Shown here in pieces: positions 1-64,000 of a stretch of 64,000 nt of DNA. Source of the stretch: Aliarcobacter lanthieri (GTDB lineage: Bacteria; Campylobacterota; Campylobacteria; Campylobacterales; Arcobacteraceae). Numbering within the stretch: the first letter of the stretch is position 1; each line of letters starts with the position of its first letter. The DNA lies in assembly GCF_013201625.1 (NCBI RefSeq), contig NZ_CP053839.1, forward strand, positions 1,922,001 through 1,986,000, read 5' to 3'. The notes under the pieces are model-generated. The model made no database searches. It was not told where the DNA came from and saw only the letters and a program-made list of their open reading frames with translations. A program made the translations under genes and the position numbers.

Positions 1-1076
1 TACAAAACCAAAAATACCAAGAACATGCTTCTCAATACACTTTAAATAAAGAAGTTGATATCTTTGGTTTAAAAAATAGATTTACTATTGGAGCTGATTA
101 TAACAAAGCTTACTCAGAACAAATTATGTTTGCAGATATGACTACATTTTATCCTATAAATTTTTCAAATCCAAATTATGAACATCTTACAAATTTAAAA
201 GACCATCCAAATGCAGTAAATATGTCAGTACCAAAAAATAGTGTAGAAAGTTATGGTATATTTATTCAAAATAGTATTAATTTAACTGATAATTTAATTT
301 TTAGTGCAGGAATTAGATATGATGAAGTAAAACCTCAAAATAGTCAAAAAAGTGATGCAACAACTCCATCATTTGGATTAGTTTATAATATATCACCACA
401 AACAACTCTTTTTACAAACTATTCTCAATCATTTACTCCAACTACAAGTATAGATAGAAATGGTAAAGTTTTAGACCCAGAAAAAGGAAAAGGATATGAA
501 ATAGGGATTAAACAAAAAATATTTGATGATAAATTTGATTTAACTAGTTCAATTTTTAAAATAGAGAAAGAAAATGTTGCTACTTTGGATATCGTTATGG
601 GAAGTCCTATCTTTTATTATAAAGCAAGTGGTCAACAAGAAAGCCAAGGATTTGAAATTGATTTAAGTGGAGAAATTACAGATAATTGGTCACTTGTTGC
701 TTCTTATGGTTATACAAATACAAAAAATAAAAACGTTAATAATAATGATTTGGTAAACATTCCTAATCATACTGCAAATTTATTTACAACATATCGACTA
801 ACATCTTTAAATCTACCAGATTTTTATGTAGGTGGTGGTGCAAAATATATAGGAAGTAAATATGCAAATGAAGCAAATACTATAGAACTTGATTCTGCAG
901 TTATTTATAATGCAACTATTGGATATAAAAAAGGTAATTGGAGAGCAAGTTTGAGTGTACAAAACTTAACAGATAAAGAGTATGTAGATGGAGCACTTAT
1001 AAGTGATGCAAGAGGTACTAGAGTATATGCAGGAACTCCTAGAACTTTTTTAGCTTCTGTTTCATATAAATTCTAG
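1..1076 (+). CDS. TonB-dependent siderophore receptor, C-terminal part (cut by window start)
   Basis: The reading frame is open from base 3, so this is the 3' part of a gene that starts upstream of the window; the ATG at 126 is internal. About 358 residues are visible, all beta-barrel. The sequence ends in the typical receptor terminus SVSYKF with a final aromatic. It is closely related along its whole visible length to the receptor at 3669-5729; both share the stretch NPNYEHLTNLKDHPNA and a 48-base exact identity (901-948 with 5554-5601). The family carries ferric siderophores across the outer membrane using TonB energy. The plug domain and TonB box lie outside the window. The substrate cannot be told. 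It is the first of three receptors in tandem, separated from the next by 232 bases with a small hairpin. Confidence 0.9.
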   Translation, partial: QNQKYQEHASQYTLNKEVDIFGLKNRFTIGADYNKAYSEQIMFADMTTFYPINFSNPNYEHLTNLKDHPNAVNMSVPKNSVESYGIFIQNSINLTDNLIFSAGIRYDEVKPQNSQKSDATTPSFGLVYNISPQTTLFTNYSQSFTPTTSIDRNGKVLDPEKGKGYEIGIKQKIFDDKFDLTSSIFKIEKENVATLDIVMGSPIFYYKASGQQESQGFEIDLSGEITDNWSLVASYGYTNTKNKNVNNNDLVNIPNHTANLFTTYRLTSLNLPDFYVGGGAKYIGSKYANEANTIELDSAVIYNATIGYKKGNWRASLSVQNLTDKEYVDGALISDARGTRVYAGTPRTFLASVSYKF

Positions 1077-1121
1077 AATATATAAATCATATAGTAATTA
1101 CTTCTGTGATTTAAAATATTA

Positions 1122-1138
1122 ACCGCCATTTTGGCGGT
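1122..1138. terminator. GC-rich hairpin after the first receptor gene
   Basis: A perfect 7-bp stem ACCGCCA/TGGCGGT with a TTT loop, strikingly GC-rich for this DNA. No run of T follows on either strand, so it is not a canonical intrinsic terminator. It may protect the 3' end or be a small repeat, since a near copy occurs at 5815-5834. Confidence 0.4.
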
Positions 1139-1210
1139 AGAATATAATTTAAATATTTATATTCTTAAATTATTAGGTTAAAACAGCTATTTATTATTTG
1201 TTTTTTCTTT

Positions 1211-1378
1211 TTCTAGTTCATTTTTTCCTCTTTATGATTTAAAAATATTGATAACAACTATTTATTTTTATACTATTCCAAGCTTAAATTAAAAAGAAGG
1301 AAAAGAAGATGAAAATAAAAATAGCACTTTCAGTTGCTACTATTTTAGCTATGGGAGTATATTTAAATGCAAATGAAA
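1211..1378 (+). repeat. Direct repeat copy A: receptor promoter, leader and signal-peptide codons
   Basis: Aligns without gaps to 3571-3738 (offset 2360). From 1231 to 1360 I count five differences in 130 bases. The repeat covers the promoter, the 5' leader, the ribosome binding site and the first codons of the receptor gene. The mature receptor sequences behind the two copies are much more divergent. Confidence 0.9.
1248..1276 (+). promoter_or_regulatory. Promoter of the second receptor gene with candidate Fur box
   Basis: TTGATA (1248-1253) and TACTAT (1271-1276) are separated by 17 bases, a standard sigma-70 layout, 32 bases ahead of the ATG at 1309. TGATAACAACTATTT (1249-1263) overlaps the -35 and partly matches the 7-1-7 Fur consensus (about 10 of 14 arm positions). 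Iron repression is therefore plausible but inferred. Confidence 0.55.
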
Positions 1379-3468
1379 CTACAAAGCTTGATGCAATAAC
1401 AGTTAAAGAAGCACAAACAAATCCAAAAAATTCATATACAATAAAAGAAACAAGTTCATCTACAAAACTTGATTTATCTTTAAAAGAAACTCCTCAATCA
1501 ATATCAGTTATTACTCAACAACAAATTGAAGATCAAAATCTTCAAGATATAAATGATATTTTACTTCAAACTCCAGGAGTAAGTGTAACTCAAATGGGAC
1601 AAAAAACATCTGGATTCGCATGGTATTATGCTAGAGGGATGAGGATTTCAAATATTCAATTAGATGGTGTACCTACAACATCAAGAGCTTCTGGTATGGC
1701 AGAATTAATGGGATTAGAAAGTTCTGCTTTATATGAAAGAGTTGAAGTTACAAGAGGTTCAACTGGACTTACAAATGGAAGTGGAAATCCAAGTGCTAGT
1801 ATAAATTATGTTAGAAAAAAACCTACAAAAGATTTTCAAGGAAATGCAAAAATATCTTATGGAAGTTGGGATACATATAAAGGACAATTAGATATTTCTG
1901 GTGGATTAAATGAAGATAAAAGTATAAGAGGAAAACTTGTAGCAAGTTATGCAGATGGAGATAATCAACAAGATAGATATCACTCAAAAAATAGTTTAGT
2001 TTATGGTGCTTTAGATTTTGATTTATCAGATAATACACTTTTAACAACTTCTATTGCTTATCAAAAAGTAAAAGCTAATGATGTTTCTGTTCATCATTTT
2101 AGACAAGAATTTAAAGATACTTCTAAAACTCTAAAACAAGATCAAAATATATTTGGTAGAAAAGATAATCCAGCTGCAGATTGGGCATATATGGATTCAG
2201 AAAAAACAAATTTTTCTTTAGGATTAGAACACTATTTTAATAATGATTGGAAAGCTGTTGCAAATTATTCATATTCAAAAACTGATGTAGAAAGACTTAT
2301 AGGATTATCAAGAACTGTATTAAATCCAACTACAGGTAAAATAGAAGGAATGGCTATGGCAAGTAAAAATACTCCTGATGTTAATTCAATAGATTTATAT
2401 GCATCTGGTAATATTAAAGCCTTTAATAGAGAACATAAATTATCTTTTGGAATAAATGGATATAGTTTAAAATCTGATGACCCTAGTCTTACTGTAAACT
2501 TTCCATCAACTGGAAATGCTAATATAACTGTTCCATATCAAGGTTGGAATGGAAAAGTAGAAAAACCTATAGTTAAAGAAAATGGGAGAAATAAAGTTGA
2601 TGAAAAAGAAATAGGAGCTTTTGCTGCTTTAAATATTGAATTATCTGACCCTTTACATTTTATAATTGGAGCTAGAGTAACTAATTTTGAAAGAGTAAAT
2701 AACAAAGGAAAAGTAGATAAAAATGGAAAATCAACTGAAAAAACACAAAAACATACTGGAGAATTCATTCCATATACAGGTTTAGTATATGATATAAATC
2801 AGAATTTTACAACATATGCTAGTTATACATCTATATTTAATCCAACTTCAGTAAGAAAAGATTCTAGTGGAAATTATCTTGATCCAGAGGAAGGAAATAC
2901 TGTTGAATTTGGATTAAAATCAGAATTCTTTGATGGAAAACTAAATTCAAGCATTGCTTATTTTATAACAAAACAAGATAACTTAGCTGTTAAAACTGAT
3001 CCTTTAGAATTTACTCCAGAAGGTGATGATGCTTATAAGACTGTTAATGGTGCTAAAATCAAAGGTTGGGATTTAACTATTGGTGGAGAAATTTTACCAA
3101 ACTGGAATATTTCTGGTGGATATTCTTACACAAGTCCAAAAGATAAAGATGGTAAAAGATTAGATGCTGCTTATGTACCAAAACAAACATTTAAAATATT
3201 TACTAATTATAAATACAATAAGCTAACTCTTGGTGGTGGTATTAATTGGCAAAGTGAGATTTATAGGAATGCAGAATATCGTTCTGGAACAATATCTCAA
3301 AAAGCTTATGCAGTAGTAAATGCTATGGCAAAATATGAAGTTAATAAAGGCTTTGATGTAATTTTAAATGCTAATAATATTTTTGATAAAGAGTATAAAT
3401 ATTTTCCAAGTGAAGGTGGTTATGGAGATGAAAGAAATTATACTTTATCTTTAAATTATAAATTTTAA
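1309..3468 (+). CDS. TonB-dependent ferric siderophore receptor (FpvA/FhuE-like)
   Basis: A complete 719-residue outer-membrane receptor. Residues 1 to about 21 form a signal peptide ending near LNA. A TonB box (KLDAITV) follows at about 26-32. The plug domain runs to about 170, with the markers ETPQSISVITQQQIED and RVEVTRGSTGL. The remainder is a 22-strand barrel ending SLNYKF. Residues such as ARGM and QLDGVP resemble the FpvA/FhuE/FoxA class of hydroxamate or mixed siderophore receptors. The family binds ferric siderophore outside and imports it using ExbBD-TonB; the actual ligand is unknown. The start is set by AGAAGGAAAAGAAG just before the ATG. Promoter and signal peptide are nearly identical to those of the next gene, but the mature proteins differ. 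A strong terminator follows. Confidence 0.93.
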   Translation: MKIKIALSVATILAMGVYLNANETTKLDAITVKEAQTNPKNSYTIKETSSSTKLDLSLKETPQSISVITQQQIEDQNLQDINDILLQTPGVSVTQMGQKTSGFAWYYARGMRISNIQLDGVPTTSRASGMAELMGLESSALYERVEVTRGSTGLTNGSGNPSASINYVRKKPTKDFQGNAKISYGSWDTYKGQLDISGGLNEDKSIRGKLVASYADGDNQQDRYHSKNSLVYGALDFDLSDNTLLTTSIAYQKVKANDVSVHHFRQEFKDTSKTLKQDQNIFGRKDNPAADWAYMDSEKTNFSLGLEHYFNNDWKAVANYSYSKTDVERLIGLSRTVLNPTTGKIEGMAMASKNTPDVNSIDLYASGNIKAFNREHKLSFGINGYSLKSDDPSLTVNFPSTGNANITVPYQGWNGKVEKPIVKENGRNKVDEKEIGAFAALNIELSDPLHFIIGARVTNFERVNNKGKVDKNGKSTEKTQKHTGEFIPYTGLVYDINQNFTTYASYTSIFNPTSVRKDSSGNYLDPEEGNTVEFGLKSEFFDGKLNSSIAYFITKQDNLAVKTDPLEFTPEGDDAYKTVNGAKIKGWDLTIGGEILPNWNISGGYSYTSPKDKDGKRLDAAYVPKQTFKIFTNYKYNKLTLGGGINWQSEIYRNAEYRSGTISQKAYAVVNAMAKYEVNKGFDVILNANNIFDKEYKYFPSEGGYGDERNYTLSLNYKF

Positions 3469-3470
3469 AG

Positions 3471-3507
3471 TAATAAATAAACCACGATTACAGTGGTTTA
3501 TTTATTA
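3471..3507 (+). terminator. Terminator-like hairpin after the second receptor
   Basis: A perfect 15-bp inverted repeat (arms 3471-3485 and 3493-3507) with loop GATTACA, starting two bases after the stop codon. The descending arm is T-rich (GTGGTTTATTTATTA). It should separate this gene from the next, which has its own promoter. Confidence 0.75.
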
Positions 3508-3570
3508 CATATTTATCATTATTAGTTATATTAATAATACAAAAAACTACATATATTTTATTTTTCCTTT

Positions 3571-3738
3571 TTTTAGTTTAATTTTTCCCTTTTATGATTT
3601 TTAAATATTGATAACAACTATTTATTTTTATATTATTCCAAGCTTAAATTATAAAGAAGGAAAAGAAGATGAAAATAAAATTAGCACTTTCAGTTGCTAC
3701 TATTTTAGCTATGGGAGTATCTTTAACTGCAGATGAAA
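3571..3738 (+). repeat. Direct repeat copy B: receptor promoter, leader and signal-peptide codons
   Basis: The partner of 1211-1378. It holds the promoter and start of the third receptor. The 96 percent identity over the central 130 bases suggests recent duplication or gene conversion. Confidence 0.9.
3608..3636 (+). promoter_or_regulatory. Promoter of the third receptor operon with candidate Fur box
   Basis: TTGATA (3608-3613), a 17-base spacer and TATTAT (3631-3636). TGATAACAACTATTT overlaps the -35 as in copy A. It probably drives the receptor and the three genes after it (to 8108), which are tightly spaced. Confidence 0.55.
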
Positions 3739-5729
3739 CTACAAAATTAGATACTATAACAGTAGGTGGAACTCAAAGTTATAATTATCAAAGCAATGAA
3801 AAAACAAAAATAAATAGAACTGGTATACCAAAAGAAGATATGTCAAAATCTGTTCAAACTTTTAATCAAATTTTTATTGAAGATGCAGCTCTTCAAAATA
3901 TTGATGATATCATAACTATGTCTTCAAATACAGTTTATACAGGAAGTAATCATGGAAGAACTAATTTAATTTCAATGAGAGGATTTTCAGGAGTTCCTAT
4001 TTTATTTGATGGAATAAAATTTACAAATAAAATATCTCGTCCTGAAGTTTTCGGGCTTGAAGCAGTTGAAGTATTAAAAGGTCCTGATTCTTTACAATAT
4101 GGACAATCAAGTCCAGGAGGATTAGTAAATTTAGTAAAGAAAAAACCTGTAAAAGATAATTTTGCAAATATAGAATTTGAAGCTAGTGATAATCCATCAT
4201 ATAGCCCAAAACTTGATATTGGAGGAAGTTTAAATAATGACAAATCTTTATATTTTAGATTAACTTCTGTTCTAAAATATGATGAGGGATGGACAAATTC
4301 TAATACTGATACAAATAAAATATTTATAGCTCCAAGTTTAGCTTATGATATAAATGATAATAATACTGTAACTTTAGTAGCTGAATATACAGATCAAACC
4401 GAACCTTCAGATTTTGGAACTTATGTAAATAGTAAGGGAAAACTTGTAGCTCCTATAAAAAATACAATATCTCATCCAGATGAAGAATTTGAAAAAACAC
4501 AAAAAGTTATTGGATTAGATTTAGATAGTACTTTTGATACTTGGAATTCAAATTTTAGATATAGATTTATTGATTATAAAGGTGTTAATGGAGATGTTCA
4601 TATGCCACAAAGATTTAATGAAGCAACAAATACAGTATCAAGAGTATATGCTTACCAAAAACAAGAATCTTCTGAACATGCGTTACAATATACTTTAAAT
4701 AAAGAATTTGACTTATTTGGTAAAAAAAATCATATAAGTGTTGGAACAGATTATAATAAATCTTATTCAAAAACTATCATGTTTTTTGAACCAACAAAAA
4801 TGTTTAATATTGATTTAAGAAATCCAAATTATGAACATCTTACAAATTTAAAAGATCATCCAAATGCTAGAAATATGTCAGGGAATAGAACATATGTAGA
4901 ATCTTATGGAATATTTTTACAAGATAGTATATATTTAACTGATGATTTAATATTCAATGCTGGAGTAAGATATAGTGAATCAAAACCACAAAATGGTCAA
5001 AAAAGTGATGCAACATCTCCATCATTTGGTTTAGTTTATCATGTAACTCCAGAAACAACACTATTTGCTAATTACTCTGAGTCATTTGAACCAAATAGTG
5101 CAACAGATGTAAATAACAAGATTTTAGATCCAGAAACTGGAAAAGGATATGAGCTAGGTGTAAAACAAAAACTATTTGATGATAGATTTGATTTATCAGC
5201 TTCTATCTTTAAAATAGAAAAAGAGAATATTGCACTTCCTGATCCAAATGCACCAGCTATTGGAGGTTGGTCTATTTCAAGTGGAAAACAAGAAAGTCAA
5301 GGATTAGAACTTGATGTTAGTGGAGAAATTACAGAAAATTGGTCTATAGTAGCATCTTATGGGTATACTGATACAAAAAATAAAGATGCAAATAATAAAG
5401 AGTTAAGAAATATTCCAAATCATACTGCAAATTTATTTACAACTTATAAACTAACTTCTATAAATCTACCAGATTTTTACATAGGTGGTGGAGCTAAATA
5501 CTTAGGTAGTAAATATGCAGATGACGCAAATACTATAAAATTTGATTCTGAAATTATTTATAATGCAACTATTGGATATAAAAAAGGTAATTGGAGAGCA
5601 AACTTAAGTGTACAAAACTTTACAGATAAAGAGTATGTAGATGGCGCATTTACAAGCAATGCTGCTGGAACTAGAGTATATGTAGGGGCTCCTAGAACTT
5701 TCTTAGCTTCTGTTTCTTATAAATTCTAA
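3669..5729 (+). CDS. TonB-dependent siderophore receptor (FhuA/FcuA-like)
   Basis: A complete 686-residue receptor. The signal peptide (MKIKLALSVATILAMG) is almost the same as in the preceding gene. The TonB box is KLDTITV. The plug domain includes NLISMRGFSGVPILFDGIKF and EAVEVLKGPDSLQYGQ, which resemble the FhuA/FcuA ferrichrome-type class. The barrel ends SVSYKF. The barrel half is a close paralogue of the truncated gene at 1-1076. It is the first gene of a likely operon: the next ATG is 11 bases after the stop. The family function is uptake of ferric siderophore across the outer membrane; the ligand is not identifiable from sequence. Start supported by AAGAAGGAAAAGAAG before ATG. Confidence 0.93.
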   Translation: MKIKLALSVATILAMGVSLTADETTKLDTITVGGTQSYNYQSNEKTKINRTGIPKEDMSKSVQTFNQIFIEDAALQNIDDIITMSSNTVYTGSNHGRTNLISMRGFSGVPILFDGIKFTNKISRPEVFGLEAVEVLKGPDSLQYGQSSPGGLVNLVKKKPVKDNFANIEFEASDNPSYSPKLDIGGSLNNDKSLYFRLTSVLKYDEGWTNSNTDTNKIFIAPSLAYDINDNNTVTLVAEYTDQTEPSDFGTYVNSKGKLVAPIKNTISHPDEEFEKTQKVIGLDLDSTFDTWNSNFRYRFIDYKGVNGDVHMPQRFNEATNTVSRVYAYQKQESSEHALQYTLNKEFDLFGKKNHISVGTDYNKSYSKTIMFFEPTKMFNIDLRNPNYEHLTNLKDHPNARNMSGNRTYVESYGIFLQDSIYLTDDLIFNAGVRYSESKPQNGQKSDATSPSFGLVYHVTPETTLFANYSESFEPNSATDVNNKILDPETGKGYELGVKQKLFDDRFDLSASIFKIEKENIALPDPNAPAIGGWSISSGKQESQGLELDVSGEITENWSIVASYGYTDTKNKDANNKELRNIPNHTANLFTTYKLTSINLPDFYIGGGAKYLGSKYADDANTIKFDSEIIYNATIGYKKGNWRANLSVQNFTDKEYVDGAFTSNAAGTRVYVGAPRTFLASVSYKF

Positions 5730-5740
5730 GAGAATAGAAT

Positions 5741-6043
5741 ATGTTAAAAAAAACTTATGAATATTTAGCTACACCTGAAGTTTCAGGGAAAAAAATAGGA
5801 TTATTTAGAACATTGGCCGCCATTTTTGGCGGTCTATTTGTTGCTTATTTAGGTATGACTTTACTTGCATTTATAATACCTATGGAAGTTAAACAATCAG
5901 GAATAATTTCAATTATGTTCAATACATTAGCATGGGCCTGTTCTGCTACTTGGATAGCATTGTCTTATACAAAACTTGAAGCATTATTAAAAGCTGTAAT
6001 TCCTACTTTGATTTTTGCTATATCACTTTATATTTTATATTAG
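5741..6043 (+). CDS. Small membrane protein of siderophore operons (DUF3649-like)
   Basis: A 100-residue protein with three hydrophobic segments (about 25-48, 56-75 and 83-99) and a short charged N-terminus. It sits between a TonB receptor and a PepSY membrane protein, the position held in many proteobacteria by DUF3649-type small iron-uptake membrane proteins. The family call comes from context, size and topology; no catalytic residue is recognisable. Such proteins are proposed inner-membrane partners of the reductase encoded next. The ribosome binding site is weak (AGAGAATAGAAT), suggesting translation coupled to the receptor. A GC-rich hairpin lies inside its coding sequence at 5815-5834. 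Confidence 0.7.
   Translation: MLKKTYEYLATPEVSGKKIGLFRTLAAIFGGLFVAYLGMTLLAFIIPMEVKQSGIISIMFNTLAWACSATWIALSYTKLEALLKAVIPTLIFAISLYILY
5815..5834. repeat. GC-rich hairpin inside coding sequence, near copy of 1122-1138
   Basis: CCGCCA (5817-5822), TTTT, TGGCGG (5827-5832), extended outward by one G-C and one G-T pair. The core matches the intergenic hairpin after the first receptor. It encodes the residues around AAIFGGL. Confidence 0.5.
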
Positions 6044-6052
6044 GAAAAGTTT

Positions 6053-7606
6053 ATGGAAAAATCAAAATTATTTAAACAAAGGCTTTTTGCACTTCATATA
6101 GCTGCTGGGATTACATTTTCGATTATTATGTACCTTGCAGTATATTTTGGAGTATTTGCTATATTCTTACCACAAATTCAAGCTTGGGAAAAACCTTCAC
6201 GATATATAGAAAAAGTTGATATTACAAAAATTGACTACAACTATATGGTAGAAGAAGCTTTAAAAAATCCAGATTTCCCAAAAGATAATATCCTTATAAA
6301 TCTTCCTGGTCGTATTGGAGAAACAGCAGTTAATGTAACAAATAGATTTGTAAAACCTGTTGTTTTTGACCCATTTACAAAAGAGATTTTAGAAGATGAA
6401 GGTAAAGAAATCACAAATCTAGCATCTTTTTTAAATGAACTTCATTACGGACAACCTTTAAAGCTTTTAGGAAGATTAGCATTTGGATTTACAGCAGTTG
6501 GAACTTTGGCATTGGTAATAACGGGACTACTTTTGATTTATTATTTTAAATTTAATTATAAAACAAAAAATCAACAGGGATTATTTTCAACATTACATGT
6601 AAAAATTTTTACTTGGGCTTTCTTACCATTTTTACTTATTACAATAAGTGGAGGTGTTATGAATGTTGGATTAATATCAGCACCTCCAATGGCAAAAATG
6701 CTAACAAAAGGTGAAGCAAAAGCTATAGATGAGCTAGTAGGAAGTACACTTTTCCCTACAAATAAAGCTGTAAAAAAAGAGAATATTTCAGCTTCAATGT
6801 TACCTTTAAATGAACTTTTATTAAAAGCTCAAGAGATAAATCCACAGTTAACATTTAAACAAATAAAACTTTCAAATTGGAATGATATAACTGCACGTGT
6901 TGAATTTTCAGGGTATAACCCTTACAAACCATTTTTAAATGGTGGAATTTTCAATATCCCTTATGTAGCACTAAATGCTCATACAGGAGAGTTACTTGAA
7001 AATAAAAAGGTTTTAGATAATACGGTTCCAGTATTTATAGCAGAAGGATTATTTTTCTTACATTTCTTATTTGGTATTGATATTTTTTCAAGAACTATTA
7101 TAGCTATTTTAATGGGACTTTGCGGAGTTGCTATTGGTTTTGGTGTTATGTTATGGCTTGAGAAAAAAGCAAAAAAAGTTGAAGGTAAAATAACTTTTTA
7201 TCATTGGATGGGTAAATTATCTTTAGCAACAATGGTAGGAGTTATTCCTGCAACTGCTATACTATTTGTATTACAATGGATTTTACCATTTGGTTTAGAA
7301 GATAGAGTTTTATGGCAACAAGGAATATTTTATAATGTTTGGTTATTTACACTATTTTGGTCATTTTATAGAATAAACTCTTATCAAGCTAGTAAAGAGT
7401 TTTTATTTATAGGTGGGATTTTATTTGTATTTGCTTCACTTTTACACTTTATAAAATTTCAAGTTCTTATATCAAATATTTTAGGTGTTGATATTGCTTT
7501 AGCTTTATTTGGAATATTACTTATATTTATAGCAAAAAAACTACCAAAAAGAAGAGAAGATTTTATTCTAGCTAAAATTTTAAACAAAGGAAAAACAGAT
7601 GAATAA
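6053..7606 (+). CDS. PepSY-associated membrane protein, candidate ferric-siderophore reductase
   Basis: A 517-residue inner-membrane protein of the PepSY_TM family. The first helix is at about 10-38 (with RLFALHIAAG), followed by a periplasmic PepSY-like segment. Two helices follow at about 137-165 and 180-206, then a second periplasmic segment (about 210-335), and then helices to the C-terminus. Membrane-proximal histidines (RLFALH, LNELHYG, STLHVK, FFLHFLFG, YHWMGK) fit heme or iron handling. Relatives such as FpvG of Pseudomonas take part in reductive release of iron from pyoverdine in the periplasm; I infer a similar role here. The gene follows the receptor and a DUF3649-like gene and overlaps the next gene by 8 bases. 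AGGA precedes the ATG. Confidence 0.8.
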   Translation: MEKSKLFKQRLFALHIAAGITFSIIMYLAVYFGVFAIFLPQIQAWEKPSRYIEKVDITKIDYNYMVEEALKNPDFPKDNILINLPGRIGETAVNVTNRFVKPVVFDPFTKEILEDEGKEITNLASFLNELHYGQPLKLLGRLAFGFTAVGTLALVITGLLLIYYFKFNYKTKNQQGLFSTLHVKIFTWAFLPFLLITISGGVMNVGLISAPPMAKMLTKGEAKAIDELVGSTLFPTNKAVKKENISASMLPLNELLLKAQEINPQLTFKQIKLSNWNDITARVEFSGYNPYKPFLNGGIFNIPYVALNAHTGELLENKKVLDNTVPVFIAEGLFFLHFLFGIDIFSRTIIAILMGLCGVAIGFGVMLWLEKKAKKVEGKITFYHWMGKLSLATMVGVIPATAILFVLQWILPFGLEDRVLWQQGIFYNVWLFTLFWSFYRINSYQASKEFLFIGGILFVFASLLHFIKFQVLISNILGVDIALALFGILLIFIAKKLPKRREDFILAKILNKGKTDE

Positions 7607-8108
7607 TATATTTAAAATAGCAATACTTTTGCTAACTCCTCTATATGTTTTTGCACACTCTTTAGTTTTATATGTTGATGATAATAAAGATGGAACAATA
7701 ACTATAGCAGGAGAATTTAATACAGGAGAAAGTGCAGCAGGAGCATTAGTTAAACTTGAAGCTTTACATTCTGGTGATATACTTTTTCAACAAAGATTAA
7801 CTGATGATGAAATAATAGTTGATATACCAAAAATTCCATATAAAATAGTTTTAGATGGAGGAGGTGCAGACCATCAAGAAGAAAAGATAGGAATTCCACC
7901 ACCAAATGGTTTTGATAAAGTAGAAGAAAAGGTTGTAAAAACGGAAGCTAAAAAAGAGCAAAAACCAAATAGAAGCTTGTTACAAATATCATCAAGTCCA
8001 GCCGTTACAATAAGTATAGTTTTAGCATTTATATTACTTTTTGCAACAATGCTTGTAAGTATTAGAAATACAAATAAAATATTGAAAAAACTAGAAGATA
8101 GTAAATAA
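7599..8108 (+). CDS. Exported, C-terminally anchored small protein of the siderophore operon
   Basis: 169 residues. The N-terminus is a signal peptide ending at about FAH (residues 1-19). The periplasmic domain (20 to about 95) has short beta segments with the motif LYVDDNKDGTITIAGEF and a prolyl/glycine stretch DGGGADHQEE. A lysine/glutamate linker follows (about 105-125). One transmembrane helix (about 133-155) ends in a short basic cytoplasmic tail. I do not recognise the domain with certainty; it recalls small periplasmic subunits in metal-uptake operons. The ATG overlaps the end of the PepSY gene by 8 bases, so the two are co-translated and probably work together. Confidence 0.75.
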   Translation: MNNIFKIAILLLTPLYVFAHSLVLYVDDNKDGTITIAGEFNTGESAAGALVKLEALHSGDILFQQRLTDDEIIVDIPKIPYKIVLDGGGADHQEEKIGIPPPNGFDKVEEKVVKTEAKKEQKPNRSLLQISSSPAVTISIVLAFILLFATMLVSIRNTNKILKKLEDSK

Positions 8109-8127
8109 AGAGCTTTGCTCTTTATTT
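8103..8127. terminator. Terminator after the siderophore operon
   Basis: A perfect 11-bp stem AAATAAAGAGC/GCTCTTTATTT with a TTT loop, overlapping the stop codon. The T-rich descending arm fits termination of the plus-strand operon. Confidence 0.75.
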
Positions 8128-8224
8128 ATTGAACTGTGAGTTTCAAGATAGATTTTCTTAAAATTTCGATTAAAATTTCTTAGATAACAGTAAATAAAAT
8201 TTCCTTTTACTATTTTGAAGCTCA

Positions 8225-8245
8225 TAGTTGAGTAAATCTCAACTA
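8225..8245 (-). terminator. Hairpin at the end of the nitrite/sulfite reductase gene
   Basis: TAGTTGAG (8225-8232), loop TAAAT, CTCAACTA (8238-8245), including the reductase stop codon. No T-run follows on the minus strand, so termination strength is doubtful. Confidence 0.4.
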
Positions 8246-9829
8246 TTCATCATCATTACTAATACCACCAACTGGTTCTAAAACAGCTAAATAATCTTTG
8301 AACCTTGTTTGTCCTAAATTATCTGTTTTATAATCATTTAAAAGATTCTCAATATAATCAACAACTCCAGTTGCTGGAACTTTTACACCAATCTTTTTAG
8401 CAATTCTACTTTTACTTGTTCCTTCTAAATTTCCACCTAAAAGTACATCATATCCTTCAACTCTTTCTCCATCAAATCTCATCATACCACCAACGAATCC
8501 AATATCAGCAATTTGTGGATGAGAACAAGTATTACCGCATCCTGAGAATGCAATAGTTAAATCTTCTTTAAAATCTGGAAATCTATTTTCAAGTTCAACT
8601 AAAACTTTTTTTGCATATTCTTTTGTTTCTGTTATTCCAAACTTACAGAATTCTTTTCCAGTACATGACTGTAATCTTGCTCTAAATGGTGTAGGCTTAT
8701 ATGGATATCCTAGAGCTTCAAATTCATCTGCTAAATCTTGTGTTACCTCATCTCTTACATCATATACTAAAAAGTTTTGTGTTCCAGTTAATGCAATACC
8801 ACCAACTTCATATTTTTTACATATTTCATAAAACTTAACAAAATCTTCTCCTGCAACTCTTCCAGAATTTGTTGCAAATCCAACATAAGAAAGACCTGTT
8901 TGTTTTTGTTTATTTATTCCAAAATGATTTCTATTTTCATATGAAGCAATAAATGGTTCTTGTTCTCCAACTTGTAACTTATATCCAATAGCTTTTTCTA
9001 TTGTATCTACAAATTTTTCAATTCCCCAATCATTTAAAAGATGTCTTACTCTTGCTTTATTTCTATTACTTCTATTTCCATTATCTCTAAAAATTTCTGC
9101 ACAAGTAACTGCTACATCTAAAACTTGTTCTGGTTTTACATATCTTAAAGCTCTTGTAGCTATTTGTTTAGATTTTGATAAACCACCACCAATAGTTAAA
9201 TCAAATAAAACTTCATTTTCTTTATTTTTAAAAGCGGTAAAAGCAACATCTTGAATTTCATGTGCAGCACAGTGACATTTACATCCACTAATTCCTATTT
9301 TATATTTTCTTGGAAAATTACAAAATCTATCATCATTTTTATCAAAGTAACTATCTACATCTTTTAGAAGTTGTGTTACATCATATATTTCACCTTCATC
9401 TTTTCCACTTACAGGACAGGTCATAATAGGTCTTGGTCCATCTCCTGATGCCATTCTTGAAGTTAATCCAACACTACTTAATAAATCAAAAATAGCTGGA
9501 ATATCTTTTATTTGGATAAAGTGAAACTGAACATTTTGTCTTGTTGTAAAATCTACTAAACCTTGCGCATATTTTATTCCAATTTCACTCATAACTCTTA
9601 ATTGCTCTAAGTTCATTCTTGCATCAACAAGTTTTATTCTTTTCATAAAATATTTTTTATCTTCAATCCCATCTTTATTTATATGTGGATACATACCATA
9701 CCATTTTAAAAGACCTATATATTCATCACTTAAAGGAATTCCTTCTAATGCTTCTTTATATAAATCTTCAACTACTCTTAATGGATTTCTTGAAGCTTTA
9801 AGTTGTTCAAGTGCTGATAATTCTGCCAT
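8243..9829 (-). CDS. Siroheme nitrite/sulfite reductase, ferredoxin-type
   Basis: A 528-residue single-subunit reductase of the NirA/SirA/CysI superfamily, which reduces nitrite or sulfite by six electrons using siroheme coupled to a 4Fe-4S cluster. The cluster and siroheme ligands are visible as C389-x5-C395 (SCTGKEFC) and C431-x3-C435 (GCGNTC). A second cysteine-rich patch, GCKCHCAAH, lies near 182-190. Two ferredoxin-like half repeats are present: PRPIMTCPVSG in the first and RARLQSC in the second. Sequence alone does not settle nitrite versus sulfite; assimilatory sulfite reduction is plausible, as no nir or cys partners adjoin. It stands alone, convergent to the siderophore operon. The start ATG at 9829 has weak spacing to a purine-rich stretch. 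Confidence 0.9.
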   Translation of the reverse strand: MAELSALEQLKASRNPLRVVEDLYKEALEGIPLSDEYIGLLKWYGMYPHINKDGIEDKKYFMKRIKLVDARMNLEQLRVMSEIGIKYAQGLVDFTTRQNVQFHFIQIKDIPAIFDLLSSVGLTSRMASGDGPRPIMTCPVSGKDEGEIYDVTQLLKDVDSYFDKNDDRFCNFPRKYKIGISGCKCHCAAHEIQDVAFTAFKNKENEVLFDLTIGGGLSKSKQIATRALRYVKPEQVLDVAVTCAEIFRDNGNRSNRNKARVRHLLNDWGIEKFVDTIEKAIGYKLQVGEQEPFIASYENRNHFGINKQKQTGLSYVGFATNSGRVAGEDFVKFYEICKKYEVGGIALTGTQNFLVYDVRDEVTQDLADEFEALGYPYKPTPFRARLQSCTGKEFCKFGITETKEYAKKVLVELENRFPDFKEDLTIAFSGCGNTCSHPQIADIGFVGGMMRFDGERVEGYDVLLGGNLEGTSKSRIAKKIGVKVPATGVVDYIENLLNDYKTDNLGQTRFKDYLAVLEPVGGISNDDE

Positions 9830-9989
9830 ATTTAATCCCTTATAATTTTTTAATTTGTAATTTTACAATAGTTTTAAGAATTATATCTTGATATTTTTAA
9901 ATATATATTAAAATAAACTTGATTAAATTAATATAGTATTATTTTTGAACTTTAAGTTTTATTTTAGAATAAAAAAAATATTTATAGTT

Positions 9990-9995
9990 TATAAT
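9990..9995 (+). promoter_or_regulatory. -10 element upstream of the M42-like peptidase
   Basis: TATAAT 55 bases before the start at 10050. The leader holds a 7-bp inverted repeat TAGAATA/TATTCTA (10004-10010, 10021-10027). Confidence 0.4.
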
Positions 9996-10049
9996 TCCAC
10001 GCATAGAATAATTTACTTTTTATTCTATCTAAAATTTTAGGAGTTAATT

Positions 10050-11132
10050 TTGGTTAATTCATTGATAAATGAGCCAAAAAATTTTAATCTTTTTTTAGAT
10101 TTATTAAAGCAACTCATTCGTGTTCCATCTGTAACTGGAGCCGAACACTCTTTTTTAGTTTATATAAAAAGAGAGCTTGAAGAACTAGGGATTAAAACTC
10201 AACATTATGATGGTTTATTAGTAGCACAAGGTAATAACCCAACAAATGGAATATTAAGTGCACATATTGATAGACATGGTGTCATTTGTACAGGTCCAAA
10301 TGAGTTCCAATTTGCTGCATTTTTAGCAAAAAATCGTTCTGATTTAAAAGGAAACTCAGTATCTGAACAAACTTTCCAACTAATTTTTCAAAGATATATC
10401 AACCAACAAGTTCACGCTTATGAACCTTATAGCGGTAGTTACTTAGGAATGGGAACTATAAAAAATGCCTTTTTAAAAGAAGAGATAAATAATCTTATCT
10501 TTGATATAGAAGGACTTTCTCATCTTCAACCAGGAACACCAATAGCTTTTAGTGATAAGTTAAAACAAAATAATAATTTAATCTCTGCTCAACTAGATAA
10601 TGTTCTTTCAGCAGCAATTATTATATATTTGTATCAAAGTGGATTTCAAGGAACTGCATTTTTCACAGCTCAAGAAGAAGCAGGAAGATCTTGGAGATTT
10701 GTACATGAGTGGTTTAAAAAACAAAATCTTTGCACAAATGAGCTTCTTGTTTTAGATACAAGCCCTTATGATAATAGAGAAGATGCAGATAAGCAGCTTG
10801 TAGTTTTACGAAATAAAGATGTAAATGCTAGGTTTAAATCACCTATTTTAAAACAACTAAAAAACTTTTGTAAAAAAAACAAAATATCATTTTCTTGTAA
10901 AGATAAATTTATTGAAGCAAAAAATAAAATTCGACTAGAACAAGGACTAAAACCTTTAAGTTTAGGAAGTACTGAACTTGGAAGAATTGTTATGGAGTCA
11001 AAAGGAAGAATACAAGGAACTACATTACAGATTCCAACAACAGGATATCACACAGTCGATGAAACAGCTTCGATAGAATCAGTTAAGGCAATTTTATTTA
11101 TTTTAAGTAGTTTATATATAACTACAAACTAA
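10050..11132 (+). CDS. M42/M20-type zinc metallopeptidase
   Basis: 360 residues. The metal-binding pattern of co-catalytic aminopeptidases is present in order: SAHIDRHG (His, Asp), AQLDNVLS (bridging Asp), TAQEEAG (Glu pair: catalytic base and ligand), VLDTSPYD (Asp), TGYHTVDE (His). This fits the M42 (glutamyl aminopeptidase/endoglucanase M) family or a close M20 relative. The middle region (about 90-160) would be the lid/oligomerisation domain. The protein is cytosolic, with no signal peptide. Translation starts at TTG (10050), supported by AGGAG six bases upstream. The next small gene lies 18 bases downstream, so they may be co-transcribed. The substrate is unknown. Confidence 0.85.
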   Translation: MVNSLINEPKNFNLFLDLLKQLIRVPSVTGAEHSFLVYIKRELEELGIKTQHYDGLLVAQGNNPTNGILSAHIDRHGVICTGPNEFQFAAFLAKNRSDLKGNSVSEQTFQLIFQRYINQQVHAYEPYSGSYLGMGTIKNAFLKEEINNLIFDIEGLSHLQPGTPIAFSDKLKQNNNLISAQLDNVLSAAIIIYLYQSGFQGTAFFTAQEEAGRSWRFVHEWFKKQNLCTNELLVLDTSPYDNREDADKQLVVLRNKDVNARFKSPILKQLKNFCKKNKISFSCKDKFIEAKNKIRLEQGLKPLSLGSTELGRIVMESKGRIQGTTLQIPTTGYHTVDETASIESVKAILFILSSLYITTN

Positions 11133-11150
11133 AAAATTTAGAGGTATAAA

Positions 11151-11381
11151 ATGAATTTAGCTATTATTTATGAATTAAGAGCAAACGATGTAAAAGAAGA
11201 AGACATCGAATTAATCATGGATAGAGTAAAAAATAGATTAAGTGAAGAAAATATTGACAAAGAGCTTGTAAAATTGGGTTATCCTAAAATATTTACTGTA
11301 GATTATGATGAATATGACGATTTTAGTTACGAAGATAACTACACTCCAAACCATAAAGGAAATTTTGACGATTTAGATTAA
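11151..11381 (+). CDS. Small acidic protein of unknown function
   Basis: 76 residues, very acidic in the second half (VDYDEYDDFSYEDNY) with a helical first half (EEDIELIMDRVKNRLSEEN). No known domain is recognised, and there is no signal or membrane segment. GAGG 8-10 bases before the ATG supports translation. It follows the metallopeptidase by 18 bases and is closed by a hairpin. The bipartite helix plus acidic tail could suit a small adaptor or partner protein; this is a guess. Confidence 0.7.
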   Translation: MNLAIIYELRANDVKEEDIELIMDRVKNRLSEENIDKELVKLGYPKIFTVDYDEYDDFSYEDNYTPNHKGNFDDLD

Positions 11382-11396
11382 AAAATCTTATTTTAT

Positions 11397-11425
11397 ACTT
11401 TCATAAGCATTTTGTTTATGAAAGT
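11397..11425 (+). terminator. Hairpin between the acidic-protein gene and tex
   Basis: A 10-bp perfect stem ACTTTCATAA/TTATGAAAGT (11397-11406 and 11416-11425) with a 9-base loop. No clear T-run follows. It argues against the in-frame starts at 11412 and 11418 for tex, which lie inside it. Confidence 0.5.
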
Positions 11426-11462
11426 TGCCTATTATTTCATAAAAACTAAAAAAAGAATATTT

Positions 11463-13565
11463 ATGAATTTAATAGAAATTTTACAACACAAAACAAATCT
11501 ACCAAAAAATATTATTGAAAATATTATAAAACTACTTGATGAAGGTTGTACTATCCCATTTATAGCAAGATATAGAAAAGAGTTTACAAATGGTGCTAGT
11601 GATGAGCAACTTAGAGTTTTTGAAGAAGTTTTTGAATACTCAAAAAAACTAATTCATAGAAAAGATGAAATCATAAATCTTTTAAAAGATAAAAATTTTT
11701 TAGACAATAAGCTCTTAAAAAATTTAGAGGAAGCTTCAACTTTACAAGCATTAGAAGATATTTATGCACCTTTTAAAGAAAAAAAATCATCAAGAACCAC
11801 TGCTGCAATTGAAAATGGCTTAGAATCTCTTGCAAATATTATACAAAGTATGAGATACACTTTAGAAGAGTGTGAACAAAAAGCTAAGTCATTTTTAAAT
11901 GAAAATATAAAATCAGCAAATGATGCTATAAATGGCGCAAAAGATATAATCGCACAAAGATATGCAGATGACTTTAAATCAAAAGAGATTATTAGAAATC
12001 TTATACAAAATTGGGGGATTTTAGAAGTAAGTGAAGGTAAAGAATTTGATAAGAATGGACTTTATTTAAACTTTGCAAATACAACTGAGAAAATAAAATA
12101 TATAAAATCTCATAGAGTTTTAGCAATTTTAAGAGCAGTAAATGAAAAACAACTCAATATAAAAGTTGAAATTGATGAAAAACATATTTTAGAAAATATA
12201 AAAAAATATAAAATTCCTATCAATGCAAATAGCTCAAAAGAGTTAGTATTTGATGCTTACAAAGATGGTTTAAAAAGACTTCTTCTTCCAACTTTAAAAA
12301 GAGAAGCTATCACAAACTTAAAAGAAAAAGCTGGAATTGAAGCAATAGAACTTTTTGGAAAAAATCTAAAAGAGTTACTTCAAACTGCTCCACTTGTAAA
12401 TCAAATAATACTTGGAATAGACCCAGGATATAAAACTGGTTGTAAATTAGCAATTATTAATGAAAATGGGCTATTTTTAGATAGTGCAGTTATATATCCT
12501 ACAAAACCTAAAGAAGATTTTTTAAATTCAGAAAAAACTGTATTAGAAATTATCAAAAAATATAAAGTTACTGCCATTGCTATTGGAAATGGTACAGCTT
12601 CAAGAGAGACAGCAAATTTTATAGATAGTTTGATAAAAGATAATAACTTAGATATTAAATATGCAATCGTTAGTGAAATTGGAGCAAGTGTTTATTCAGC
12701 TTCAAAAATAGCTTCACAAGAGTATCCAAACCTTGATGTAACTATACGAGGAGCAATATCAATTGCACAAAGACTTCGAGATCCAATGGCCGCTTTAGTA
12801 AAAATAGACCCAAAATCTTTAGGAATTGGACAATATCAACATGATGTAAATCAAAAAGAATTAAGCCAAAAACTAGAAAATATCACTATAGATTTGGTAA
12901 ATAAAGTTGGGGTTGATTTGAACTCTGCTTCATATAAACTTCTTTCATTTATCTCAGGAATTAGTGAGAAATTAGCACAAAATATTGTTGAGCATAGAGA
13001 AAAAATCAAAAAATTTACTACAAAAGAACAACTTTTAAAAGTAAAAGGTATAGGAGAAAAAGCCTATATTCAAAGTGTAGGATTTTTGCGAATAAAAGAT
13101 GGCTTATCTATTTTGGATAATACAGCAATTCACCCAGAAGATTATGAACTTACTCTAAAACTACAAAAAAACTATGTTATTGAAGAAATAAAAGATTTTG
13201 AAAAAGTAGCAAATGAGTTAAATACAAGTGTTATAAAAGTAAAAGATATAGTAAATGAGTTACTAAAACCTGGCTATGATGTAAGAATTGAGTTCAATAG
13301 CGTAAAATTTTCAAATGATATTTTAGATATAAATGATTTAAAAGAGGGATTTATATTAAGTGGTATTGTAAGAAATATCACAGATTTTGGAGCATTTGTA
13401 GATATTGGACTAAAAAATGATGCCCTACTTCATATCTCACAAATAAGTGAAAAAAGAATCTCTCATCCTAGTGAAGTTTTAAGTATAAATCAAAATTTAG
13501 AAAACTTAAAAGTTATAAGTGTGGATTTAGAAAAACAAAGAGTTGGAATTAGTCTAAAAAGTTAA
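11463..13565 (+). CDS. tex: Tex, RNA-binding transcription accessory protein
   Basis: About 700 residues with the full Tex architecture. An N-terminal helical region (TIPFIARYRKE) is followed by a YqgF/RNase H-like domain (ILGIDPGYKTGCKLA). A helix-hairpin-helix region comes next (LLSFISGISEKLAQNIVEHR and LLKVKGIGEKAY). A C-terminal S1 domain lies at about 630-700 (GIVRNITDFGAFVDIG). Tex binds nucleic acid and affects transcription and ribosome-associated processes. The reading frame extends upstream to TTG 11412, but that lies inside a hairpin. ATG 11463 gives the usual Tex N-terminus (MNLIEILQ), so I use it. It is monocistronic here and faces the convergent MFS gene. Confidence 0.92.
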   Translation: MNLIEILQHKTNLPKNIIENIIKLLDEGCTIPFIARYRKEFTNGASDEQLRVFEEVFEYSKKLIHRKDEIINLLKDKNFLDNKLLKNLEEASTLQALEDIYAPFKEKKSSRTTAAIENGLESLANIIQSMRYTLEECEQKAKSFLNENIKSANDAINGAKDIIAQRYADDFKSKEIIRNLIQNWGILEVSEGKEFDKNGLYLNFANTTEKIKYIKSHRVLAILRAVNEKQLNIKVEIDEKHILENIKKYKIPINANSSKELVFDAYKDGLKRLLLPTLKREAITNLKEKAGIEAIELFGKNLKELLQTAPLVNQIILGIDPGYKTGCKLAIINENGLFLDSAVIYPTKPKEDFLNSEKTVLEIIKKYKVTAIAIGNGTASRETANFIDSLIKDNNLDIKYAIVSEIGASVYSASKIASQEYPNLDVTIRGAISIAQRLRDPMAALVKIDPKSLGIGQYQHDVNQKELSQKLENITIDLVNKVGVDLNSASYKLLSFISGISEKLAQNIVEHREKIKKFTTKEQLLKVKGIGEKAYIQSVGFLRIKDGLSILDNTAIHPEDYELTLKLQKNYVIEEIKDFEKVANELNTSVIKVKDIVNELLKPGYDVRIEFNSVKFSNDILDINDLKEGFILSGIVRNITDFGAFVDIGLKNDALLHISQISEKRISHPSEVLSINQNLENLKVISVDLEKQRVGISLKS

Positions 13566-13607
13566 ATCCAAACTCTAACAATTTTCTAAATAATTAAATC
13601 CATTATC

Positions 13608-14807
13608 TTATTCTTTCAAATATCTTTTAATCTTAAAAGATAAGATAAGTGGAATTATAGCTATACAAGAAACAATTAAAATTATATTCTCATATCCAAG
13701 TTTTCCAGAAAAATATACACTTAAACTCGCAAATACAATTATTGAAAACATAAAAATACTATGCTGTATAGCATATTGTGAAGCTGGATTTTCACTATCT
13801 ATTTCATCCATCATCAGAATAGATATTATAGTTGCAGTTGGAGTATAAAAAAGGTAAATTAATCCAACTATTACAGTGACAATATAAATATTGTTATATC
13901 CATTTAAGATAATTAGCAATAATAAAATACTAAAAATTTGACCAAAAGCTGAAAGTATTAAAATATTTATTCTTCCAAATTTATTAACTAAAAAAGAAGT
14001 TCCAAAAGAAGCTAAGATTCCGATACTATAACCAACAATATGAACTATAAATCCAATATCTTGCAATTCCCATTTTTCATCAACTAAAATTGGCGCTATT
14101 AAACCATGTGCACTTGCAATAGCACTTGGAAATAAAAAAATAAAAATAAACCATATTTTTCTATTTTTAGTCTGCCAAAAGCTATAAAATTCTTTAAAAA
14201 CTGCAACTTTTTTCTTTATTACTTTTTCTTGTGTAGTTTCTTTAAAAAATAAAAGTTGTAAGATAGATATACTTGTAACAACTGCTAATATAAAAAGTGT
14301 ATTTTGCCAACCAATATAAGAGTATATCATCAAAGCTACTCCACCACCTAATATAGTTCCTATCAAACCTCCTGAAACTTTTATAGCATTTCCTAAAGTT
14401 CTTTGTTCTTTAGTCAAAGTTTTATAAACCAAAGCATCTAAAGCAATATCTTGTGTTGCGGAGAAAAAAGAAAAAATCAAAGCACATATCACAATATATT
14501 GGATTTGTGTATTTATGTCAAAATAAGAACTTATAAATAAAGAAATAAACATAATAAATTGAGCTAAGAGCAACCAAAATTTATAATGCCCTATTTTTTG
14601 AATATTTATTTTATCTACAATTGGAGCCCAAATAAATCTTAAAACCCAAAAAAGCCCCAACATATAAATTAAACCGATATTTTCTAAAGATAACCCACTT
14701 TTTCTTAAAATTGAAATAAAAGCTTCTGTAAAAAAACCTAAACCCAAGAATTGAGTAATATATAAAGATAAAAGCAATAAAAAATGTTTTTTTGATATGA
14801 TTTTCAA
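13608..14807 (-). CDS. MFS permease, AmpG/RhtX-FptX-like siderophore importer candidate
   Basis: About 399 residues with twelve predicted membrane helices. The motif FSFFSATQDIALDALVYK in the loop after helix 4 is the hallmark of the AmpG/PAT branch of the major facilitator superfamily, to which the siderophore permeases RhtX and FptX also belong. The neighbours are a TonB receptor transcribed just upstream on the same strand and a PchR-like regulator, so inner-membrane import of a ferric siderophore or similar chelate is the best inference. AmpG-type muropeptide import is the alternative. The frame opens at TTG 14819, but TTG 14807 has GGAG six bases upstream and is preferred. A hairpin separates it from the receptor gene. 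Confidence 0.85.
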   Translation of the reverse strand: MKIISKKHFLLLLSLYITQFLGLGFFTEAFISILRKSGLSLENIGLIYMLGLFWVLRFIWAPIVDKINIQKIGHYKFWLLLAQFIMFISLFISSYFDINTQIQYIVICALIFSFFSATQDIALDALVYKTLTKEQRTLGNAIKVSGGLIGTILGGGVALMIYSYIGWQNTLFILAVVTSISILQLLFFKETTQEKVIKKKVAVFKEFYSFWQTKNRKIWFIFIFLFPSAIASAHGLIAPILVDEKWELQDIGFIVHIVGYSIGILASFGTSFLVNKFGRINILILSAFGQIFSILLLLIILNGYNNIYIVTVIVGLIYLFYTPTATIISILMMDEIDSENPASQYAIQHSIFMFSIIVFASLSVYFSGKLGYENIILIVSCIAIIPLILSFKIKRYLKE

Positions 14808-14833
14808 TCTATACTCCAAAATTAAAATCTATT

Positions 14834-14853
14834 ACCCCGAAATCTTTCGGGGT
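14834..14853 (-). terminator. Hairpin between receptor and MFS permease genes
   Basis: An 8-bp GC-rich stem ACCCCGAA/TTCGGGGT with loop ATCT, four bases beyond the receptor stop codon on the minus strand. The following T-content is moderate. It probably limits readthrough from the receptor into the permease, giving unequal expression in one operon. Confidence 0.6.
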
Positions 14854-14858
14854 TTATT

Positions 14859-17627
14859 CTAGAAACGATACTCTAATGAGGCAGTTATCGTTCTTCCTGG
14901 TAAAACTGTAGCATATTCACTAAAAGGCATCATATCCAACTGGTCTGTTATATTTGCAACATAAACTCCAACTTTCAATGCCTTTGTAACTTTATAATTT
15001 GCAAAAAGATCAAATTTCAATACATCTGGGAATCTTTTTACTTCTGCCATATCTCCTACTTTATATGGAGATTTTCCTGTAACATCTTTATTTGCTTCTG
15101 TGATATTAAGATAAGATTTCTGTTTACCTCTATAGTGTAAAGTTGTACCCAATTCTAAATCTCCATTAAGTGGAGTAATAGCAGCTGTTAAACTAGCTTG
15201 AAATGGTTCAATAGTTTGAAAACTTGCCCACTTATAAGAGTTCCCACAAACATGTCTTCCTGTTCCTGCTGAAGTATAAGTAATAGTACCATCTGTATCA
15301 GTACTTTTATAATAACCCTTTCCTCCAGGGAATTCATCATAACAAACTTTATTTTTCTTTTTAAATGGCACTGTCATATTTCCATTTATATAAAAGCTTG
15401 ATTGAGAATAAGAGAAATCTATACCCAAACCTTTTGTTATCCAATCTTCTGTATTATTTGTATAGCTCATATCAGTAAACTTTGTTAGAGTATCACCATA
15501 ACCAGAACCAGAACCTCTACCATTATTATAATCTATAGCATGATTATTTGCATTTGAATATGCCATTAAAATATAGTTATCTATTTTATTTCTATAAAGA
15601 TTAGCATTTAAACTTATAAAATCATCATTTGAAAAGAAATCTGATTTTTGATAGTTTAATCCAGCTTGTAAAGATAGATTTTTTTCTGGTTCTAAATATG
15701 AATTTTGTCCCATAAGTCCTTTATAATAATATCCATGCATATATAGTTCACTCACAGAAGGAGCTCTTTGTCCGTATGAGCCTTGAGTATAGATAGTAAG
15801 GCTTGTATTTGGAATAGTATATTGTAAATCTGCATTTGCAGCTTTTAGTGTCCAAGAGTGCTTTTTATTTGTATTAAGTTTTCTAGAATCTAACCAACTT
15901 TGTTTAAAAGAACCTGAATTTTTATACTCTTGCCAAGCTTGATAACTAGCTTGATCACCCTTTCCTCTCAGCCAATATTTTTCGTCCATCCCCGTTAAAC
16001 CTGCAGGCATAAAATGTTTATATCCTAAATATATAGTACCTGCTTTAGTTACAGTTCCTTCATAGATTGAAGGGTTATGAACATCTAAAAATACTCTTTT
16101 TACTCCTGTGCTTATATTCCATTTCCAAGGATTAGTATCTTCATAATCACTACTTAATGCCATAGAAGCAGCATAAGTATCTGAATCTGAATTTGGATTA
16201 AAAGCAGCTCCTTGACTTATATCTTCTTTATCAAAAACATATTGATTTTGTGCATGTGTTAGTGTATAGTCATTTGCTTTATGATTTAGTTTTTTATACT
16301 CCATACCTATATTAAACTTTATTGAACCTACATATGTATCATCAAAATAGCTAGTATTATCTACTCTTAATCCTACAGAATTATCTTCTATCTTACTATA
16401 AAACTTATCAACTACTTCAAGTTTACCACCATAAGGATTTGGCCAAAATTGATCTCTTCTCATTCTTTCATAAAAAAGAGTAATAGAAGGATTTAAAAAT
16501 TCTGAAAAAGAGGCTTGATAGTTTGAACTGATAATATCTGAATCAAGTTTTGTATCTACATAAAAACCTGATTCTATAAATTCACTTGTTCCATCTAAGT
16601 TTTTTATTAGCTTTATTCCAACATCAGATTGATAGTGAGCTTTTGTTTTTGTGGCAAAAAGATTTATAGTTTGTTCATCATCTATAAAATATCTAAATTT
16701 TGTCATACCAGACTCTGTTTTTCTAAAAGTCCCTGGACTTACAGAATTTTTTGCAGCACTCTTCATATTTTCAATAATAAGAGGATTTCCTTTAGCAATA
16801 GCTTCACTTGAACCAATACTACCATCTGTACCATCATCTTTACCTCTATGAATAAAGTCATATTCCCCCAATATTGACCTATACATCAAGTTTCCTTTTT
16901 TATCAATATATGCTTCAGAAATACCAATTCCTCCCCATTGTATTGAATCAGAATTTTTTACATATTTGCTTGTACTTATATTTTTCCCCATATGGTAGTT
17001 TTTATTTTCACTTTTGCTTAAACCTACTAAAAATTCCCATTTATCACCTTTTGCACCTACTATTGCACTACCTGATGGTTCTTGACCATTTGAATATTTA
17101 CTTATACCTGTTGAAAATTTTAGTAATCCACCATAATTTTTCCCATTTTTTACTATATCATTTACATCAAAATATTTAAAATTAGCAGACCCAGCTAAAT
17201 TCCCTATAGAACTAGCATCTGTAGTAGCTCCTTTTTTGATATCAATAGATTTTAAAAAAGCTGGATTTACTAAGATAGTACCACTTTGTTTAAAGTTGTG
17301 CCCAAAAGCTTCAAAATTTTGTTGTATTCCCTCCAAAGATTGAGATACCCTTCCATGACCTCCTAAACCTTGAATTTCAACAGAGATATCTGGTCTTTGA
17401 TAAAGTCCATTTAAAGATATTTCAGAAGTTTGATTTAGTAAATCAGCTATATTATTGGTATTTCTTTTTTCTATAGTATCTCCTCCTATACTTGAAGTTG
17501 CCCCTATTTCTTTTTTAGATGTAACTTTTACCTCATCTAAAATGGTTGTAGGACTATCCTGTGCATTGGCAAAAGAATTTGCCAATACAAGAGCTATGAA
17601 AGTAGAGCTTAGAGATATTTTTTTCAT
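14859..17627 (-). CDS. Large TonB-dependent receptor of the PchR/MFS locus
   Basis: 922 residues. The signal peptide ends near ANA (residue 22), followed by a TonB box-like ILDEVKVTSK. The plug domain is at about 40-165 (NNIADLLNQTSEISLNG, DIKKGATTDASSIGN). The barrel is long, with large loops, and ends SLEYRF. Within the barrel, QRAPSVSELYMHGYY followed by LEPEKNLSLQAG resembles the FRAP/NPxL region of heme and hemoglobin receptors, although similar boxes occur in other TonB receptors. The gene is divergent from the AraC regulator and precedes the MFS permease, an order typical of pyochelin/rhizobactin-type loci. The ligand is therefore ambiguous between heme and a siderophore or other metallophore. 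Confidence 0.9.
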   Translation of the reverse strand: MKKISLSSTFIALVLANSFANAQDSPTTILDEVKVTSKKEIGATSSIGGDTIEKRNTNNIADLLNQTSEISLNGLYQRPDISVEIQGLGGHGRVSQSLEGIQQNFEAFGHNFKQSGTILVNPAFLKSIDIKKGATTDASSIGNLAGSANFKYFDVNDIVKNGKNYGGLLKFSTGISKYSNGQEPSGSAIVGAKGDKWEFLVGLSKSENKNYHMGKNISTSKYVKNSDSIQWGGIGISEAYIDKKGNLMYRSILGEYDFIHRGKDDGTDGSIGSSEAIAKGNPLIIENMKSAAKNSVSPGTFRKTESGMTKFRYFIDDEQTINLFATKTKAHYQSDVGIKLIKNLDGTSEFIESGFYVDTKLDSDIISSNYQASFSEFLNPSITLFYERMRRDQFWPNPYGGKLEVVDKFYSKIEDNSVGLRVDNTSYFDDTYVGSIKFNIGMEYKKLNHKANDYTLTHAQNQYVFDKEDISQGAAFNPNSDSDTYAASMALSSDYEDTNPWKWNISTGVKRVFLDVHNPSIYEGTVTKAGTIYLGYKHFMPAGLTGMDEKYWLRGKGDQASYQAWQEYKNSGSFKQSWLDSRKLNTNKKHSWTLKAANADLQYTIPNTSLTIYTQGSYGQRAPSVSELYMHGYYYKGLMGQNSYLEPEKNLSLQAGLNYQKSDFFSNDDFISLNANLYRNKIDNYILMAYSNANNHAIDYNNGRGSGSGYGDTLTKFTDMSYTNNTEDWITKGLGIDFSYSQSSFYINGNMTVPFKKKNKVCYDEFPGGKGYYKSTDTDGTITYTSAGTGRHVCGNSYKWASFQTIEPFQASLTAAITPLNGDLELGTTLHYRGKQKSYLNITEANKDVTGKSPYKVGDMAEVKRFPDVLKFDLFANYKVTKALKVGVYVANITDQLDMMPFSEYATVLPGRTITASLEYRF

Positions 17628-17661
17628 TATTTTTATCCTTTTTTATCTTTGTTTATATATA

Positions 17662-17690
17662 ATTATATTAATAATTAAAAGCAATAACAA
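17662..17690 (-). promoter_or_regulatory. Promoter of the large TonB receptor
   Basis: On the minus strand TTGTTA (17690-17685), a 17-base spacer and TATAAT (17667-17662), 35 bases ahead of the receptor ATG. The 110-base divergent gap it sits in is the expected binding region of the AraC regulator. No convincing Fur box was seen. Confidence 0.55.
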
Positions 17691-17737
17691 ATATTTATGA
17701 ATGATTATTGAATTTTTATTAATTAAAAAGGTATTTT

Positions 17738-18709
17738 ATGTCACATAAATTTGATTTAGCTAATTTTGATGAATTTATATTAAATGAAAAACTTCAATAT
17801 GTTTTACCTGATAATATTGGTCTATTTTCTGGAACTTCAGCAAATATACAAAATGATATATCGTTATTTAAAATAGATATGCAAGTAAATACAGAAGAAT
17901 TGATTTTGACATCAAGTTCTCAAACTTCAGGTTTATTTATCAATATAACTTTAGAAGATAAAATGGTTTATAAAAATAGTAAAAACTCTTATAGTCTAGA
18001 TAAAGGAGATATACTAACAACATTGAGTGGTTTTTCAACAAATACTTACAAATTTAATAATACTAAGAATATTAAAAATTTATGTATAGTTATTAAAGAT
18101 GAGTTTTTAAATAGATATTTATTGAATCATTTAGAAAATAAGTTTCAATTAGAAAAAGACACACAAATTGATTTAAGAAAAGGTATGGCAAATTATAAAC
18201 TCCAAACATTAGCAAATGAGTTGTATAATTCACCTTTTGAAGGTGAATTGAATAGTTTGTATTTGCAAAGTAAGGTTTTAGAATTTATATATTATGAGTT
18301 CTCAAATATAATCAAAAATCAAAATACTAAATATGATTTTGAGGATATTCTTTCTTGCAATAAATTGAATATTGATGATATTGCTGCATTGTATAAAGCA
18401 AAAGAGCTAATTGAAAAAGGAGATAAATTTTATAACCTAAATGAGCTTTGTAGAAAAGTTGCTTTAAATGAATTTAAATTAAAATTTGGATTTAAAAAAC
18501 TATTTAATACTACACCTGGACAAATGATTTTAAATTTAAAAATGGAAAAAGCAAAAGAACTTCTTTTGAGCCAACAATATAATGTTCAAGAAGTTTCACG
18601 AATCATAGGATATAAATATCAACAAAATTTTAGCAACGCTTTTATAAAACATTTTAATATCAATCCAAAATCTTTAATAAAATCAAAAAATTACTATGAT
18701 TTTAAATAA
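17738..18709 (+). CDS. AraC-family regulator, PchR-like
   Basis: 323 residues. The N-terminal effector domain (about 1-200) includes the LYLQSKVLEFIYYEF helix typical of PchR-type regulators. The C-terminal AraC DNA-binding domain has two helix-turn-helix motifs (about 225-315: LNELCRKVALNEFKLKFGFK, then VQEVSRIIGYKYQQNFSNAF). PchR binds ferric pyochelin and activates its receptor gene; family members regulate siderophore or metallophore uptake. The divergent position next to a TonB receptor plus MFS permease strongly suggests it controls them. The ATG at 17738 has AAAAAGG upstream. The locus is therefore probably an inducible uptake system that senses its own ligand. Confidence 0.88.
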   Translation: MSHKFDLANFDEFILNEKLQYVLPDNIGLFSGTSANIQNDISLFKIDMQVNTEELILTSSSQTSGLFINITLEDKMVYKNSKNSYSLDKGDILTTLSGFSTNTYKFNNTKNIKNLCIVIKDEFLNRYLLNHLENKFQLEKDTQIDLRKGMANYKLQTLANELYNSPFEGELNSLYLQSKVLEFIYYEFSNIIKNQNTKYDFEDILSCNKLNIDDIAALYKAKELIEKGDKFYNLNELCRKVALNEFKLKFGFKKLFNTTPGQMILNLKMEKAKELLLSQQYNVQEVSRIIGYKYQQNFSNAFIKHFNINPKSLIKSKNYYDFK

Positions 18710-18717
18710 TTCTTATC

Positions 18718-18742
18718 AAACTAGAGAAAATTTCTCTAGTTT
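18718..18742. terminator. Bidirectional terminator between the AraC gene and ridA
   Basis: A 10-bp stem AAACTAGAGA/TCTCTAGTTT (18718-18727 and 18733-18742) with loop AAATT, followed by TTT on the plus strand. The ridA stop codon is inside the hairpin. Confidence 0.75.
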
Positions 18743-19119
18743 TTATAAGCTATTACTTCTACTTCAACTAAAACATTTTTTGGTAGAGTTTTAACAGCAA
18801 CCGTACTTCTTGCAGGTGCAGTTTCACCTTTGAAATATTGCCCGTAGATTTCATTAAAAGCTACAAAATCTTCCATATTTGCTAAAAAGCAAGTTGTTTT
18901 TAATACATTTTCAAAAGAACTTCCAGCTTCTTCTAAAACAGCTTTTAGATTTTCCATAACTTGTTTAGTTTGTTCTTGAACTGTTCCGTTTACAACTTCC
19001 ATAGTTACTGGATCTAGTGCTATTTGTCCAGAAGTAAAAATAAGTTTTTCAAAACTTGTAGCTTGATTGTAAGGTCCTATTGCACTTGGTGCTTTTGCTG
19101 TGCTTATTATTTTTTTCAT
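18736..19119 (-). CDS. ridA: RidA family enamine/imine deaminase
   Basis: 127 residues, the normal length. RidA trimers hydrolyse reactive 2-aminoacrylate and other enamine/imine intermediates formed by PLP enzymes such as threonine dehydratase. Signature residues are visible: IGPYNQA near the N-terminus, the active-site arginine in PARSTV (R104) and the glutamate in VEVEVIA (E119). It lies last in a minus-strand group after the Nudix gene (33-base gap). ilvA, a source of its substrate, is 8.6 kb away rather than adjacent. The ATG has AAAGGATAAAA upstream. Confidence 0.93.
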   Translation of the reverse strand: MKKIISTAKAPSAIGPYNQATSFEKLIFTSGQIALDPVTMEVVNGTVQEQTKQVMENLKAVLEEAGSSFENVLKTTCFLANMEDFVAFNEIYGQYFKGETAPARSTVAVKTLPKNVLVEVEVIAYKN

Positions 19120-19152
19120 TTTTATCCTTTGACTTTAAAATTTATATTATAT

Positions 19153-19932
19153 TTAGTTTTTGCTTGGATTTATAAAAAACAGTTCAAACTCATTTTTAAG
19201 ATGGTTTAAAATTGGTGTTTCACTTTTATATAGTCCATTATCATTCATTGCTGATTCAACAATAGCTTTCGTATATTGATGTATATCTTCTCTTTTAAAT
19301 ACTTCATTGATATCAAGCCAAATGGCTTCAAGAATTTCTTCTTTATCTTTTACATCTATTTTTAAGCTTTTTGGATTAGCTTTACATAAAATGTATAAAT
19401 TTGACTTATAAAATTGATGTGGATAAAAATGTCCTAAAGATATTATTTTTTCAAATTCAACAACAACTCCTGTTTCTTCAAAAACTTCTCTACTCAAAGC
19501 AGTTGATATCATTTCTGCATCATCAATATGACCACCAGGAAGTTTATAATATTCATTTCTTATATTTTCTTTAATTAATAACAACTCATTCTTTTTATTT
19601 ATTACAACTGCCCCTACTCCCAAAGTATGATTTGCTAATGTTGGAACTATGGCATTCTCTTTTAGAACCTTTACAAGTAGTATATAATTACTATTGCACG
19701 AGTGAAAAGTAAAGCCAACCTTTGTAGTTATTGGAATAAAAGAGGAATTTTCTATATTTATGTAAATCCAAATTAAATTTCTTTTATTTTTTACTTTATC
19801 TATCAACTCAACTAAATTCTTTTCAAAATCTTCTTTTGTTTTAGGTAAGTCTTTACTCTCTATAGTTAAGCCATTGTATGGATCAAGAGTTGTTTTGAAG
19901 TTAGATATATACTCTATACTCGTTTTCATCAT
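19153..19932 (-). CDS. Nudix hydrolase with N-terminal pre-Nudix domain
   Basis: 259 residues. The Nudix box is complete, GHIDDAE-x7-REVFEETGV (about 134-156), with the Mg-binding REVFEE core. The N-terminal part (about 1-95) has LIWIYINIENSSFIPITTK, then GFTFHSC and ANHTLGVGAVV. This closely resembles the pre-Nudix domain found in eukaryotic NUDT6 and plant NUDT2/7-type enzymes. The substrate would be a nucleoside diphosphate linked to another moiety (ADP-ribose, NADH or a similar compound); it cannot be specified. It is eight bases downstream of the AraC/GyrI gene and upstream of ridA, so it is part of one operon. Two adjacent ATGs (19932, 19929) are possible; AAGGA precedes both. Confidence 0.85.
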   Translation of the reverse strand: MMKTSIEYISNFKTTLDPYNGLTIESKDLPKTKEDFEKNLVELIDKVKNKRNLIWIYINIENSSFIPITTKVGFTFHSCNSNYILLVKVLKENAIVPTLANHTLGVGAVVINKKNELLLIKENIRNEYYKLPGGHIDDAEMISTALSREVFEETGVVVEFEKIISLGHFYPHQFYKSNLYILCKANPKSLKIDVKDKEEILEAIWLDINEVFKREDIHQYTKAIVESAMNDNGLYKSETPILNHLKNEFELFFINPSKN

Positions 19933-19940
19933 ATTATCCT

Positions 19941-20816
19941 TTATACATATCTTATAGGTAAATAAAAATCTAGAATAAACTCTTCATCATTACTCAAAAA
20001 ATGATTTTTATGATAAATTGTATATGAAGGATTTGTAGTAGTTTCATATCCACTTTTTATTAACCAAGTATGATAAACCCATTGTATTAGATTTATAACA
20101 TCTCCATATTTACCACTTAAACTAAATTTAGCATAAATCCCTTTTGGAACAACCAAACTAGGAAGTGATAAATTCTTTAAAATTTTTTCATCTTCCAAAA
20201 CAGCTATAGCAATATATTGACAATCTTCTAGTGGAGTTATAATTGGATTATCATGATGTAAAGCTATTTGCTTATAATTTTTTATTTCATTTGTATATAT
20301 CCAAGTTTGAAGTTTTGCCCATGTTTGTTTTATAGTTTTATCATAACCTTTATGTCTTATATAATAACCTTTTAGTTCAGGCATTTTAACAATTACTGGT
20401 TCAATATTAAAAGAAGTAATAATCTTTCTATCTTGAGAATATTCTTGTACTATTTTATTTGAATATTCCTGATATCCTCCCTTTTTCCACTCTTTTGGTG
20501 TCATATTAAATCTTTGTTTAAAACTTCTTAGAAATGAAGTTTGTGAACTATATCCTGTCATTTTTGATATATCTGTTATTGTTGAAAATCTATTTGTTAT
20601 AAGTAAGTTTGCAGCTTTTTCAAGCCTTATTGATTTTATACTTTCATATATATTTTTACCAAATTCATCTTTAAATATACGATGAAGATGAAATTTACTT
20701 ACCTTTAATTGAAAACTCAATTCATCTATATTTATATTTGTATCTATATATTTATAAATATAATTCATAACATCATTTACTATTTTTGCTCGTTTTTCAA
20801 AGGTATTTCTTTTCAT
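19941..20816 (-). CDS. AraC-family regulator with GyrI-like ligand-binding domain
   Basis: About 291 residues. The N-terminal AraC DNA-binding domain (about 15-110) carries INIDELSFQLKVSKFHLHRI and ITDISKMTGYSSQTSFLRSF. The C-terminal GyrI-like effector-binding domain (about 130-291) carries MPELKGYYIRHKG and ends DFYLPIRYV. Proteins of this build (Rob/BmrR-effector type) bind small hydrophobic or cationic molecules. The frame extends 20 codons further upstream to 20876, but those encode only a hydrophobic stretch. ATG 20816 lies just after a TATAAT, so I choose it. It is the first gene of the AraC-Nudix-ridA group, which it may regulate. Confidence 0.85.
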   Translation of the reverse strand: MKRNTFEKRAKIVNDVMNYIYKYIDTNINIDELSFQLKVSKFHLHRIFKDEFGKNIYESIKSIRLEKAANLLITNRFSTITDISKMTGYSSQTSFLRSFKQRFNMTPKEWKKGGYQEYSNKIVQEYSQDRKIITSFNIEPVIVKMPELKGYYIRHKGYDKTIKQTWAKLQTWIYTNEIKNYKQIALHHDNPIITPLEDCQYIAIAVLEDEKILKNLSLPSLVVPKGIYAKFSLSGKYGDVINLIQWVYHTWLIKSGYETTTNPSYTIYHKNHFLSNDEEFILDFYLPIRYV

Positions 20817-20822
20817 AAAAAT

Positions 20823-20828
20823 ATTATA
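20823..20828 (-). promoter_or_regulatory. -10 element immediately before the AraC/GyrI start codon
   Basis: TATAAT on the minus strand (20828-20823), ending six bases before ATG 20816. A transcript starting at the usual distance would begin at or next to the ATG, suggesting a leaderless message. No ribosome binding site is seen. Confidence 0.45.
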
Positions 20829-20939
20829 GCAGTAAATGTATATAAAAATAGCAATAATTGATAATAATAAAAGCATTTTTTGTAAAGTATAAAGATTTTT
20901 TTTGATGTAGTATTTTAAAAAGATTAAAAAGGATAATTT

Positions 20940-22052
20940 GTGAGCCTAAAACGGTCATTTATTAGAGAGATATTAGAAGCAATAGATGAACATACTATAT
21001 CATTTGCAGGAGGACTTCCTAGTCAAAATTTATTCCCAATAGAGGATTTAAAAGAATCTACATTAAAAATTATAGATAATCCAAAAGTTTACCAATATAC
21101 TGTTAGTAATGGAATAAGTGAATTAAGAGAACAAATTGCAAAAAGATATACAAAACAAGGCTTCCCAACAACTAAAGAGAATATTTTAATTACTACTGGA
21201 AGCCAACAAGCTATGTATATTTTGGCTAAGTTTTTTGAAAATAAAGATATTACTATTGAAGAACCTTCATATTTAGGAGCTATGAATATTTTTAGATTAA
21301 ATAATTTAAAAATGCATGGTGTAAAATTAGAAAATGATGGAGTAGATATAAATGAATTTGAAAAAAGCTTTAAAAATACAAAATTAACATATCTTATTCC
21401 AGATTTTCAAAATCCAAGTGCTACAACTTATTCTAAAGAAAAAAGAGATGAAATAGCAAAAATAGTGGAAAAATACAATGGTACTTTAATAGAAGATAGT
21501 CCATATAGTGAACTATACTTTAATAAAAAAATGCCATATATTAGTGAGAAACTATTAAGAAACTCTTTTCATTTGGGAAGTTTTTCAAAAACTTTAGTTC
21601 CAAGTTATAGAATTGGTTGGATTAGAGCAGATGAAGAAAAGATAAAATCTTTGATGATTATAAAAGAAAGTATTGATTTACACTCAAGTGGTTTTGTTCA
21701 ATATGTGTTAGCTGAATATTTAAAAGATGATGTAAAATATGAAAAACATCTTCAATCAATAAGAGATGATTACAAAGAAAAAGCTGACTATTTTTCAAAT
21801 CAACTAAGTTTAATAATACCTGAATTCAAACATGAAAAACCAAAAGGTGGTATGTTTTTATATGGAAGTTTTGGTGATAAAATAGATACCTTTTCTCTTG
21901 TTCAAGAGTGTTTAAAGAAAAAAGTTGTTTATGTTCCAGGAAATCAATTTTATATAGATAAAAAACCTAATGGAGAAATACGTTTTAATTATACTCACTC
22001 AAATTTTGAACAAATTATTAAAGGATTAAAATTAATAAAAAGTTGTTTATAA
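20940..22052 (+). CDS. PLP-dependent aminotransferase, class I/II (2-aminoadipate/MocR type)
   Basis: 370 residues, fold type I. The PLP lysine lies in GSFSKTLVPSYRIGW, the family signature of 2-aminoadipate/kynurenine-type and MocR-related aminotransferases. Other markers are TTGSQQAMYILAK (phosphate-binding loop), PDFQNPSATTYS and EDSPYSELYF. It lacks the GntR domain of true MocR regulators. The amino donor and acceptor are unknown. Translation starts at GTG (20940) with AAAAAGG upstream. The gene is divergent from the AraC/GyrI regulator (123-base gap), which may control it. Confidence 0.9.
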   Translation: MSLKRSFIREILEAIDEHTISFAGGLPSQNLFPIEDLKESTLKIIDNPKVYQYTVSNGISELREQIAKRYTKQGFPTTKENILITTGSQQAMYILAKFFENKDITIEEPSYLGAMNIFRLNNLKMHGVKLENDGVDINEFEKSFKNTKLTYLIPDFQNPSATTYSKEKRDEIAKIVEKYNGTLIEDSPYSELYFNKKMPYISEKLLRNSFHLGSFSKTLVPSYRIGWIRADEEKIKSLMIIKESIDLHSSGFVQYVLAEYLKDDVKYEKHLQSIRDDYKEKADYFSNQLSLIIPEFKHEKPKGGMFLYGSFGDKIDTFSLVQECLKKKVVYVPGNQFYIDKKPNGEIRFNYTHSNFEQIIKGLKLIKSCL

Positions 22053-22070
22053 AATTAGATATATAAATAT

Positions 22071-22625
22071 TTAAGGTTGTAATTTCTTTTTTAACTCTTG
22101 ATAAATTTCAATCACTCTATCTTTTATAGAGTGTTTTGAAAAGTCAAGTTTTGATTCAATATACTCTTTTATATTATCTATTTTTTTATAGATCATAATA
22201 TATATCTTTGATTCTTGAATTTTATTTTTTATAGAAACTAATTTATTATAAACTATTTCAAACCAACGAAATTGTAAAAGTTTTGGTTTTGTTATATCAA
22301 AAAACCACAAAATGATAACTGCTAATGGAAGTTTTAAAAGATATACAAAAACAGCTAAAAATACCTCTCTTTCAACAAATAAAATAGCAGCATAAACTCC
22401 TAATAACTCAACTAAAGTAAAAAATATTAAAAATACAAAAAGAACTAAATGTGAATTCAAATTCTCTATTTTTAATATTAAATTTTCAAAAATATTAAAC
22501 TTTAGTATCAACTTTGATAAAAAATCAAAAATAGGTTTGGCAGTTTTTTCCCAAATAAGCTCTTCAAATATAATATAAATAGAAATTAAAATAATTAAAA
22601 AGATATCAATTATTTTGTTTAGCAT
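22071..22625 (-). CDS. Membrane protein of unknown function linked to DedA
   Basis: 184 residues with about three hydrophobic segments (about 5-21, 58-85 and 86-110) and a long basic, helical C-terminal region (about 120-184) rich in lysine and isoleucine. The family is not recognised. The start overlaps the dedA gene by 20 bases, so translation is coupled. Coupling and topology suggest it works with the DedA protein at the membrane. Confidence 0.75.
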
Positions 22626-23229
22626 CTCTTCTCTTATTTTTATAAATTTTGTAGTAAATATAGCTACAAATAGCTATTACAACTAAAATCAATATTATAA
22701 TTTGATGTAAATATTCTTTCAACAGTTCTTCATTATTTCCTAAGAAATATCCTAAATATGCTAAAACTATCATCCATATTCCAGCACCTAAAGTTGTATA
22801 AAGAGTAAATTTTGCAAAGTTCATCTGAGCAAGCCCTGCTGGGAGAGAAATATATTGTCTTACAACTGGTATTAACCTTCCAAAGAAAGTAGAAATATGT
22901 CCATGCTCTTTAAAAAACTGTTCTATTTTTTCTAAAGTTTCTTCTTTAATAAAAACATAATTTCCATATTTTAATAAAAGTTTTCTTCCTAATTTAAGTG
23001 CCAAGTAGTAATTAAATAAAGCCCCTGTAAGTGAACCTAAAATCCCTGATAATACTACTAAAAACATACTCATTTCACCTTTATATGCTAAATATCCAGC
23101 TGGTATCATAACAACTTCTGATGGGAATGGAATGATAAATGAACTCTCAATAAACATCATTATAAAGATTCCAATATAACCTAAACTTCCAACAGTTTGA
23201 ACAATAAAGTTAATTATTTCTGATAACAA
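22606..23229 (-). CDS. DedA family membrane protein
   Basis: 207 residues with the DedA/VTT domain. Key motifs are present: [20 protein letters not shown] (acidic residue plus re-entrant helix), [14 protein letters not shown], and [20 protein letters not shown] (conserved arginines). DedA proteins act as lipid (undecaprenyl phosphate, phosphatidylethanolamine) flippases or affect membrane potential. Translation starts at TTG (23229) with AAAGGATAAAA before it. It follows rplS on the minus strand after that gene's terminator and overlaps the next membrane protein gene. Confidence 0.9.
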
Positions 23230-23299
23230 TTTTATCCTTTAAATTAGATAGTTTGAAATGAAGTATTTTAAATTTGTAGAAATTTTATGAGAATTAAAA

Positions 23300-23320
23300 A
23301 TTAAGGCTCAAAGCCTTAAT
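23300..23320 (-). terminator. Intrinsic terminator of trmD-rplS
   Basis: A 9-bp perfect stem ATTAAGGCT/AGCCTTAAT with a 3-base loop, then TTTTTAATTC on the minus strand directly after the rplS stop codon. Confidence 0.8.
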
Positions 23321-23676
23321 TATTTTTTTAACTCTCTAATTTTTGCAGCTTTACCTTTTAACTCTCTTAAGTAGTTAAGTTTAGCTCTTCTTACTCTACC
23401 TCTTCTTATTACATCAAAAGATTTTAAAGATTCACAGTATAATGGGAATATTCTTTCAACCCCAATACTATTTGCACCAAGTTTTCTAATTGTAAAAGTA
23501 GCATCAACACCGTTTCCACTTCTTCCTATAATTACACCTTCGAAAGTTTGAACTCTTTTTTTCTCACCTTCTTTAATCTCAACACCAAGTCTTACTGTAT
23601 CTCCTGCTCTAAATGCTGGAATTTCTTTAGAAGCAATTTGTGCTGCTTCAAAACTTGCAATATATCTATTTTTCAT
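23320..23676 (-). CDS. rplS: Ribosomal protein L19
   Basis: 118 residues, the usual length. Typical L19 segments: [53 protein letters not shown] and [20 protein letters not shown]. It lies at the 30S-50S interface of the ribosome. Its ATG overlaps the trmD stop by four bases (ATGA). Confidence 0.97.
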
Positions 23677-24350
23677 CGTCTTTCCTTATTAGGTCTATAA
23701 TATTTTGTCTTACAATTGGACATCTGGAATTTTAAGTCGCAAATTTTACTATGGTTTCCCTTTAAAAATTCTTTAATGACACTTAAATTTTGGTAATTTT
23801 CAGGTTTTGCAAAAGATGGTGCTTCTAAAAGATTATTTTCATAGCTTTCAACTTCCAAAGAATCAGCATTTCCTAAAACACCTTCTACATTTCTAGCAAT
23901 TGCATCTGTCATAACTAAAGATGGTAATTCTCCACCAGTTAATACAAATTCACCTATGCTAAACACTTCATTTGCATATTTTTCAATAACCCTCTCATCG
24001 ATTCCCTCATATCTTCCACTTACAAAAACAATATTTTCTTTATTAGCTAATCTTTTTGCATCATTTTGACGAAACTGCTTTGCTGCAGCTAATGGAAAAA
24101 TAATATAAGCATCTTTATTTTTTCGCCTTATTTCATCAAGACAATCAAAAAGTGGCTGACAGAAAAGAAGCATTCCAGCTCCACCACCTATCATTGTATC
24201 ATCTACTTTTTTATGTTTATTAGTTGTAAAATCTCTTGGATTATAAAACTCATAAGATATAAAACTTGAATCAACTGCTCTTTTTAATATAGAATCTTTA
24301 AAATATGGTTCAATTAAATTTGGGAAAAGTGTTACAAATGTAAATTTCAA
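23673..24350 (-). CDS. trmD: tRNA (guanine-37-N1) methyltransferase
   Basis: 225 residues. SPOUT-class trefoil-knot methyltransferase that uses SAM to make m1G37 in tRNAs, preventing +1 frameshifts. Motifs: [25 protein letters not shown] and [15 protein letters not shown], which build the knot and SAM pocket. The C-terminal region is short. It is coupled to rplS, but the usual upstream partners rpsP and rimM are absent; upstream is a divergent unrelated gene. Confidence 0.96.
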
Positions 24351-24431
24351 AACTTAAAATCCATCCTAAAATTTTGTTTGACATACTACCATAATTAGTT
24401 TTAGTTATTATTAAGCATTAATGATTTAGAC

Positions 24432-24461
24432 TTCTTATAAAATTTATAATAATTATAAGAA
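24432..24461 (+). promoter_or_regulatory. Promoter with operator-like inverted repeat before the cysteine-rich gene
   Basis: A perfect 9-bp inverted repeat TTCTTATAA (24432-24440) and TTATAAGAA (24453-24461) flanks a TATAAT box (24445-24450). The right arm runs into the ribosome binding site. The geometry fits a dimeric repressor covering the -10. It is AT-rich, so chance cannot be excluded. Confidence 0.45.
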
Positions 24462-24471
24462 AAGGTTTTTA

Positions 24472-24834
24472 TTGAAAACATTAAATGGTTTTGGAAAAAA
24501 ATATTTTTCATTGTCATCAATACAAGCTTATAGCACTGCTATAACTCTACACAGTAAAGTAGTGTCTTGTAAAAATCATTTAATAAGTAAATTACAAGTA
24601 TCTTCACAAAATAATGAAGATATAGAAGAACCCCCTCCAACATTATCACAAATATTACAATCTTGTTTTATTCAAAATAATAAACCTTGTCATTGTGATT
24701 GTTTATTTAGAAGAAAAACTGCAATTGCAGTAAGACTTTTTAAATATATTCCTAGATGTCCATTCTATTGTACATTTTTTGCTTTTAGAAGAACTGGTGT
24801 TCATCCTCCAAAATTCATTATTAACTATATTTAA
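24472..24834 (+). CDS. Cysteine-rich small protein of unknown function
   Basis: 120 residues from a TTG start with AAAAGG seven bases upstream. There are seven cysteines: C33, C65, C73, C75, C77, C96 and C100. They include a dense PCHCDC cluster and a later CPFYC pair, so metal or cluster binding is conceivable. There is no signal peptide or clear membrane helix. An arginine-rich segment (LFRRKTAIAVRLFKY) is basic. No family is recognised. An open frame of this length is unlikely by chance in such AT-rich DNA. It lies between divergent trmD and metE, 76 bases ahead of metE in the same direction. Confidence 0.6.
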   Translation: MKTLNGFGKKYFSLSSIQAYSTAITLHSKVVSCKNHLISKLQVSSQNNEDIEEPPPTLSQILQSCFIQNNKPCHCDCLFRRKTAIAVRLFKYIPRCPFYCTFFAFRRTGVHPPKFIINYI

Positions 24835-24910
24835 AAATTAAATATTTTCAAGTCTTTTGTTATCTACATTTTAGTAGAGAATTGAATATAAAGTTAATTA
24901 AGGATTAATT

Positions 24911-27175
24911 ATGTCAAAAAATTATGTAATAGGATTTCCAAGAATTGGAGAAAAAAGAGAGTTAAAAAAGGTTTTAGAGCAATATTGGGCAAAACAAACT
25001 GATTTTAATGAAGTAAAATATGTAGCAAGCCAATTGAGAAAAAGACATTGGACTTATCAAAAAGAAGCAAAAATAAATTTTATTGCTTCAAATGATTTTT
25101 CATATTATGATAATATGTTAGATACTTCTATTTTACTAGGTGCAATTCCTCAAAGATTTCAACATCTAAAAGATGAAGAATTATATTTTGCAATGGCTAG
25201 AGGAAATCAAGATTGTGTTGCAATGGAAATGACAAAATGGTTTAATACAAACTATCACTATATCGTTCCAGAAATTTCAAAAGATACAAAGTTTTCTTTA
25301 AACTCTAAAAAAGTAATTGAAGAATATAAAGAAGCAAAAGAATTAGAGATAAATACAAAAATAAATCTTATTGGACCAATCACTTATTTAGGTTTATCAA
25401 AAAGTATTGACAATAGTGATATTTTTGCTCATATTAATAGTGTTGTTGAAGTTTATAAACAACTATTAAATGAAATTTCTAAACTTGATGATGAAGTTGT
25501 TGTAGAATTTGCAGAACCACTTTTTGTTAAAGATTTAGATACAAAAGTTTTATCTTTATTAAAACCTGTTTATGATGCATTAGCATCTGTTTCTTCAAAT
25601 ATCAAAGTTGTTGTAACAACATTTTTTGAACACTCAAATGAAGCAACAAAAATTTTAGTAAATACTCCAATTTGGGCATTAGGTTTGGATTTTATTCATG
25701 GAAGAAAAAATCTTGAAGCTTTAGAAGTTATAAAAAATTTAAATAAAATTTTAATAGCTGGAGTTATTGATGGAAGAAATATTTGGAAAAGTAATTTTGA
25801 AGATAAATTAAATTTATTAAATGAGATATCAAAAACTATTTCAAAAGAAAATATTATAGTAGGAACTTCTTGCTCACTTTTACATGTACCTTTTACTTTA
25901 AACTATGAAGAAAAATTAGATAATGAAATAAAATCTTGGTTAGCATTTGCAACTGAGAAATTAAAAGAATTATCTCTTGTATCAAAACAATTTTTTGGTT
26001 CAAAACTATCATTAGAGGATATTGCAAATATTGAGAAAAATGCAAAAGATAATAAAGAAAGAAAAGTATCTACAAAAATTCACAATGCAATAGTTCAAGA
26101 TGAAATTAAAAATTTAAAAGTATTTGAAAGAGTTGATAAATTCCAAGATAGAATAAAAGTTCAAAGAGAATTTTTTGGATATGATGCACTTACAACTACA
26201 ACAATTGGATCATTCCCTCAAACACCTGAAATTAGAGAAAATAGAAAACAATATAAAGCAAATGCCATCACAAAAGAGCAATATGAAGCAGAAATCAAAA
26301 AATATATTGATGATTGCGTAGCTTTCCAAGATGAAATTGGACTTGATGTATTAGTTCATGGTGAGCCAGAAAGAAATGATATGGTTGAATACTTTGGTGA
26401 ATTAATGAATGGTTTTGCATTTACTCAAAATGCTTGGGTTCAATCTTATGGAAGTAGATGTGTAAAACCACCTTTAATTTTTGGTGATGTTTCAAGACCA
26501 AATCCAATGACTGTTGAATGGATAAAATATGCTCAAAGTAAAACTAAAAAAGTTATGAAAGGTATGTTAACAGGTCCTGTTACAATTCTTAACTGGTCAT
26601 TTGTAAGAGATGATATTCCAAGAAATGAAGTAACAAAACAAATTGCACTTGCAATTAATAACGAAGTTGATGATTTACAAAATGCTGGAATTAAAATGAT
26701 TCAAGTTGATGAAGCAGCATTTAAAGAAGGTTATCCTTTAAGAGCTGAAAATATTAAAGCTTATGAAAATTGGGCAGTTGAAAACTTCAGATTAAGTGTA
26801 AGTTGTGCAAAAGCTGATACTCAAATTCATACACACATGTGTTATAGTGAATTCAATGATATTATTAAAACTATTGAAGCAATGGATGCTGATGTTATTT
26901 CTATTGAAACAGCAAGAAGTGGAAATAGACTTTTAAGAATTTTCAAAGAAGTAGCATATAAACAAGAAATCGGACCTGGAATTTATGATATTCATAGCCC
27001 AAGAGTTCCAAGTGTAGATGAAATGGTAGCTCAAATCAAAGCTTTAATTGAAGTTTTACCAAAAGAGCAATTATGGATAAACCCTGATTGTGGATTAAAA
27101 ACTAGAAAATGGCCTGAAGTAAAACAAAGTTTAATCAACTTAGTTGAAGCAGTAAAAATAGTGAAAAATAGCTAA
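24911..27175 (+). CDS. metE: Cobalamin-independent methionine synthase
   Basis: 754 residues, full length, with the usual two barrels. It transfers a methyl group from 5-methyltetrahydropteroyl-polyglutamate to homocysteine. Zinc ligands are visible: H642 and C644 in THMC, E666 in SIETARSGN and C727 in NPDCGLKTR. The N-terminal folate-binding part begins IGFPRIGEKRELK, and TTTIGSFPQTPEIR opens the second barrel. TAAGGA precedes the ATG. The gene may be co-transcribed with the cysteine-rich gene upstream. A bidirectional terminator follows. Confidence 0.97.
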   Translation: MSKNYVIGFPRIGEKRELKKVLEQYWAKQTDFNEVKYVASQLRKRHWTYQKEAKINFIASNDFSYYDNMLDTSILLGAIPQRFQHLKDEELYFAMARGNQDCVAMEMTKWFNTNYHYIVPEISKDTKFSLNSKKVIEEYKEAKELEINTKINLIGPITYLGLSKSIDNSDIFAHINSVVEVYKQLLNEISKLDDEVVVEFAEPLFVKDLDTKVLSLLKPVYDALASVSSNIKVVVTTFFEHSNEATKILVNTPIWALGLDFIHGRKNLEALEVIKNLNKILIAGVIDGRNIWKSNFEDKLNLLNEISKTISKENIIVGTSCSLLHVPFTLNYEEKLDNEIKSWLAFATEKLKELSLVSKQFFGSKLSLEDIANIEKNAKDNKERKVSTKIHNAIVQDEIKNLKVFERVDKFQDRIKVQREFFGYDALTTTTIGSFPQTPEIRENRKQYKANAITKEQYEAEIKKYIDDCVAFQDEIGLDVLVHGEPERNDMVEYFGELMNGFAFTQNAWVQSYGSRCVKPPLIFGDVSRPNPMTVEWIKYAQSKTKKVMKGMLTGPVTILNWSFVRDDIPRNEVTKQIALAINNEVDDLQNAGIKMIQVDEAAFKEGYPLRAENIKAYENWAVENFRLSVSCAKADTQIHTHMCYSEFNDIIKTIEAMDADVISIETARSGNRLLRIFKEVAYKQEIGPGIYDIHSPRVPSVDEMVAQIKALIEVLPKEQLWINPDCGLKTRKWPEVKQSLINLVEAVKIVKNS

Positions 27176-27197
27176 GAGCATTTGCTCTAGCTATTTT
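27165..27197. terminator. Bidirectional terminator between metE and the GNAT gene
   Basis: A long hairpin AAAATAGCTA-AGAGCA / TGCTCT-AGCTATTTT with one bulge, spanning the metE stop codon and followed by T-rich sequence on both strands. Confidence 0.8.
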
Positions 27198-27213
27198 GCT
27201 AAAGTTAATATTT

Positions 27214-27660
27214 TTATAAATCTTTAATATACATTCTTAACATAGTATCTTCATTTTCACATTCAACCATACATAAAAATTTCCAATTATATTTTTCATA
27301 GAATGAAGTATGTTCCGTAACTAAATATAAATTTTTTACCCCTATTCTTAAAAAATCATCACATACAAAGCTAAGCATATTTTTTGCTATTCCTTTATTT
27401 CTATACTCCTCTTCAACATAAAGAGCACATATATTTGGAGATAAATCTTTTCTATTATGAAAGTCATTTGGAATTACTCCAACTCCTGCAATAATTTTAT
27501 TATCATGTATAGCAACATACCATTGTGACATAAGATCATCACTTTTCATACTTTCGATATAAGCTTCTTCTGGTATTTCCCATTTTTCATGAAACCAGTT
27601 TGCAGATATTTTTATAATATCTTCATTTTCTTTTATTTTAATTATTTTATATTCTATCAT
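27214..27660 (-). CDS. GNAT family N-acetyltransferase
   Basis: 148 residues. The acetyl-CoA binding motif A is visible as ALYVEEEYRNKGIAKNML (R-x-x-G-x-A type). It is preceded by the beta-4 strand region and followed by VKNLYLVTEHTSFYEKYNWK, the typical C-terminal half. It transfers an acetyl group to an unknown amine substrate. It stands alone, sharing a terminator with metE and divergent from ilvA. Confidence 0.85.
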   Translation of the reverse strand: MIEYKIIKIKENEDIIKISANWFHEKWEIPEEAYIESMKSDDLMSQWYVAIHDNKIIAGVGVIPNDFHNRKDLSPNICALYVEEEYRNKGIAKNMLSFVCDDFLRIGVKNLYLVTEHTSFYEKYNWKFLCMVECENEDTMLRMYIKDL

Positions 27661-27769
27661 AAAAGAAACTTATCGAAATTTATTTTAACTTTATATAAAA
27701 CTATTATTTTTTAACTCTTAAACCAAATTTTGATACTATACATCGAAAATTTTTAAGAAAAGATAGAAG

Positions 27770-28975
27770 ATGATTACACTAAATGATATAAAAGATGCAA
27801 AAAAAAGATTAGAAAACACTGTTTCAAAAACTCCACTTATGAAAGCTCCATTTTTAAGTCAAGAAAAAGGAGCACAAATCTTTTTAAAAGAAGATAACCT
27901 TCAAATAACAGGAAGCTTCAAATTAAGAGGAGCATTTAATAAAGTTGCTATGCTTGATAATGAAAAAAGAGGAGCTGGAGTAGTAGCTGCAAGTGCAGGA
28001 AATCATGCACAAGGTTTAGCATTTGCTGCTCAATATTTTGGCTGTTCTGCTACGATATTTATGCCAGAAGCTACACCTCTTACAAAAGTTTCAGGAGTAA
28101 AATCTTATGGAGCAAATGTTGTTTTAACTGGTGAAAATTTTGATGAAGCTTATGCAAGTGCAGTAAAATTTACAAAAGAAAATAATAAAGAGTTTGTTCA
28201 TCCATTTGCTGATGATGAAGTTATAGCAGGACAAGGAACAATTGCTTTAGAAGTTCTAGAACAACTTCCAGATATTGATCACCTAATAGTACCAATTGGT
28301 GGTGGTGGATTAATAGCTGGTATTGCAATAGCAGCAAAATCTATAAATCCAGATATAAAAATAACTGGAGTAGTTGCAAGTGGTGCAAAAGGGATGAAAG
28401 AATCTTTTGAAGCTAGAATGCCAATAGATTCTTCAAGTGTAAGAACTATAGCAGATGGAATAGCTGTACGTGATGTTACTCCAAAACTTTTAGATATTAT
28501 ATTAGAATATGTAGATGAAGTTGTAGAAGTAAGTGATAATGAAACAGCAAATGCAATTTTATTTTTATTAGAACGTCATAAACTTATGGTTGAAGGTGCT
28601 GGAGCTGTTAGTGTTGCAGCTATTATGCATGATAAAGTAAATATTAAAGATAAAAAAGTTTGTGCTATTGTAAGTGGTGGAAATATTGATGTTACAATGC
28701 TATCTCTTATTATTGAAAAAGGTCTAATAAAATCTCATAGAAAAATGAATCTTATTGTTACGCTTATGGATAAACCAGGTGCATTAATGCATCTAACAGA
28801 TATATTTTCTCAATGTTCAGCAAATATAGTTCAAATAGCATTTGATAGAGACTCTTTAAAATTAGAGTTTGGAGAAGCACACGTAACAATAGCTCTTGCA
28901 ACAAAAGGAGAAGAGCATCAAGAACAAATAAGAGAAAATTTGAAACAACATGGGTACAGATTTAAACAAATCTAA
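27770..28975 (+). CDS. ilvA: Threonine ammonia-lyase
   Basis: 401 residues. PLP enzyme deaminating threonine to 2-oxobutanoate, the first step of isoleucine synthesis. The PLP lysine is in TGSFKLRGAF (K51). The phosphate-binding glycine loop is PIGGGGLIAG, and SAGNHAQG is the substrate loop. The C-terminal part (about 325-401: NLIVTLMDKPGALMHLTDIF) is a single ACT-like domain, so this is the short form rather than the two-domain E. coli IlvA. Product enamines are substrates for RidA. Monocistronic. Confidence 0.93.
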   Translation: MITLNDIKDAKKRLENTVSKTPLMKAPFLSQEKGAQIFLKEDNLQITGSFKLRGAFNKVAMLDNEKRGAGVVAASAGNHAQGLAFAAQYFGCSATIFMPEATPLTKVSGVKSYGANVVLTGENFDEAYASAVKFTKENNKEFVHPFADDEVIAGQGTIALEVLEQLPDIDHLIVPIGGGGLIAGIAIAAKSINPDIKITGVVASGAKGMKESFEARMPIDSSSVRTIADGIAVRDVTPKLLDIILEYVDEVVEVSDNETANAILFLLERHKLMVEGAGAVSVAAIMHDKVNIKDKKVCAIVSGGNIDVTMLSLIIEKGLIKSHRKMNLIVTLMDKPGALMHLTDIFSQCSANIVQIAFDRDSLKLEFGEAHVTIALATKGEEHQEQIRENLKQHGYRFKQI

Positions 28976-29016
28976 ATTAATTTGTAATATTTATAAAATT
29001 TTTAGAAAACAAATAT

Positions 29017-29022
29017 TATAAT
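29017..29022 (+). promoter_or_regulatory. -10 element of atpB
   Basis: TATAAT followed directly by CCAAGC, 45 bases before the atpB start. The same TATAATCCAAGC string occurs before argB (34675-34686). Confidence 0.5.
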
Positions 29023-29067
29023 CCAAGCATAATTTAGTAAATGTAGAAACAAAGACAAAGGAAAAAA

Positions 29068-29751
29068 ATGGAAGGAAGACTGTTTACATTCTTAGGAACT
29101 ATTGGTGGACATGGACAAGAATGGATAATTTTATCTCACTACGTTTTAGTAATTGGGATTATTTTCTTAATTTCAAGAATGGCAACTAGTAAATTACAAC
29201 TAGTTCCAACTGGTTCTCAAAATGTTATGGAAACATTTGTTGGTGGTATTATAGCTATTGGTAAAGATTCAATGGGTGAACAAAACTCAAGAACTTATAT
29301 GCCACTTATTGGTTCATTAGCTTTAGTAATTTTTGTTAGTAATATGATTGGAGTAATTCCAGGATTTGAAGCTCCAACTTCAAATATTAACTTTACTCTA
29401 TCTTTAGCTTTAATAGTATTTGTATATTACAACTACTTAGGTATTAAGAAAAATGGTTTTGTAAACTATTTCAAACATTTTATGGGACCTTTACCAATAT
29501 TAGCTCCTTTAATGTTTCCAATAGAGATAATTTCTCACTTATCAAGAATTGTATCTTTATCTTTCAGGCTGTTTGGTTCTGTAAGAGGAGATGATATGTT
29601 CTTGATGGTACTTCTTATGTTAGTACCTTGGCTTTTACCATTACCAGGATTTTTCCTTTTAGCTGTAATGGGTGTTTTACAAGCATTTATTTTTAGTATC
29701 CTAACTTATGTTTATATAGCTGGATCTATTATGATGGAAGAAGAACATTAA
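29068..29751 (+). CDS. atpB: ATP synthase F0 subunit a
   Basis: 227 residues with five to six membrane helices. The essential arginine is in SLSFRLFGSVRGDDM, and the proton half-channel helix is at the C-terminus. The protein forms the proton path next to the c-ring. The gene stands apart from the other ATP synthase genes, as is usual in Campylobacterota. AAAGGAAAAAA precedes the ATG. It is closed by an intrinsic terminator. Confidence 0.95.
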   Translation: MEGRLFTFLGTIGGHGQEWIILSHYVLVIGIIFLISRMATSKLQLVPTGSQNVMETFVGGIIAIGKDSMGEQNSRTYMPLIGSLALVIFVSNMIGVIPGFEAPTSNINFTLSLALIVFVYYNYLGIKKNGFVNYFKHFMGPLPILAPLMFPIEIISHLSRIVSLSFRLFGSVRGDDMFLMVLLMLVPWLLPLPGFFLLAVMGVLQAFIFSILTYVYIAGSIMMEEEH

Positions 29752-29774
29752 AAAGTTCTTTTTGAAATTTTATA

Positions 29775-29807
29775 AGGGGATAAGTTTTTACTTATTCCCT
29801 TTTTTTA
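29775..29807 (+). terminator. Intrinsic terminator after atpB
   Basis: A 10-bp stem AGGGGATAAG/CTTATTCCCT with one G-T pair and loop TTTTTA, followed by seven T. It ends only 11 bases before the next gene start. Confidence 0.85.
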
Positions 29808-29817
29808 TTGGAAAAAT

Positions 29818-30390
29818 ATGCAAAATCTAAAATCTTATCTTATAACTGACCCAAAATATTTTTCAAATGAACCAATAGTATTCAAACAAACTTTAGAAAA
29901 TATTTTAAAAATACATAAAATAGATTTTGCTTGTTTTAGAGATAAAATATCCTCAAATGTTGAAGAACTAGCAAAAATATTTTTAAATAGTTGTAAAGAG
30001 TATAAAATAGAAAAAATATTTTTAAACTCAAATATAGAGTTAGCTAAAAAGTTAGGATTTGATGGAGTTCATCTAAATTCACAACAATTTGATAAAATAG
30101 AGTTTACAAAAAATATAAATCTTATATCTATTATATCTTGTCATAATTTTGAAGAATTAAAAATAGCAAATGATAAAAAAATAGATTTTGTAACTTATTC
30201 TCCTATTTTTGATACACCCAATAAAGGTAAAGCAAAAGGTATAGAAAATCTAAAAAGTGCAATCAAAGAATTTCAAAATTTAAAAATTATCGCCTTAGGT
30301 GGTATACTAAATAAATATCAAATATATGAAATATCACAAACTAATGCTTACGGATTTGCCTCAATTCGATACTTTAATTATATGGTTTAG
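29818..30390 (+). CDS. Thiamine phosphate synthase-like protein (ThiE/TenI superfamily)
   Basis: 190 residues with a TIM-barrel pattern of the ThiE/TenI superfamily. GVHLNSQQ, SIISCHNFEELKIA, DFVTYSPIFDTPNKG and KIIALGGI match the successive barrel strands. ThiE joins HMP-PP and thiazole phosphate; TenI isomerises the thiazole. The usual GQxD after the H-strand and the GPxFxTxTK loop are altered (TYSPIFDTPNKGKAKG), so the enzyme may be a TenI-type aromatase or a divergent ThiE. The short form lacks the common C-terminal helix. It starts just after the atpB terminator. Confidence 0.75.
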   Translation: MQNLKSYLITDPKYFSNEPIVFKQTLENILKIHKIDFACFRDKISSNVEELAKIFLNSCKEYKIEKIFLNSNIELAKKLGFDGVHLNSQQFDKIEFTKNINLISIISCHNFEELKIANDKKIDFVTYSPIFDTPNKGKAKGIENLKSAIKEFQNLKIIALGGILNKYQIYEISQTNAYGFASIRYFNYMV

Positions 30391-30482
30391 CTTAAAATAT
30401 TAATACAATATAAATTAAAACTTAAATTAATCAAGAATTAATGCATATTTAACAACTTTAAGAAAAGTTTAATTTTTTCTCA

Positions 30483-30552
30483 TATAAAATAGTCGCGACG
30501 GTAAGCAAGGAAATATTATTTTTTGCAAATCGATTAAAATTTCGAAATTTTA
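30483..30552 (+). promoter_or_regulatory. Porin promoter and structured leader
   Basis: A -10-like TATAAA (30483-30488) is followed by the palindrome GTCGCGAC (30492-30499). Just before AGGAG there is an 18-base perfect palindrome TAAAATTTCGAAATTTTA (30535-30552). The leader would be about 70 bases long. Confidence 0.5.
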
Positions 30553-30564
30553 GGAGAAACGAAT

Positions 30565-31827
30565 ATGAGAAAAATCTCAAAATTAAGTTTAGTAGCTGCA
30601 GTTGCTGTAGCTGGTTTTAGTACTGCTAATGCTCAACCATTAGAAGAAGCAATCAAAAATGTAGAAGTATCTGGATCAGTAGTTTACAGATATGATAATT
30701 TTGGACAAGATAAAATTAATGGTGTTAGAGGAAATGATGCAAAAAGATCTGGAGAAAATAACTATAAAATTGGTTTAAATCTTTCTTCTGTAGTTAATGA
30801 TTATGTTAAATTCAACTCAAGATTTATTGTAGGATCTAAAGAGAACGGTGGTTTTGCTAGTTTAAAAGCTGGTAGAGATGGAAATACTGCTGGTGCGGAT
30901 GGACAAGCTGACGTTTCTTTATCAAATGCATATTTTGGATTTACAGCTATTCCAAATACTATAGTAAATGTTGGTAAACAAGGTTTAACTACTCCTTATA
31001 CTGTTGCAACTGATATTAATGGTAATGAGCAAACTGGTACAGGTATCTTAGCTCTTACAAATATTGGGCCAGTTACTGCTGGAGCTGGATATTTCAATAA
31101 TACAAATTTAAATGCTTCTACAGAAGCTAATGCTTCTTTAGGTTTAGGAATAAGCAATACTCAAGGTCTACTTAATGGTGGAAGTGATCTTTATGTTGCA
31201 ACTTTACAAGGTGATCTAGATTTCGTGAAACTTGAAGCTTGGTATGTAGGAATGCAAGATACTTTCAATACATTTACTTTAGCTGCTACAAGTGATTTAG
31301 ATCTAGCAGAAAATGCAAAATTAGGTTTAGAAGCTAGATATGTACAATTAACATTAGATGATAAATTTATTGGAAATGGTGAAGATAAAAATGCTATGTT
31401 TAGAGTTGGTGTAAATGGTAAATTTGATATCGTTAATGCTAAAGTTGTATATGTAAGTACTGATAAAAAAGGTGGTTTGACTGCACTTGATCAAGATGCT
31501 AAAAATGCTACTTTAGGTTGGGCTATCACTTCTAATGGTGTTGCAAATGCTGATTACTGGCAAGCAGCTCTAGGTGCTGACATTTTAGATAACTTAAACT
31601 TTACAGTTAACTATGGTAACTTAAAAGCTAAAGAAACTAATAATGCTAATATACTTGCTATAACAGATGTTAAAGCTCAAGAAGTTTATGGACAATTAAC
31701 ATATAAAATGTCTAAAAATTTAACTACATATTTAAGATATGGAACATATGAGCAAAAAGTAAACTCTACAGGTGTTAAAGAATTTGATCAAAATAGAGGA
31801 AGAATTCAAGTTGCTTATACATTCTAA
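30565..31827 (+). CDS. Major outer-membrane porin, Campylobacterota type
   Basis: 420 residues. The signal peptide ends at ANA (residue 23). The mature protein begins QPLEEAIKNVEVSGSVVYRY, a start seen in campylobacterial and arcobacterial major porins. The rest alternates beta strands with glycine/aspartate/asparagine loops and ends RGRIQVAYTF with a terminal phenylalanine, the outer-membrane assembly signal. It would form a trimeric diffusion channel and be very abundant. AGGAG is well placed before the ATG, and a strong terminator follows, consistent with high expression of a single gene. Confidence 0.92.
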   Translation: MRKISKLSLVAAVAVAGFSTANAQPLEEAIKNVEVSGSVVYRYDNFGQDKINGVRGNDAKRSGENNYKIGLNLSSVVNDYVKFNSRFIVGSKENGGFASLKAGRDGNTAGADGQADVSLSNAYFGFTAIPNTIVNVGKQGLTTPYTVATDINGNEQTGTGILALTNIGPVTAGAGYFNNTNLNASTEANASLGLGISNTQGLLNGGSDLYVATLQGDLDFVKLEAWYVGMQDTFNTFTLAATSDLDLAENAKLGLEARYVQLTLDDKFIGNGEDKNAMFRVGVNGKFDIVNAKVVYVSTDKKGGLTALDQDAKNATLGWAITSNGVANADYWQAALGADILDNLNFTVNYGNLKAKETNNANILAITDVKAQEVYGQLTYKMSKNLTTYLRYGTYEQKVNSTGVKEFDQNRGRIQVAYTF

Positions 31828-31855
31828 TTTTTTTAGAGTATAAAAACTTTCTTTC

Positions 31856-31888
31856 AAAGGTTGGGCTTAGGTCCAACCTTTTTTTATT
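31856..31888 (+). terminator. Intrinsic terminator of the porin gene
   Basis: A 9-bp stem AAAGGTTGG/CCAACCTTT with an 8-base loop, followed by a long T-rich stretch. Confidence 0.9.
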
Positions 31889-31894
31889 TTTATC

Positions 31895-34627
31895 TCAAAC
31901 TTCTAAGATATCTAAACTATCCTCTTTCAGATAAAATAGATAAGCTTTTACATTTTCATTTGCAAAAATATCACTTATAGCTTTTTTATAGTAAGTAACT
32001 TGAGATTTATGTTCATCTAAAATTTGCCTTGTTGTTTTATAATCAATAATATAAAAACAGTCATCTTTAAACAGTAGTAAATCAACTATTTTTAACTCTT
32101 CTTTATAAATCAATGCTTGTTCATGTACTATTTTTGAGTTACTTAATAGTTCATGGAAAAAATTATTTTCTATTAAATTTCTAACTATTTTATCTATTTT
32201 TATAAAATCAACTTCATCTAAATAATTTGAATATCTTGCTTTGGATAAATTTATAGCATAAAACATAGAAGATATAGTAAAATCACTCATCATCTCTAAA
32301 ACATAGTGTGTTGCAAGTCCAATATATCTAGCTTTTAAAAGTTCATTTTCTTCAACACCTTTTTCATTTACTATCTTTTGTTCTTGTTTACCTAAATACA
32401 ATGGGGTATAAGATACTTTATCTAGTTTCTTTTCGGTATTTAAAGTTTGACTTTGTATTAAATTTCCTATATTGCATTCAGATAAATTTAAAATCTCAAA
32501 AGCTGAATTTTTTTCTTTTTTAAATATTATAAGATTATTTTTTGCTCTAGTAAGTGCTACATAAAGTACATTTTTATCATCATCTAAACTTAATTTTTTC
32601 TCTTTTTCTTGTGCAGTTTTATACTCTAAATCAAAGTTTTCATATCCTGATATTTTATAAAAAATATTTTTTAACTCTATATTTTCATAATCAAAGAGTA
32701 AAGAACTTTTATCAAAATTCTTTCTTTTTAGCCTATCAAGAACAATTACAGTATGAAATTCTAAACCTTTTGATTTAAAAATAGTTAATATTTGAAGTCC
32801 ATTATCTTCGCTATTTTCAATACTTGTCTCAAGTTTATCTACTTCATATACAAAATCTACAATATTATTATAATTTTTAGCTATATCAATAAGTTTAACA
32901 ATATTCTCATCAATTATGTCAAAATATTTTGCAACTTTATACAAGATTTGACTCATACTTTTTTGCGATATATCAAATTCGAATTCAAAATGAGTTAAAA
33001 GATTTCTACCTAATAAAGCATTAAAATTCTCTTTGTAAATCTCTTCTTTAAAAAAGATATATTTTATAGCATTTATTAAAGATTTTACATTTTGTTGATT
33101 TATCAATTTTGAAGTCATATCAGTTTTTATTTTTAAAGTAGGAAACTTCTCTTTTAAATAATAAAATAGTTCTAAAACATCACTATTTGTATAACATAAA
33201 ATCGCTATATCATTTGGGGTTATCCCATTATTTATAAGTTCATCAACTTTTAATGCTATATTTGAAAATTTATCTTCACTTTGTAAATTTTCATCTTGAA
33301 TAACTTGTACAAAGCCATCTTTTCTAATACTATCTTGTTTTTGATAGTCATAATTTGCCAAATTTAAAAAAGCATAATTAACAAAATTTATTATATTCTG
33401 ACAAGACCTATAGTTTGTATTTAAATGTTCAAGTTCAATAATAGGATTTGTTTTTAAAACAAAATCAAAAAGTTCTCGTTTCCCTCCTCGAAATCTATAA
33501 ATGCTTTGTTTTGGGTCACCAACATAAAAAAAGGTTTTAAATTTTGTTTCATCTCCTGATAAAATCTCTTCTATTAAAGGTTTTAAAATTTTATACTGTA
33601 AAATAGATGTATCTTGAAATTCATCTATTAAAATATGATTATAAGTACTATCAAGTCTAAAATATAGAAAATCTTTATCTATTTTTTGATTTAAAAGTTC
33701 ATAAACTAAATTTGAAATATCATTAAATTCAAAATAGTTTTTTATTTTGTTAAAGTTTAATTTATACTCTTTAAACTTCAAATATAATTTAAAAATCTTA
33801 TTTAAACTATAACTTGCTCGTATTTTATAATAATTTTTAAACTCTTCTTTTAGTTTTAAAAACTCTTGATTTATTTCATCATTTGCACACTTTTTAAAAT
33901 ATGAATACTCAAATAAACTATCTTTTTCTATCCAAGTTTTTTCAAATAACTCTTCAAAATTAATAAAATCAACTGCTTTTATAGCACTATTGCTGGCACT
34001 GGAACAATTTGTAAAATGTTCTTTTATCTTCAAAGCTTGTTTGAATACAATATCCTTTTGTAAATTTATCAAAGAGCTATCAATATCTATAAGATGTATA
34101 TTTTCATTTTTTTCTATTAAACTTTTAAAAAGTTCAAAAATTGAATTAAATTTCTTTTTCTCATAATTTGAAAAATCAACTAAATCCTTAAAACTATTTT
34201 CATCTAAAGATTGTAAAAATCTATAACTTAAAAGTTCTATATCATCATTTTTTATATCAAAATCATCGCTTATACCAATATAACCACAAAATTCTCTTAA
34301 AATTTTATTTACGAATTTATCTATTGTAAAAATAGAGATTGTTGAATTTGAGAAACTTTTTATTAAAAATGATTTCTTACCTAAAATCTCTTCTTTTGAA
34401 AAATTTGAAACTCTTATTAATTCATTTAAATAAGCTTCATCATCTCCTAAAGTTTGAAGTGTTTTGTATATTCTTTGACTCATTTCAAGTGCTGCTTTAT
34501 TTGTAAAAGTAAGAGTTAATATCTCACTTACATTTGCACCTTTTAATAACAAACTAATATATCTTACAGTTAGTGCAAAAGTTTTTCCACTTCCAGCACT
34601 AGCTTTTAATGCTAAATATCTTTTCAT
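31895..34627 (-). CDS. addA: AddA-like UvrD-family helicase-nuclease
   Basis: 910 residues. An SF1 helicase fused to a RecB-type nuclease. Walker A is ASAGSGKT (residues 9-16), motif II is LIDEFQDTS, motif III is VGDPKQSIYRFRGG, motif IV is LNTNYRS, and motifs V/VI are FKSKGLEF and YVALTRAKN. The C-terminal nuclease shows LLLFKDDCFYIIDYKTT and the QxxxY motif (QVTYYKKA). Size and layout match AddA of Campylobacter, which with AddB resects double-strand breaks for recombination. addB is not adjacent. The ATG at 34627 opens directly into the Walker A region (MKRYLALKASAGSGKT). Confidence 0.85.
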   Translation of the reverse strand: MKRYLALKASAGSGKTFALTVRYISLLLKGANVSEILTLTFTNKAALEMSQRIYKTLQTLGDDEAYLNELIRVSNFSKEEILGKKSFLIKSFSNSTISIFTIDKFVNKILREFCGYIGISDDFDIKNDDIELLSYRFLQSLDENSFKDLVDFSNYEKKKFNSIFELFKSLIEKNENIHLIDIDSSLINLQKDIVFKQALKIKEHFTNCSSASNSAIKAVDFINFEELFEKTWIEKDSLFEYSYFKKCANDEINQEFLKLKEEFKNYYKIRASYSLNKIFKLYLKFKEYKLNFNKIKNYFEFNDISNLVYELLNQKIDKDFLYFRLDSTYNHILIDEFQDTSILQYKILKPLIEEILSGDETKFKTFFYVGDPKQSIYRFRGGKRELFDFVLKTNPIIELEHLNTNYRSCQNIINFVNYAFLNLANYDYQKQDSIRKDGFVQVIQDENLQSEDKFSNIALKVDELINNGITPNDIAILCYTNSDVLELFYYLKEKFPTLKIKTDMTSKLINQQNVKSLINAIKYIFFKEEIYKENFNALLGRNLLTHFEFEFDISQKSMSQILYKVAKYFDIIDENIVKLIDIAKNYNNIVDFVYEVDKLETSIENSEDNGLQILTIFKSKGLEFHTVIVLDRLKRKNFDKSSLLFDYENIELKNIFYKISGYENFDLEYKTAQEKEKKLSLDDDKNVLYVALTRAKNNLIIFKKEKNSAFEILNLSECNIGNLIQSQTLNTEKKLDKVSYTPLYLGKQEQKIVNEKGVEENELLKARYIGLATHYVLEMMSDFTISSMFYAINLSKARYSNYLDEVDFIKIDKIVRNLIENNFFHELLSNSKIVHEQALIYKEELKIVDLLLFKDDCFYIIDYKTTRQILDEHKSQVTYYKKAISDIFANENVKAYLFYLKEDSLDILEV

Positions 34628-34674
34628 GTAACTATTCTACTATAAATCATTTTAATTAATAAGCGATTTTTAGA

Positions 34675-34680
34675 TATAAT
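34675..34680 (+). promoter_or_regulatory. -10 element of argB-thrC
   Basis: TATAAT 31 bases before the argB ATG, followed directly by CCAAGCTTTAAA, very similar to the sequence after the -10 of the receptor promoters. Confidence 0.5.
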
Positions 34681-34711
34681 CCAAGCTTTAAAACTTGCAA
34701 GGATTAGCAAA

Positions 34712-35611
34712 ATGGCACAAATAAACCAAAAAGTTCAAACTCTAATAGATGCAATTCCGTATTTTAAAAAATTTTATGGAAAGACTATTGTAATAAAATA
34801 TGGTGGTTCAGCACAAACTAGCCCTGAATTAAAAGAAAAATTTGCTCAAGATATAGTTTTATTGACTCTTCTAGGAATAAAACCAATTATTGTTCACGGT
34901 GGAGGAGCAAGGATAACAGAACTTCTTACAAAACTGGAAATACCTTCTTCATTCGTTGATGGTTATAGAGTTACTTGTGAGGATAGTATGAGAGTTGTTG
35001 AAATGGTTTTAAGTGGAGAAATAAATAAAAATATTTCCTCTTTACTAAATTTTCATGGAGCAAAAGCTATTGGGATTTCTGGAAAAGATTCTGGGATCAT
35101 AAAAGCTATTCCAAAAGATGATGGAAGATTTGGATTTACTGGAGATATAACAGAAGTAAATGGTGAAGTAATAAATAATTTAATAAAAGAAGGATTTATC
35201 CCTGTAATTGCTCCAATAGCAAATGGTAATGAACCAAACCATCCAGGATTCAATATAAATGCTGATGTTGCAGCTTGTAAAATTGCAATGGCTGTAAAAG
35301 CTCAAAAGGTAATATTTTTAACAGATACTATTGGAGTTTTAAATAAAAGTGGAGAGCTAATTCAGACTTTAGATAAAGCAAATGTTGAAATGTTTAAAAA
35401 AGATGGAACTATAGCTGGTGGAATGATACCTAAAGTTGATTCTTGTATTGAAGCAATTCATAATGGTGTAAATAAAGCACATATAATTGATGGAAGAGTT
35501 GAGCACTCTATTTTACTTGAATTATTTACAAGTGATGGAATTGGAACACAATTTATTAGAATTGATAATCCAAATAATGGAATTGATATAGAAAAATTAT
35601 TAAATAGTTAG
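34712..35611 (+). CDS. argB: Acetylglutamate kinase
   Basis: 299 residues of the amino-acid kinase family. It phosphorylates N-acetylglutamate in arginine synthesis. Motifs: VIKYGGSAQT (lysine and glycine loop for ATP), IVHGGGARIT (substrate loop), GFNINADVAA and FLTDTIGVL. An N-terminal helix (INQKVQTLIDAIPY) is of the type linked to arginine feedback in hexameric enzymes. It is followed at 8 bases by thrC, so the two probably share an operon. AAGGATT precedes the ATG. Confidence 0.95.
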   Translation: MAQINQKVQTLIDAIPYFKKFYGKTIVIKYGGSAQTSPELKEKFAQDIVLLTLLGIKPIIVHGGGARITELLTKLEIPSSFVDGYRVTCEDSMRVVEMVLSGEINKNISSLLNFHGAKAIGISGKDSGIIKAIPKDDGRFGFTGDITEVNGEVINNLIKEGFIPVIAPIANGNEPNHPGFNINADVAACKIAMAVKAQKVIFLTDTIGVLNKSGELIQTLDKANVEMFKKDGTIAGGMIPKVDSCIEAIHNGVNKAHIIDGRVEHSILLELFTSDGIGTQFIRIDNPNNGIDIEKLLNS

Positions 35612-35619
35612 GAGAAGAT

Positions 35620-37101
35620 ATGAATTTTATTGAAACAAGAGGAAATGATGGAATAAAACCAAAAGAAGTAAGCTTTAGTGAAGCTATACTAAATCCAAGT
35701 ACATCTTTTGGTGGACTTTATGTTCCAAAATATTTACCAACACTTGAAAAAGATTTTATACAAAATCACTTAAATTCGAGCTATAAAGAACTAGCATATG
35801 ATATTTTGAAAGCTTTTAAAATAGATATTGATGAAAATGAAATAAAAAAAGCTTTAGACTTATATGATAATTTTGACGATATCAATAATCCTTGCCCAGT
35901 AGTAAAAGTAAAAAATGATTTATTTGTTCATGAGCAATATCATGGTCCAACAAGAGCATTTAAAGATATGGCTTTGCAACCATTTGGATCTATCTTAAGT
36001 TCTATTGCGAAAATGAAAAATGAAAAATATTTGATACTTGCTGCAACTTCAGGAGACACTGGACCAGCTGCACTAAATACTTTTAAAAATAAAGAAAATA
36101 TTCAAGTTGTATGTTTATATCCAGATGGAGGAACAAGTGATGTTCAAAGACTTCAAATGGTTTGTGAAGATGGTAAGAATCTTAATGTTTTAGGAATAAA
36201 GGGTAATTTTGATGATGCACAAAATGCACTTAAAAATCTTTTAGCTTCATCTTCTTTTAAAATTGAATTAGAAAAAGATAATATAAAACTAAGTGCTGCG
36301 AATTCTGTAAATTTCGGAAGAATAATTTTCCAAATTATTTATCATTTTTGGTCTTATATACAACTTTTAAAACAAAATGAAATAAAAAATGGTGAAAAAA
36401 TATATTTAGTAGTTCCAAGTGGAAATTTTGGAAATGTTTTAGGTGCATATTATGCGCAAAAAATGGGATTATCAATAGAAAAGCTTTTAGTTGCTTCAAA
36501 TGAGAATAATATTCTTACTGAATGGATAAATACTGGAATTTATGATATCAGAAATAAAGAACTAAAACTAACACGTTCACCAGCTATGGATATTCTTAAA
36601 TCTTCTAATATTGAAAGAGTTATTTTTGATCTATTTGGAAATGAAAGAACAAAAGAATTAATGGAAGATTTAAATAAAAATAATATTTTTTCTATGACAA
36701 AAGATGAAACATCAAAATTACAACAATATTTTAGTGCTATTTATTCTAATGATACTTTTGGTAACACTACAATAAAAGAGTTTCTAGATATTGGTTATTT
36801 AATGGATCCACATACAGCAACTTGTATAAAAGCATACAATGAATTGAGAGAAAAACCTTTAAAAACTGTTGTTTACTCAACAGCAGAATGGACAAAATTT
36901 TCTCCAACAGTATTAAATGCATTAAAACAAGACTCAAAAAAATATAGTGATAAAGATGCTTTAGAAGAAATATCAACAAAATATAAAGCTATACTACCAA
37001 AAAGTATAAAAGATCTATTTACTGCAACAATTAACCATAATCTAGTAATAGATAAAAAAGACATAGAAACTGAAATTGTAAAATTTATTAGAAAATCATA
37101 A
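35620..37101 (+). CDS. thrC: Threonine synthase
   Basis: 493 residues, the long form typical of many Gram-negatives. PLP enzyme converting O-phosphohomoserine to threonine. The PLP lysine is in GPTRAFKDMALQ (K115). Other markers are ATSGDTGPAAL, VSPSGNFG-like VPSGNFGNVLGAYY and LDPHTA-like LMDPHTATC. TTAGGAGAAGAT precedes the ATG. The substrate maker thrB is at 61910-62791, not linked. A terminator hairpin spans the stop codon. Confidence 0.95.
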   Translation: MNFIETRGNDGIKPKEVSFSEAILNPSTSFGGLYVPKYLPTLEKDFIQNHLNSSYKELAYDILKAFKIDIDENEIKKALDLYDNFDDINNPCPVVKVKNDLFVHEQYHGPTRAFKDMALQPFGSILSSIAKMKNEKYLILAATSGDTGPAALNTFKNKENIQVVCLYPDGGTSDVQRLQMVCEDGKNLNVLGIKGNFDDAQNALKNLLASSSFKIELEKDNIKLSAANSVNFGRIIFQIIYHFWSYIQLLKQNEIKNGEKIYLVVPSGNFGNVLGAYYAQKMGLSIEKLLVASNENNILTEWINTGIYDIRNKELKLTRSPAMDILKSSNIERVIFDLFGNERTKELMEDLNKNNIFSMTKDETSKLQQYFSAIYSNDTFGNTTIKEFLDIGYLMDPHTATCIKAYNELREKPLKTVVYSTAEWTKFSPTVLNALKQDSKKYSDKDALEEISTKYKAILPKSIKDLFTATINHNLVIDKKDIETEIVKFIRKS

Positions 37102-37114
37102 GATTTTCTAATAA
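37085..37114 (+). terminator. Terminator of argB-thrC
   Basis: A 13-bp perfect stem TTATTAGAAAATC/GATTTTCTAATAA with loop ATAA, overlapping the thrC stop codon and followed by AT-rich sequence. Confidence 0.7.
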
Positions 37115-37195
37115 TAAATATTTTTAACCTTTCTACTCACTATTTAATAAAAACCTAGCTATCTATGACCTAAATCAATAATTCTTAAGTAACTT

Positions 37196-37201
37196 TATAA
37201 T
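37196..37201 (+). promoter_or_regulatory. -10 element of petABC
   Basis: TATAAT 42 bases before the petA ATG, within the 142-base gap after thrC. No clear -35 is visible. Confidence 0.5.
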
Positions 37202-37243
37202 AGAATCTAGCCTGATTCTAATTTTAAAAAAAGGAAGCCAAAT

Positions 37244-37744
37244 ATGTCTAAAGATACAAATAGACGAGATTTTATTGGTTACTCTTTTGCTGCTGTTGCT
37301 GCAGTTGGAGGGGCCGCGTCTCTTGTTGGTATGAAACAGGTGTGGGATCCACTTCCTAGCGTTTTAGCTGGTGGATTTACAGAAGTTGATTTAAGTGCGT
37401 TAAAAGCTGGTGAACCAGAAACTTTTACATGGAGAGGGAAACCTATCTTTGTTCTTAAAAAAACTCCTGATATGGAAAACAATAAAAGAGATTTAGTTAT
37501 TGGAAGTGACAGATATACTGTTGCTATTGGTCTTTGTACACACTTAGGTTGTATTCCAGCATGGAAAAAAGACCAATGGAAATGTGCATGTCACGGTGGA
37601 GAATTTAATGCAAGTGGTGAGCAAACATTTGGACCACCACCAAGACCATTAGATTTACCTCCATTTGAAGTAAAAGGGAATACTCTTGTTCTTGGGAATG
37701 AAGGACCAGAGTACAAACAAATCGCTGATGCGATGATGGCATAA
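37244..37744 (+). CDS. petA: Ubiquinol-cytochrome c reductase Rieske iron-sulfur subunit
   Basis: 166 residues. The Tat-type N-terminus (NRRDFIGYSFAAVAAVGG) serves as membrane anchor. The Rieske 2Fe-2S site is complete: CTHLGC (C98, H100, C103) and CACHGGEF (C114, C116, H117). Two Cys and two His bind the cluster, and C103-C116 form the disulfide. The subunit carries electrons from menaquinol to cytochrome c1 in the bc1 complex. First gene of petABC. AAGGAAG precedes the ATG. Confidence 0.96.
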   Translation: MSKDTNRRDFIGYSFAAVAAVGGAASLVGMKQVWDPLPSVLAGGFTEVDLSALKAGEPETFTWRGKPIFVLKKTPDMENNKRDLVIGSDRYTVAIGLCTHLGCIPAWKKDQWKCACHGGEFNASGEQTFGPPPRPLDLPPFEVKGNTLVLGNEGPEYKQIADAMMA

Positions 37745-37754
37745 GGAGTAAGAG

Positions 37755-39005
37755 ATGGCAAAATTTGAAAAAGCTAACTCTGTTGGAGAGTGGTTAGACC
37801 AAAGATTAAACTTAACTACGTTTAATAAAGTTATGATGACTGAATACTGGATTCCAAAAGATATTAACTTCTTATGGGCAATGGGTGTACTTTTAGCTAC
37901 TACATTTGGTATTTTAGTTATTTCTGGACTATTTTTAATGATGTATTACAAACCAGATGTTGCTTTAGCATTTGATTCTGTAAACTATACAATTATGCAA
38001 GAAGTTGCATTTGGTTGGTTATTTAGACATATGCATGGAGTTGCAGCATCTGTTGTTTTCTTAGTTATCTATATTCATATGCTTACAGGAATCTACTATG
38101 GTTCTTATAAACAAGGAAGAGAGATGATTTGGATTTCAGGAATGTTATTATTTATGACATTTAGTGCTGCTGGATTCTCTGGTTATATGTTACCATGGGG
38201 ACAAATGTCTTACTGGGCTGCAATGGTTATTACAAACTTATTTGGTGGAGTTCCTGTTATAGGAGATGCATTAGTTGTTTGGATTAGAGGAGATTTTAAC
38301 GTTGCTGATGCAACTTTAACAAGATTCTTTATGTTACACGTATTCTTACTACCAATAGTTATTATGGGACTTATCGGTCTACACTTCTATACTTTAAGAA
38401 TTCCTCACGTAAATAATCAAACTTCTGAAGAGTTAGATTATGATGCTGAAGCTGAGAAATATTTAAGTGGTAAGAAAAAAGAGGCAAAAGTTATTCCTTT
38501 CTGGCCTGTATTCATCTCAAAAGATTTAGCAGTTCTTGGAATTTTCCTAATTTTCTACTTCTATTTAGTATTCTTCCATTATAACTTTGCTATGGATCCA
38601 GTAAACTTTGATCCAGCAGATTCAATGGTTACACCAGCACACATCTATCCTGAGTGGTATTTCTTATGGTCATATGAAGTATTAAGAGGATTCTTCTTTG
38701 ATATTGCTGGAATTAAAGCATTTGATATTGGTTTAATTGCATTTGCATTTGCAAATGGTATTTTCCTAGTATTACCTTGGCTAGATAGAGATCCAAAAAT
38801 ATTACCAGCACATAAAAGACCAGTATTCTTTATTTGGTTCTGGATATTAATGGCAGATTTAATTGTATTAACAATTTGGGGTAAACTTCCTCCAACAGGT
38901 ACAAATGCGTGGGTAGGATTCTTTGCAGCTGTTATATTTATTTTACTGTTCGTTCTACTTCCACTTATTACAAAAATTGATGCAAAAAGAAGGGGAACAC
39001 TATGA
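37755..39005 (+). CDS. petB: Cytochrome b subunit of the bc1 complex
   Basis: 416 residues, full-length cytochrome b with about eight membrane helices. Heme-ligand histidines are in FRHMHGVAAS with VIYIHMLTG, and in FMLHVFLLP with GLHFYTLRIPH. The quinol-oxidation loop motif is PEWYFLWSYEVLRG. It oxidises menaquinol and passes electrons to two b hemes. The gene is 10 bases after petA and overlaps petC by 4 bases (ATGA). Confidence 0.96.
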   Translation: MAKFEKANSVGEWLDQRLNLTTFNKVMMTEYWIPKDINFLWAMGVLLATTFGILVISGLFLMMYYKPDVALAFDSVNYTIMQEVAFGWLFRHMHGVAASVVFLVIYIHMLTGIYYGSYKQGREMIWISGMLLFMTFSAAGFSGYMLPWGQMSYWAAMVITNLFGGVPVIGDALVVWIRGDFNVADATLTRFFMLHVFLLPIVIMGLIGLHFYTLRIPHVNNQTSEELDYDAEAEKYLSGKKKEAKVIPFWPVFISKDLAVLGIFLIFYFYLVFFHYNFAMDPVNFDPADSMVTPAHIYPEWYFLWSYEVLRGFFFDIAGIKAFDIGLIAFAFANGIFLVLPWLDRDPKILPAHKRPVFFIWFWILMADLIVLTIWGKLPPTGTNAWVGFFAAVIFILLFVLLPLITKIDAKRRGTL

Positions 39006-40060
39006 GAGAATTAAAAATATTAGCAGTAGTAGTAGCTTTAACTCTTATTACTTACTGGGGAGTTGAGCCTTTTGCTCACTCACAAATGCATCCACATGTT
39101 TCACCTGCAAACTTTGATTTTGCTACTGCTGATAAAGAATCAGCAAAAGAAGGTATTGAAAAAGCTAAAACAGCTTTAGCTGAAGCTGAAAAAAGTTTAG
39201 AAAAAGCTAAAGAAAATACAAAAGCTGCGGCTGAAAAATCTGTAAAAGGTGCTCAAGTAACTTTAGATGAAAAAGTAGAGTTTGAAAAAACTATTAATAC
39301 TTTTTGGGCTACAAATGAAGAAGCTATAAAAGCAACTGGAGATATAGCAAATGGTGAAATGCTAGTAACTACAAACTGTATTGCTTGTCATAGTATTGAA
39401 TCAAAAGGCTTCCCTCCGATTATGGATAATGTTAGTGCAGGAGCTGCTTATGGAGTAACTCCTCCTGATTTAGGAAGTGCTGGAAAATTATATACTAAAG
39501 AATATTTAGTAGCATTTATTAGTAATCCTGCTCTTGCTTCAAAAACATCTCATAAATTTGTAGATGGAAAAGTTCATCCAATGCCTGGATATGACTGGAT
39601 GCCAGCTCAAGAGATTGCAGATATGGTTGCATACTTAAAATCAATTGCTCCAAAAGAGATGTCAAATAAAGAAGTTTTTGTTGATGCTTGTCAAAGATGT
39701 CATGGTATTAAATATGCTGATATGAAAAATGGGACGATGTCTTCATTTACTGCACATCATGATATAAAAACTTATATGGGTAAACTACCTCCTGATCTAT
39801 CTCAGTATATAAGAAGTAGAGGAGCTGATTATTTAAATACATTTATAAATGATCCTCAAAAACAACTTGAAGGAACAGCAATGCCAAGAGTTGGTTTAAG
39901 TCAAGATTCTCAAGAGCAAGTTATATCTTATTTAGAAGAGATTGGTGATTCTAAAAAAGCACAAAGAGAAGAATTAGGACCTAAATTCTTAATCTATCTT
40001 GTGATTTTTGCAATCTTTGCATTCCTATGGAAAGCAAGTAGATGGAGAGATGTTCATTAA
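39002..40060 (+). CDS. petC: Diheme cytochrome c1 subunit of the bc1 complex
   Basis: 352 residues. An N-terminal membrane helix (about 5-20), two c-type heme sites C126-IA-CH130 and C230-QR-CH234, and a C-terminal membrane anchor (about 329-345). Methionines M194 (HPMPGY) and M294 (GTAMPR) are candidate axial ligands. Diheme c1 is characteristic of Campylobacterota. Residues about 46-90 are an unusual Ala/Lys/Glu-rich helical stretch between the anchor and the first heme domain. It accepts electrons from the Rieske protein and passes them to soluble cytochrome c. Confidence 0.94.
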   Translation: MRELKILAVVVALTLITYWGVEPFAHSQMHPHVSPANFDFATADKESAKEGIEKAKTALAEAEKSLEKAKENTKAAAEKSVKGAQVTLDEKVEFEKTINTFWATNEEAIKATGDIANGEMLVTTNCIACHSIESKGFPPIMDNVSAGAAYGVTPPDLGSAGKLYTKEYLVAFISNPALASKTSHKFVDGKVHPMPGYDWMPAQEIADMVAYLKSIAPKEMSNKEVFVDACQRCHGIKYADMKNGTMSSFTAHHDIKTYMGKLPPDLSQYIRSRGADYLNTFINDPQKQLEGTAMPRVGLSQDSQEQVISYLEEIGDSKKAQREELGPKFLIYLVIFAIFAFLWKASRWRDVH

Positions 40061-40089
40061 GAACATCTTTTCATAAGTTAGGAGAAAAA

Positions 40090-40485
40090 ATGAAATTAGT
40101 AAAACTATTACTTATATCATCACTAGTTGGAACTTTTTTAAGTGCTAATGATGTAATGCAAAAATCAATGTCAACTATGGAAAAAGGTATGGCATTAATT
40201 CAAAAAGGGTTTTTAAATAATAATATTGATTTAATCAAAGAAGGAAATAAACTTGTAAATGAGGGAAATGAACTTTTTTCAGATAAAAAATTAATTGTTC
40301 AATATTTACCAGAAAATAAAAAGCATATGGCAAATATTGCTGAAAATGCTTCAAAAAGAATCGCTTTAGATGTTGCTGAAATAGAGCAAAATTTACAAAA
40401 TAAAGCTTTTATAAAAGCTGGTAACTCTTATTCAGACATGTTAAATGCCTGTTCTAACTGCCACTCTATTGTAAGAGGTTGGTAA
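40090..40485 (+). CDS. Small periplasmic cytochrome c, class II-like
   Basis: 131 residues. The signal peptide ends at about LSA (residue 18). The mature part is helical, and a single heme-binding CSNCH sits six residues before the end, as in class II (cytochrome c-prime-like) proteins. It follows petC and may receive electrons from the bc1 complex or be an accessory of it. The frame extends upstream to 40042, overlapping petC, but ATG 40090 has TAGGAG upstream and a proper signal peptide, so I use it. Confidence 0.85.
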   Translation: MKLVKLLLISSLVGTFLSANDVMQKSMSTMEKGMALIQKGFLNNNIDLIKEGNKLVNEGNELFSDKKLIVQYLPENKKHMANIAENASKRIALDVAEIEQNLQNKAFIKAGNSYSDMLNACSNCHSIVRGW

Positions 40486-40488
40486 TAA

Positions 40489-40519
40489 TTATAAAAGAGT
40501 AGTTTTTACTCTTTTATAA
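40489..40519. terminator. Bidirectional terminator between the cytochrome gene and rsmE
   Basis: A 13-bp perfect stem TTATAAAAGAGTA/TACTCTTTTATAA with loop GTTTT; the rsmE stop codon lies inside. Confidence 0.8.
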
Positions 40520-41185
40520 AACTATTTTTGATGAAGCAGATATTATGGCTGTTTCAGATTTTAAAATCAAGTTTGTATCAAATCCAACTATAAAATCTTT
40601 ATTAAAAAGTTCTCTTTCTCTTTTTGAGAATCCACCTTCAGTACCTATAACTAAAGTTTTAATATCACTTAATTTATCCTCTAATTTATTTGTAGAAAAA
40701 TCTAAAAAATATGTATTAGGATTTTCATTAATAAAAGTATCAATATTTTTACAAGTTTTTAACTTTATAATACTACTTCTTCCACATTGAGATGATGAAC
40801 TAATTAAAATTTTTTCTAATTTTTCTAAATTTAATTTAAAATTCTTTTGAGAAAAATCACTATATATAAAAGTTATTTTATCAATTCCCATTTCATTTAA
40901 AGAAGCAATTGATTTTTCAATAGTTTTTGGATCAACTATACACCAACCTAAATGTAGTTTTTTTAAATTCTCACAATCTTTTTCTTCTATTGATATTAAA
41001 TTTAAGGTAGCTCTTTTTTTATCTATTAGATTTAAGTTATATAAATAGATATTTTTATCTATTAGATTTCTAAAATATATTTTGTCACCTACTTTATGAC
41101 GTCTTGCTTTAATTATATAATTATATATTTCATCTTTAATTTCTAAAATTTCATTGCCACATGAAGAATCATAAACAAATTGCAT
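40514..41185 (-). CDS. rsmE: 16S rRNA m3U1498 methyltransferase
   Basis: 223 residues, SPOUT family. An N-terminal PUA-like domain (KARRHKVGDKIYF) precedes the knotted SAM domain: LGWCIVDPKTIEKSI, SQCGRS and VIGTEGGFSKRERELF. It methylates U1498 of 16S rRNA. The start codon overlaps the stop of the upstream membrane protein gene by one base (TAATG), so they are co-translated. Confidence 0.92.
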   Translation of the reverse strand: MQFVYDSSCGNEILEIKDEIYNYIIKARRHKVGDKIYFRNLIDKNIYLYNLNLIDKKRATLNLISIEEKDCENLKKLHLGWCIVDPKTIEKSIASLNEMGIDKITFIYSDFSQKNFKLNLEKLEKILISSSSQCGRSSIIKLKTCKNIDTFINENPNTYFLDFSTNKLEDKLSDIKTLVIGTEGGFSKRERELFNKDFIVGFDTNLILKSETAIISASSKIVL

Positions 41186-41589
41186 TAAAATACTTTACTT
41201 ATAATAAGAACTGCAAGTAAAACTAATATTTCAATAATATAAATTTTTTTTGCATAAATATAAAATTTTTCCTGAAGTTCAACATCTGTAGTTTTTATTA
41301 TTCTCATCTTTTTATATCTTTTTATCTCAATTACAAGTAAAAATATAGAAGCTGGTATCATCAAAGCTATTGTTATACTAAAGTATTGAGCATAAAATGC
41401 TACTATAGTTCCTGTATAAATTACTATCGCATTACTTAGGTGATATACTGGTGTCATAAACTTTAATCTTTTAGCTAAAGATATAAAATCTTTTTTTGTT
41501 AGAACAGAGTATAAATTAAAAAGCATAATTGCTAGAAAAATATATATTGCATAAATGTGTACTGTTATTGCATCTTGCATTAATTCCAT
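41185..41589 (-). CDS. Four-helix membrane protein of unknown function
   Basis: 134 residues with four hydrophobic segments (about 10-28, 49-68, 70-88 and 112-132) and basic loops (KRYKKMR). The family is not recognised. It contains conserved-looking polar residues in the first and second helices (H11, H50). It is translationally coupled to rsmE and divergent from queC. Confidence 0.7.
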   Translation of the reverse strand: MELMQDAITVHIYAIYIFLAIMLFNLYSVLTKKDFISLAKRLKFMTPVYHLSNAIVIYTGTIVAFYAQYFSITIALMIPASIFLLVIEIKRYKKMRIIKTTDVELQEKFYIYAKKIYIIEILVLLAVLIISKVF

Positions 41590-41695
41590 ATTGGTTTATC
41601 TCACTTTTAAAAAATTTTGCTATTATATCCAACTTGTCATAAGTTTATAATTTTCAAATTCAATACATTTTTTTATGACAAAAGGATTTTATAAA

Positions 41696-42379
41696 ATGAA
41701 TAATAATTTAAACAAAAAAGCAATAGTTATTTTAAGTGGTGGGATGGATTCTACTTTAAGTTCATATATAGCAAAAAAAGATGGTTATGAATTGATAGCT
41801 GTACATTTTAATTATGGACAAAGAACACAGAATAAAGAGTTAACAGCCTTTAGAGAAATTTGTAAAGCATTAAGAGTTGTAAATAAATATGAAATAGATA
41901 TACCATTTTTTACACAAATTGGTGCAAATGCTTTAACTGATTTAAGTATTGATGTACCAACTGGTGGTTTAGAAGCAGGAGTTCCTATAACTTATGTTCC
42001 TTTTAGAAATGGTATTTTTTTAGCAATTACTGCTGCTATTGCGGAGAAAGAAAATGCAACTGCTATGTACATAGGAGTTGTTCAAGAGGATAGCTCAGGT
42101 TATCCTGATTGTACAGATAGTTTTATAAATTCTATTTCAAAAGCAATAAATGAAGGAACAAAAGAAGATACAAATATAGAGATTATTACTCCTTTAGTAC
42201 ACTTAAGTAAATCTCAAATTGTACAAAAAGCAGTTGAATTAAATGTACCATTAGAGCTTACTTGGTCTTGTTACAAAGAAGAAGATGAAGCTTGTGGAGT
42301 TTGCGATTCTTGCAGACTAAGATTAAATGGATTTTTAGAAGCAAATAAAAAAGATCCAATAAAATACAAGGATTTGTAA
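41696..42379 (+). CDS. queC: 7-cyano-7-deazaguanine (preQ0) synthase
   Basis: 227 residues. ATP-dependent synthesis of preQ0 from 7-carboxy-7-deazaguanine, for queuosine in tRNA. PP-loop ATPase motif SGGMDST (14-20). The C-terminal zinc site is [18 protein letters not shown] with four cysteines. The frame opens at 41675, but ATG 41696 with AAAGGA upstream gives the family N-terminus. First of three queuosine genes; queD follows with no gap. Confidence 0.95.
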
Positions 42380-42901
42380 ATGTGGAAAATATCAAAAGAG
42401 TTTGATTTTTGTTATGGACATAGAGTTTGGTCACAAACTTTAAATGTTGATTTTTCTCTTGATAGTTGTCTTATGTGTAGACACTTACATGGACATCAAG
42501 GGAAAGTAATAGTCCATCTTGAAGCAACTCAATTAAAAGATGGAATGGTTACAGATTTTAAACATCTAAATTGGTTTAAAGCATTTTTAGATGATGTACT
42601 TGACCATAAATTTATAATAGACATAAAAGATCCATTATTCTCAACAATTGTACCAAATATAAAAAAAGAAAATCTTATAAAATTTGATGATGGATACTCT
42701 ATAATAGATTTAACACCATTTAAAAATGAATTTATAGAACTTTATGAAAGTTTCATCATTGTTGATTTTGTTCCAACAAGTGAGAATCTATCAGCTTGGC
42801 TCTTAAAAATTGTCCAAAATAAAATGAAAGAGATAAATATTAAAGTTTCACATATAGAATTTTTAGAAACTCCAAAAAGTAAAAGCACTTTTTATGCTTG
42901 A
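42380..42901 (+). CDS. queD: 6-carboxytetrahydropterin synthase
   Basis: 173 residues, somewhat longer than the minimal QueD of about 120. The T-fold enzyme makes 6-carboxytetrahydropterin from dihydroneopterin triphosphate. Zinc ligands H14 (YGHRV), H37 and H39 (HLHGH) and the catalytic cysteine C33 keep the usual four-residue spacing. Its ATG directly follows the queC stop, and its end overlaps queE by 8 bases. Confidence 0.9.
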   Translation: MWKISKEFDFCYGHRVWSQTLNVDFSLDSCLMCRHLHGHQGKVIVHLEATQLKDGMVTDFKHLNWFKAFLDDVLDHKFIIDIKDPLFSTIVPNIKKENLIKFDDGYSIIDLTPFKNEFIELYESFIIVDFVPTSENLSAWLLKIVQNKMKEINIKVSHIEFLETPKSKSTFYA

Positions 42902-43658
42902 AATAAATGAAATTTTTGGTCCAACAATACAAGGAGAAGGCAAATTTGTAGGTTCTCCTTCAATATTTATTAGATTTGGAAAGTGTAATTTTTCGTGTGT
43001 TGGTTTTGGGGTGGAATATGAAACTCCAAGTGGTGTAAAGAAGTGTGCTTGTGATTCATATTATGCTGTTGATAAAGAGTTTAAAGATAATTGGGAAAAA
43101 TATAGTTCACATTTAGATATTATCAATGAAGTTAATAAACTTATTGAAAATTCTAATTATGAATATAAAATTGATATTGTAATAACAGGTGGTGAGCCAC
43201 TTTTATATTGGAATAAAATTGAGTTTCAAAAATTACTAAAATATTATATAGATAATAACCATAGAGTAACAATTGAAACAAATGCTTCTTTAGATATAAA
43301 TATTAAAGAAGCATTTCAAAAAAAAATTATATTTTCTATGAGTGTAAAACTAAGTAATTCCTTAGAACCTTTAAAAAGAAGAGTAAACAAAAAAACATTA
43401 AAAAATATTTTAGAAAATACAAGTAAATCTTATTTAAAATTTGTAATAGGAAATGATTTTTTAACTCAAGCAATAGATGAAATAAAAGATATTTTAGATG
43501 ATATCCCAAAATGTGAAGTTTATTTGATGCCTTTAGGAGATACATCAAAACAAATAGATGAAAACTCTATAAACGTTATAAATTTAGCTATAAAATACGG
43601 GTTCAAATACTCTGATAGACTTCATATTAGAGTTTGGAATAATCAAAGAGGCGTTTAA
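42894..43658 (+). CDS. queE: 7-carboxy-7-deazaguanine synthase with atypical cysteine spacing
   Basis: 254 residues. Radical SAM enzyme that contracts the pterin ring to CDG. N-terminal markers NEIFGPTIQGEG and SIFIRFGKCNFSC are clear, as is the SAM-binding DIVITGGEPLLYW. The cluster motif is unusual: C31-x3-C35, then C51-x-C53 after a 15-residue insertion, instead of CX3CX2C or CX14CX2C. Identity is supported by the overlap with queD and by queC. Which three cysteines bind the 4Fe-4S cluster is not clear. Confidence 0.9.
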   Translation: MLEINEIFGPTIQGEGKFVGSPSIFIRFGKCNFSCVGFGVEYETPSGVKKCACDSYYAVDKEFKDNWEKYSSHLDIINEVNKLIENSNYEYKIDIVITGGEPLLYWNKIEFQKLLKYYIDNNHRVTIETNASLDINIKEAFQKKIIFSMSVKLSNSLEPLKRRVNKKTLKNILENTSKSYLKFVIGNDFLTQAIDEIKDILDDIPKCEVYLMPLGDTSKQIDENSINVINLAIKYGFKYSDRLHIRVWNNQRGV

Positions 43659-43675
43659 TATAATATAAATATTGC

Positions 43676-43681
43676 TATAAT
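43676..43681 (+). promoter_or_regulatory. -10 element of fabG
   Basis: TATAAT 33 bases before the fabG ATG, in the 56-base gap after queE. Confidence 0.5.
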
Positions 43682-43714
43682 TTAGCTTTATTCAAAAAAT
43701 AGTAAGGATTAATT

Positions 43715-44458
43715 ATGAAATTTTCTGGTGGAAATGTACTTATAACCGGTGCAAGTAGAGGAATTGGAGAGCAAATTGCAAAAACTTTAGCAAGTTATGG
43801 ATTAAAGGTTTGGATTAATTACAGAAGCAAAATAGAAGAAGCACAAAGAGTTCAAGAAGAGATTGAAAAAAATGGTGGAAGAGCTGCAATAATAAAAGCA
43901 GATGTTACAAATGAAGAAGAATTTGTAAATATGATAAAAACTATTATTGATAGTGATGGAGAATTAGCATATTTAGTAAATAATGCAGGAATTACAAAAG
44001 ATAAATTAGCTTTAAGAATGAGTGTTGAAGATTTTACATCTGTAATTGATGCAAATTTAACTTCAGCTTTTATTGGTTGTAGAGAAGCTTTAAAAGCTAT
44101 GGGTAAAAAAAGATTTGGTTCTGTTGTAAATATATCTTCAATAGTTGGAGAAATGGGAAATCCTGGTCAAACAAATTATAGTGCATCAAAAGGTGGATTA
44201 AATGCAATGACAAAATCATTTGCAAAAGAAGCTGCAAGCAGAAATATAAGATATAATTCTGTTACTCCTGGTTTTATTCAAACAGATATGACAGATTTAT
44301 TAAAAGATGAAGTAAAAGCAGAATATGAAAAGAATATTCCTCTTTCAAGATTTGGTCAAGCCACTGAAATAGCTGATGCGGTAGCATTTTTATTAAGTGA
44401 TCATTCTAGCTATATTACAGGTGAAATTTTAAAAGTAAATGGTGGATTATACGTTTAA
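43715..44458 (+). CDS. fabG: 3-oxoacyl-ACP reductase
   Basis: 247 residues, a short-chain dehydrogenase that reduces 3-oxoacyl-ACP with NADPH in fatty-acid elongation. The cofactor loop is TGASRGIG (11-18), NNAG is at 89-92, and the catalytic triad is S142, Y155, K159 (YSASK). The C-terminus has TGEILKVNGGLYV. AAGGA lies before the ATG. It precedes acpP, fabF and accA in the same direction. Confidence 0.95.
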   Translation: MKFSGGNVLITGASRGIGEQIAKTLASYGLKVWINYRSKIEEAQRVQEEIEKNGGRAAIIKADVTNEEEFVNMIKTIIDSDGELAYLVNNAGITKDKLALRMSVEDFTSVIDANLTSAFIGCREALKAMGKKRFGSVVNISSIVGEMGNPGQTNYSASKGGLNAMTKSFAKEAASRNIRYNSVTPGFIQTDMTDLLKDEVKAEYEKNIPLSRFGQATEIADAVAFLLSDHSSYITGEILKVNGGLYV

Positions 44459-44516
44459 AATATTCTTTTTAGACATATAATTTTAAATTTTAAAAGAGTT
44501 TTTAAAAACTTTTTTG

Positions 44517-44522
44517 TATAAT
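44517..44522 (+). promoter_or_regulatory. -10 element of acpP
   Basis: TTTTTTGTATAAT, a T-run plus TATAAT typical of campylobacterial sigma-70 promoters, 30 bases before the acpP ATG. The same layout is seen at rpsA (53176-53181). Confidence 0.65.
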
Positions 44523-44552
44523 TAGCGGACAATTTTATTAAAGGAATTAAAA

Positions 44553-44783
44553 ATGGCATTATTAGATGATGTAAAAGCAGTTGTTGTAGAGCAATTAGAT
44601 TGTGATCCAGCAGAAGTTAAAGAAGATTCAAAATTCATCGAAGATTTAGGAGCAGATTCACTAGATGTTGTTGAGCTTGTGATGGCACTAGAAGAAAAAT
44701 TTGAAATCGAAATCCCAGATGAAGAAGCTGAAAAAATCTTAACTGTTGGTGATGCAATAGCATACATCGAAAATAACAAGTAA
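44553..44783 (+). CDS. acpP: Acyl carrier protein
   Basis: 76 residues, acidic. The phosphopantetheine serine is S36 in GADSLD. The helical pattern is normal ([19 protein letters not shown]). It carries acyl chains for fatty-acid and lipid A synthesis. AAAGGAATT lies before the ATG. A terminator follows, so it can be expressed alone at a high level. Confidence 0.98.
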
Positions 44784-44796
44784 TTTTATACTTTGA

Positions 44797-44834
44797 TTAA
44801 ATGAAAGATTTTTTCTTTCATTTAAAATTTTTTC
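44797..44834 (+). terminator. Intrinsic terminator of acpP
   Basis: A 12-bp perfect stem TTAAATGAAAGA/TCTTTCATTTAA with loop TTTTT, followed by a six-T run. Confidence 0.85.
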
Positions 44835-44898
44835 TATTGAGTTTTTATTATAAAAATTGAATAATTAAAATAAATACTAATATATTGGAGCATATTTG

Positions 44899-46158
44899 AT
44901 GAAAAGAGTTGTTATTACAGGTCTAGGTACTATAAATTCTACGGGACATAGCGTAAATGAATCGTTTAATGCAGTTGTAAATGGTGTTTGTGGAATAGAC
45001 AAAATAACACTATTTGATACAACTGATTTTACTGTACAAATTGCAGGAGAAGTTAAAAATTTTGACCCAGAAACTGTAATGGATAAAAAAGAAGTTAAAA
45101 AAGCTGATAGATTTATCCAATTAGGTATAAAGGCTGCTTTAGAAGCTATGATTGATAGTGGATTTGTAAATAGTGAAAATAAAAAAGTAGATTCTAGTAT
45201 TGCAGATAGATTTGGAATTATTTCAGGTTCTGGAATTGGTGGTTTATCGACAATTCAAAAAAACTCTACAATATGTGATACAAGAGGTTCAAGAAAAATA
45301 TCTCCATTTTTTATTCCATCTTCTTTAGCAAATATGTTAAGTGGTTTTATATCTATCGAGCACAATTTAAAGGGTCCTTCTTTAAGTCATGTTACAGCTT
45401 GTGCAGCTTCAACTCATGCTTTAAGTGATGCTGTTAAAACTATTATGCTAAATGGAGCTGATAGAATTTTAGTAGTTGGGGCAGAAAGTGCTATTTGTGG
45501 TGCTGGAGTTGGTGGATTTGCTGCTATGAAAGCATTATCAACAAGAAATGATGATCCTAAAACTGCTTCTCGTCCTTTTGATACAGATAGAGATGGTTTT
45601 GTTATGGGAGAAGGTGCAGGTGCATTAGTAGTTGAATCTTTAGAAAGTGCTTTAGAAAGAAATGCAAAAATATATTGTGAAATAGTTGGTTTTGGTGAAA
45701 GTGGAGATGCAAATCATATTACTTCTCCAGTTATTGATGGTCCATTAAGAGCTATGAAAGCAGCTTTTGAAATGGTGAGAAATATAACTGGTGAATATCC
45801 AAAAATTGACTATATAAATACTCATGGAACTTCAACTCCTGTAGGAGATAAAAATGAAACAGCTGCAATTAAAGAATTATTTGGTGGAAAAGAAAAATGT
45901 CCACCAGTATCTTCTACAAAAGGTCAGATAGGACATTGTTTAGGAGCTGCAGGGGCTATCGAAGCTATTATGACAATTAAAGCTTTAAATGAAGGTATTA
46001 TCCCTCCAACAATAAATGTTATAAACCAAGATCCAGAATGTGATTTAGATGTTGTTCCAAATATAGCAAGAAAATCAGAACTAACTACAGTTATGAGTAA
46101 TAATTTTGGTTTTGGTGGAACAAATGGTTCTATAATATTTAGAAAATATACAAAATAA
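44899..46158 (+). CDS. fabF: 3-oxoacyl-ACP synthase II
   Basis: 419 residues. The condensing enzyme of fatty-acid elongation. The catalytic triad is C168 (VTACAAS), H309 (NTHGTSTPVGD) and H346 (GHCLGAAG). FGFGGTNGS is at the C-terminus. ATG 44899 is chosen over TTG 44896 because TTGGAG lies eight bases upstream. An intrinsic terminator follows before accA. Confidence 0.96.
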   Translation: MKRVVITGLGTINSTGHSVNESFNAVVNGVCGIDKITLFDTTDFTVQIAGEVKNFDPETVMDKKEVKKADRFIQLGIKAALEAMIDSGFVNSENKKVDSSIADRFGIISGSGIGGLSTIQKNSTICDTRGSRKISPFFIPSSLANMLSGFISIEHNLKGPSLSHVTACAASTHALSDAVKTIMLNGADRILVVGAESAICGAGVGGFAAMKALSTRNDDPKTASRPFDTDRDGFVMGEGAGALVVESLESALERNAKIYCEIVGFGESGDANHITSPVIDGPLRAMKAAFEMVRNITGEYPKIDYINTHGTSTPVGDKNETAAIKELFGGKEKCPPVSSTKGQIGHCLGAAGAIEAIMTIKALNEGIIPPTINVINQDPECDLDVVPNIARKSELTTVMSNNFGFGGTNGSIIFRKYTK

Positions 46159-46169
46159 ATCTATACCTT

Positions 46170-46197
46170 AAAGGGCTAAAATAAAGCCCTTTTTTTT
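46170..46197 (+). terminator. Intrinsic terminator between fabF and accA
   Basis: Stem AAAGGGCT/AGCCCTTT (46170-46177 and 46185-46192) with a 7-base loop and a T-run to 46197. The accA ribosome binding site GAGG starts at the next base. Confidence 0.85.
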
Positions 46198-46208
46198 GAG
46201 GAAAAAAA

Positions 46209-47144
46209 TTGGCAACTTACTTAGAATTTGAAGAAAAAATCAAAAAAATTGAAGAAGAGATAATAATCGCTAAAACAAAAGCTGATGAACATGCAGTTGA
46301 AATATTAGAAAAAAAACTAGAAAAAGAAGTTGAAAAAACTTTTAAAAATTTAAATGATTATCAAAAACTTCAATTAGCAAGACATCCTGATAGACCATAT
46401 GCACTAGATTATATTTCAGGGATTCTTACGAATGCTTATGAAATTCATGGAGATAGACACTTTGTAGATGATCATGCAATAGTTTGTTATCTTGGTTTTA
46501 TAGGTAAAGAAAAAGTCTTAGTTATTGGAGAACAAAAAGGTCGAGGAACAAAAGAAAAATTAAAAAGAAATTTTGGTATGCCAAACCCTGAAGGTTATAG
46601 GAAAGCTTTAAGAGCTGCTCAAATGGCAGAAAAATTTCAAATTCCAATTTTGATGCTAGTTGATACTCCCGGTGCATATCCTGGGCTTGGAGCTGAAGAG
46701 AGAAATCAAAGCGAAGCTATTGCTAAAAACCTATTTGAATTTGCAAATCTTACAACTCCAACTATTTCAGTTGTAATAGGAGAAGGTGGAAGTGGAGGTG
46801 CTTTAGCTATTTCTATTGCAGATAAACTTGCTATGATGAGATATTCAGTTTATGCAGTGATATCTCCAGAAGGCTGTAGTGCAATTTTATGGAATGATCC
46901 TACTAAAGTTGAAACAGCAGCACAAGCATTAAAAATAACAGCTGAAAATTTAAAACAATTGAATTTAATTGATGATGTTGTAAATGAGCCATTAATTGGT
47001 GCTCATAGAAAAAAAGATGAAGCTGTAATGGCACTTAAAGAGTATTTTTTAAATTCACTTGAAGAGTTAAAAAAACTAACTCCACAAGAACGACAAGCTA
47101 AAAAATATCAAAAAATAATGAACCTTGGTTCATTTCAAGAGTAA
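46209..47144 (+). CDS. accA: Acetyl-CoA carboxylase carboxyltransferase subunit alpha
   Basis: 311 residues. With AccD it transfers CO2 from carboxybiotin to acetyl-CoA to make malonyl-CoA. Motifs: [43 protein letters not shown] and [12 protein letters not shown]. Translation starts at TTG (46209) with GAGG seven bases upstream. It lies 11 bases after a terminator, so expression probably depends on readthrough from fabF. Confidence 0.95.
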
Positions 47145-47145
47145 A

Positions 47146-47169
47146 AGCTAAACTAAAAATAGTTTAGCC
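47146..47169. terminator. Hairpin between accA and the HIT gene
   Basis: A 9-bp perfect stem GCTAAACTA/TAGTTTAGC with an AAAA loop in the convergent gap. Confidence 0.6.
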
Positions 47170-47507
47170 TACTCTCTTTCTCTTACTAATCTTCCAACTT
47201 TTTCCCCACCTATTAGATGAAAGTGTAAATGTGAAACTTCTTGCCCACCATCTTCACCAATGTTTGTAATCATTCTATAGCCACTTTTATCAATATTTAA
47301 TTCTATTGCAATTTTTTGAATAAATTTTGTCATATTTAACATTATACTTGGGTCAACAAATTGGAATGAATCAAAATGAACTTTTGGTATAACTAAAACA
47401 TGAACTTTCCTAGTTGGATTAATATCATGAAAAGCTATAAAATCATCTTCTTCTAATACAATCTTACTAGGAATTTCTTTATTTACAATCTTACAAAAAA
47501 TACACAT
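47169..47507 (-). CDS. HIT (histidine triad) family protein, HINT-like
   Basis: 112 residues. The histidine triad is VSHLHFHLIGG. N-terminal CIFCKIVNKEIPS is typical of HINT proteins and may bind zinc. Family members hydrolyse nucleoside phosphoramidates such as aminoacyl-AMP. In Campylobacter a HIT gene also neighbours pheST. AAAGGAGAATAAA precedes the ATG. Confidence 0.93.
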   Translation of the reverse strand: MCIFCKIVNKEIPSKIVLEEDDFIAFHDINPTRKVHVLVIPKVHFDSFQFVDPSIMLNMTKFIQKIAIELNIDKSGYRMITNIGEDGGQEVSHLHFHLIGGEKVGRLVRERE

Positions 47508-47708
47508 TTTATTCTCCTTTTAAATTGTTTCAATTAATAGAAACATTATATTTCGTAACTACTTGTTAAAAGTCAATTATTTTAAAATATCTTTAAATCA
47601 AGGCTTTACTTAAAGTTCTATTATAACCAAACTCTAATAAAGTATTAGATACAATGCCCATTTTAAATTATAGAAATATTGAATAAATTTAGAATTAGGA
47701 AAATAAAA

Positions 47709-48701
47709 GTGAATCTTTGGATTGAAAAAATACAAAATACAAAAACACTTGAAGATTTAGAGAGTGTAAGAGTCGAAACATTAGGTAAAAAAGGTGTTTT
47801 GACTATAGAGTTTGCAAAAATGAAAGATATCCCAAATGAAGAAAAAAAATCATTTGCTGAAAATTTAAACAAACAAAAAGAAGCTATAACAAATGCTATT
47901 GAAGAAAAGAAATTACAGCTAGAAAAAGAGAGCTTAAATAAAAAATTAGAATCTGAAAAGATAGATGTTACGAAATTCAACAATGAACTATCTTGTGGCG
48001 CTGTTCATCCAGTTGCAGAGACTATGAATAGAATTATAACTTATTTCCAAAATCTAAATTTTGCAATAGAAGAAGGACCTCTAGTAGAAGATGACTTTCA
48101 TAACTTTCAAGCTTTAAATCTTCCAGAATATCATCCAGCAAGAGATATGGCAGATACTTTTTACAACAAAGATTATACACTTTTAAGAACTCATACTTCA
48201 CCTGTTCAAATAAGAACAATGCTTTCTCAAAAAGCTCCAATAAGAATGATTGCACCTGGTACTGTTTTTAGAAGAGATTTTGATATAACTCATACTCCAA
48301 TGTTTCATCAAATAGAAGCATTAGTGGTTGATGAAGCTGATAAAATATCATTTGCAAATTTAAAACATGTATTAGTTGAATTTTTACAACATATGTTTGG
48401 AGAAGTTGAAGTTAGATTTAGACCATCATTTTTCCCATTTACAGAACCAAGTGCAGAAGTTGATATTTCTTGTGTTTTCTGTAAAGGCAGTGGTTGTCGT
48501 GTTTGTTCACAAACTGGCTGGCTTGAAGTCTTAGGTTGTGGAGTTGTTGATCAAAATGTTTTTGATGCAGTAGGATACACAAATAAATCAGGTTATGCTT
48601 TTGGTTTAGGAATTGAAAGATTTGCAATGTTAATCCATAATATTGGGGATTTAAGATCTTTATTTGAAAGTGATTCAAGATTATTAGGACAATTTAGATG
48701 A
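47709..48701 (+). CDS. pheS: Phenylalanyl-tRNA synthetase alpha subunit
   Basis: 330 residues. Class II synthetase catalytic subunit. An N-terminal coiled coil (to about 90) precedes the catalytic core: motif 2 [32 protein letters not shown] and motif 3 GFGIERFAM-like [10 protein letters not shown]. An extra [12 protein letters not shown] patch may bind metal. GTG 47709 is chosen because AGGA is eight bases upstream; the longer frame from TTG 47679 adds an unusual N-terminus. The stop overlaps the pheT ATG (ATGA). Confidence 0.95.
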
Positions 48702-51016
48702 TTATTACAAAAAACTGGTTAGAACAATTTATAAATATTTCTTATTTAAGTATTGAAGAAATTTGCAAAACTTTAAACTCAATAGGTTTAGAAGTTGATA
48801 GTGTAAATAAGATATCAATTGCACCAAAAGTTGTAGTAGGTAAAATATTACAAAAAGAGAAACATCCAGATGCTGATAAATTAAATATTTGTCAAGTTGA
48901 TCTAGGAGAAAAAACTGAACAAATTGTTTGTGGAGCCTCAAATGTTGAAGAAGGACAATTTGTAGCTGTTGCTACTGTTGGTTCTATTTTAGGTGATTTA
49001 AAAATAAAAGCTGCCAAACTAAGAGGAGTTGAATCAAATGGTATGATTTGCTCTTCTACTGAACTAGGTTTACCTAAATTAAATGATGGAATTATAGTTT
49101 TGGATGATTCTATTGGCGAACTTATCTTAGGAAAAGAATTAAAAGATTATTCTACTTTAAATGATACAATTATTGAAATTGGACTTACTCCAAATAGAGG
49201 AGATTGTTTAAGCATTTTAGGAGTAGCAAGAGAGTTGAGTGCTTATTATGATCTTCCTTTAATAGAAATAGAAAAACATATAAATTATCACGAATTAAGT
49301 ATTGGTCAATTGTTTGATATAAATAGTAGCAATATTGACTCATTTATAGCTTATAAAGCCATTGATTTTTCTGCTTTTAAATTAGATTTAATTACAAATT
49401 TGAGAGTAGCATCTATTGGAAAATTTAAGAATAATAGCCATATAAAAAATTCATTACACTATGTAACACATTCAACAGGTGTTATATTTAATGCTTATTC
49501 AAAAGAAAAAGCTACCTTAAAAAATGAACTTTATGTTTTAGATCTAAAGAAAAATGGTTTAGGTTTTGATAGTGTATATTCACAAGGTGAAATATTAAGT
49601 ACTATTGGAGTTGAACACAAAGATTTTGAAGATAATTGTAAAGATTTTTTAGTTGAAGCTTCATATATAAATCCTGAAGTCATATCAAAAAAAGTTTTTG
49701 AAACAAAAGTTAAAACAAGTGATGTTTTTTATAAATCTTCAAGAGGAAGTGAACCAAATTTAGAATTTGGATTAGAATATTTTTCTAACTTTGCATCAAA
49801 ATTAGGAGCAACTATATATTCTGGAACAAAAGAGTTTTTAGAGGATATTGAAAAAACAACTTTAAGTATAAGTGTACGTAAAATAAACTCTATTATTGGA
49901 GAAGAAATTGATAAATTTGAAATTGAAAAAATTTTAACTTCTTTAGATTTTGAAATAAAAGAGTCTTTAGATGATATTTTACTAATCAAAGTACCTTTAT
50001 ATAGACATGATATAAAAAATGTTGCAGATATTGCTGAAGAGGTTATTAGAATAATTGGGATTGATAAAATACAAGCAAAACCATTAGCAATAGATGAAGT
50101 AAGAAGAGTTAATAAAACTTCAAATGATTTACTTAAAAAAAATAAAATAAGAGCAAAAGCTATTGAAAATGGTTTTTTTGAAACTCTTACATATGTATTC
50201 ACTTCAAAAGAAGGTTTAGAGAAATACGGATTTAAAACTGTAAAAGATGAATTTGATTTAATAAATCCAATAGTAAAAGAGCTAAATACATATAGAACGA
50301 CTATGCTTCTAAATTTGGTTGAAGCTTGTTCAAACAACTTTAAAGTTGGTGCAAAAAAAGCATCTTTCTTTGAAATTGGAACAGTTTTTGATGAAAATAG
50401 AAATGAAAGCAAAAAAGTTTCATTTATATATAGTGGTGCAGCAGAAATTGAAGATGTTAGTAATGCTGGTAAACCAAAAAATATAGATTTCTTCTCATTT
50501 GCTAAAAAAGTTTTAAATACTATTGGACAATTTGATTTAGAACCAATGATCAAAATTGACAATAACTTTATTCATCCATATCAAAATGCAAATATTTTAA
50601 TAGATGGAAAGGTTATTGGTTATATATGTAAACTTCATCCAAATGTAGCTAATGATTTTGATTTAAGTGATACTTTTATTACTGAAATAGACTTTGATAG
50701 TATAAAAAATGATTTAGTAAAAGTAACTTCTTCTTCAAAGTTTCAAGTTTCAAGAAAAGATTTGAGTATCATTGCACCAAAATCTTTAGAATTTAAAGAG
50801 ATAAAAAAAGCTATTGATTCTTTAAATAATAGTATCATTAAGCAATACAATTTAATAGATATTTATAGTGATGATAAATTAGGTGATAATGAAAGTTTAA
50901 CTATAAGATTTATTTTACAAAGTGATGAAAAAACTTTAGAAGATGAGGATATAAACTCTATTATTAATTCTATTTTAGATGTACTAAAAGAAAAATTATC
51001 AATTACTCTTAGATAA
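48698..51016 (+). CDS. pheT: Phenylalanyl-tRNA synthetase beta subunit
   Basis: 772 residues. The alpha2-beta2 enzyme needs this subunit for tRNA binding and editing. N-terminal tRNA-binding (EMAP/OB) domain at about 40-150: [21 protein letters not shown]5 domain at about 390-470, catalytic-like core about 480-670, and C-terminal FDX-ACB domain from about 680 ([19 protein letters not shown]). The B3/B4 editing region (about 200-370) seems more divergent than usual. Coupled to pheS. Confidence 0.94.
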
Positions 51017-51027
51017 AAAGGAAAAAA

Positions 51028-52308
51028 GTGGAAAGCTTCAACATCAAAAAATTGGTAAAACCTTTTGATATTACAATATCAAATATTGCAAGTGATAAAT
51101 CAATCTCTCATAGATGTGCGATGTTTTCACTTTTTTCAAATAAAACTTCATATATAAAAAACTATCTAACAGCTGAAGACACTCTAAATACTTTAAATAT
51201 TGTAGAACGACTAGGTGCAAAAATAAAAAGAGATGGGAGTAGTGTAGAAATAACTCCAAAAGAAGTTTTAATTGAACCAACAGATGTCCTTGATTGTGGA
51301 AATTCTGGAACAGCTATGAGATTATTTTGTGGATTCTTAGCAAGTGTTGATGGAAGTTTTATCTTAACTGGAGATAAATATTTAAGAAGTAGACCAATGA
51401 AAAGAGTTGCAGATCCATTAAGAAATATTGGAGCAAATATTGACGGAAGAGAAAATGGTAATAAAGCACCTCTTTTTATTCGAGGAGTAAAAGAGCTAAA
51501 ACCATTTGTATATCACTCTCCTGTTGATTCTGCACAAGTAAAATCAGCTATGATTTTAGCTGCACTTAGATCTTCTGGTATTTCAAAATATAAAGAAAAT
51601 GAATTAACACGAGATCATACAGAAAGAATGTTAAAAGGTATGGGGGCAACTTTAGAGTATGATACTGAAGGATTTATAAATATTCATCCTTTAAAAGGTC
51701 ATTTAAAACCTCTAAATATAACTGTTCCAACAGATCCATCATCTGCATTCTTCTTTGCAGTAGCAGCTGCAATTACTCCAAATTCTAGAGTTTTAATTAA
51801 AAATGTTACTCTAAATCCTACAAGAATTGAAGCTTTTGTAGTTTTAAAAAAAATGGGAGTTACAGTAAACTTTATAGAAACAGAAAATATTTATGAACCA
51901 ATTGGAGATATTGAAGTAATTTATAATGAACTAAATGGTGTTGAAGTAAATACAAATATATCTTGGCTAATTGATGAACTCCCAGCATTAGCTATAGCTA
52001 TGAGCTTAGCAAAAGGAAAATCAAAAGTTTCAAATGCTGAAGAACTTAGGGTAAAAGAGAGTGATAGAATTAGTGCTGTTGTAAATAATCTAAAACTTTG
52101 TGGAGTTAATTTTACAGAATTTGAAGATGGTTACGAGATAGTGGGTGGAACTTTACAAAAAGCTACAATTAACTCTTATGGAGATCATAGAATTGCCATG
52201 AGCTTTGCAATTGCTGGATTAAATTCTGATATGTATATAGAAGATATAGATTGTATTGAAACATCTTTCCCAAATTTTAAAGAGATTCTAGACTCTTTAT
52301 ATAATTAA
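51028..52308 (+). CDS. aroA: 3-phosphoshikimate 1-carboxyvinyltransferase (EPSP synthase)
   Basis: 426 residues. It joins PEP and shikimate-3-phosphate in aromatic amino-acid synthesis. Markers: [28 protein letters not shown] (PEP-binding), [34 protein letters not shown] and YGDHRIAMS. The residues around CGNSGTAMR are the canonical class I/II loop. The start is GTG (51028) with AAAAGGA upstream; 11 bases after pheT, same operon. Confidence 0.95.
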
Positions 52309-52317
52309 GGAACTATT

Positions 52318-53154
52318 TTGAAAATAGAATTAGCATCAAATTATGGTTTTTGTTTTGGAGTAAAAAGAGCAATCAATATAGCACAAAAATATACAAATTC
52401 TGCAACAATGGGACCACTTATTCATAATCAAGATGAGATAAATAGATTAAAAAATGATTTTAATGTTGGTCTATACTCAAATTTAAATGATGTAAAAGAC
52501 AATGACACTGTTATTATAAGAACTCATGGTATTCCAAAAGATGATTTAAAGAACCTAAAAGCAATGAATACAAAAGTTATAAATGCAACTTGTCCATTTG
52601 TAACAACACCCCAAAATATTGTAAAAGATATGTCAAAAGATGGCTACTCAATACTTATCTTTGGAGATAAAGAACATCCAGAAGTAAAAGGAGTACAATC
52701 TTATGCTTCAGATTTAGATGATGTCTTTATTGTTTTAGGTGTAGAAGATTTAGAAAAAATCACTTTTAAAAATAAAAAAATTGCTTGTGTTGCACAAACA
52801 ACAAAAAAGAAAGAAACTTATTTAGAAATAGTTAACTATCTAATTTTAAGAAATAAGGAAGTAAGAGTATTCAATACAATTTGTGATGCAACTTTTGAAA
52901 ATCAAGATGCAGCAAGAGATATATCAATAAAAGCAGATGTTATGATTGTAATTGGTGGTAAAAACTCTTCAAATACAAAACAATTACACTCTATCTGTCT
53001 TGAAAACTGTACTGATTCATACTTAGTTGAAAATGAAAATGACTTAAATGTAGCTTGGTTTACAAATAAAGAGTTCTGTGGAATAACAGCAGGTGCAAGT
53101 ACGCCAGATTGGGTAATTCAGAAAGTCGTAAATAAAATAAAAAGTTTTAAGTAG
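52318..53154 (+). CDS. ispH: 4-hydroxy-3-methylbut-2-enyl diphosphate reductase
   Basis: 278 residues. The last enzyme of the non-mevalonate isoprenoid pathway; an iron-sulfur protein. Cluster cysteines are C12 (GFCFGV), C92 (NATCPFV) and C189 (TICDAT). HGIPK and TAGASTPDW motifs are also present. The start is TTG (52318) with AAGGA upstream. It lies between aroA and rpsA, the order also found in Campylobacter. Confidence 0.95.
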   Translation: MKIELASNYGFCFGVKRAINIAQKYTNSATMGPLIHNQDEINRLKNDFNVGLYSNLNDVKDNDTVIIRTHGIPKDDLKNLKAMNTKVINATCPFVTTPQNIVKDMSKDGYSILIFGDKEHPEVKGVQSYASDLDDVFIVLGVEDLEKITFKNKKIACVAQTTKKKETYLEIVNYLILRNKEVRVFNTICDATFENQDAARDISIKADVMIVIGGKNSSNTKQLHSICLENCTDSYLVENENDLNVAWFTNKEFCGITAGASTPDWVIQKVVNKIKSFK

Positions 53155-53175
53155 GTAATTTAAGCCTTTTTTTTG

Positions 53176-53181
53176 TATAAT
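53176..53181 (+). promoter_or_regulatory. -10 element of rpsA
   Basis: TTTTTTTTGTATAAT, the same T-run plus TATAAT layout as at acpP, 42 bases before the chosen rpsA start and inside the gap after ispH. Confidence 0.65.
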
Positions 53182-53223
53182 CGTCCTATTTTAAATAAAA
53201 CTGGTAAACAAGAAGGTACGAAA

Positions 53224-54879
53224 ATGCATATGGATGATATAGATTTAGGTGAAGAATTTGACTTTGAGCAACTACTTAATGAATCTTTTGAACAATCAGA
53301 GAATAACTCTGTTGTAGATGGTGTAATTGTTGAAATTACAGATGAAAAAGTTTTAGTTGATGTAGGACAAAAGATTGAAGGACTATTACCTTTAAATGAG
53401 ATAACTATTAACGGTGAAGTTAAATATAAAGTTGGGGATACAATTCCTGTAATGCTTATGGGAAGTAAAGGTGAAAGACCTAATATCTCACACAAAAAAG
53501 TTTTACAAAAAGAAAAATTTGATAACTTTATAAAAGCTAATGGAGATGACTTTGAAGATGTAACAATCGAAGGTAAAGTTGTAGCTATTAAACAAAAAGG
53601 TGGCTTTACAATTGAAGATTCAAACGGTTGTGAATACTTTATGCCACTTGCTCAATCATACATGAAAACTCAAGGTGCACTTGGAAAAACTGTAAAAGCT
53701 AAAGTTATTAAAGTAAATAAAAATCAAAGTTCAATAATAGTTTCAAGAAAAAAACTAATTGAAGAATCAAAATTAATCAAAGATACTAAAGTAAATGAGA
53801 TTTTAGAAAATACATCTCCTATTAATGGAATTGTGAAAAAAATAACTTCTTATGGTATGTTTGTTGATTTAGGTGGAGTTGATGGTTTAGTAAACTATAA
53901 TGAAATATCTTATAAAGGACCAGTTAATCCTGCAAATTATTATAATGAAGGTGATACTGTTTCAGTTGTTGTATTATCTTATGATAAAACTAAACAACAT
54001 TTAAGCCTTTCAATTAAAGCTGCTTTATCAAATCCTTGGGAAGAAATAAAAGATAAATTAGAAGTTGGTGATACTATAACTGTAACTGTTTCTAATTTTG
54101 AATCTTATGGAGCATTTGTTGATTTAGGAAATGATATAGAAGGTCTTTTACATATTTCAGAACTTTCTTGGAATAAAAATATTAAAAATCCTAAAGAGAT
54201 TTTAAATATTGGTGATGAAATAAATGTTGAAGTTATTGAATTAAACTTTGACCAAAAAAGATTAAGAGTATCTTTAAAAAATCTTCAAGAAAAACCTTTC
54301 ACAAAATTTATAAACTCTCATAAAGTTGGAGATGTATTACAAGGTAAAGTTGCTACTTTAACTGAATTTGGTGCATTTGTTACTTTAGGTGAAGTTGATG
54401 GTTTATTACATAATGAAGAAGCATCTTGGGAGCCAAATGCAAAATGTAAAACTTTATTCAAAAAAGGTGATGAAGTTGAAGTTAAAATTATCAAAATAGA
54501 TAAAGAGAAAGAAAATATTTCACTTTCAATAAAAGATATTGCAGAATCTCCAGCTAAAAAATTCCAAGACAACTATAAAGTTGGTGATATCATCAAAGGT
54601 AGTGTAAAAGATAAAAAAGATTTTGGAGTATTTATAAAACTTGAAAATAATCTTGATGGATTAATTCGAAATGAAGATTTTGGACCATTAAATGTTGAAG
54701 AAATTAAAAATGGTGATGAAGTTGAAGCTGTAATTATAAACATTGATACTAAAAAAAATAGAGTTAGATTATCTGTAAAAAGATTAGAGCAACAACAAGA
54801 AAGAGAGATGTTAAGATCTGTAAATGATGACTCATCTATGACTCTTGGTGATATTTTAAAAGATCAAATAAATAAATAG
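53224..54879 (+). CDS. rpsA: Ribosomal protein S1
   Basis: About 551 residues with six S1 domains, readable as VVDGVIVEIT, VTIEGKVVAIK, SPINGIVKKITSYGMFVDL, ITVTVSNFESYGAFVDL, LQGKVATLTEFGAFVTL and IKGSVKDKKDFGVFIKL. The protein binds mRNA on the 30S subunit and helps initiation, which matters where ribosome binding sites are weak. The frame extends upstream to 53173, overlapping the promoter. ATG 53224 with GAAGGT upstream gives the normal acidic N-terminus (MHMDDIDLGEE). Confidence 0.95.
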   Translation: MHMDDIDLGEEFDFEQLLNESFEQSENNSVVDGVIVEITDEKVLVDVGQKIEGLLPLNEITINGEVKYKVGDTIPVMLMGSKGERPNISHKKVLQKEKFDNFIKANGDDFEDVTIEGKVVAIKQKGGFTIEDSNGCEYFMPLAQSYMKTQGALGKTVKAKVIKVNKNQSSIIVSRKKLIEESKLIKDTKVNEILENTSPINGIVKKITSYGMFVDLGGVDGLVNYNEISYKGPVNPANYYNEGDTVSVVVLSYDKTKQHLSLSIKAALSNPWEEIKDKLEVGDTITVTVSNFESYGAFVDLGNDIEGLLHISELSWNKNIKNPKEILNIGDEINVEVIELNFDQKRLRVSLKNLQEKPFTKFINSHKVGDVLQGKVATLTEFGAFVTLGEVDGLLHNEEASWEPNAKCKTLFKKGDEVEVKIIKIDKEKENISLSIKDIAESPAKKFQDNYKVGDIIKGSVKDKKDFGVFIKLENNLDGLIRNEDFGPLNVEEIKNGDEVEAVIINIDTKKNRVRLSVKRLEQQQEREMLRSVNDDSSMTLGDILKDQINK

Positions 54880-54889
54880 GATTTTTAGA

Positions 54890-56476
54890 ATGAATAAACA
54901 TACAATTGTAGTTTGTGATCATATTCATGAAGCTGGTTTAAATATTTTACAAAATACAGAAGATATAAATTATGTATATGCAGCTGATATTGATAAAACA
55001 AAATTATTAGATATTATAAAAGATGCAGATGTTGCTATTACTAGATCTTCAACAGATGTTGACGAAAAGTTTTTAAATGCTGCAACAAATTTAAAAGCTA
55101 TTATTAGAGCTGGTGTTGGTTATGACAATGTTGATATAGATGGTTGTAGTAAAAGAGGAATAATTGCAATGAATGTTCCAACTGCAAACACTATAGCAGC
55201 AGTTGAACTTACTATGGCTCATATGCTTTCTTGTATGAGAAAATTTCCTTATGCACATAATCAATTAAAAATTGATAGAGTTTGGAAAAGAGAAGATTGG
55301 TATGGAAATGAACTTTATGGAAAAAAACTAGGAGTTATTGGTTTTGGGAATATTGGTCATAGAGTAGCTTTAAGAGCAAAAGCTTTCGAAATGGATGTTA
55401 TCACTTATGACCCATATATTCCTTCAACAAAAGCAACAGATTTAGGTATAAAATATACTACAAATTTTGATGATATATTATCTTGTGATATTATCACTAT
55501 TCATACTCCAAAAAACAAAGAAACTATTGATATGATAAGTTTTGATGAGATTAAAAAAATGAAAGATGGAGTGGTTTTAATAAATTGTGCTAGAGGTGGA
55601 TTATATAATGAAGAAGCACTAGTAGAAAATTTAAAAAATGGAAAAATTGCAATGGCTGGGATTGATGTATTTAAAAAAGAACCAGCTATTAATCATCCAA
55701 TTCTTGATTTACCAAATGTGACTGTAACTGCACACTTAGGTGCAAATACTAAAGAATCACAAAAAGAAATATCTATTCAAAGTGCAAATAATGCTATTGA
55801 AAGTGCAAGAGGAATAGCATATCCAAATGCTCTTAATCTTCCAATAGATGAGAATAAAATACCTACTTTTGTTAAACCATATATTGAACTTACTCAAAAA
55901 ATGGCATTTTTACTAGCACAAATTAGTAAAAGTGAGATTAGAGCTATTGAAGTTAATGCAGAAGGGGAATTAGGTGAATATGTTGATTCACTACAAACTT
56001 TTGCAAGTGTAGGAGTACTAAGTGTTAGTTCAGGACTTAGTGTAAACTATGTAAATGCAAACTTTATAGCTAAAGAGAAAGGTATTGATTTAATAACTAA
56101 AAATTCAGAAAATTGTAATGGTTATAAAAATAAAGTTACTATTAAAATAACAACTTCAAAAGGTGTTAAAACTATTTCTGGAACAGTATTTGGAGATGAA
56201 GCTCAAAGAATTATAAATATTGATGGATTTGTTCTTGATGCTGAACCAAAAGGTAAAATGATTATTATGAAAAACAAAGATATTCCAGGTGTTGTTGGCA
56301 AAGTTGGTAATATCCTTGGTAACAATGGAATTAATATAGCTGATTTTAGATTATCTAGAGGAAAAGAAGGTATTGCCTTAGCAGTTATATTAATTGATGA
56401 AAAAGCTACTTCAAAAGTAATTGCAGAACTTGATAATCTTGAATCATCAATTGCTATTGCTTATGCTGAAATTTAA
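54890..56476 (+). CDS. serA: D-3-phosphoglycerate dehydrogenase
   Basis: 528 residues, the long form. It starts serine synthesis by oxidising 3-phosphoglycerate. NAD-binding GVIGFGNIGHRVA, catalytic His in TAHLGANTKE, and NCARGGLYNEEAL. After the catalytic core (to about 310) comes an allosteric substrate-binding domain, then a C-terminal ACT domain (about 455-528: MIIMKNKDIPGVVGKVGNIL) that usually binds serine for feedback. 10 bases after rpsA, 9 before efp. Confidence 0.95.
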   Translation: MNKHTIVVCDHIHEAGLNILQNTEDINYVYAADIDKTKLLDIIKDADVAITRSSTDVDEKFLNAATNLKAIIRAGVGYDNVDIDGCSKRGIIAMNVPTANTIAAVELTMAHMLSCMRKFPYAHNQLKIDRVWKREDWYGNELYGKKLGVIGFGNIGHRVALRAKAFEMDVITYDPYIPSTKATDLGIKYTTNFDDILSCDIITIHTPKNKETIDMISFDEIKKMKDGVVLINCARGGLYNEEALVENLKNGKIAMAGIDVFKKEPAINHPILDLPNVTVTAHLGANTKESQKEISIQSANNAIESARGIAYPNALNLPIDENKIPTFVKPYIELTQKMAFLLAQISKSEIRAIEVNAEGELGEYVDSLQTFASVGVLSVSSGLSVNYVNANFIAKEKGIDLITKNSENCNGYKNKVTIKITTSKGVKTISGTVFGDEAQRIINIDGFVLDAEPKGKMIIMKNKDIPGVVGKVGNILGNNGINIADFRLSRGKEGIALAVILIDEKATSKVIAELDNLESSIAIAYAEI

Positions 56477-56485
56477 GGAGAATAT

Positions 56486-57046
56486 ATGGCAATTGGGATG
56501 AGTGAATTAAAAAAAGGTCTAAAAATTGAAGTTGATGGTATTCCTTATAAAATTACTGAATATCAACACGTAAAACCTGGAAAAGGTGCAGCATTTGTTA
56601 GATGTAAAATTAAATCATTTTTAAATGGTAAAGTTATTGAAAAAACTTTTCATGCTGGAGATAAATGTGAAACTCCAAATTTAGTTCAAAAACAAATGCA
56701 ATTTTTATATGACGATGGTGAACTATTACAATTTATGGATACAACAACATATGAACAAGAAGGACTTACATACGAACAAGTAGGTGAGGCTTTTGATTGG
56801 ATTATTGATGGAATGCAAGTAGATATGATGTATTTCAATGGTAAAGCTATAACTGTTGAACCACCAATGGTTGTTGAATTAAAAATCACTGATACTCCAC
56901 CAAACTTTAAAGGTGATTCTCAAGGTGGAAGAAAACCTGCTACTTTAGAATCTGGTGCAGTTGTACAGATACCTTTTCATATTTTAGAAGGTGATGTAAT
57001 AAAAGTTGATACTAGAACTGGTGAATACCTAGAAAAAGTAAAATAA
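56486..57046 (+). CDS. efp: Elongation factor P
   Basis: 186 residues with three beta-barrel domains. It rescues ribosomes stalled at polyproline. The tip residue is K33 in [13 protein letters not shown], so modification, if any, would be on lysine. The C-terminal OB domain ends [29 protein letters not shown] lies before the ATG. It ends the long run from pheS and is followed by a terminator. Confidence 0.97.
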
Positions 57047-57069
57047 AAATTAAATTTATATTCTTTTTT

Positions 57070-57099
57070 AACCCAAGTCTTTATGATTTGGGTTTTTTT
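57070..57099 (+). terminator. Intrinsic terminator after efp
   Basis: Stem AACCCAA/TTGGGTT (57070-57076 and 57088-57094) with an 11-base loop and a T-run. Confidence 0.85.
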
Positions 57100-57136
57100 A
57101 TGCCTATTTTAATCTCAAAGATATATAAGTTTGATA

Positions 57137-58144
57137 TTAAAAATTTCTTTTTAGAAAAATTATCTTTTCATCGCCCAAATAGTTTTCATGTAAAATTTTA
57201 AAATCTAAATCAATTTCATTTAGAGCATTTAACCCATTTCTAATCTTTGGATTTACAAGTAGCACTATAAAATCTATCTTATCTTTTAATATTTCAAGAA
57301 GATTATAAACTCCTTCAATCATAATAAACTTATAATCAAGTAATTTAAACAAATCATCTGAAACTATAACTTTTCTATTAGGTACAGTAAAAAGTGGTAT
57401 ATTTTGGCTAAAAATCTTATTTCTACTATATATAAATATATCTGGATTTTTTCCATATACATATCTAGTATCTAAATTTGGCTTATCAGTTCTTACAGTA
57501 TTACCACCAATCATAAGGAGGTCTATTTTATCTCTTAAAGTATGTACATAAAGTTTTGTTCTGTGGCTTGATATTTGCCCATCAATCATCCCATTTAAAG
57601 TTTGTGCCATTTTAAAAAATATGCAAGTTTTATTTTGCCAAGTTTTAAAAGGAAAAATTAAATCTTCTCCATCTTTCTTTAAAACTCCTTTTACAACTTC
57701 AATATTTTTATTTTTTAAAGTTTCTATACCACCACTTGCTTTCTTATTTGGATCTTCTACACTAATAATAACTCGTTTAGGATTTAAAATTGAAAGTAAA
57801 AAAGCACAAGATGGAGTTTTTCCTATATGATTACAAGGTTCCAATGTTACAAAAATATCACAATCTTCAAAAAAACCATTATGATTTTGAATCAAAAAAT
57901 TATGTATATCAGATGAATTATTTTTTATCTTTAAAATTGAATTTGGTTCTTGTGTTAAAAAAGCAGTCTTTAGAGCATTTATTTCAGCATGAGGCAATCC
58001 AGCTTCCTTGTGCGCTTCTATAGCTAAAAGTTTACCATTTTTTACAATCACACAACCAACTGCTGGATTAGGATAAGTTATAAGTTGATATTTCCAAGCC
58101 TCATCAATGGCTAATTTCATATAGAAATTATCATCAATTTTCAT
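57137..58144 (-). CDS. ribD: Bifunctional riboflavin deaminase/reductase
   Basis: 335 residues. The N-terminal deaminase has zinc ligands H52-A-E54, C104 and C113 (PCNHIGKTPSC). The C-terminal reductase domain starts at about 165 (FFKMAQTLNGMIDG, LMIGGNTVRTDKPNL) and uses NADPH. Together they carry out the second and third steps of riboflavin synthesis. The C-terminal domain is slightly short. It follows rimP on the minus strand with a 12-base gap. Confidence 0.93.
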   Translation of the reverse strand: MKIDDNFYMKLAIDEAWKYQLITYPNPAVGCVIVKNGKLLAIEAHKEAGLPHAEINALKTAFLTQEPNSILKIKNNSSDIHNFLIQNHNGFFEDCDIFVTLEPCNHIGKTPSCAFLLSILNPKRVIISVEDPNKKASGGIETLKNKNIEVVKGVLKKDGEDLIFPFKTWQNKTCIFFKMAQTLNGMIDGQISSHRTKLYVHTLRDKIDLLMIGGNTVRTDKPNLDTRYVYGKNPDIFIYSRNKIFSQNIPLFTVPNRKVIVSDDLFKLLDYKFIMIEGVYNLLEILKDKIDFIVLLVNPKIRNGLNALNEIDLDFKILHENYLGDEKIIFLKRNF

Positions 58145-58156
58145 TTAATAGCTTTC

Positions 58157-58585
58157 TTACCACTCAAAATATGTTGATGCACTTAAGATATTATCGTAAG
58201 TTAATTCTTCTTCTCCAAACTCTGTGAGAATTACTATTTTTTCTTCATCAGCTTTTAGAAGTTTACCTTTAAACACCTCTGTTTCAAGATTTTTAACCTT
58301 TATGAGTTCTCCTACACTAGCTATATAATGCTCTTTTTTCTTTAATTTTCTCTCAATTCCAGGAGAGCTAACTTCAAGATTATAAACTCCATTCATTGGC
58401 TCTTCAATATCTAAAATTGGAGATATCATTCTAGAAACTTCTGCACACTTATCAAGATTTACACCATCTGGAGAAGTTACAACAACTCTAAAAATATTTC
58501 TATCATTTTCCCTTACTGTAACAATATCATAAAGTTTTAAACCATTATTTTCAACTATTAATTTGATTTGTTCTTCTAAATTCAT
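58157..58585 (-). CDS. rimP: Ribosome maturation factor RimP
   Basis: 142 residues. N-terminal domain with [20 protein letters not shown], typical of RimP, and a C-terminal SH3-like domain (about 85-142). It is needed for 30S maturation. The start overlaps the rbfA stop by 4 bases. Confidence 0.92.
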
Positions 58586-58950
58586 TCTTGTTCACTCTTT
58601 ATTTTTTTATCTTTTTTTATTTGAGCAAATAAATCTTCAAGATGCTTAGATTTTTCTAAAGTTGTATCTACTTCAAATTTAAAATTTGGACATTTATACC
58701 AACCTGTACTTGCTAGTACATCACTTTTTATTCTACCATTTGCTTTATTTAAAGCTTGAATTACAGCTTTTGTCTCTTCTTTATCAAAATCACTTCCATC
58801 AAAGTAAACAATAGCATCATATTTACCATTTTTACAATTAACTCCAGTAATTGGTAATGAGTTAATTCTTGTATCAGCTAATTGTGACAAAGCTTGTGGA
58901 ATTAACTCCATCAATAAAGATTCTGTTCTTTGAAGATTGATACTTTTCAT
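58582..58950 (-). CDS. rbfA: Ribosome-binding factor A
   Basis: 122 residues with a KH-like fold. It binds pre-30S and helps process the 5' end of 16S rRNA. Segments: [38 protein letters not shown] and [20 protein letters not shown]. The ATG overlaps the infB stop by one base. Confidence 0.88.
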
Positions 58951-61616
58951 TAGTCGTCTATTGAAACTTTCTCTTCTATTTGAATGAATGTTTCAATATA
59001 ATCTCCAACTTTAATATCATTGAATTTTTCAAACATAATCCCACATTCAAATCCATTTACAACTTCTTTAACATCATCTTTAAATCGTTTTAATGATGAT
59101 ATTTTACCTGTATATGTAACAACTCCATCTCTAATAATTCTAGCATGACCACCACGAATAACTTTCCCATCAGTTACTAAACACCCAGCAACCGTTCCAA
59201 CTTTTGGAACAACGAATGTATCTCTAACTTCTGCTTGTCCAGTATTTTCTTCTCTAATAACTGCACTCATCATTCCAGAAAGAGCATCTTTTACATCATC
59301 AAGTAAATCATAAATTATTGAGTATGTATTTATTTCAACTCCATCAGCTTTTGCTTTTGCTTTTACTGTACCAGTTGGTCTTACATTAAATCCTAAGATA
59401 ATACAACCTTCACTAGCACTTGCTAATACAATATCAGACTCTGTAATACCACCAACAGCAGCATGAACAACTTTTACTTTTACTTCATCATTTGCTATTT
59501 TTTCTAAAGAACCTTTAATAGCTTCTAATGAACCTCCAACATCAGCTTTTATGATAACTGGTAATTGTTTGATTTTCCCTTCGGCTATTAATCCGCTCAT
59601 TTCTTCAAGTGAAACTTTAGTAGATTTTGATAACTCTTTAGCTCTAGCATGTTCAGCTCTAGTAGTAGCTATATCTCTTACTTCTTTTTCAGTATCCATA
59701 GCAACCATACTAGAACCAGTAGTAGGAACTTCATTCAAACCTAAAACTGTTCCTGTTTCACTTAATCCTAATTCTTTTACAATTTCACCCATATCATTTG
59801 TAATAGCTTTTACTCTTCCAAATGTAGTATCACAAACAATATTATCCCCAACTCTTAAAGTACCATTTTGAACAATAATATTTGCAACAGGCCCTCTTCC
59901 TTTTTCTAAAGATGCTTCTATAACAGTAGCTTTTGCTTTTGCACTTGGATCAGCTTTCAATTCTAATAGTTCTGATTGAATTAAAATGTTTTCTAATAAA
60001 TCTTCTATTCCATCACCAGTTCTAGCTGAAACAGGAATAAATTCAATATCTCCTCCCCAATCAACAGGTGTTAGATTTTTTTCAGCCATCTGTGCTTTTA
60101 CCATATCTGGATTTGCAGATTCTTTATCCATCTTATTCATAGCTACAATTATTGGGCAACCACTAGCTTTCGCATGAGAGATAACCTCTTCTGTTTGCAT
60201 TTTTACACCATCATCTGCAGCAACAACTATTATAATAATATCTGTAACATTTGCACCTCTTGTTCTCATAGCAGAGAATGCTTCGTGACCTGGAGTATCA
60301 ACAAAAGTAATCTTTTGTCCATTTTTTGTAACTGTATATGAAGTTATATGTTGAGTAATTCCACCAGCTTCACCAGCAGCAACTTTTGAACTTCTAATTT
60401 TATCTAAAAGTGATGTTTTACCATGATCAACATGTCCCATTATTGTAACAACAGGTGGTCTAGTTACAAAAGAACTTGTATCAATCTCTTCATCATAACT
60501 TTCTTCGTAATTCACATCTTCTAAAGCATCTTTAACTGTTACATCTATTCCAAACTCTTCTCCAAGAATTTCTAATTCATCTTGTTTTAAAAAGTCATTT
60601 TTTGTAACCATCATTCCTAAGCTAAATAAAACTTTTATAACTTCAGCTGGAGATTTACCACAAGCTTCAGCAAATTCATATACTCTTATATCTTCAGGAA
60701 TTGTTACATTTTTTATTTCAACTTTTTCTTGTGTTCTTACAATTCTTTTCTTTCTTTTCCCTCTTTGAAGTCCTGTTGGAGTATTCCCAAATGCAGCTGG
60801 TTTTGAACTTCTTGAATGATTTGTAGTATTTACAGGTTTTGGTTCATCAAATATCTTATATGTATCACTTAAATCCATATCAAGTAAAACTACTTCTTCT
60901 CCTAAAAGTGAATCATCACTACTTGAAAATTCATCATAATCTCTAGCAACTTCTAATTTTTTTCCATGGTCTTGAGCTCTTACTGCAGTTTTTTTCTTCT
61001 CTTTTTTTATTCTTTGTCTATTTAATTCTTCTTGACTTTGAGTTCTTACTTGTTTTTCATTTATAGTAGAGTTATTATCATCATCTCCAAATATATCACT
61101 TAAAGATTTTAAAGGTTTTTTGTTTACAACTTCTTGAGTAACTTTAGTTTCTACTTCTTCATTTGGTCTTTTCTTCTTGATAATCACCAAACCTTTTCTT
61201 TTTGGAACTATTTTATTTTGGTTCTCTTGTATATCTGATTCATTTAAAATTGAATCATTCGCTGAAGTTTTTAAATTTGGTTTTGCAATTACTGGTTTTT
61301 TAACTTCAACTTTTTTTACTATTTCTTTAGATTTAACTTCTATTTCTTCTGTTTTTGATACTTCTGTATCATCATCTAAATTATCTTCTTTAATTTTTTC
61401 TTTTTTCTCTTTAGTTACTTTTGGCGTAGATACTTTTTTCAGTCTTGAACTTTTACCAGTCATAATATATTGCGTAATCTCTTCCGCATCTTCAAATGAT
61501 ACAGTTGCTTGTGCTGTTTTTAAATCTATCCCTAACTCTTTTGCTTTTTGCATTACTTCAGCACTAGTTGAACCAGCTTCTTCTGCAATCTCAAAAACTC
61601 TTACTTTATCTGACAT
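58950..61616 (-). CDS. infB: Translation initiation factor IF-2
   Basis: 888 residues. IF2 N-terminal domain (1-50: VRVFEIAEEAGSTSAEVMQK), a long lysine/glutamate-rich linker (about 60-310) and a second IF2_N repeat at about 308 (IRVYEFAEACGKSPAEVI). The GTPase domain follows: GHVDHGKTS at about 392, DTPGHEAF and NKMDK. Domains II-IV extend to the C-terminus. It brings initiator tRNA to the 30S subunit. It overlaps the ylxR gene by 11 bases. Confidence 0.97.
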   Translation of the reverse strand: MSDKVRVFEIAEEAGSTSAEVMQKAKELGIDLKTAQATVSFEDAEEITQYIMTGKSSRLKKVSTPKVTKEKKEKIKEDNLDDDTEVSKTEEIEVKSKEIVKKVEVKKPVIAKPNLKTSANDSILNESDIQENQNKIVPKRKGLVIIKKKRPNEEVETKVTQEVVNKKPLKSLSDIFGDDDNNSTINEKQVRTQSQEELNRQRIKKEKKKTAVRAQDHGKKLEVARDYDEFSSSDDSLLGEEVVLLDMDLSDTYKIFDEPKPVNTTNHSRSSKPAAFGNTPTGLQRGKRKKRIVRTQEKVEIKNVTIPEDIRVYEFAEACGKSPAEVIKVLFSLGMMVTKNDFLKQDELEILGEEFGIDVTVKDALEDVNYEESYDEEIDTSSFVTRPPVVTIMGHVDHGKTSLLDKIRSSKVAAGEAGGITQHITSYTVTKNGQKITFVDTPGHEAFSAMRTRGANVTDIIIIVVAADDGVKMQTEEVISHAKASGCPIIVAMNKMDKESANPDMVKAQMAEKNLTPVDWGGDIEFIPVSARTGDGIEDLLENILIQSELLELKADPSAKAKATVIEASLEKGRGPVANIIVQNGTLRVGDNIVCDTTFGRVKAITNDMGEIVKELGLSETGTVLGLNEVPTTGSSMVAMDTEKEVRDIATTRAEHARAKELSKSTKVSLEEMSGLIAEGKIKQLPVIIKADVGGSLEAIKGSLEKIANDEVKVKVVHAAVGGITESDIVLASASEGCIILGFNVRPTGTVKAKAKADGVEINTYSIIYDLLDDVKDALSGMMSAVIREENTGQAEVRDTFVVPKVGTVAGCLVTDGKVIRGGHARIIRDGVVTYTGKISSLKRFKDDVKEVVNGFECGIMFEKFNDIKVGDYIETFIQIEEKVSIDD

Positions 61617-61872
61617 CTGTTAGAATCTCCTTAAGTTGTATAACATACTCATCTTTATTTTTACACTCTTTACAAAGTGATTTTTCATATCTCTTACTAT
61701 CTTTTACATTATCTAAACTCAAACTGCAAGGTTTACAAATATAAAAGCTTCTTCCAAAATTATCATAAAGTGACAATTTTTTATTTAAACATTTCAATCT
61801 TATTAGCTCTTTTTGCTCTAATTTTGCTCTACAAAATATGCAAGTTCTTAAGATTTTTTTTAAATTAGCCAA
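61606..61872 (-). CDS. YlxR/RnpM-like protein (DUF448)
   Basis: 88 residues. The signature RTCIFCRAKLEQKELIRL is at the N-terminus, with GRSFYICKPC in the middle. Three CxxC pairs are visible (C11/C14, C46/C49, C67/C70), more than in most relatives. In Bacillus the family (RnpM) binds RNA and modulates RNase P. Its position upstream of infB is the standard one. The end overlaps infB by 11 bases. Confidence 0.85.
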   Translation of the reverse strand: MANLKKILRTCIFCRAKLEQKELIRLKCLNKKLSLYDNFGRSFYICKPCSLSLDNVKDSKRYEKSLCKECKNKDEYVIQLKEILTDVR

Positions 61873-61909
61873 ACATTATACCTAAATTTTTCTTAATCGT
61901 AAAAAATTA

Positions 61910-62791
61910 CTAAATTTCAATTTTTACACCATAGTTATCAAAATCTACAGTAAATACTCTAAAATGAGGAAATTTTTCTTTTAGTGCTTGTTCAATTTTA
62001 GGTGCATCTTCACTATAAGCGATAGAAAACAGTGTTGAACCCGAACCTGATAATGTACTCATTAAAGAACCACTTCTTAAAGAAGTTTTTTGAACCTCAA
62101 AAAGTTCTGGCATATGTTTCATTCTATATTTTTGATGAATTACATCTTGTGAAGCATATTTTAGCATATCCCAATTTTCACTCATAAATGCTGCTGTTAA
62201 AAGTGATGAATGAGATATATTAAATACTGCATCTTCTTTTGAATATTTAAAAGGAAGTGTTTTTCTTGATAATTGGGTTGAAATAGGTCTATTTGGTACA
62301 ACTATTACAGCTTTTAAACTTTTTGGTATAGATTTATTTATATATTTAACTTCATTTTCTTGAACACAAGCAACATTAAATCCACCCATAACTGCTGGAG
62401 TAATATTATCTGGATGATTTTCATAAGCCAAAGATAAATTTAATAATTTACTTTTATCTACCTTTATACCTTCTATTGCATAAGCACTTGCTATTGCTGA
62501 AACAATAACTGCTGATGAACTTCCTAATCCACGAGACAATGGAATTTCATTAAAAAATTCAAATCTAAAATGCCTTTTTTTCTGTGTTAAATTATAGTAA
62601 AAATCATTAAAAATTGATATAAACATATTATTGTCTTTTAGTGCAGGATTATTAGAACCTTCACCTTTTAATGATACACTATGAAATTTTGAAGGCTTTA
62701 TTATTACTTGATTTTTTAAACTTACTGCTAAACCTAAACAATCAAATCCTGGCCCTAAATTTGCACTTGTAGCTGGAACGCTTACTCTCAA
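61910..62791 (-). CDS. thrB: Homoserine kinase
   Basis: 293 residues, GHMP family. It phosphorylates homoserine for threonine synthesis. ATP-binding [16 protein letters not shown]-terminal [19 protein letters not shown]-terminal [14 protein letters not shown]. Gene order lpxC-tsaB-like-thrB-ylxR-infB matches Campylobacter. Its partner thrC is at 35620. AAAAAGGAGAAT lies before the ATG. Confidence 0.95.
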
Positions 62792-62803
62792 ATATTCTCC
62801 TTT

Positions 62804-63256
62804 TTATACTGCTGGAAGATTATAAATTGGTAATGTTTCTTTATTAAATTTATAATCTTCTATACTCTTTGGTAATTCAAAATCAGAGATTTTACACTCA
62901 TTTGGCAAAAAATCTACTTTAATATCATTTTGATCCTTTATAAAGTATTTTTTACCTAAAGCTTTTATTGGAGAATTTTGATTAAATAAAAAACCATCTA
63001 TTGCTTCAAACTCTATATTTTTTATCATAGTAATTGTTTTTAAAAATATATATGCTATTTTTATAGACATAAATGAACCTGGAGTATTTACATAAACTAT
63101 TTTATTTATATTAAATTCTAATAATAATTTTTCAAAAAGTAAGGGTAGTTCATCAGAAGTTAATCCCTCTAATTTATATTCTTTAATAAGTTTTCTATCT
63201 TTATAAATTCCAATCAATAAAGGATTTGAAATAGTTATAACTAAAACTTCAATCAA
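62804..63256 (-). CDS. TsaB-like protein (t6A synthesis)
   Basis: 150 residues. An N-terminal ASKHA strand (VLVITISNPLLIGIYKDRK) and the loop VYVNTPGSFMSIKIAYIFLK, a degenerate form of the TsaB GPGSFTGIRIG motif. TsaB is an inactive TsaD paralogue that bridges TsaD and TsaE in making t6A37 of tRNA. It is shorter than usual (about 220), lacking most of the C-terminal half. Position next to thrB and lpxC is as in Campylobacter. ATG 63256 directly follows the lpxC stop. Confidence 0.75.
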   Translation of the reverse strand: MIEVLVITISNPLLIGIYKDRKLIKEYKLEGLTSDELPLLFEKLLLEFNINKIVYVNTPGSFMSIKIAYIFLKTITMIKNIEFEAIDGFLFNQNSPIKALGKKYFIKDQNDIKVDFLPNECKISDFELPKSIEDYKFNKETLPIYNLPAV

Positions 63257-64000
63257 TTAAACTCTCTCTTTTGCATATGCCATTTCAAAAATTACAGCTT
63301 CACTATTTGCTTCTTCTAAATCTATAATTTCATAGTTATCTTTGTCTTCATAAAGTTTTTTTGTTAAAAGGTGATTTAAATGATGACTACCAGCAATAGC
63401 ATCATATTCTCCAATGAGAGTATATTCTAAAAGAGCCATATCTCCAATAGCATCTAAAATTTTATGTCTTACGAACTCATCTTCATATCTTAAACCTTCT
63501 GGATTTAAAATCTTTGTTTCATCTAAAACAATAGCATTCTCCATACTTCCACCCAAAGCTAAACCTATACTTCTTAAATATTGTACTTCATGTAAAAATC
63601 CAAATGTTCTAGCTTTACTAATATTTTCTTTATACTCTTCTATTGAATAATCAAAATGAAATTTTTGTGTCCCAATAGCTGGATGATTAAATTTTATTTC
63701 AAAATCATAAACTATTCTATCTGATGGTTTTAGAGAAACTTTTTTACCATCTTCTGTCTCAACAATAACTTCTTTTTTTATTTTTATTGCTTTTTTAGTA
63801 GCTTCAAGTTCAGCAATTCCAGCTTCTTCTATGAGCATACAATATCCAGATGCACTTCCATCTAAAACTGGAATTTCATCATTATCAAGTACAATTCTTA
63901 AATTATCTATTCCATAAGCATAAATAGCACTTAAAAGATGTTCTATTGTAGATACGATAACTCCATCTTTACCTAAAACTGTTGCCATTTTAGTATCTAC
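63257..64000 (-). CDS. lpxC: UDP-3-O-acyl-N-acetylglucosamine deacetylase, N-terminus cut by window end
   Basis: The frame continues past the ATG at 63988 to the window end (VDTK before that Met), so the first roughly 50 residues are outside. 248 residues are visible. LpxC is a zinc deacetylase that commits to lipid A synthesis. Zinc ligands: His in STIEHLLSAI, His and Asp in RHKILDAIGDM. DGSASGYC and FLHEVQYLRSIGLALGGS are typical. The last visible catalytic His is in GSHHLNHLL. Confidence 0.95.
   Translation of the reverse strand, partial: VDTKMATVLGKDGVIVSTIEHLLSAIYAYGIDNLRIVLDNDEIPVLDGSASGYCMLIEEAGIAELEATKKAIKIKKEVIVETEDGKKVSLKPSDRIVYDFEIKFNHPAIGTQKFHFDYSIEEYKENISKARTFGFLHEVQYLRSIGLALGGSMENAIVLDETKILNPEGLRYEDEFVRHKILDAIGDMALLEYTLIGEYDAIAGSHHLNHLLTKKLYEDKDNYEIIDLEEANSEAVIFEMAYAKERV

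Follow-up and report, generated by a model that had tools for sequence, protein, structure and literature searches.

What is the role of a short, cysteine-rich reading frame placed just in front of metE? In the window (the whole 64-kb stretch of Aliarcobacter lanthieri DNA analysed here), an ORF of 120 codons with seven cysteines in its product ends 76 nt ahead of the start of metE at position 24911, on the same strand. This arrangement was described correctly in the original prediction, which went on to suggest that a palindrome in front of the ORF is a repressor site and that the product is a metal- or redox-sensing protein linked to methionine synthesis. We compared the locus with its counterparts across the Campylobacterota, and the comparison led to a different reading of the ORF.

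The reading frame ahead of metE

The features of the locus are as follows.

24390-24434, + strand: conserved upstream block with TATTAT (24406-24411) and ATTAAG (24410-24415), from an alignment of 30 loci
24432-24461, no strand assigned: 9-bp inverted repeat around TATAAT (24445-24450), not conserved
24460-24465, + strand: AAAAGG, probable Shine-Dalgarno sequence of the leader ORF, 6 nt ahead of the TTG
24472-24834, + strand: leader ORF, 120 codons, TTG start
24487-24528, + strand: N-terminal module GFGKKYFSLSSIQA, residues 6-19, from sequence comparison with relatives
24631-24639, + strand: first Pro-Pro-Pro, residues 54-56, candidate first pause site
24688-24702, + strand: CHCDC, residues 73-77, opening the C-terminal module 39 residues ahead of the last Pro-Pro
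24778-24810, + strand: FAFRRTGVHPP, residues 103-113, putative arrest-like terminal motif, after which conservation ends
24858-24882, + strand: hairpin TGTTATCTAC...GTAGAGAAT in the leader-metE gap, from a sequence pattern
24900-24904, + strand: AAGGA, probable Shine-Dalgarno sequence of metE
24911-27175, + strand: gene probably controlled, which we take to be metE from its own sequence

The product of the ORF matched no family in Pfam or NCBIfam at E-values up to 10, in agreement with the original prediction that it belongs to no recognised family. An Rfam search of positions 24300-25000 gave a single chance snoRNA match (E 0.84). The ORF contains no internal Met codon, and the run of codons for the regulated residue that marks a Met-type attenuator was not found.

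The homologue search and dN/dS comparison proposed with the original prediction both supported the frame. Matches to the leader ORF were found in 42 of 60 related genomes, and TTG was the start codon in 30 of the 31 tabulated leader sequences. Because of these matches, the use of varying codons at invariant residues and a median dN/dS of 0.295 (369 pairs), positions 24472-24834 are a genuine conserved coding sequence, far beyond chance. The idea of an RNA gene mistaken for a protein was rejected, since different codons are used at the invariant residues. Selection is uneven along the ORF, with a median pN/pS of 0.29 in the N-terminal region (columns 28-64 of the leader alignment), 0.71 in the middle, 0.17 in the C-terminal region and 0.82 past the last Pro-Pro.

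The association with metE also held. In 40 of 41 loci, the leader precedes metE in the same orientation, with gaps of 36-236 nt; the 41st locus stops at a contig end. In the phylum sample, which partly overlaps with these 41 loci, at least 83 genomes have a leader match ahead of metE with a match-to-match gap of 42-461 nt; this number counts the leader rows listed among 112 typed metE rows, which mostly omit genomes without a leader match. The ORF thus has the arrangement of a cis leader, being a conserved short ORF directly 5' of a gene on the same strand.

The palindrome fared differently. The exact 9-bp repeat is present as described, with TTCTTATAA at 24432-24440 and TTATAAGAA at 24453-24461 separated by a 12-nt spacer, and it surrounds the TATAAT. 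However, it is not special. The AT-rich 64-kb window contains 75 perfect 9-bp inverted repeats with loops of 0-20 nt (22-38 in five first-order resamples), and the 41 near-matches to the palindrome in the whole genome do not exceed the 49 of a reversed-pattern control. No perfect 9-bp repeat was present in the last 45 nt ahead of the start codon in any of 29 relatives (28 from the same genus, one from the same family); the best repeats were 8 bp in one relative and 7 bp in another, and the others had 6 bp or none. Lack of conservation of the repeat is one part of what had been named in advance as evidence against the prediction, and a repressor operator at this palindrome was rejected as neither conserved nor rare. 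The block at 24390-24434, in which ATTAAG is present in all 30 aligned rows, is a likelier promoter or 5' UTR element than the palindrome, and probably represents the true promoter or an operator.

The hairpin pattern in the leader-metE gap occurs once in this genome, beside metE, and so it is not a dispersed repeat. Predicted gap hairpins of at least two versions were seen in part of the relatives (L002-L005, L016, L018 and L020-L030), and relatives with gaps of 44-62 nt have too little space for the long version. Such hairpins could serve as an expression platform. An RNAalifold consensus of nine of these gap sequences gave no structure.

The leader family and cobalamin-linked genes

A profile built from the leader (A1) was searched against 298 Campylobacterota genomes with E-values up to 0.01. 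It matched 141 of them, some of which had second matches elsewhere. We opened 47 loci (L047-L093) of our own choice from the list of matches. All 47 belonged to four classes: 12 had the leader before metE, 17 had a separate leader before a btuB-like receptor, 14 were fused and 4 were cbiM operons. In the fused class, the leader motif is the N-terminus of the btuB-like TonB receptor itself. CbiM was confirmed by PF01891 in L048 and L230, and the L048 operon also encodes CbiK-like and CobI-like proteins, both scoring under the NCBIfam cut-offs. For some downstream genes the name was assigned by eye, namely the receptor of L063 and the CbiM of L049, L056 and L091. Fused receptors, which look as if a leader had been joined to a receptor, were seen in L042 (548-2464), L047, L069-L076, L078, L079, L089 and L092.

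The leaders are built of two modules and carry one or both. Module 1, close to the start, has the motif GFxxxYFxLxxIxA, and module 2 is CxCxC. The N-terminal module of the window leader is common to the btuB-like and cbiM leaders and to the N-terminus of the fused receptors. A second search used a DNA pattern for GFxxxYF[ST]LAAI on public genome contigs, partly from the same genomes, and gave at least 121 matches in at least 119 stretches. These comprised at least 56 fused receptors, 43 leaders with a receptor, 11 leaders with metE and 3 leaders with a porin-like protein; eight were left unclassified (at least five cut by the contig, two near a contig end and one without a reference match). 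Going by their names, we take 79 of the 80 titles among the pattern matches listed to be Campylobacterota. The remaining title, 'Proteobacteria CTSoil_042', has a receptor N-terminus almost identical to those of the Sulfurospirillum type.

The same form of leader precedes the porin-like protein in L147 (as one of two leaders), L163 and L196. In L147 this protein, named by eye, has 418 aa, and the locus also contains a receptor and a CbiK-like frame. The porin-like protein is a candidate outer-membrane protein for B12 uptake. In L222, past position 7487, a leader is followed by a short reading frame that resembles a broken piece of a BtuC/FecCD-type permease. The family also points to candidate B12 genes, including that of the porin-like protein, whose function is not assigned.

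The identity of the btuB-like receptors as B12 receptors is partly shown by profile scores and neighbouring genes. Among four receptors scored, none exceeded the cut-off of the TonB-B12 model. This model came first for the L042 receptor (E 3.4e-61; 207.6 bits, far under the cut-off of 599.7) and scored close behind the leading model in L050 and L055; a heme-type model came first in L050 and L051, and a siderophore model in L055. The binding protein of L060 scored better with IsdE than with BtuF, both under the cut-off. BtuF-like ORFs were present in 23 of 121 pattern loci, the matches numbering at least 121. In favour of B12 receptors, a corrinoid adenosyltransferase gene (PF02572, E 8.8e-56) adjoins the L075 receptor, and the receptors of L047, L074, L076 and L079 have similar frames ahead of them.

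B12-dependent regulation of metE, btuB and the cobalamin genes is a textbook example of a riboswitch. In the 298 Campylobacterota genomes, however, no match to RF00174 was found, against 8 of 14 control genomes; searches of more than 40 genomes apply tighter filters, under which weak matches are lost. For RF01482 and RF01689, 150 genomes each yielded no match over the cut-off, and none of the three models matched positions 24300-25000 of the window. The lone sub-threshold match to RF01482 or RF01689 in the 150 genomes was to RF01689 (AdoCbl-II) in genome G066, at L230:1275-1364, with 34.5 bits against a cut-off of 36.5 (E 1.8e-5 in a 5-kb search). It lies directly ahead of cbiM at L230:1410, the place held by the leader ORF in L048, L049, L056 and L091. 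Among the matches listed, G066 has a single A1 match, at metE. A modular conserved ORF stands before, or is fused to, metE, btuB-like genes and cbiM in a phylum sample without detectable RF00174. The family is very probably linked to B12, and its presence at these genes suggests how a phylum without RF00174 matches may handle B12 control.

A small protein made from the operon and acting in trans, as a metal- or B12-binding regulator or as a partner of MetE, would account for the protein-level selection, for the CxCxC clusters that look like metal ligands and for the copy beside every target gene. It would also cover the metal or redox idea. However, some genomes carry diverged copies, each beside its own gene, leaders vary in length between roughly 50 and 120 residues, some lacking entire modules, and the N-terminus is fused to the receptor in one class. 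The predicted structure is also poor (pLDDT 58.6, pTM 0.30, 15 sequences) and shows no confident fold, which fits, without proving, an unfolded leader. We consider a trans-acting protein unlikely. The connection drawn in the original prediction to metE and methionine synthesis holds, but its idea of metal or redox sensing is not supported: the Cys cluster is dispensable, being absent from short btuB-like and cbiM leaders and from some metE leaders of genome family f10, and the targets extend to btuB-like genes and cbiM. A metal or thiol step is possible for the CxCxC module.

Leader modules, MetH and the putative signal

The spacing of the modules is regular in many leaders. After removal of sequences under 38 residues and near-duplicates (>90% identical), and with the motif Gly as position 1, 36 of the 38 short leaders have their first Pro-Pro at 43-45; of the two exceptions, one is a cut sequence and one a broken receptor frame. 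The spacing also holds for a 52-residue receptor leader of the window's own family, and the Pro-Pro-Pro of the window leader is at position 49. In long leaders, the first Pro-Pro is at 43-50 in 43 of 72 and only at 98-107 in 27, with none in two, and just 12 of 57 fused receptors have a Pro-Pro at 43-53. Because the Pro-Pro comes late in those 27 long leaders and only 12 receptors are so spaced, the motif in fused receptors and in long leaders without an early Pro-Pro may be mainly a signal peptide. In 55 of 62 long leaders, CxC and the next Pro-Pro more than 20 residues on are 36 or 39 residues apart; the distance is 34 in four and 22-23 in three, and the remainder of the 72 have no CxC pattern or no later Pro-Pro. 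The last Pro-Pro is followed by no more than 19 residues in 35 of the 38 short leaders and in 64 of the 72 long ones. A segment about 35-50 residues from the peptidyl-transferase centre lies just beyond the ribosome tunnel. As in arrest peptides, a conserved short motif is followed by a variable tail, with a median pN/pS of 0.17 in the C-terminal module and 0.82 in the tail. Among the leaders listed, most terminal motifs are HPP, APP, SPP or DPP and not RAPP or RAGP.

A further alternative is a secretion monitor of the SecM and VemP kind, with the motif as export signal, the Pro-Pro as arrest site and the pull of export as release. The same N-terminal motif is an apparent signal peptide in the fused receptors, and near the C-terminus conservation stops abruptly after a Pro-Pro. 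However, the targets are metE and cobalamin-linked genes and not sec or yidC, many metE leaders match through the C-terminal module alone, and the leader stretch is only weakly hydrophobic by eye. A secretion monitor is very unlikely.

If the peptide were incidental, a novel B12 aptamer in or around the ORF could control these genes. The B12-linked gene set, the near absence of known B12 riboswitch families from the samples and the gap hairpins in part of the relatives are all consistent with such an RNA. The RNA inside the ORF is also slightly more stable than synonymous shuffles, most of all in the metE set (z of -1.6 for short, -2.4 for metE and -1.7 for long btuB-type leaders). However, invariant residues are encoded by varying codons, and the consensus energy for 28 short leaders is only -0.20 kcal/mol (-3.1 for metE and -3.9 for long btuB-type leaders). 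Among short leaders, 32 of 36 have a -10-like site no more than 45 nt from the start (10 in a control region), as do 50 of 72 long ones (24 in the control region); this leaves little room for an aptamer upstream, and gaps to metE can be as small as 36 nt. An RNA element is quite improbable. A riboswitch embedded in the ORF was rejected as a candidate, with no consensus fold in the short leaders and a weak signal in the other two sets.

MetH was found in 113 of the 298 genomes. A family member, as leader or fused receptor, is present in 85 of 86 genomes with both metE and metH, 37 of 115 with metE only, 19 of 27 with metH only and none of 70 with neither. The 37 metE-only genomes consist of 35 from genome family f10, G244, in which the N-terminal motif is degraded, and G315, whose metE leader is without the N-terminal motif and which has no second match among those listed. 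All 35 matching f10 genomes lack metH, and the matches listed for them (25 + 10) cover the C-terminal module only. This match is beside metE in 33 of the 35, and the other two are on separate contigs. The C-terminal module therefore cannot be a pure B12 switch. Such metE leaders with the C-terminal part only, from genomes without metH, were seen in L053, L054, L098-L100 and the f10/g37 genomes; the five such leaders that were read terminate in SGCHPP and a few further residues.

In at least 17 metH genomes, the metE leader match begins at position 36 or later, in the C-terminal part, and therefore the N-terminal module is not needed there. Such leaders were judged by match start, and the sequences were read for G051, G044, G227, G290, G260 and G301. 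The proposal that the N-terminal module is the sole B12 module of metE is weakened by these genomes. In genome family f13 (14 genomes examined), the main match is the receptor form, in frames of 652-706 aa, and not a metE leader.

The retention of C-terminal-module leaders at metE in the f10 genomes without metH is also what a signal other than B12 would predict. With methionine/SAM or homocysteine as the signal, a shortage of methionine would raise metE, B12 uptake and B12 synthesis alike; this alternative overlaps with our preferred explanation, as control could still run through the nascent peptide. However, in the 47 loci opened and the at least 113 classified pattern matches, no leader was seen at another methionine gene, 78 of the 115 genomes with metE but not metH have no family match, a B12 riboswitch-like element replaces the leader once, and internal Met codons are absent from the window leader. 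We regard a methionine-type signal as improbable.

On balance, we favour the explanation that a family of nascent-peptide leaders acting in cis replaces cobalamin riboswitches in the Campylobacterota, and that the ORF at 24472-24834 is its member at metE. With similar, moderate confidence, we suggest that control acts through the nascent peptide. During translation of the leader, the ribosome would slow at the Pro-Pro when the sensor segment (GFxxxYFxLxxIxA or CxCxC) is just clear of the exit tunnel. Whether the ribosome then proceeds or stays would be decided by cobalamin or a cobalamin-bound factor, and the fate of the ribosome would set downstream expression, so that metE would be switched off once MetH can be supplied with B12. 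The stalled state might reach metE through RNA structure, Rho or re-initiation. Whether B12 itself is the ligand is close to an even question, to which we lean slightly towards no. More tentative still is the proposal that the nascent peptide is the B12 sensor, with cobalamin or a cobalamin-bound factor binding GFxxxYFxLxxIxA and/or CxCxC at the tunnel exit. If the peptide does sense, a nascent chain would read a large cofactor; peptide sensing would then have taken the place of the B12 riboswitch throughout the phylum, and in some lineages the sensor would have become fused into the N-terminus of the B12 receptor itself. Among the open-licence PMC papers listed in our literature searches, none reports this leader family; the closest are those on the Mycobacterium tuberculosis metE uORF and on Campylobacter leader peptides.

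Comparison with known systems

Cobalamin riboswitches target metE, btuB and cobalamin or cobalt genes. The leader family resembles the riboswitches of RF00174, RF01482 and RF01689 in this target set and in its cis position before the gene. It differs in being a translated ORF under peptide-level selection, with no Rfam match at the leader beyond the chance snoRNA one and, in the phylum samples, no match to these three models over the cut-off.

A copper-linked upstream ORF reportedly carries a Cys motif. This upstream ORF is likewise tied to a metal, but the genes are different and the window protein has no Pfam match (PMC9426467). In Mycobacterium tuberculosis, a uORF before metE modulates MetE expression while B12 is sensed by riboswitch RNA (PMC11260477). 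The position before metE is shared; here, in contrast, conservation is at the level of the peptide sequence, and no riboswitch was seen. The leader peptides LeuL, TrpL and MetL, described in Campylobacter together with leaderless mRNAs (PMC11955535), are leader ORFs of the same phylum. They occur mainly in Campylobacter, 'metE' is absent from the main text of that paper, and the window leader differs in having no internal Met codon.

The RAPP/RAGP-like arrest peptides are encoded by upstream ORFs and have a short conserved motif (PMC10951233, PMC10951299 and PMC10987492). With the RAPP type, the leader shares the upstream ORF, the conserved short motif with a Pro-Pro end and the variable tail. 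The leader motif, however, is mostly [IVLT][SAH]PP. Because it has no Arg as in the RAPP type, we do not class the leader as an arrest peptide; by analogy, its terminal motif may nevertheless act like one, with a putative arrest in the leader. The targets also differ, the RAPP type acting on protein localisation and the leader on B12-linked genes.
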